NCBI RefSeq assembly: GCF_000719345.1
Contig: NZ_JOFX01000062.1
Location: 1-19,222 of the forward strand
DNA: 19,222 bases
Direction of reading: 5' to 3'
DNA from: Streptomyces sp. NRRL F-2664
GTDB taxonomy: Bacteria; Actinomycetota; Actinomycetes; Streptomycetales; Streptomycetaceae
Positions 1 through 19,222 of the stretch are shown here, in pieces (position 1 is the first letter of the stretch; each line of letters begins with the position of its first letter). A model generated the notes under the pieces. The model was not told the DNA's origin. It saw nothing but the letters and a program-made list of their open reading frames with translations, and made no database searches. A program made the position numbers and the translations under genes.

Positions 1-1092
1 TACCTGCACGCCGACCGCCGCGGCAACACCATCCTGGAAACCGGACCGTCAGCCCAGGCGCTCACCGCCCGCGCCTACACCGACTACGGCCGGGAAACCC
101 GCCCCGACGGCACACCCGCCCCCGCCGCACACCGCGCCGCAGACCCCGCCGCCAACCCGTTCCGCTTCGGCGGCGAGTACACCAACACCGAGAACGGAAC
201 CGACTACACCCCCGCCCGCCTCTACCACCCCGAAACCGGCCGCTTCACCACCCGCGACCCCCACCCCGCACCCCTCAACAAATACCAGGCCTTCAACACC
301 AACCCCGTCAACGGCGTAGACCCGACCGGCAACCTCACCATTCGGACCCTCAGGAAGATGCTAGGGAAGCCCCGTAGTGCACCCGCGGCTACCGGGCCGG
401 GGGCGAGGCCTGACTACCGGGGAATGGCCCGAGCGCTGGATTCCGGCATGCGGGCCGCAATGGATTCCGGATCACGGACAATGGAAAAATTCCTCCGGTC
501 GGAGCGCGCTATGGAAGATCTCTATTCGACGGTCGAGCCGATATCCAGGACCGAACTGGAAATCGCTTCACAATCTATGCGCGATGAGGGCAAATCTGTC
601 GCAAATGCCCTGTTTAAAGTCATGGCGAGAGCCACGCCGGTGAGCGGCTGCCAGGCGCTATTTGCGGCATGTCTGAAAACTTTCGGGTCGGGAGATCTCT
701 CCAAGCCGCACAAGAGGGTCGACTTCACTCCCGACGATACAGCCTGGCAAAGGGTGGCAAGCGGAGATATGGGCGAAATAGTCGGCTTTCTGAACAGTGC
801 GCAGGCGAAAAAACGGCGGATGTACCTGCTGGCAATGAGCGTAGAGCTCAAGGAGAGCGGCGGGGAGGACGGGCACGGACTTCTAGTATTCATCGGGTCA
901 CGGGCGGGAGTTCCCACTCTGAAGCAAACCCAGCAGGGGGCGTACGGAGAATTTAATCCTGATTACTGGACCGATCCTGAGCGGCATTACGAAGCCACCT
1001 ATTACTGGCTCATCGACACGGGGGTCGACAAGCTGCCGAATAGAAGGCTGGAAGAAATAATCAAGGCGGCACTCTCTGGGTCTAGAGAGTGA
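1..1092 (+). CDS. Rhs/YD-repeat polymorphic toxin, 3' part, unknown C-terminal toxin tip
   Basis: The frame is open from base 1 to the TGA at 1090-1092 (363 residues seen; the start lies outside the window). Residues 1-111 are the end of an Rhs core: YD-like repeats, then ARLYHPETGRFTTRDP and an N-P-V-N-x-V-DPTG motif at about residues 101-110, the usual hinge between the Rhs shell and the toxin. Residues 112-363 form a tip I do not recognise. It is charged, has two cysteines near the middle, and has aromatic patches late (EFNPDYW, YEATYYWLID). Base composition falls sharply after the hinge, as is typical of exchangeable Rhs tips. In the family, the shell encloses the toxic domain, which is released after cleavage and delivered to a rival or host cell. 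No immunity gene follows; a decayed transposase lies downstream. The Rhs assignment is firm; the tip's activity is unknown. Confidence 0.85.
   Translation, partial: YLHADRRGNTILETGPSAQALTARAYTDYGRETRPDGTPAPAAHRAADPAANPFRFGGEYTNTENGTDYTPARLYHPETGRFTTRDPHPAPLNKYQAFNTNPVNGVDPTGNLTIRTLRKMLGKPRSAPAATGPGARPDYRGMARALDSGMRAAMDSGSRTMEKFLRSERAMEDLYSTVEPISRTELEIASQSMRDEGKSVANALFKVMARATPVSGCQALFAACLKTFGSGDLSKPHKRVDFTPDDTAWQRVASGDMGEIVGFLNSAQAKKRRMYLLAMSVELKESGGEDGHGLLVFIGSRAGVPTLKQTQQGAYGEFNPDYWTDPERHYEATYYWLIDTGVDKLPNRRLEEIIKAALSGSRE
196..307. repeat. Inverted repeat of Rhs core, left copy (partner 19111-19222)
   Basis: These 112 bases match the reverse complement of 19111-19222 with about five mismatches by eye. 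They encode the last conserved Rhs core stretch (from GTDYTPARLYH to QAFNTNP on the left; QAFNANP on the right). The right copy runs to the window edge, so the true repeat may be longer. Confidence 0.9.
1071..1090 (+). terminator. Short hairpin over the stop codon of the left Rhs gene
   Basis: ACTCTCT at 1071-1077 pairs perfectly with AGAGAGT at 1084-1090 around a 6-base loop. It overlaps the last codons and the T of the stop. No T-tract follows. It may be a weak terminator or chance. Confidence 0.3.
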
Positions 1093-1199
1093 TCTTGCAG
1101 TGCTGCGGGGGGTCTCTATGTCCTTCGTCAAGGACGTGTGGGTATGCGGGTGTTTGCGATAGTCATGCGGCGAGGGTGACGGCGGGGGGGGCTGGACTC

Positions 1200-1625
1200 G
1201 TAGATAACCACCACCACGCAACCACCGAGCTCGACAGCCCCTTGATTCAACATGAAGGACGCCCTCCGGGCGGCTCCAGACAACCTTGAGCAGGGCGAAC
1301 TCGTCCCCTCCCAGGACGCGTACCGAACCGGATCCTCGAGATCGGGCGCACGCAGAAGCCGGAGCAGGGTTCCTTGGCCACCGGCAATTGCCATCCGTCG
1401 GGCGGGCCGGGCCCCGGCCCGGCCGGCCAGGACCTCGGCGACTCGTGCCAGCAGCTTGGGCAAGGACCGGTGGTCAGCCCCGGTATCTGTTCGGCGGACG
1501 TCACCGTCGGACAGCCAGGACTGAGGCACTTGAACCGGCGCACCGTCAGCCGGACAGCTGTCGGTGTCGTTCCCACGGTGGCGTCCGCCAGGCGCCGTTC
1601 GTACCGGCCGTGCACCCGCCATGGC
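1200..1625 (-). pseudogene. ISL3-family transposase relic
   Basis: Read on the minus strand from 1625, one frame gives RVHGRYERRLADATVG, then a VRRFKC-x4-C Cys pair and AEQIPGLTTG. This is the N-terminal zinc-finger region typical of ISL3 transposases. After a frameshift near 1470 a second frame gives LLARVAEVLAGRAGARPARR and then GTLLRLLRAPDLED, again an ISL3 pattern, after which similarity fades. The DDE catalytic core is missing. The 5' end stops exactly at the left tip of the IS21-like element (1626). I could not find its missing 5' half beyond 5870. The lower boundary is approximate. Confidence 0.7.
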
Positions 1626-1755
1626 TGACGGCGGCCATGGCAATCTCCCCATAGGCGGCCATTTACCGGCCCACTGATGGCCACGGGATTCCCCGGGTAC
1701 GGCCAGATTTCTCCCCGCTCGCCCCGACAGGTCCTGCTCGGCGAGGCTCGAGCGG

Positions 1756-3297
1756 GTGAAGAACAGCAGGGAGATCATGGAAATCCTTGAGGCTTACGAC
1801 CTCACGGGGAGTTACCGCGCCGCGGCCGAGCGGGCCGGGTGCGACCGCCACACGGTGAGTACGTGAAGATGCGGGCCGCCGGCCAGAACCCTGACCAGCA
1901 CCGCCACCGGGCCCGCGCGATCGACGGCTACCTGCCGAAGATCGAGGAGCTGGTGGTCCGCTCACAGGGCCGGATCCGCGCGGACGTGGTCCACAAGCGG
2001 ATCACGGCGATGGGCTTCACCGGCGGCGAACGCACCACCCGCCGCACTGTCGCCGAGGCAAAAGCCCAGTTCAGGGCTGGTCGACGCCGGATCTGCCGGC
2101 CGTGGGTGACCGAGCCGGGACTGTGGCTTCAGTACGACTTCGGCGGCGGCCCGGTCATCGGCGGACGCAAGACCACACTGTTCTGCGCCTGGCTGGCCTG
2201 GTCCCGATTCCGGGTCGTCATCCCGAATCTGGGACCAGACGCTGCCGATGGTTACCGCGTGTCTGGACGCAGCGATCCGCCGGATCGGCGGGGCGCCCGC
2301 CTACGTCCTGACGGACACCGAGAAACGGTCACCACCGACCACGTCGCCGGGATCGCCATCCGCAATCCGGAGATCGTCGAGGTCGCCCCGGCACTACGGC
2401 ACGGCCATACGAACCTGCGTGCCGGCCGACCCCGAGACCAAGGGCGGCTCGGAATCGACCGTGAAGATCGCGAAGGCAGACCTCGTCGCCAAGGACGTGA
2501 ACCTGCGCGAGGACTGCAAGAGTTTCGGCGACCTCGAGACGGCTGCCGGGCCTTCTGCGAGGAGGTCAACTCCCGCACTCCCGGGCGGCCCGGAGCAAGC
2601 CAGGCCGAGAAGCTCGCTGAGGAACGGCAGCGTCTTCACCCGTTGCCGCGCGGGCCGTTCACCGCGGCCTTCGCCACCACCCGGCGGGTCACCTGGGAAC
2701 CGACGATCTGCGTCGAAGCGGTCCGCTGCTCCGTTCCGCACGAGCTGATCGACACCCGGGCCTGGGCCCGTTTCCACGGCGACGAGCTGATCGTCACCGC
2801 CGTCGACGAAGACGGATCGGCCCGTGAGGCCGCCCGCCGCCACCGCGGCGAGCCGGGCAGCCCGGTCCTGGACGATGCCCACTACCCGCCCCGCGAGGAC
2901 AAGGAAGGCGACCGGAGGCCGAAGGCCGCCTCGGCAGAAGAAGCCGCGTTCCTCCGGCTCGGACCCGGTGCCGCGAGCTGGCTGATCGAGGCCGGAGCCG
3001 CTGGGGTCCGCCGGATCAAGGCGAAAACGGCCCAGGCCGTCGCCCTCGCCACGCTCTACCCGACAGCGGACAGCGGACGTCGACCGGGCACTGGGCACCG
3101 CCGCAGTCACCGCCCGCTTCGCGGACAAGGACCTCATCTCGATCCTCGACTACCAGTCCGCCCACGGGATCGCCGAGCCACACCGCCGCAGCGAGAACCA
3201 CTCCCTGCAGCCCGGAACCTCCGCCTGGCCCGCCCTCGGCGCCACCACCCCGAGCACTCCTGGCCTTTCCGAGTACGACGAAAGCGACCACCTGTGA
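1756..3297 (+). pseudogene. istA: IstA transposase of IS21-like element, multiply frameshifted
   Basis: GTG at 1756 opens a frame giving an HTH-like start (REIMEILEAYDLTGSYRAAA) that stops at about 1866 through a frameshift near 1855. Pieces of IstA then alternate between two frames: the DDE domain starts with LWLQYDFGGG (about 2120), continues with a CLDAAIRRIGGAPAYVLTD piece (about 2250-2320), then TDHVAGIAIRNPEIVEV, then a stretch with PETKGGSESTVKIAKAD (about 2435-2490). These hold the three expected acidic residues (YDFG, LTDTE, GSEST). The C-terminal part ends at TGA 3295-3297, overlapping the istB start by 4 bases. I count at least six frame changes. The family moves DNA by cut-and-paste with the help of IstB; this copy cannot be made as one protein. 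Confidence 0.85.
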
Positions 3298-4191
3298 GGG
3301 CCACCCCTCTTCGCACCGTTCCCGGCACCAACGGCGACCCTCCCGCCGAGGCCATCGAGCTCACCAAGCGCCTCAAGCTCCCGCACATCCGCAGGTCGCT
3401 GACCGACATCATCCCCACCGCCAAGGCCCAACGCTGGGATCCGGCCGGGGCCGTCCGGGTGTTGCCGGCCGAGGAAGCCGCCGGCCGCGACCGCGCCAAC
3501 CTCCACACCCGCCGCCAGCGGGCCGGTTTCCCCACCGGCAAGACCTTCGGCGACTGGCACGAGAGCAAGTCCTCCATACCCAGGCCCACCCAGGACGCGC
3601 TCAAGAGCCTCCAGTGGGTCGGCCGCCGCGAGAACTTCTGCATCTGCGCCCCCCTCCGGCACGGGAAAGCCGCACTTCACCGAGGCACTCGGACAGACCG
3701 CGGTCGAAGCCGGCCTGGCCGTCGCCTGGTTCACCACCGAGGACCTCGGAGCCTTGGTCCGCCGCCACCGCGCCGACGACTCCATCGCCCGGGCCCTCGC
3801 GAAGATCGTCCGATCCGACCTGACCACCGTCGACGGCATCGGCCTGCTGCCCGTCTCCGAAGACGCCGCCGAAGGCTTCTACCGCCTGGTCGACGCCGCC
3901 TGCGAACGACGCTCGATCGCGGTCTCGAGCAACCTCCACCCGTCTGGATTCGACGAGATCATGCCCAAGACCCCCGTCACCGCGACCGTCGACCGGCTCC
4001 TCCACCACGCCCACGTCACCGTCACCCAGGGTGACTCGTTCAGGTTCACCGAGGCCACCACCGGCATGGGAGCCAAGCCCTTCAGCCAACCCGCACCATC
4101 CCAGCGCGGGGAGATACCTGGCCGCCACCGGGGAACTTCCAACGGCCGTCAGCGGGGAGAACCACCACTGGCCCCCTCTGGGGAGAACGAC
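3294..4191 (+). pseudogene. istB: IstB ATPase helper of IS21-like element, frameshifted
   Basis: GTG at 3294 overlaps the istA stop, the usual IS21 coupling. The first frame reads through AIELTKRLKLPHIRRSL to FCIC near 3649. One extra base there shifts the frame, and the ATPase domain continues in the next frame as PSGTGKPH, the Walker A loop in which the usual GKS/T serine is now proline. Walker B reads LTTVDGIGLLP where family members have DDIGLLP. Further family pieces (SVSSNLHPSGFDEIMP-like, then VDRLLHHAHVTVTQGDSFR) follow. No natural stop is seen before the ISL3 insertion at 4192; the frame runs on into that element to 4269. The frameshift and two changed nucleotide-binding motifs mark it as dead. 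Confidence 0.8.
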
Positions 4192-5849
4192 GGCTCTTCG
4201 GCACTGTCCGTGAATTCGGTGATCCTTGGTAGCCCTTGGCGGTGGGGGACCATGCGGTTGAGCTGCTGAAAGTGTTGTTGCCGTACTTGTCTCAGGTGAT
4301 GGTCGACGCCGTCGTCCGAGTCGGTACGCCGGTACGGATTGCTGCCAGATGCCTCGCGGCGACAGCCCGCTGTCACGGGTGCGGCACGGTCTCGGTCCGA
4401 GTGCACAGCCGCTACGGCCGCAGGCCCGCCGACACCGCGATCGCCGGACAGGAAGCGGCGATCGACCTCGAGGTCCGGCGCTTCTTCTGCCGACAGCACC
4501 CACTGCGCCGAGAAGACCTTCGCCGGGCAAGTCGACCATCTCGCCTTCCGCCATGGGCGACGAACCGCGACCTTGCAAAGCCAACTGGGACACGTCGCGT
4601 CGGCGTTGGGCGGGCAGGCCGGAGAACGTCTCGCCGAACGACTGGCCATCCCGTGAGCGGGCCCACCCTCCTGCGGCTGATCCGCTCCATGGACCTCCCG
4701 GAAGTACCCGGACTGACAGTGCTCGGCGTCGACGAGTCCGCCTTCCGCCGCGGCCTGGCGCTTCGGCGCCATCCTCTTCGCCATGGACAGCCACCGCCCC
4801 GTCGACGTCCTGCCCGACCATACGGCGGAGACCTCCGCCAACTGGCTCCGCCGACACCCGCACATCGGCACCGCCTGCCGGGACCGCGGCGGCGCCTTCG
4901 CCGAGGGCGCCGAACGCAGTCAGCCCGGAATCCCGCAGGTCGCAGACCGCTGGCACCTGCTCCACAACCTCGCCGCCGTCCTGGGGAAGGCAGTCACCCG
5001 CCACCGCTCCTGCAATGCAAACCCAGAGCCCGACGTAATTCCTGTCCCAGCTGACACTGCGGGTGAGGAGTCCGCCTCCGCGCGCAAAGTCCGCGAACGG
5101 CACCACGGCATCCAAATCCTGTTCCGGCAAGGCCTCACCAACGACGCGATCAGCGCACAGCTCGGGCTCGACCGCAAAACGGTACGCCGATACGCGCGAG
5201 CCGCCACCGCCGAGTCCCTGATACGCCAGCGGCCCAACCGCACCAGTGCCCTGACCCCGCGCAAGCCCTACCTTGCGCGCCGGTGGGCCGAGGGCTGCGA
5301 CAACGCACAGACCCTGCTCGACGAGCTCACCGCCCTCGGTTGCCTCGGGGGCCGCAGGAGCATCCGGTGGTTCCTCAACACCCTGGCCAGCCACAGCGGC
5401 CCACGCGCCGTTCCTCCTCCGCCACCTGCGGTCGCCGATGTCGTCCGGTGGATCACCGGCCGACCCGAGCACCAGAGTGACCAGGCCCGCCAGGACCTCA
5501 AGGACGTCTGCGGACGCTGCCCGGAGATCGCCGAGGCCAGCCGCCTGGCCCGCGGCTTCGCCACCATCCTGCGCTGCCGAGAAGGGCACCGGCTGGGAGA
5601 CTGGTTCGCCCAGGCCGACGAGTCCCAGGTCAAGGAGATCCGGACCTTCGCCAACGGGCTCCGCAAGGACCTTGCCGCTGTCACCGCCGGGCTCACGCTC
5701 CCCTTGAGCTCCGGCGCCGTCGAAGGCAGCGTCACGAGAATCAAGCTCCTCAAGCGCCAGCACTACGGTCGGGCCGGCTTCGACCTCCTCCGCAGACGCA
5801 TCCTCCTGGCTCACTGACCAGTTCACTTCACGGAAAGTGTCGAAGAGCC
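4192..5849 (+). mobile_element. ISL3-family insertion sequence with inverted repeats and 8-bp target duplication
   Basis: The left tip GGCTCTTCGGCACTGTC (from 4192, 23 bases to 4214) matches the reverse complement of 5827-5849 at 21 of 23 positions. GGCTCTTC tips are usual for ISL3. Flanks are AGAACGAC (4184-4191) and AGAACTAC (5850-5857), an 8-bp duplication with one change; 8 bp is the family's normal length. Removing the element and one flank copy restores the right end of the IS21-like element, so ISL3 arrived second. Confidence 0.9.
4239..5817 (+). pseudogene. ISL3-family transposase, three frameshifts
   Basis: A likely GTG start at 4239 begins a frame with the N-terminal zinc finger (ARCHGCGTVSVRVHSRYG, then FFCRQHP). 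A shift near 4500 moves to a frame giving AEKTFAGQVDHLAFRHGRR and ending LAERLAIP. A second shift returns to the first frame for LLRLIRSMDLPEVPG and the first catalytic Asp in LGVDESAFRRG. A third near 4760 moves to the long last frame (to the TGA at 5815-5817) with the second Asp in CRDRGGAFAEGA, an extra HTH (NDAISAQLGLDRKTVRRYAR) found in the longer members, and the last Glu in SGAVEGSVTRIKLLKR. All three catalytic residues survive, so only the frame is broken. Confidence 0.85.
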
Positions 5850-5870
5850 AGAACTACATGACCGTTGACA

Positions 5871-6189
5871 ATGACAGCGACGCGCACCGCGGGCATCTCG
5901 CCGAGTCGGCCCGAGCCTACGCGCGAAACGTGACCACACCCGCGTTCCGCGAGACCGACTCCACCACCACAGCCGCCAGACGCGGAAACAACCGCACCAA
6001 CCCGCAGAACGGCACGCCCAGATGCTGCCCGGTTCAGCCGCACAGCATCACAAGATCAGCGACAGAGCCGAAGAACGTACTCAGCGAGATGACCGGCTGA
6101 TCGCTCGGCTCGGTGGATCACCAGAGGCCGAAGAACCGCGTCCACTATGTGTGTGGGCCGCGCTGCGAAGTCCTCCAGCGCGCTGGGCC
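5871..6189. other. No supported gene between the IS21 tip and the IS110 scrap
   Basis: About 320 bases outside the IS21-like tip. Both strands have short open frames, but none has a recognisable motif or a good ribosome site. A minus-strand GCGHVSRV stretch near 5930 faintly recalls an ISL3 zinc finger but is too short to call. Confidence 0.4.
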
Positions 6190-6493
6190 CTCGTAGCCGC
6201 TCTGAAGCAGTTCTTGAAGAGCCAGCGCAGGCGGCGGTTGTCGTGCTTGGGCCGGCGGCGGTTGCCGGTGCGGTGCCTGGCGTCCCGGGCAGTCGGCGCC
6301 AGGCCGGCGCGGGATGCCAGGCGCCCGGCGCGTCCTTGTATCTCCGCTCGGGGGGCCATGGGATTGTCAGCCGCCCTCTCCCGCCCAGCAGGGCCGCTTC
6401 CGAGGCGCCGGCCTTGTCGAGCAGCCTCTCGACCACCGCGTCGGCCGCCGCCTGCCGCCACCGAGGTGAAACGGCTTCCGTCTTGTCTGCCAT
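6056..6493 (-). pseudogene. Small gene downstream of parB, probably truncated by IS110 scrap
   Basis: ATG at 6491-6493 is preceded by AGGAGG with a 12-base gap, a strong site for this region though the gap is long. The first 50 or so residues (MADKTEAVSPRWRQAAADAV, then VERLLDKAGASEAALLGG) read like real protein and form a helix-rich, charged segment. From about residue 55 the frame runs through the IS110 scrap in the wrong phase, so the tail to the stop at 6056 is probably not native. It lies 170 bases after the parB stop on the same strand and may once have been a third gene of the partition operon. I recognise no family. Confidence applies to the 5' part only. Confidence 0.4.
6190..6326 (-). 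pseudogene. IS110-family transposase, C-terminal (Transposase_20) scrap
   Basis: Minus-strand reading from 6326 gives GRLASRAGLAPTARDARHRT, then GNRRRPKHDNRRLRWLF. This is the helix-hairpin-helix region of IS110-type transposases (typical form LA-x-AGLAP-x-RDSG-x-RTGN...RP...NRxLRRLF). The catalytic serine region around AGLAP is partly kept, but RDSG has become RDAR. Similarity ends near 6190. It may be the continuation of the IS110 segment at 10253-10579 on the same strand. Confidence 0.7.
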
Positions 6494-6559
6494 GACTGGT
6501 CCGTTCCTCCTGGCCCGCAGGCGCGGAGCCGAGCCCGGGCCGGGCTGTCGCACCACAGA

Positions 6560-6577
6560 TTTGCAGGATCTTGCAAA
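6560..6577. promoter_or_regulatory. Short dyad between parB and the small downstream gene
   Basis: TTTGCA (6560-6565) and TGCAAA (6572-6577) are perfect inverted 6-mers around GGATCT. The dyad sits 67 bases before the downstream ATG on the minus strand. It could be an operator or a weak hairpin; there is no other support. Confidence 0.3.
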
Positions 6578-6663
6578 CATGCTCTGCGGGCAGTCGGCTG
6601 TGGCGGATACGGCAGAGCCCGGCCGCTGTTGCTGAGCGGTCCGGGCTCTGCCACGTCGCGGCT

Positions 6664-7824
6664 TCAGATCCTGCTGCGCAGTTCGTCAACCAGTGCCAGC
6701 AGCTCTTCTGGCGAGAGGGCCTGGGCGATGCTGTCGGCCTGCTCGCCCGGAGTGGCCCCGAGGTACTGGCGCAGGCGCAGGGCGGCTTCGCTGACGGGGC
6801 GGGGAACGTGCACACCTGTCGGGCTGCCGGGGTTGTTGACCGCGGTCAACAACTCCGTATGGCGGGGGCCGGGAGCGGCCTGGCTGTCCGTGCCGGGGGC
6901 GGTCCGGCTCGGGGCCGGCGGGCTGCTGGCCGGGGTGGGGGGTTCACCCGGTCCGGCCTCGTGTCCGGCCTGGCCTGTCGGGCTGCCGGGGTTGTTGACC
7001 GCGGTCAACAACTTCGGGGCGGCGGCGTCCAAGATCGCTCGTCTTTCCGCTCGGTTCCTGGCTTCTTCCGCTTTGTGGGCTGCCAGGAGCCGGAAGAGGT
7101 CGTCGGCGCAGAGAGGTGCGGGGGAGTCTTTGAGCCGACGCGACATCCACACTGCGTCCCTGCCCGAGGTCTCCCCGGCGCTCACGGAGGCCCGGACCTC
7201 GGCCGGCAGCGCGAGCAGGCCGAGCTGGTTGGTGATCCATGCCCTGGACTTGCCGAGCTGCTCGGCGGCCCTGGTCCGGGCTCCGTACCCGCTGTCGTTT
7301 TCAGCGCATACCTCGACGAGCTGCTGGACACCGGTCGCCCGTTCCACGGGGTCGAAGTCGGTCCGGTCGAGGTTCTCCTTCAGGAGCTTGTTGAGGAACT
7401 CCTCGCGGCTGTCTGCGAACTCGTCGCGGATGACGAAGTCGAGGGCCGGCAGTTCAACGTGCCGGGCACTGCGGAAGCGGCGCTCTCCGTTGACGAGGAC
7501 GTACTCGGCGGTGCCGATGGCGGATGCGTGGTCCGGCCAGAGCACCAGGTAGGCCGCCCGGGTGACGGCGACACAGGCGGCGAGCTGCGCCAGGCGCAGC
7601 TCTTCACCGAAGCGCGTCAGCTCTTCCGGTGTGCCGAAGTTGCGGCGGGGGTTGAGGGGGGTGGAGGACACCTGCTCCAGGGGGATCCTGACGATGGTGT
7701 AGGCGGGGATGCGCCCTTCGGCCAGGGCCTTGGCGCGGCCGCGGTCGCTGAGGGCGGGTCCGACCTGGAGGGCGGATGCCCTCTGGAAGCTGGATCCGCC
7801 TCCGAGCCTGTCTGCTTTGCTCAT
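6664..7824 (-). CDS. parB: ParB-family centromere-binding protein
   Basis: 386 residues. I chose ATG 7822-7824, whose bases overlap the parA stop in ATGA; the longer frame upstream would lie inside parA. Residues 40-135 are the ParB/Srx CTP-binding domain, with NPRRNF (58-63) and GERRFRSA (113-120) as the signature box. Residues 183-210 are the HTH, RAAEQLGKSRAWITNQLGLL, close to the GKSR-x2-V-x-N-x-L-x-LL form of chromosomal ParB/Spo0J. A Pro/Ala/Gly-rich linker (271-340) carries LLTAVNNPGSPTG twice (272-284 and 325-337). The short C-terminus (345-386) is helical and Leu-rich, fitting a dimer domain. The protein should load on parS-like DNA, spread, and stimulate ParA ATPase to separate plasmid copies. 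Assignment is firm; the DNA target is inferred. Confidence 0.93.
   Translation of the reverse strand: MSKADRLGGGSSFQRASALQVGPALSDRGRAKALAEGRIPAYTIVRIPLEQVSSTPLNPRRNFGTPEELTRFGEELRLAQLAACVAVTRAAYLVLWPDHASAIGTAEYVLVNGERRFRSARHVELPALDFVIRDEFADSREEFLNKLLKENLDRTDFDPVERATGVQQLVEVCAENDSGYGARTRAAEQLGKSRAWITNQLGLLALPAEVRASVSAGETSGRDAVWMSRRLKDSPAPLCADDLFRLLAAHKAEEARNRAERRAILDAAAPKLLTAVNNPGSPTGQAGHEAGPGEPPTPASSPPAPSRTAPGTDSQAAPGPRHTELLTAVNNPGSPTGVHVPRPVSEAALRLRQYLGATPGEQADSIAQALSPEELLALVDELRSRI
6815..6854. repeat. 40-bp direct repeat copy 1 inside parB, with perfect 22-bp palindrome
   Basis: Bases 6815-6854 are identical to 6974-7013. They contain a perfect 22-bp palindrome at 6832-6853 (half-site GTTGTTGACCG followed by its complement). 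On the coding strand they encode LLTAVNNPGSPTG. The two copies lie 159 bases apart, so the repeat keeps the reading frame. It is a candidate ParB or regulator binding site inside the coding region. Confidence 0.9.
6974..7013. repeat. 40-bp direct repeat copy 2 inside parB, with perfect 22-bp palindrome
   Basis: This is the second identical copy. Its palindrome is at 6991-7012, with the same half-site GTTGTTGACCG. It lies in the sequence for the disordered linker between the HTH and dimer regions of ParB, where extra DNA would be least harmful to the protein. Confidence 0.9.
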
Positions 7825-8981
7825 CCGACGAGCCTCCTGGTGAGCTTCCGCATGCAGTCGGCCTGCTCGGATTCGGGTGCGTACTCGAGCAGCGGTTTCT
7901 TGACGCGGACCGCCTCGCGCTGCTCCTTCAGATCCGGGATGACCCCGACAACGGGCGGCGAGCCGAGGTCCCGCCACCCCTGGAGCGAGGACGTGGCGAT
8001 GTAGCCGCGCCGGCTGTCGTAGAGGTTCACCACGATGCCGAGGAGGGCGAGGGCCAGGTTCATGTCGCCGGCGAGGTCGGAGATCTGGGCCATGAGGAGC
8101 TCGTAGGCATCTGCGGAGGAGTCCTCGGCCTGGACGACGATAAGGATGCCGGAGGAGTCGGGGTCCTCTCCGTCACGGGTGCGGCCGTAGTAGAGGGCGT
8201 TGTCCATCGTGTACCCCAGGCTGGGCGGGCAGTCCACGATCACGTAGTCGTAGTCCTCCTCCAGGGCCAGGAGCTCCCGCTCCAGCGCGGCCTCCCGGAC
8301 GCGCAGGCCGGGCGCGGTCGCGAGCTTCGCATCCAGCAGGAAGGCGTACGTGGAGCCCGGCAGCAGGTGGAGCCGGTCCCCGAAGAGCTGGTCCGACTCC
8401 ACGTGCACGACCAGGCTGCGCAGGTCGGTCCTCTTCTCTTCGCCGAGCATGCGCTTGGCCAGGCTCGGATCGTCGATTCCGAGCGGCTTGTGGCCGAGCT
8501 GCTGTGTGAGGTGGCACTGAGGGTCGAAGTCGACGAGGAGCACGCGGGCGCCCCGTTCTGCGATGCCCTCGGCAATCCCCGCCGAGACGGCCGTCTTCCC
8601 GACTCCGCCTTTCTGGTTGCAGACGACGTACCTGACCGGGCCTGTCGCCTCACGCTGCCGGTGGGATGCGGGCCTGTCCCGCAGCCACTCGGTGAGGGCT
8701 TGCGCCAGCGCCTGGTTGAGAGCCGATCTGCGGCTTCTGGCTACCTTCCTGAACTGCGCGTTCAGGCCGTGGGGGAGGTGTGTCGTAAAGTTCGCAGCTC
8801 CGCCTGTGTCGACCGGCGGGTGCTCTGCCCCCTCTTCCATCCACGCCTGAACGGCTTCCGTGACAGCGTCCTGCATGTCCAGTCCGAGCTGGGCAGCACG
8901 CACTTTGATCTTCTGCCGCAGTACAGGCGGCAGCTTGATGGCTACCTTTTCCCGGGCGGGCGGCTCGTTTGAGGCGTTCAT
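7821..8981 (-). CDS. parA: ParA-family partition ATPase with N-terminal ribbon-helix-helix-like segments
   Basis: 386 residues from ATG 8979-8981, with AAGG about nine bases upstream. Residues 12-49 (KVAIKLPPVLRQKIKVRAAQ then a helix ending AVQAWMEE) look like a ribbon-helix-helix fold. Residues 64-101 (NFTTHLPHGLNAQFRKVA, then a helix ending ALTEWLRD) look like a second. From residue 117 a deviant Walker ATPase follows: NQKGGVGKTA (122-131), LLVDFDPQ (148-155) and YVIVDCPPS (246-254). The family forms ATP-dependent patterns on nucleoid DNA that pull ParB-bound plasmids apart. The N-terminal part probably binds an operator to repress the operon, as the HTH of other large plasmid ParA proteins does. 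The stop overlaps the parB start (ATGA), so the two are translationally coupled. The frame is intact. Confidence 0.93.
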   Translation of the reverse strand: MNASNEPPAREKVAIKLPPVLRQKIKVRAAQLGLDMQDAVTEAVQAWMEEGAEHPPVDTGGAANFTTHLPHGLNAQFRKVARSRRSALNQALAQALTEWLRDRPASHRQREATGPVRYVVCNQKGGVGKTAVSAGIAEGIAERGARVLLVDFDPQCHLTQQLGHKPLGIDDPSLAKRMLGEEKRTDLRSLVVHVESDQLFGDRLHLLPGSTYAFLLDAKLATAPGLRVREAALERELLALEEDYDYVIVDCPPSLGYTMDNALYYGRTRDGEDPDSSGILIVVQAEDSSADAYELLMAQISDLAGDMNLALALLGIVVNLYDSRRGYIATSSLQGWRDLGSPPVVGVIPDLKEQREAVRVKKPLLEYAPESEQADCMRKLTRRLVG

Positions 8982-8995
8982 GCGGATACCTTACT

Positions 8996-9017
8996 GGCCT
9001 AGGCTGCTGTGTAGGCC
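8996..9017. promoter_or_regulatory. Inverted repeat just upstream of parA
   Basis: GGCCTA (8996-9001) and TAGGCC (9012-9017) are perfect inverted 6-mers, 10 bases apart, lying 15-36 bases before the parA ATG. The position suits an autoregulatory operator overlapping the promoter or leader. Confidence 0.4.
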
Positions 9018-9051
9018 GGCCCCCGCCGCACACGGTGCGCCGCCGCGTACT

Positions 9052-9064
9052 TGATGCTGCATCA
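9052..9064. promoter_or_regulatory. Small palindrome upstream of parA
   Basis: TGATGC and GCATCA flank a single T (9052-9064), about 70 bases before parA. It is a possible second operator half of the parAB control region; it is short, so chance is possible. Confidence 0.3.
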
Positions 9065-9910
9065 GGTCTGCCTGCTGTGTGCGATGCAGCCCCGGTGGGG
9101 TGTCGGACAGCGGCTGGCAGCAGGACAGCTGGCGACAGGCTTGCCAACCGGACCGGCCAGCACGCGGCTTACCTGCAGCTGACGAGGACGCACGGCTGCT
9201 GATCGGCGCAGTGGCAGCCGTCGCCGTCGTTGTCGTCGGCACCGGATGCGCCGGTCCCGGACACCGGTGGCCTCTCTTCTGACACCCGGCCGGAGCCGGT
9301 GCCCGCCCGGCTGCAGGCGGCCGGCGCGAAACGGCCCCAAGCCAAGACGCCGCTCCGGTGTACGGGGACGGCGCGAGGGAGCCCCGCCCGCCCTCCAGAG
9401 GTCCGGCAAGCCTGCGGAGCATGGCCGAGTCGCCGCCCGGGCCTGCGCCGCTCCCGCAGCAGCAGTAACCGCGCTGCCTGCCCCCGGTCACCGACGCCAG
9501 CCCGGCCGCCCCCGGCCAGCTCCCCCGGGGAACCCGCAGGCGCAGACGGACAGCACCGGTCGGCCGAAGTAGCCATGTCAGTGAGACAGCCGCACGCTTG
9601 CCCCGGCAGCACACCGGAGAGCATCCTGTCAGAGCAGACCCGATCCGCACCGACGCCGAGCACGTGGCCTCCTGAATCGCCGAGGCCGAATACACCGGGA
9701 CACGGCTGTCCGGAGCCGAGGCTGCCCGTCGGCTGGCGGCCTCCCCGAAGCCGGCCAGCGCCACGTGCCCGATGCCCAGAAGCACCTGGGCGAGCAGCGC
9801 CGGCAGCACGCTCGCGCGCACCTCCGCTCCGACCGCAGCTGAACCGCCGTTGCGGACAGCGCTCCGTCACCAACTCCAGCCAAAGGCGCGGGCGCACCCT
9901 TCCAGCCGTG

Positions 9911-10172
9911 ACCGGTCACGTGACGGGTGGCCGGCCCGGTCACGTGACCGGTGGCAGGGCCGGTACCGGTGACCGCCCGGCGGCGCCCGCCACTCCCCGA
10001 GCCCGCCCCGCCTCTCCGCTGCGGGCCCGGGCCCTCGACCGACCGGTCACGTGACGGGTGGCAGGGCCGGTCACGTGACCGGTGGCAGGGCCGGTACCGG
10101 TGACCGCCCGGCGGCGCCCGCCACCCCCCGAACCCGCCCCGCCTCTCCGCTGCGGGCCCGGGCCCTCGACCC
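9911..10172. repeat. 131-bp tandem repeat with four TCACGTGA-centred palindromes (candidate parS array)
   Basis: Unit 1 is 9911-10041 and unit 2 is 10042-10172, differing at about five positions. Each unit has two 16-bp palindromes of form CCGGTCACGTGACSGG, 24 bases apart centre to centre: 9912-9927 and 9936-9951 in unit 1, 10043-10058 and 10067-10082 in unit 2. The second of each pair is perfect; the first has one mismatch. Each unit also has CCGGTACCGG (9960-9969 and 10091-10100) and a GGGCCC pair. TCACGTGA is the inner core of the canonical parS site (TGTTTCACGTGAAACA). The array lies about 0.9 kb upstream of parA, so it is the best centromere candidate. Confidence 0.85.
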
Positions 10173-10252
10173 GCTGTGGCCGACCGGGGATCCCGATTCA
10201 TGGCGTAACACACACCCAGAGTCGGAAACTGGCAGCCCAAACGCGCCATGTT

Positions 10253-10579
10253 CCCTAGCAGAGGCCCGATGCCGGGCATGCCCGGCACGATCTCCGCGTA
10301 TGGATGAGCCGGGAAGTCCTTCGCGATGTCTTCGTCAATCTCGGCGATCTTCCGGTCCAGCTCGAGAAGCTCCTGGGCAAGAGCCCCGGCCAGCCGGGCG
10401 GATGTCTGCTCACAGGGAACCGCGGTGTGCTGGCGGTCAGCGGATTCCACTGCGGTGCGGCCGAGCACGGCCGGCCATCGGGCTCTGCGGCCGCGCAGCC
10501 GCTTCTCGAGGCTGCCGGCGCCGAGCCGGCGGATCGCGCCGGGTGTCCGGTAGCCCGTCAGCAGGATCAACGGTCTCAT
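10253..10579 (-). pseudogene. IS110-family transposase, middle segment
   Basis: Minus-strand reading from about 10579 gives LILLTGYRTPGAIRRLGAGS, then AVESADRQHTAVP and LDRKIAEIDEDIAKDF, ending AEIVPGMPGIGPLLG at 10253. This order is typical of IS110 transposases, from the end of the DEDD domain through the coiled linker to the start of the Transposase_20 domain. Similarity stops just after GIGPLLG. The N-terminal catalytic part is not seen upstream, and the C-terminal part may be the scrap at 6190-6326 on the same strand. Confidence 0.8.
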
Positions 10580-10966
10580 GCCGGCCAGGTTCAGCTCCCG
10601 TAAGCCGGGGGCTCGGCATACTAGACAGTAACTGAGGTTTTGAGGGTGGGGTTGGCGGTCAGGCGGTGGCGGTGAGGCAGCCGTCGGCGGGGCGGGGTCG
10701 GAGTTGGATCTTGCGCAAGTGCCTGATGTGGTCCCTGCATGGCAAATTTATGGGAGCGTCCCCCCGGTGAACTGGCCGGCCGGGGGATGCCCGGGTGCCG
10801 GTGTCGGCTGCGAAGGTCAAGGGGTTGCCGATCGAGGTGTTCGGTGTGCCGTCGGGTTTTTGGAGTCCTGCTGTGCGAATCGAAGTGTGTGTGAACGCCA
10901 TCGCCCGTGACGGGCTTCCGTTCCCTGCTTCGGTTTCCGGCGCCGTATGGTGCGGCCGGGGCGGGC
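10580..10966. other. Unassigned spacer between IS110 segment and MFS gene
   Basis: About 390 bases. The IS110 frame can be followed weakly to about 10615. A minus-strand frame ending at 10659 (with DHIRHLRKIQLRPRP) reads like the tail of a protein but matches nothing I know. The promoter for the MFS gene must lie here. A GCCCG/CGGGC hairpin at 10903-10915 sits about 50 bases before its ATG. Confidence 0.4.
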
Positions 10967-12394
10967 ATGCCAAGGACACGACTGAAATTGCAGCGCCTGC
11001 TTCGTAACCTCGCGTCTTCCGGCTCGTCCGCGAGCCCTCTGTCAGCGCTGTATGCGCTGTGCGTCAGCTTCTTCATGATCTGTTTGGATGCCACGGTCGT
11101 GAACGTGGCCGTCCCCGACATCCGCGCCTCGCTCGGGGCGTCCCTCAACGAGGCTGTCTGGGTCAACAGCGCCTATGCCCTCTGCTATGCCGTTCCGCTG
11201 ATCCTCGCGGGCCGGCTCGGTGACCGCTACGGACCCAAGCGGGTCTTCCTGACGGGTCTGGCCGGCTTCACCGTCGCCTCACTGGCCTGCGCGCTCGCCC
11301 CGAGCGCTTCGGTGCTGATCGCCGCGCGGGCCGTGCAGGGTCTGGCCGCCGCGCTGATCGCACCCCAGACCATGTCGATGATCGTGCACATGTTTCCTGC
11401 CGGGCGCCGCGGCAGGGCGCTGGGTGTATGGGGTGCGGTCGGCGGTGCTGCGATGGCCGCAGGCCCCGTGATCGGCGGGCTGCTGATCACATGGACGGGA
11501 TGGCGCAGCATCTTCCTGGTCAACATCCCCGTCGGGATCTTCGGCTGGGTCGCCGCGATGCGGCTGGTGCCCGACTGGCGGCCTGCCAGGGGGCACTGCC
11601 TCGACCTGTGGGGCATCGCGCTCAGCAGTGTGGGTCTGACAGCGCTGGTCTTCGGCGTGCAGAGCGGTGAAGCCTACGACTGGAGTACGGTCGCCGGACC
11701 CGTCACGATCCCCTCGATCCTCACCTTCGGCGCCCTGTGCCTGGCGGTGTTCGTGTGGTGGCAGCACCACAACACCCGCGAGCCGCTCCTGCCGCTCCGG
11801 CTCTTTCGCAACCGGAACTTCTCCGCCGCCTCCACCGCGGGCGGTGCCATGGGAGCCGCCATGGGGGGCCTCTTCCTGCCGCTGATGATCTACCTGCAGA
11901 GCGGCCTCGGCTACAGCCCCCTGGCCGCGGGTGCGGCCACGGTCCCGATGTTCGCCCTGTCCTCCCTGTGCGCGCGCCTGGCGGGCAAGCGGTCCGACAC
12001 CGCCAGCCCCCGCGCCCTGGCAGCCCTGGGCTTCGCCCTGCTCATCGCGGGCACGGCTGCGCTCGCCTGGCTGCTGCACCCCGGCATCAGTCTCTGGGCG
12101 CTGATGCCGTCACTCCTCGCGGCCGGGGCAGGGGTCGGCCTGGTCTCGGCCCCGCTTGCCGGGATCGCCACCCGGACCCTGGAGCCGTCCCTGGCCGGCG
12201 CTGCCTCAGGAGTCTTCAATACCACCCGTCAACTCGGCGGCGCCTTCGGCAGCGCTGCCACCGGCGTCCTCCTCCAAGCACACCTCGGCAACACCCCGAC
12301 CGCCGCTACCCAGGCAGCCCTTGCCTTCCCCGTGGCCATGCTCCTGATCGGCCTCGCGTGCTGCACTGTCGTCGGGCCGGCAGCGAAGGCCTGA
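10967..12394 (+). CDS. DHA2-type (EmrB/QacA-like) MFS drug exporter
   Basis: 475 residues from ATG 10967, preceded by a weak GGGGCGG site. A GTG at 10907 would add 20 residues; the ATG is preferred because the extra stretch is not family-like. The hydrophobic pattern fits about 14 membrane helices. Helix 1 has LDATVVNVAVPDI (40-52), the D1 motif of proton-coupled DHA2 exporters. Motif A is GRLGDRYGPKRV (82-93). The antiporter motif C is GAAMAAGPVIGGLL (160-173). The protein should export a drug or metabolite in exchange for protons at the cell membrane; the substrate cannot be read from sequence. No TetR or MarR regulator, the usual partner, lies beside it. The frame is intact, in contrast to the IS relics on both sides. 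Confidence 0.93.
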   Translation: MPRTRLKLQRLLRNLASSGSSASPLSALYALCVSFFMICLDATVVNVAVPDIRASLGASLNEAVWVNSAYALCYAVPLILAGRLGDRYGPKRVFLTGLAGFTVASLACALAPSASVLIAARAVQGLAAALIAPQTMSMIVHMFPAGRRGRALGVWGAVGGAAMAAGPVIGGLLITWTGWRSIFLVNIPVGIFGWVAAMRLVPDWRPARGHCLDLWGIALSSVGLTALVFGVQSGEAYDWSTVAGPVTIPSILTFGALCLAVFVWWQHHNTREPLLPLRLFRNRNFSAASTAGGAMGAAMGGLFLPLMIYLQSGLGYSPLAAGAATVPMFALSSLCARLAGKRSDTASPRALAALGFALLIAGTAALAWLLHPGISLWALMPSLLAAGAGVGLVSAPLAGIATRTLEPSLAGAASGVFNTTRQLGGAFGSAATGVLLQAHLGNTPTAATQAALAFPVAMLLIGLACCTVVGPAAKA

Positions 12395-12431
12395 CGATCC
12401 TGGTCTGTACATGACAGGCTTTCCCGGGGGT

Positions 12432-12464
12432 GGGGAACGTGTCGGGTCCGCGGGGACGTTCCCC
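12432..12464. terminator. Hairpin after the MFS gene
   Basis: GGGGAACGT (12432-12440) pairs perfectly with ACGTTCCCC (12456-12464) across 15 bases, starting 38 bases after the MFS stop. There is no T-tract, which is common for terminators in these GC-rich bacteria. It would also serve transcription coming from the minus strand. Confidence 0.6.
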
Positions 12465-12599
12465 GTTCTGGCGCGGTGGGGGATGTACGGCCCCGGCTGG
12501 AGCCCGTTGTGCCAGAGCAGGGAGGCGGGGTGAGCCAGGTGGGGTTGGCGGCGGGAACTCGTCAGTCGCGGGTGTGTCTGCGACGGGGCCGGCCCGCTG

Positions 12600-13260
12600 G
12601 CGGGCCCGGCGGGACTGCCGGCGGGTGATGCGCCGGGTCATAAGGGTGATCGGGGCCCGGGTAGTCAGCGATTCGGAGCGCTGCACGAGGCGTTCGCAGC
12701 CGCGGGCGTGTCTGCGGGTGTGCATGGCCCAGGCGTGCGGCCTCTCAACGACCCGGTGGCGGGCAGGACGGCGAACCCGGCCGCGCCTTTGGGCCGGCCC
12801 ACCGTCTTCACTATCAGGTTCAGGTACTTCTCCGCCCAGGTGGCGAGCTGTCCTGCGTAGGCGGAGTCGGCCCATACGATCAGATCTCGGGGCGCATGAG
12901 GCGCAGGCGGAAGAGGACTTCCCCGGCGGCGTCGCGGCCGTCAGGTCGGCCGGGGTGGCCATGGCCAACAGAGGCAGGCCCTTCTTGTCCACGACAAGGT
13001 GCCGCTGGGCGGCCGTTGAAATTTTTTGGCAGCGCCGTAGCCGCGCGAGTCCTTCCGCGGCGGTCTCGCCGGTTTTGACGGACTGGGAGCCGATGGCGTG
13101 GAGACCGGCCCCGGGGGCTCGGCCCAGGTCCGGCGGACGCGTTTGCAGGTGATCGCGGATCTGCCCGACCACCCCGGTCGCGGCCCAGCGGGCCCTGGCC
13201 TTGCAGCAGGTCCGCCAGGGTGCGAGGGCCGCGGTCTTCTCACCCGCCGCGGACCTCGCC
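12600..13260 (-). pseudogene. IS5-family transposase relic
   Basis: Minus-strand pieces in more than one frame give, in order, a WAATGVVGQIRDHLQTR stretch (about 13190), AIGSQSVKTGETAAEG (about 13090), HLVVDKKGLPLLAMATPADL (about 12990), VWADSAYAGQLATWAEKYLN (about 12850), VVERPHAWAMHTRRHARGCE (about 12740) and ITLMTRRITRR near 12630. This is the IS5/DDE_Tnp_1 layout. The first catalytic Asp, normally in DSQSVK, is Gly here (codon at 13089-13091), and at least two frameshifts separate the pieces. The element is inactive. I could not identify terminal repeats, so the ends are approximate. Confidence 0.8.
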
Positions 13261-14003
13261 GGCCTGGAGCCGGATCCCCTCACGAGACGCCCGGCACTCA
13301 GCACCTGGCCCCGCCCTCCGGATAACGCATACCGCCGGCATACCGCAGGGGCCATGGCCGCCACCCGGCGGCAACCCCGCAAACCCCAGTAGTTGTTGCA
13401 GCCGGGACGGCAAGGGCAGCCAGCAGGGGGGGGGAGGGCTTCGAGAGGGCGACAGGCCCCGGCCGCCGCTGGCCCCGCTCCGCGCCCACAGCCCCTCCGC
13501 GCCCGTCCCGGTGCCGGTTCCCACCGCTGAACCAGTAGGCGCCGGGTTCCAAGGAGCACCTCTTGTCAGCTTCCGTGCTGCCGGTCCATGCACGGCTGAG
13601 GGCGGTAGCTCCTCAGCCCTGGCGGGCTTGCGGTGCCCCGCTGGGGCGCTCCGCTGCGAGGCCGCCTGCAGCCGGGCATTTGCATAAGACAGACACCGTG
13701 GCTGGGCTGGCAGGGGGTGCCGGCAGCCACTGGCCGCCGCAGCCTGCCTGCTGCACTGCTTGGGCTGGCATTCGGTGGTGCAGGCACAGACGGGTTGCCG
13801 CCAGCCAGCCTGGCAGCGCCCCGGAGCCGGAAGGGGGGAGCTGCCGGCACGGGGGCTTCCGAGTTCGGCATACGGTCCCTGTCCCCTCTTTGTTAAGAGA
13901 GCGCCCGGCCCTCACTTCCCTGACCTGCGTCTTTGCCGGCGCTGATGATTCTGGCGAACACACTTGGGGGTCCATTGTGTTAACCCAGCCGTGACACTTC
14001 ACC
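13261..14003. other. Spacer without a supported gene, before the replication repeats
   Basis: About 740 bases. Many overlapping open frames are Pro/Gly/Ala/Arg-rich and lack motifs. A small dyad, AACACA (13957-13962) and TGTGTT (13976-13981), lies near its right end in a stretch with somewhat more A and T, close to the first dyad repeat of the candidate origin. Confidence 0.4.
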
Positions 14004-14411
14004 TCAGAACTTAACGTGGCGGAAAGCGGGCAGGCCGGGTGCATGCTGCCAGGAACCTGCAGGCCGCAGCACTGGGCAGAACGCGGGCGCAGCCCTGAAG
14101 CCCGCCCAGCGGGGGGTGGCCGGACGGGCAAGTGTGTCGCCCGGGCCAGCAGTACTTAACCTGACGGCAAGTTCTGGCGCCAATCTGCTCCAGAACTTTC
14201 GCTGAGGGAAAGTTCTGGAGATGGCCGTCCACGGGACGGCGGAGGCGGCTCCGGCCGGCCCCGCACTTCTCAACCTGGTGGAAAGTCCCGGACGGGCAGA
14301 GGCGCCGGAACTTTCCGCCGCGGAAACTTCCGGCGCTCTCGCGGCGGCGGGGCGCCCGGCGGCTCCTTCGCACCACGCGCCGTCAAAACTTAATCCCAGG
14401 GAAACTTCTGG
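14004..14411. repeat. Series of 29-bp dyad repeats upstream of rep (candidate origin/iterons)
   Basis: The repeat form is an 11-bp arm CCRGAACTTTC, 7 bases, then GAAASTTCYGG. The copies are 14004-14032 (degenerate), 14149-14177 (right arm good), 14190-14218 (perfect arms), 14263-14291 (right arm only), 14305-14333 (one arm mismatch) and 14383-14411 (left arm degenerate). Starts from the second copy on are 41, 73, 42 and 78 bases apart. The last copy ends 39 bases before the initiator's GTG. Binding by the initiator downstream, for origin opening and self-repression, is the natural inference. Confidence 0.75.
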
Positions 14412-14450
14412 GATAGGCTCCCCCCTGCCTGATCAGCAGAGGAGGACTCA

Positions 14451-15164
14451 GTGACGCCTGAACCGCCGGTGCGAGCACAGCGCCGGCCCCGCCCCACCGC
14501 GCCCGCCGACGCGCCCCGCAACGGAGACGAGGTCCTCGACGACATCGTCAGCCTCCTCGCCGGCCACATCGGGCAGACCGCCAACGTCGCCCCTCCGCCA
14601 GCCAGGAGCAGGACCGCTCGCAGAGGCCCCAGGGTCCAGATCAGCGTCGACTACGGCGACACCGACCCCCGCAGCATCCACAAGATGGCAGGCGAGATCG
14701 GCTACAGCATCACGTCCAACTGGTTTGCCCAGTGGATGGCCAAGCTCCTTGTCGCCGGGGTCCTCTCCCGGTCCCGGGCCGCGGTGTTCCTGTTCGTCGC
14801 CGGCGGACAGAAGAAGGGCACCGGTATCGCCTCCTACACGCAGCAGCAGATCACCGACGGACTCAACGAGCTGCTGGACGGCATGCCCGGCGCAAAGAAG
14901 ATCACCCGTCCGACCGTCAACAAAGCCGTCAAGACCCTCATCGAGTGGGGCTGGCTGGAGAGCGCCGGCTACGGCCGGATCCGCTTGAACGTCACCCTCT
15001 GGTTCGCCGGCAACAGCGGCGAGCAGAAGCACGTCCTGGAGGAGATCGCCTCCGACCACGGGAGCGAGCCCGAAGCCTTCCCGCACAGAGTCGGGCCGAG
15101 GTGCCTCCCCGGCCAGCAGATGCTCGACTTTGAGGAAGCGCCCGCCAGGGGAGCGGCAGGGTGA
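14451..15164 (+). CDS. Putative plasmid replication initiator, winged-helix
   Basis: 237 residues from GTG 14451, with AGGAGGA at 14440-14446, the best ribosome site in the window. The first 60 residues are Pro/Arg-rich and probably disordered. Residues 95-187 resemble the RepL-like winged-helix layout: a start helix (AQWMAKLLVAGVLSRSRA), a core HTH with ITRPTVNKAVKTLIEWGWLE (151-170), then a wing strand pair (GYGRIRLNVTLWFAGN). It lies directly downstream of the dyad repeats, as an initiator would, and 46 bases upstream of a second winged-helix gene. Its likely job is to bind those repeats and start plasmid replication. It could instead be only a repressor of its own operon. The family assignment rests on layout and context, not on a catalytic motif. 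Confidence 0.65.
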   Translation: MTPEPPVRAQRRPRPTAPADAPRNGDEVLDDIVSLLAGHIGQTANVAPPPARSRTARRGPRVQISVDYGDTDPRSIHKMAGEIGYSITSNWFAQWMAKLLVAGVLSRSRAAVFLFVAGGQKKGTGIASYTQQQITDGLNELLDGMPGAKKITRPTVNKAVKTLIEWGWLESAGYGRIRLNVTLWFAGNSGEQKHVLEEIASDHGSEPEAFPHRVGPRCLPGQQMLDFEEAPARGAAG

Positions 15165-15210
15165 CTACCGCCCGCATACCTCGACGACACGACCAAGGAG
15201 ACCACGCCCG

Positions 15211-15633
15211 ATGCCCAAGCCTGTGATGTCCCCACTCGTGACCGAACGGATCTGGGCGCTTCCCATCGGGGCCGCCGCAGTGAAGTTCCTGTCCTACCTC
15301 GTCTTCCGCAGCGAGACCGGCACCGGACACCTGCCCTCCCAGCAGGCGATGTCAGCCGAGTACAAGGTGAGCCCGGCTGCCGTGAGCAAGCTCCTGGACC
15401 CCCTGTTCGAGCTGAACGTGGTGCTCCGCACGCCCAGCGAGCGCAGCAGGCGGGCCAACAGCTACAGCCTGCACCCGCTCGCCGCCCGCTACGAGAGCGC
15501 CGAAGCCATGGACGACGCATTCGCACAAGCCCTGGACGACATGCGGTCGGGCAGGCTTCCGCCGCTGCAGCTGCCTGAGTACCAGGCAGTCCCCCCCGCC
15601 CAGGGAACGCCCAAGCTCCGCAGCGTCGCCTGA
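15211..15633 (+). CDS. Small winged-helix DNA-binding protein, second gene of the rep operon
   Basis: 140 residues. I chose ATG 15211, with AAGGAG about ten bases upstream; an in-frame ATG at 15130 would overlap the gene before it and add an Arg/Pro-rich stretch. Residues 18-90 form a helical winged-helix unit, with the recognition region LPSQQAMSAEYKVSPAAVSK (41-60) followed by LLDPLFELNVVLRTP and a basic wing (SERSRRANSYSLHPL). The C-terminus is acidic, then Pro-rich. It follows the putative initiator by 46 bases on the same strand, so it is probably co-transcribed and acts in copy control or helps at the origin. I cannot name a family beyond winged-helix. Confidence 0.7.
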   Translation: MPKPVMSPLVTERIWALPIGAAAVKFLSYLVFRSETGTGHLPSQQAMSAEYKVSPAAVSKLLDPLFELNVVLRTPSERSRRANSYSLHPLAARYESAEAMDDAFAQALDDMRSGRLPPLQLPEYQAVPPAQGTPKLRSVA

Positions 15634-15917
15634 CATGAGGCGGCCCCGGCCGCAGGCGCGGCAGGCAAACTCCGCCGTGAGCTGCAGGCACCGGGCCGCA
15701 GCAGCAGGCGGCATCGGCGGAGGGCCGGCCGCCAGCCGGCATGCTGCGAACAGCAGCACCGGGGCCGGCCTGACGCCTCCGGCCCCTGCGCTGGCCCCGC
15801 TGCAGGTGAGCGCGGCCCAGAGGCCGCCGCGGCCCGCGGCGGCGAAGCCCGCCCGCACCCCTGCAAAGCCCTGCCCCCGAGGCCGCTGTACCACCTCAAG
15901 CGGTGCGCAGGAGACCG
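15634..15917. other. Spacer after the rep operon with a GC-rich hairpin
   Basis: No supported gene. At 15823-15843 the arms GCCGCCGCGG and CCGCGGCGGC pair perfectly around one C, about 190 bases after the last rep-operon stop. It may end transcription, but such runs also arise easily in DNA of this composition. Confidence 0.4.
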
Positions 15918-16118
15918 TCAGGGGCGATCAGTGCGTTCGAGGACCTGAACAGCTGGCGGGACGGCTCCCTTCAGGCAGCGTGCGTCGCGGGACGTCTTGT
16001 TCCTCGCCCATTCTGCCGCCGCGTACGCTTTCGCGGCTGGGTCCAGCCGCATGCGGATGAGCGGGGCGGTGTGCAGAGTGCGGTTCAGCTGACGGCCACC
16101 GCTGCGGCTGGTCCGGTG
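15918..16118 (-). pseudogene. IS110/IS116-type transposase, C-terminal scrap
   Basis: Minus-strand reading from 16118 gives GGRQLNRTLHTAPLIRMRLD, then AKAYAAAEWARNKTSRDARCLK, close to the GG-x-R-x-LN-x-ALHT...Q-x-R...A-x-AY...GK-x-EA-x-RCLK ending of IS116-like transposases. About 66 residues remain before the stop at 15918; everything upstream is unlike the family. It is a different subgroup from the IS110 pieces at 6190 and 10253. Confidence 0.75.
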
Positions 16119-16850
16119 GCGGTCGGCAAGCCCCGGGAAAGCCGGAAGGGGAGAGGACGCCAAGGCTGCCGCCGAGCAGAAGCGGCCCGGGTGCGGCCAG
16201 CCGGCCCCTACTTGAACGGCGGTGATCGGCCCGGCCCCAGCCCGCCATGCCCGCTCCTCTTCTGGCGGCCGCGGAAGCCGCCCGGCCCGTGGCTGGCTGC
16301 TGCCGAGGGCGCCGTCACGAGGTACGGCGGGGCCGGTACCCGGCACCGGCTGTTCACCGGCCGGCCGGTCGCCACGAGGATTCATCTGCGGCACGGTCTC
16401 CCGCAGGCGGGCCCTTGCTCGGCTATCCGGTGCCGGCTGTTCCACTGCCACCAGGGCCGCCGGTGGGGCACGGGTGCTTCCGGCCGAGCAGGGATGCGCG
16501 GCCCCCGGCCGCCCGGCCTGCGGCTTCGGACCCTGGCCGGTGTGCCCGCCCCATGCCCAGACCGAGGGCATCGAGCCGGGTGGAAGCCAACTCCGCTGGA
16601 GTAGCGTACCGACGGCCACTCGGTGATCCCGTCTCCGAGGACATGCGGTGAGCCCGGTCGGGATGACAGGTTCTTCGGCTTGTGAGCCGATCGGTGGAGG
16701 CGGGCCTCGGCGAGGAGCCCGCGGCCCGTGCAGCGGCGGGCCTCGGCCACTCGCCGTTCTGCTCGGCCAGGACCGCACCGGCACGGCGGTGCGGCCGGGG
16801 AAGACCCCGGCACGCCGTTCCCTGGCGGCGGCTCGGCCCGCGCGGCTCCA
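16119..16850. other. Long spacer without a supported gene
   Basis: About 730 bases. Open frames on both strands are long only because stop codons are rare at this GC content. They are Arg/Pro/Gly-rich, with no start-site support and no motif I recognise. Confidence 0.4.
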
Positions 16851-16894
16851 ACGGAGGAGGGGCCACAGCCCGGAGGCTGTGGCCCCTCCTCCGT
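16851..16894. terminator. Perfect 20-bp-stem hairpin with CGGA loop
   Basis: ACGGAGGAGGGGCCACAGCC at 16851-16870 is perfectly complementary to 16875-16894, with only CGGA between. It is the strongest hairpin in the window and has the shape of a typical actinomycete terminator without a U-run. No gene is recognisable on either side, so what it ends is unclear. Confidence 0.8.
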
Positions 16895-17653
16895 CCCGTG
16901 CGCCGACCCGGGGGCGCCGCGTCACCGGTCCTCTGCGCCGTGTTGCGCGACCTGTTTCCCGGGGAACGGGCGGCCGCGTAGGGATTTGGCGAAGGGCATC
17001 CCGCTAGCCACCGCAAACGGGCAGCTGCCTGACACACAGAAGGGCTGCGGCAATAGCAGCCTGCCGATGCCTCTGTCACCGGCGGCACCACCTCTTCGAT
17101 CATCCCGCCCGGAGGCTCAACCCAGACCGGGGTCCGCAGGGCGGGAGCGCGGGAAAGGCCCACGCTCGACAAAACTGTGCCAACCGAGCCCACTCCCGGC
17201 TCCGGCGGCCCGCAGAAGAGCCACGGCCCGCATCAAACCTCGGTTCTCCGCAAGCCCACGTTCCGCCTCGGCCCAGCACTGAACCTTTTCAGCGCTGCCT
17301 CTCCAGGGTGGGGAGCGCGGCGCCGATAGGCGGAGGGGCGTGTGGGGCTGCAGCGGTCGCGTCGGAGGATGCGCCGGGGCTTCAAGCCGGGCGGCTGCGC
17401 GTTCGGCGGGTGCCCGGGCAGAGGCAGAACCCGGTTGGCGGTCCGCTCGGTGAGCGCGGGTTCGCCGCCAGGCGGGCGGCGCTTCGCGGTGGTGGCCCGA
17501 TTGCCTGCACCGGTGCAGGCCGTGTCGGCGGGGGGTCGGGACGCCCTGTGCGCTCGCAGCTCCGGAGGATGTTGTGCGCACGGGCGGCCGTCAGGTCGGG
17601 GGGCCGGCCCGGCAGTGCCGACGGCAGCTGCAGAAGCTGTCCGGCCGGATCCG
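16895..17653. other. Spacer with an 18-bp palindrome, no supported gene
   Basis: About 760 bases without a recognisable gene. At 17503-17520 there is a perfect 18-bp palindrome (half-site GCCTGCACC), suited to a dimeric regulator. Minus-strand frames continuing below 17654 are Pro/Arg-rich and unconvincing. Confidence 0.45.
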
Positions 17654-17956
17654 TTACGGCCTGCGCGTCACACCGTGCCGCTTGTGTTTCGGGCAGTAGT
17701 CGGCCCGTCCGTCGCCTACCCGGTCGCACTCGGCGAGGGTGCAAAGTGCGCGGCCGGGGTCCGCCTCCCGCAGTGCCTTCAGCGGTCCCGGCCCCTTGCC
17801 CGCCAGGTGCCGGACGGCGGTGGCGGCGTAGGCGCGGGCGGTGCCGGCCGGTGTGCCGAGGCCTGCGGCGGTCTGCGTGAGCGTGTCGTGCCGCCGGAGG
17901 CAGACCGGGCGGACAGGGGCACGCAGGTGCGCGGAAGCCTGCAGCGGCGGCCGCCC
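17654..17956 (-). pseudogene. 3' end of a small Cys/His (zinc-knuckle-like) protein
   Basis: A minus-strand frame, open from 17956 to the TAA at 17654-17656, has strongly coding-like codon use (nearly all G or C at third positions, with mixed amino acids). It has no ATG or GTG, so the start is lost or lies in another frame upstream. It reads TARAYAATAVRHLAGKGPGP, then LKALREAD, then a C-x4-C-x10-C-x2-H motif (CTLAEC...YCPKH) followed by KRHG. This resembles the small zinc knuckle C-x3-5-C...YC-x-x-H-x-x-R seen in many actinophage and HNH-associated proteins. A neighbouring frame (ALAERAAVPLATREGG, about 18000) may be its 5' continuation after a frameshift. Its function is unknown. Confidence 0.4.
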
Positions 17957-18286
17957 TCACGGGTGGCGAGGGGCACGGCTGCCCGCTCGGCCAGAGCACG
18001 GGGCAGGCCGAGTGCGGCAGGACACGGAGCCAACGAGGCCCCCGGGCTGATGAGCTGAGACGTAGAACACCTCTCTCAACGGCACGGAAGCCCCGTGCGT
18101 TGCGGGCACCGGCCTCGCCACCCATCCGGTGGCCACTCTGAAAGGGCTCAATGAGACAACGCCCTCCACGGGACACCACTGCGCCCCGTCGGCACCTGGC
18201 ACGCGGTACCTTCCTGGCACGGCAAACGTGACGCACTGCAAGGTATCGGCAGGCCTGCCGTAGCCTCAGCTCGCGGGCGGAAACGA
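17957..18286. other. Spacer before the right Rhs gene, with small palindromes
   Basis: No supported gene and no recognisable immunity gene. CGGCAGGCCTGCCG at 18247-18260 is a perfect 14-bp palindrome. The stretch separates the zinc-knuckle fragment from the Rhs terminator. Confidence 0.4.
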
Positions 18287-18306
18287 TCCACCGGTCCGCC
18301 GGTGGA
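18287..18306 (-). terminator. Hairpin after the right Rhs gene
   Basis: TCCACCGG (18287-18294) and CCGGTGGA (18299-18306) pair perfectly around TCCG. It lies 16 bases beyond the stop of the minus-strand Rhs gene, as expected of its terminator. Confidence 0.6.
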
Positions 18307-18322
18307 CGGTGAAACTTCGAGG

Positions 18323-19222
18323 TTAGAACAGAGATGTGTCGTTGCGGATTATGTCAGCCGCTTTTTCTGATCCCGCGAACAGCAGAGGGCTGGAGGGGCT
18401 GTAGCGGAACCAGTAGATCTCGGCCAACAATTCGTCGTCGTCCTTTAGGTAAGATATGGCATCAACATCGGGAATCGTCTTGCTGTAAGTGTTGGCCCAG
18501 TCTTCCATGTAGGCGGTACGTACTCTCGCTACGAGAGAGGTGGCAGCTGGATCTTGATATGTGAGCCATCCGCGAACCGAGGCCATGGCGTGCCCTGCCT
18601 CGTGAAGTGCGGATTCGACGTTAGGGCTACGGTAGGAAGTTTCCGGGTCGGGATCGTCTGCCAGTGTCAGGGCGCGTCTGACGTGGCTCCATGAAGACGC
18701 AGTCCCTGAGGTGATAAAAATTCCAGCCTTCTTGCCGAGTAGCCGGTAAGTTTGCATTGAGTCCAGCAGGGCTTCTAAATCCTTGAGGGGAGCCTTGGAT
18801 AGGGCCGCTAGATGTCTTGCTGCAATAGTTTCCGCCCCGCGCTCAACGTGCAGCAAATTTCCGAATATTTCCGTTACATCATTTGCTGCGGACTGCGGAT
18901 GAGTTTTATCCAGTACTGGTTCCGGTTTCGCCGGTGTGATGGTTTCGTCAACCCTTTGCGCCGGAAGCGTGCCGTCCCTATTCCTTCCGGAATCTTCGTA
19001 CATGCGGGCCATCTGCGCCTGGCTTACATGCGATTTTCCGGAAGGTAGCGCCCATCTGTTGCGCTTTCCGAATCTAAAAGAAATATTTCCGCTCGGGTCG
19101 GTGTATTCGGCGGGGTTGGCGTTGAAGGCCTGGTATTTGTTGAGGGGTGTGGGGTGGGGGTCGCGGGTGGTGAAGCGGCCGGTTTCGCGGTGGTAGAGGC
19201 GTGCGGGGGTGTAGTCGGTGCC
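18323..19222 (-). CDS. Rhs/YD-repeat toxin, 3' part, with anthrax-lethal-factor-like metallopeptidase tip
   Basis: The frame is open from the window edge (19222) to the TAA at 18323-18325, 299 residues; the start lies outside. Residues 1-46 are Rhs core (GTDYTPARLYHRETGRF... ending DPSGN), almost identical to the left gene. The tip (47-299) has a long helical part, then HEAGH at 207-211 (18604-18590), the zinc-binding and catalytic motif of metallopeptidases. Downstream, SYLKDDDELLAE places Tyr 258 and Glu 264 and 268 in an order like the SY...E-F-F-A-E region of anthrax lethal factor, where the first Glu is the third zinc ligand and the Tyr is catalytic. I infer a protease toxin released inside a target cell. 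The tip has lower GC than its surroundings, a sign of module exchange. No immunity gene follows. Confidence 0.85.
   Translation of the reverse strand, partial: GTDYTPARLYHRETGRFTTRDPHPTPLNKYQAFNANPAEYTDPSGNISFRFGKRNRWALPSGKSHVSQAQMARMYEDSGRNRDGTLPAQRVDETITPAKPEPVLDKTHPQSAANDVTEIFGNLLHVERGAETIAARHLAALSKAPLKDLEALLDSMQTYRLLGKKAGIFITSGTASSWSHVRRALTLADDPDPETSYRSPNVESALHEAGHAMASVRGWLTYQDPAATSLVARVRTAYMEDWANTYSKTIPDVDAISYLKDDDELLAEIYWFRYSPSSPLLFAGSEKAADIIRNDTSLF
19111..19222. repeat. Inverted repeat of Rhs core, right copy (partner 196-307)
   Basis: This is the reverse-complement partner of 196-307, with about five mismatches in 112. It reaches the window edge, so its full length is unknown. Confidence 0.9.

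Follow-up and report, generated by a model that had tools for sequence, protein, structure and literature searches.

Two palindromes within a Streptomyces plasmid-type parB gene as very probable parS sites of its own product

Why does a partition gene carry, inside its own coding sequence, two identical perfect palindromes? The question is raised by the window, by which we mean the whole stretch of DNA analysed: contig 62, of 19,222 bases, from an assembly of 672 contigs and 7,982,859 bp (7.98 Mb). A first-pass annotation had reported two perfect 22-bp palindromes in parB, together with a 40-bp exact direct repeat at a distance of 159 bp that stays in frame and encodes the same peptide twice. 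Both descriptions agree with the coordinates and the translation (Table 1). Our findings lead us to read the palindromes as very probable parS sites, that is, as specific loading sites of the ParB protein made from the same gene. What the analysis shows is the sequence itself, its rarity, its recurrence in relatives, the choice of codons and the covariation; from these we infer binding, CTP clamp loading and partition.

The par genes of the window and the two palindromes

In a similarity comparison, the closest relatives of the window par genes are those located on Streptomyces plasmids, and the window was taken for a Streptomyces plasmid on this account. It appears to be one, although contig 62 may be incomplete as plasmid sequence. 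A 137-bp inverted repeat (196-332 and 19086-19222, 89%) lies close to both contig ends and may represent the terminal repeats of a linear plasmid; no match to positions 18700-19222 was found in the plasmid collection. Four 28-bp dispersed repeats (14150-14411, 71-79% against the reference) directly precede an open reading frame of unknown family (14451-15164), with which they form a candidate origin with iterons. The NBC_00513 plasmid encodes a protein with 86% identity to the product of this frame, 90% of the length of that product being aligned, so that both replicons have a gene in common beyond parAB. Additionally, the window holds a gene for an EmrB/DHA2-family MFS efflux transporter (10907-12394, over the TIGR00711 cut-off) and, at 1839-5817 and 9629-10579, IS21-like, ISL3-like and IS110-like transposase genes or remnants that score under the NCBIfam cut-offs, the ISL3-like gene being over the Pfam cut-off.

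The par genes have the composition of a ParABS system of type I with an HTH ParB. A Walker-type ParA ATPase gene (AAA_31, E 5.3e-28; CbiA, 1.1e-18) adjoins and overlaps parB, and ParB has N-terminal and HTH domains. HTH_ParB passes its cut-off (33.1 bits against 22.6), ParB_N stays below it (23.4 against 26.3 bits), as does NCBIfam parB_part (54.7 against 58.45), and the profile of the protein matches the solved structures of Spo0J, ParB and Noc. The sequence contains the GERRFRS motif, and CTP binding and hydrolysis are putative activities.

Table 1. Positions in the window of the par genes and of the repeats considered here
Feature	Position	Strand	Remarks
parB	6664..7824	-	386 aa; HTH ParB; GERRFRS motif; residues 281-341 predicted disordered
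parA	7821..8981	-	386 aa; AAA_31/CbiA ATPase; overlaps start of parB
Candidate parS, copy 1	6832..6853	.	perfect 22-bp palindrome GTTGTTGACCGCGGTCAACAAC; translated LLTAVNN, residues 325-331
Candidate parS, copy 2	6991..7012	.	same 22-bp palindrome GTTGTTGACCGCGGTCAACAAC; translated LLTAVNN, residues 272-278
40-bp exact direct repeat, copy 1	6815..6854	.	within parB
40-bp exact direct repeat, copy 2	6974..7013	.	within parB
131-bp tandem duplication (97%)	9910-10171		upstream of parA; four GTCACGTGAC palindromes, two extended to CCGGTCACGTGACCGG

The palindromes are short, located within parAB and rare in the genome. Their 14-bp core TTGACCGCGGTCAA has exactly 2 copies in the assembly, both in parB; at 1 mismatch it is found at four more places, as compared with 1 for the reversed control. 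On the window contig the 22-mer has no further match at up to 3 mismatches and the 14-mer has one additional match, at 3 mismatches, and 200 dinucleotide shuffles of the window yielded 0 matches to GTTGTTGACCGCGGTCAACAAC even with 3 mismatches allowed. Among 295 genomes of the genus, own genome included, the exact 22-mer occurs in the own genome only, relatives carrying variants of it. Synonymous codon shuffling of the window gene (n=2000) gave a mean of 0.17 palindromes of at least 14 bp, a maximum of 2 and a longest of 22, against the 2 observed, the longest of 22; this comparison is not decisive, since the shuffle reuses the codons of the sites themselves.

Both copies encode LLTAVNNPGSPTG, starting at parB residues 272 and 325. 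The copy at residue 325 falls inside the predicted disordered stretch (pLDDT <50) and that at residue 272 just ahead of it (block 271-280, mean pLDDT 56). The first-pass annotation had placed the peptides in the loose linker of ParB. It had also taken the identity of the copies and their symmetry as signs of selection on the DNA. Selection is upheld by the relatives described below, but the identity of the copies had to be dropped as proof of it: the exact 40 bp (42/43 when extended; 159 bp from start to start) span 17 bp of non-palindromic flank, and may show merely a recent duplication within the gene.

Recurrence, codon choice and frame in related parB genes

Scoring of 7995 candidates returned 459 ParB homologues, the best 120 of which were examined. 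In addition, we compiled a set of 69 loci comprising the window, 54 loci found by ParB similarity (one genome per species) and 14 plasmid records. A site of the form TTNNCCGCGGNNAA lies inside parB in 57 of the 69 genes, with 135 in-gene sites altogether, all of which start at gene base 771 or later except in L059, where the gene start is misplaced in the set. Among the 54 similarity-found loci, 49 have such in-gene sites and 41 of these have outside sites too. These 54 loci amount to 967,757 bases, of which parB takes 68,292, and in them the four exact cores TTGTCCGCGGACAA, TTGACCGCGGTCAA, TTTACCGCGGTAAA and TTAACCGCGGTTAA (GTCC, GACC, TACC and AACC forms) account for 107 matches in parB and 100 outside, as compared with 0 and 1 for 300 control palindromes of equal composition. 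A fifth core, TTGTACGCGTACAA, was found 0 times in parB and 6 times outside. Window copies that are identical over 40 bp, flank included, could also stem from chance, through recent duplication of a neutral, functionless palindrome; as 57 of the 69 parB genes have a site and control palindromes are absent from 54 of them, the probability of this is next to negligible.

The recurrence is not universal, which counts against reading the palindromes as parS. Five of the 54 loci (L013, L030, L031, L052 and L058) lack a site of TTNNCCGCGGNNAA form in parB: L058 has a different palindrome there, TATACCGCGGTATA, L030 and L031 have TTGTACGCGTACAA after parB only and none inside it, and L013 has one TTAACCGCGGTTAA, outside parB. 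As a separate observation, the ParB recognition helix of L030 and L031 reads THQ instead of TNQ. In systems that are more distant, parB contains other palindromes, among them ATTACGSCGTAAT in a S. clavuligerus plasmid and TTTTACGGCCGTAAAA in NBC_00842. Also on the opposing side, three plasmids of Rhodococcus, Nocardia and Mycolicibacterium have CCGCGG-centred palindromes only outside parB.

Among the relatives, the complete NBC_00513 plasmid (167,292 bp; ParB 64% identical) has all 5 of 5 copies of TTGACCGCGGTTAA in parB and, on either strand, none outside parB with up to 1 mismatch. From these sequences, sites in the window clade seem to be confined to parB. As for L011, its in-gene copy is TTGACCGCGGTTAA and its outside copy TTAACCGCGGTTAA, as though TTA codons were avoided.

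The position of the sites within the gene would also suit operators or roadblocks, at which bound ParB slows its own transcription and keeps its level constant while partition proceeds at other sites. In this regard, 22 of the 100 outside sites of the relatives fall in the interval 1150-1500 bp ahead of the parB start, which in annotated loci holds the beginning of parA, and 35 of 100 lie within 500 bp after parB. However, there is no other exact core in the assembly and none at up to 1 mismatch elsewhere on the NBC_00513 plasmid, so that under this proposal no partition site would be known for ParB there. We consider operators without a partition role unlikely; autoregulation by bound ParB is nevertheless possible, and operator and parS functions can both hold.

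A codon table built from sites picked by their DNA pattern was discarded as circular, and copies were picked by the peptide pattern L, S or T, A, D or V, N or K instead (123 copies in 67 genes; L020 and L053, which hold N runs, were omitted). In these copies leucine is TTG in 123 of 123 cases, compared with 256 of 2822 in the rest of parB, and lysine is AAA in 17 of 18 cases, compared with 96 of 867 in the rest; the p-values of this bias overstate independence, as the copies are related by descent. Full symmetry is kept in 110 of the 123 copies. The other 13 are one pair off, and 10 of these have the half-site change GGTTAA in common, nine of them in L004 and L005. Only one synonymous change recurs, from GTC to GTT at valine; it is common to nearly all copies of these two loci, in which 5 of 5 (L004, the NBC_00513 plasmid) and 4 of 5 (L005) parB site copies have the asymmetric core TTGACCGCGGTTAA. 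Free synonymous drift of the palindrome in relatives, the outcome that would speak against selection on the DNA, is not what these copies show.

Selection could act on the peptide, with LLTAVNN or LLSADNK as a short binding motif of the linker and the DNA symmetry as an incidental feature. The linkers of P0001-P0010 contain 2-6 LLTAVNN-like copies each, and 131 of the 135 in-gene sites have one reading frame in common, a point that makes a peptide role conceivable and weighs against the parS reading. The four out-of-frame sites are in L015, L020 and L053, of which only the L015 gene is intact, the others being those with N runs. In L015 a second copy of the same site DNA is translated one frame over, as TFVRGQK. 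Moreover, other ParB relatives among the best 120 of 459 have VLTAVNT, PLTAVK or LLSADNK in the linker, and symmetry is kept while the peptide varies among LTAVN, LSADN, FTAVK, YTAVY, VNAVN and YYAVI. Stops, or the rare TTA codon, in the other frames of some cores would account for part of the frame bias, as judged from the sequences. Together with the uniform TTG and near-uniform AAA codons and with similar palindromes outside parB, the changing peptides and the L015 frame change render selection on the peptide highly improbable. The linker repeats of the family (LLTAVNN, LLSADNK, VLTAVNT) are best explained as by-products of a DNA site read in one frame.

In the outer arms of the sites, beyond the core, paired positions keep their complementarity while the letters change. 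Arm complementarity exceeds that of all 2000 shuffles at half-positions 8-12 of the in-gene sites (129 unique sites) and 8-14 of the outside sites (119), kinship among the sites being left in these figures. As side observations, the longest perfect palindrome, of 68 bp, lies in L012 about 1.26 kb (1258 bp) before the parB start and has the site core at its centre, and perfect palindromes of 48-58 bp lie at a similar place in L025, L043, L044 and L064. Template switching is described as evening out inverted arms (PMC8604942) and is a candidate cause of the arm symmetry; a second candidate is a role as hairpin or terminator downstream of parB. Complementary arms of varying letters, and the ability of each window copy to form a 9-bp stem closed by a CGCG loop, would also be expected if RNA hairpins in parB mRNA were selected for pausing, stability or translation. 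Folding is unremarkable, however (z -2.45 and -1.09), and a hairpin needs neither a fixed core nor a core that tracks the ParB helix, which leaves this proposal hardly credible.

Covariation with the recognition helix and the repeat before parA

In a profile alignment, the window-family helix falls on the GKSRS recognition helix of Caulobacter ParB, in which S172 and R173 are reported to contact parS (PMC7383237). The residue before a conserved W predicts base 4 of the half-site: serine goes with T in 37 of 37 loci and alanine or glycine with A in 14 of 14, a count over 51 loci that omits the 18 of 69 in which the helix match or the sites are absent. With proteins added, their sites deduced from LSAD/LTAV peptides, 152 of 153 rows are concordant, P0066 being the exception; this set holds 166 rows, 13 of them without a site state, and omits 13 loci without helix match and 10 of the 120 proteins (no match, or the same core as another row). 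By protein, 109 of the 120 are concordant, 1 is discordant and 10 are without motif or helix match. Judged by eye, loci without helix match show RSW with GTCC sites (L050, L051, L053-L056 and L059), GGW and GAW with A sites (L064 and L070) or other cores (L058 and L065-L067).

On a FastTree tree built without the trait residue and the linker, we count 5 changes of the residue and 3 of the site, and independent pairs are 2 for, 0 against and 1 without difference (p 0.5, not significant). Such covariation fits ParB as the binder, with few independent switches; the small number of changes and the discordant P0066 count against the parS reading.

The window holds another set of palindromes that could be separate sites, namely those in the tandem repeat before parA (Table 1), and this too has to be set against the parS reading. 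If the four GTCACGTGAC palindromes were the partition sites, those in parB would serve otherwise. They lie about 2.1-2.3 kb before the parB start, presumably resemble the chromosomal parS core, and include two of the three GGTCACGTGACC copies of the assembly. Nevertheless, GTCACGTGAC is present in only 4 of the 69 par loci (the window, L004, L005 and L068), as a single copy in the last three; the L004 copy has other flanks and falls within an annotated gene at a distance of ~3.9 kb from parB. GGTCACGTGACC occurs in single copies in L004 and L005. By comparison, 57 of the 69 parB genes contain the CCGCGG-centred palindromes, and these covary with the ParB helix. Partition at the GTCACGTGAC palindromes is, in our judgement, very unlikely.

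A model for the in-gene sites and comparison with known systems

Taken together, the palindromes of the relatives, the codon bias, the helix covariation, the L015 frame change and the precedent of plasmid SCP1 support the proposal of the first-pass annotation that the gene carries a ParB loading site. In the model that we favour, the recognition helix of ParB dimers would bind the 14-bp core TTGACCGCGGTCAA, and the dimers would load as a CTP clamp and slide into the flanking DNA, where sliding ParB would form a partition complex moved by ParA. The sites would be placed in the linker-coding part, where ParB is expected to tolerate an extra heptapeptide. A wider version is possible but doubtful: the centromere of the clade might consist only of an in-frame array in the coding sequence of its own binder, dictating the ParB linker; ParB might load during transcription, making loading and parB expression one coupled feedback, and template switching between the arms may both preserve the perfect symmetry of the palindromes and make their arms longer.

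If the palindromes are parS, the same letters serve as a candidate docking site and as a protein linker, and the repetitive linkers of many Streptomyces plasmid ParB proteins are explained as disguised DNA sites. The parS of such members would then be readable from parB itself. Additionally, the naturally varied ParB helices and sites of the family would form a series in which changes of plasmid centromere specificity, and the maintenance of compatibility, can be studied, and a replicon with loading sites in parB alone would permit a clean test of the coupling between partition and parB transcription. The principle is known, parS inside parB being already in print for B. subtilis (PMC4442127) and SCP1 (PMC13245405); an array solely inside parB appears to be an unusual form of it. 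In the literature covered, mainly titles and the beginnings of abstracts with subscription papers mostly outside it, we found no paper that attributes the repeats in ParB linkers to in-frame parS arrays.

The nearest described case is that of parABS1 and parABS2 of SCP1 in S. coelicolor, which belong, as the window may, to a Streptomyces linear plasmid and have a type I HTH ParB (PMC13245405). ParB1 and ParB2 are reported to bind parS by ChIP-seq and BLI, and both to slide with CTP (PMC13245405); the step from sequence to binding for the window ParB leans on these data. As in the window, parS inverted repeats lie inside the parB genes, one site inside parB1 and one inside parB2, and they were recoded for complementation (PMC13245405). 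SCP1 differs in that each operon is surrounded by three identical sites, for which lengths of 13 and 19 bp are given (PMC13245405); the palindromes of the window number two, measure 22 bp around a 14-bp core and both lie in parB, with none found outside, SCP1 being compared by its description only.

SLP2 parAB of S. lividans (L060) also has two palindromes inside parB, of odd length, TTAACGSCGTTAA; it differs from the window in its core and in a distant ParB. The system of B. subtilis is chromosomal and, unlike the window, has further parS sites at other places near the origin, and we know of no in-frame parS array in the linker part of its parB. What it shares with the window is a parS site within parB, described as parS-359 (PMC4442127). 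As regards specificity, residues 173, 179, 184 and 201 are reported as those tested in ParB and Noc (PMC7383237), and the varying residue of the window family aligns with the residue after R173, which by counting on would be S174. In this respect the window family resembles the chromosomal ParB-parS and Noc-NBS pairs, in which a few recognition-helix residues are described as setting the base preference (PMC7383237).
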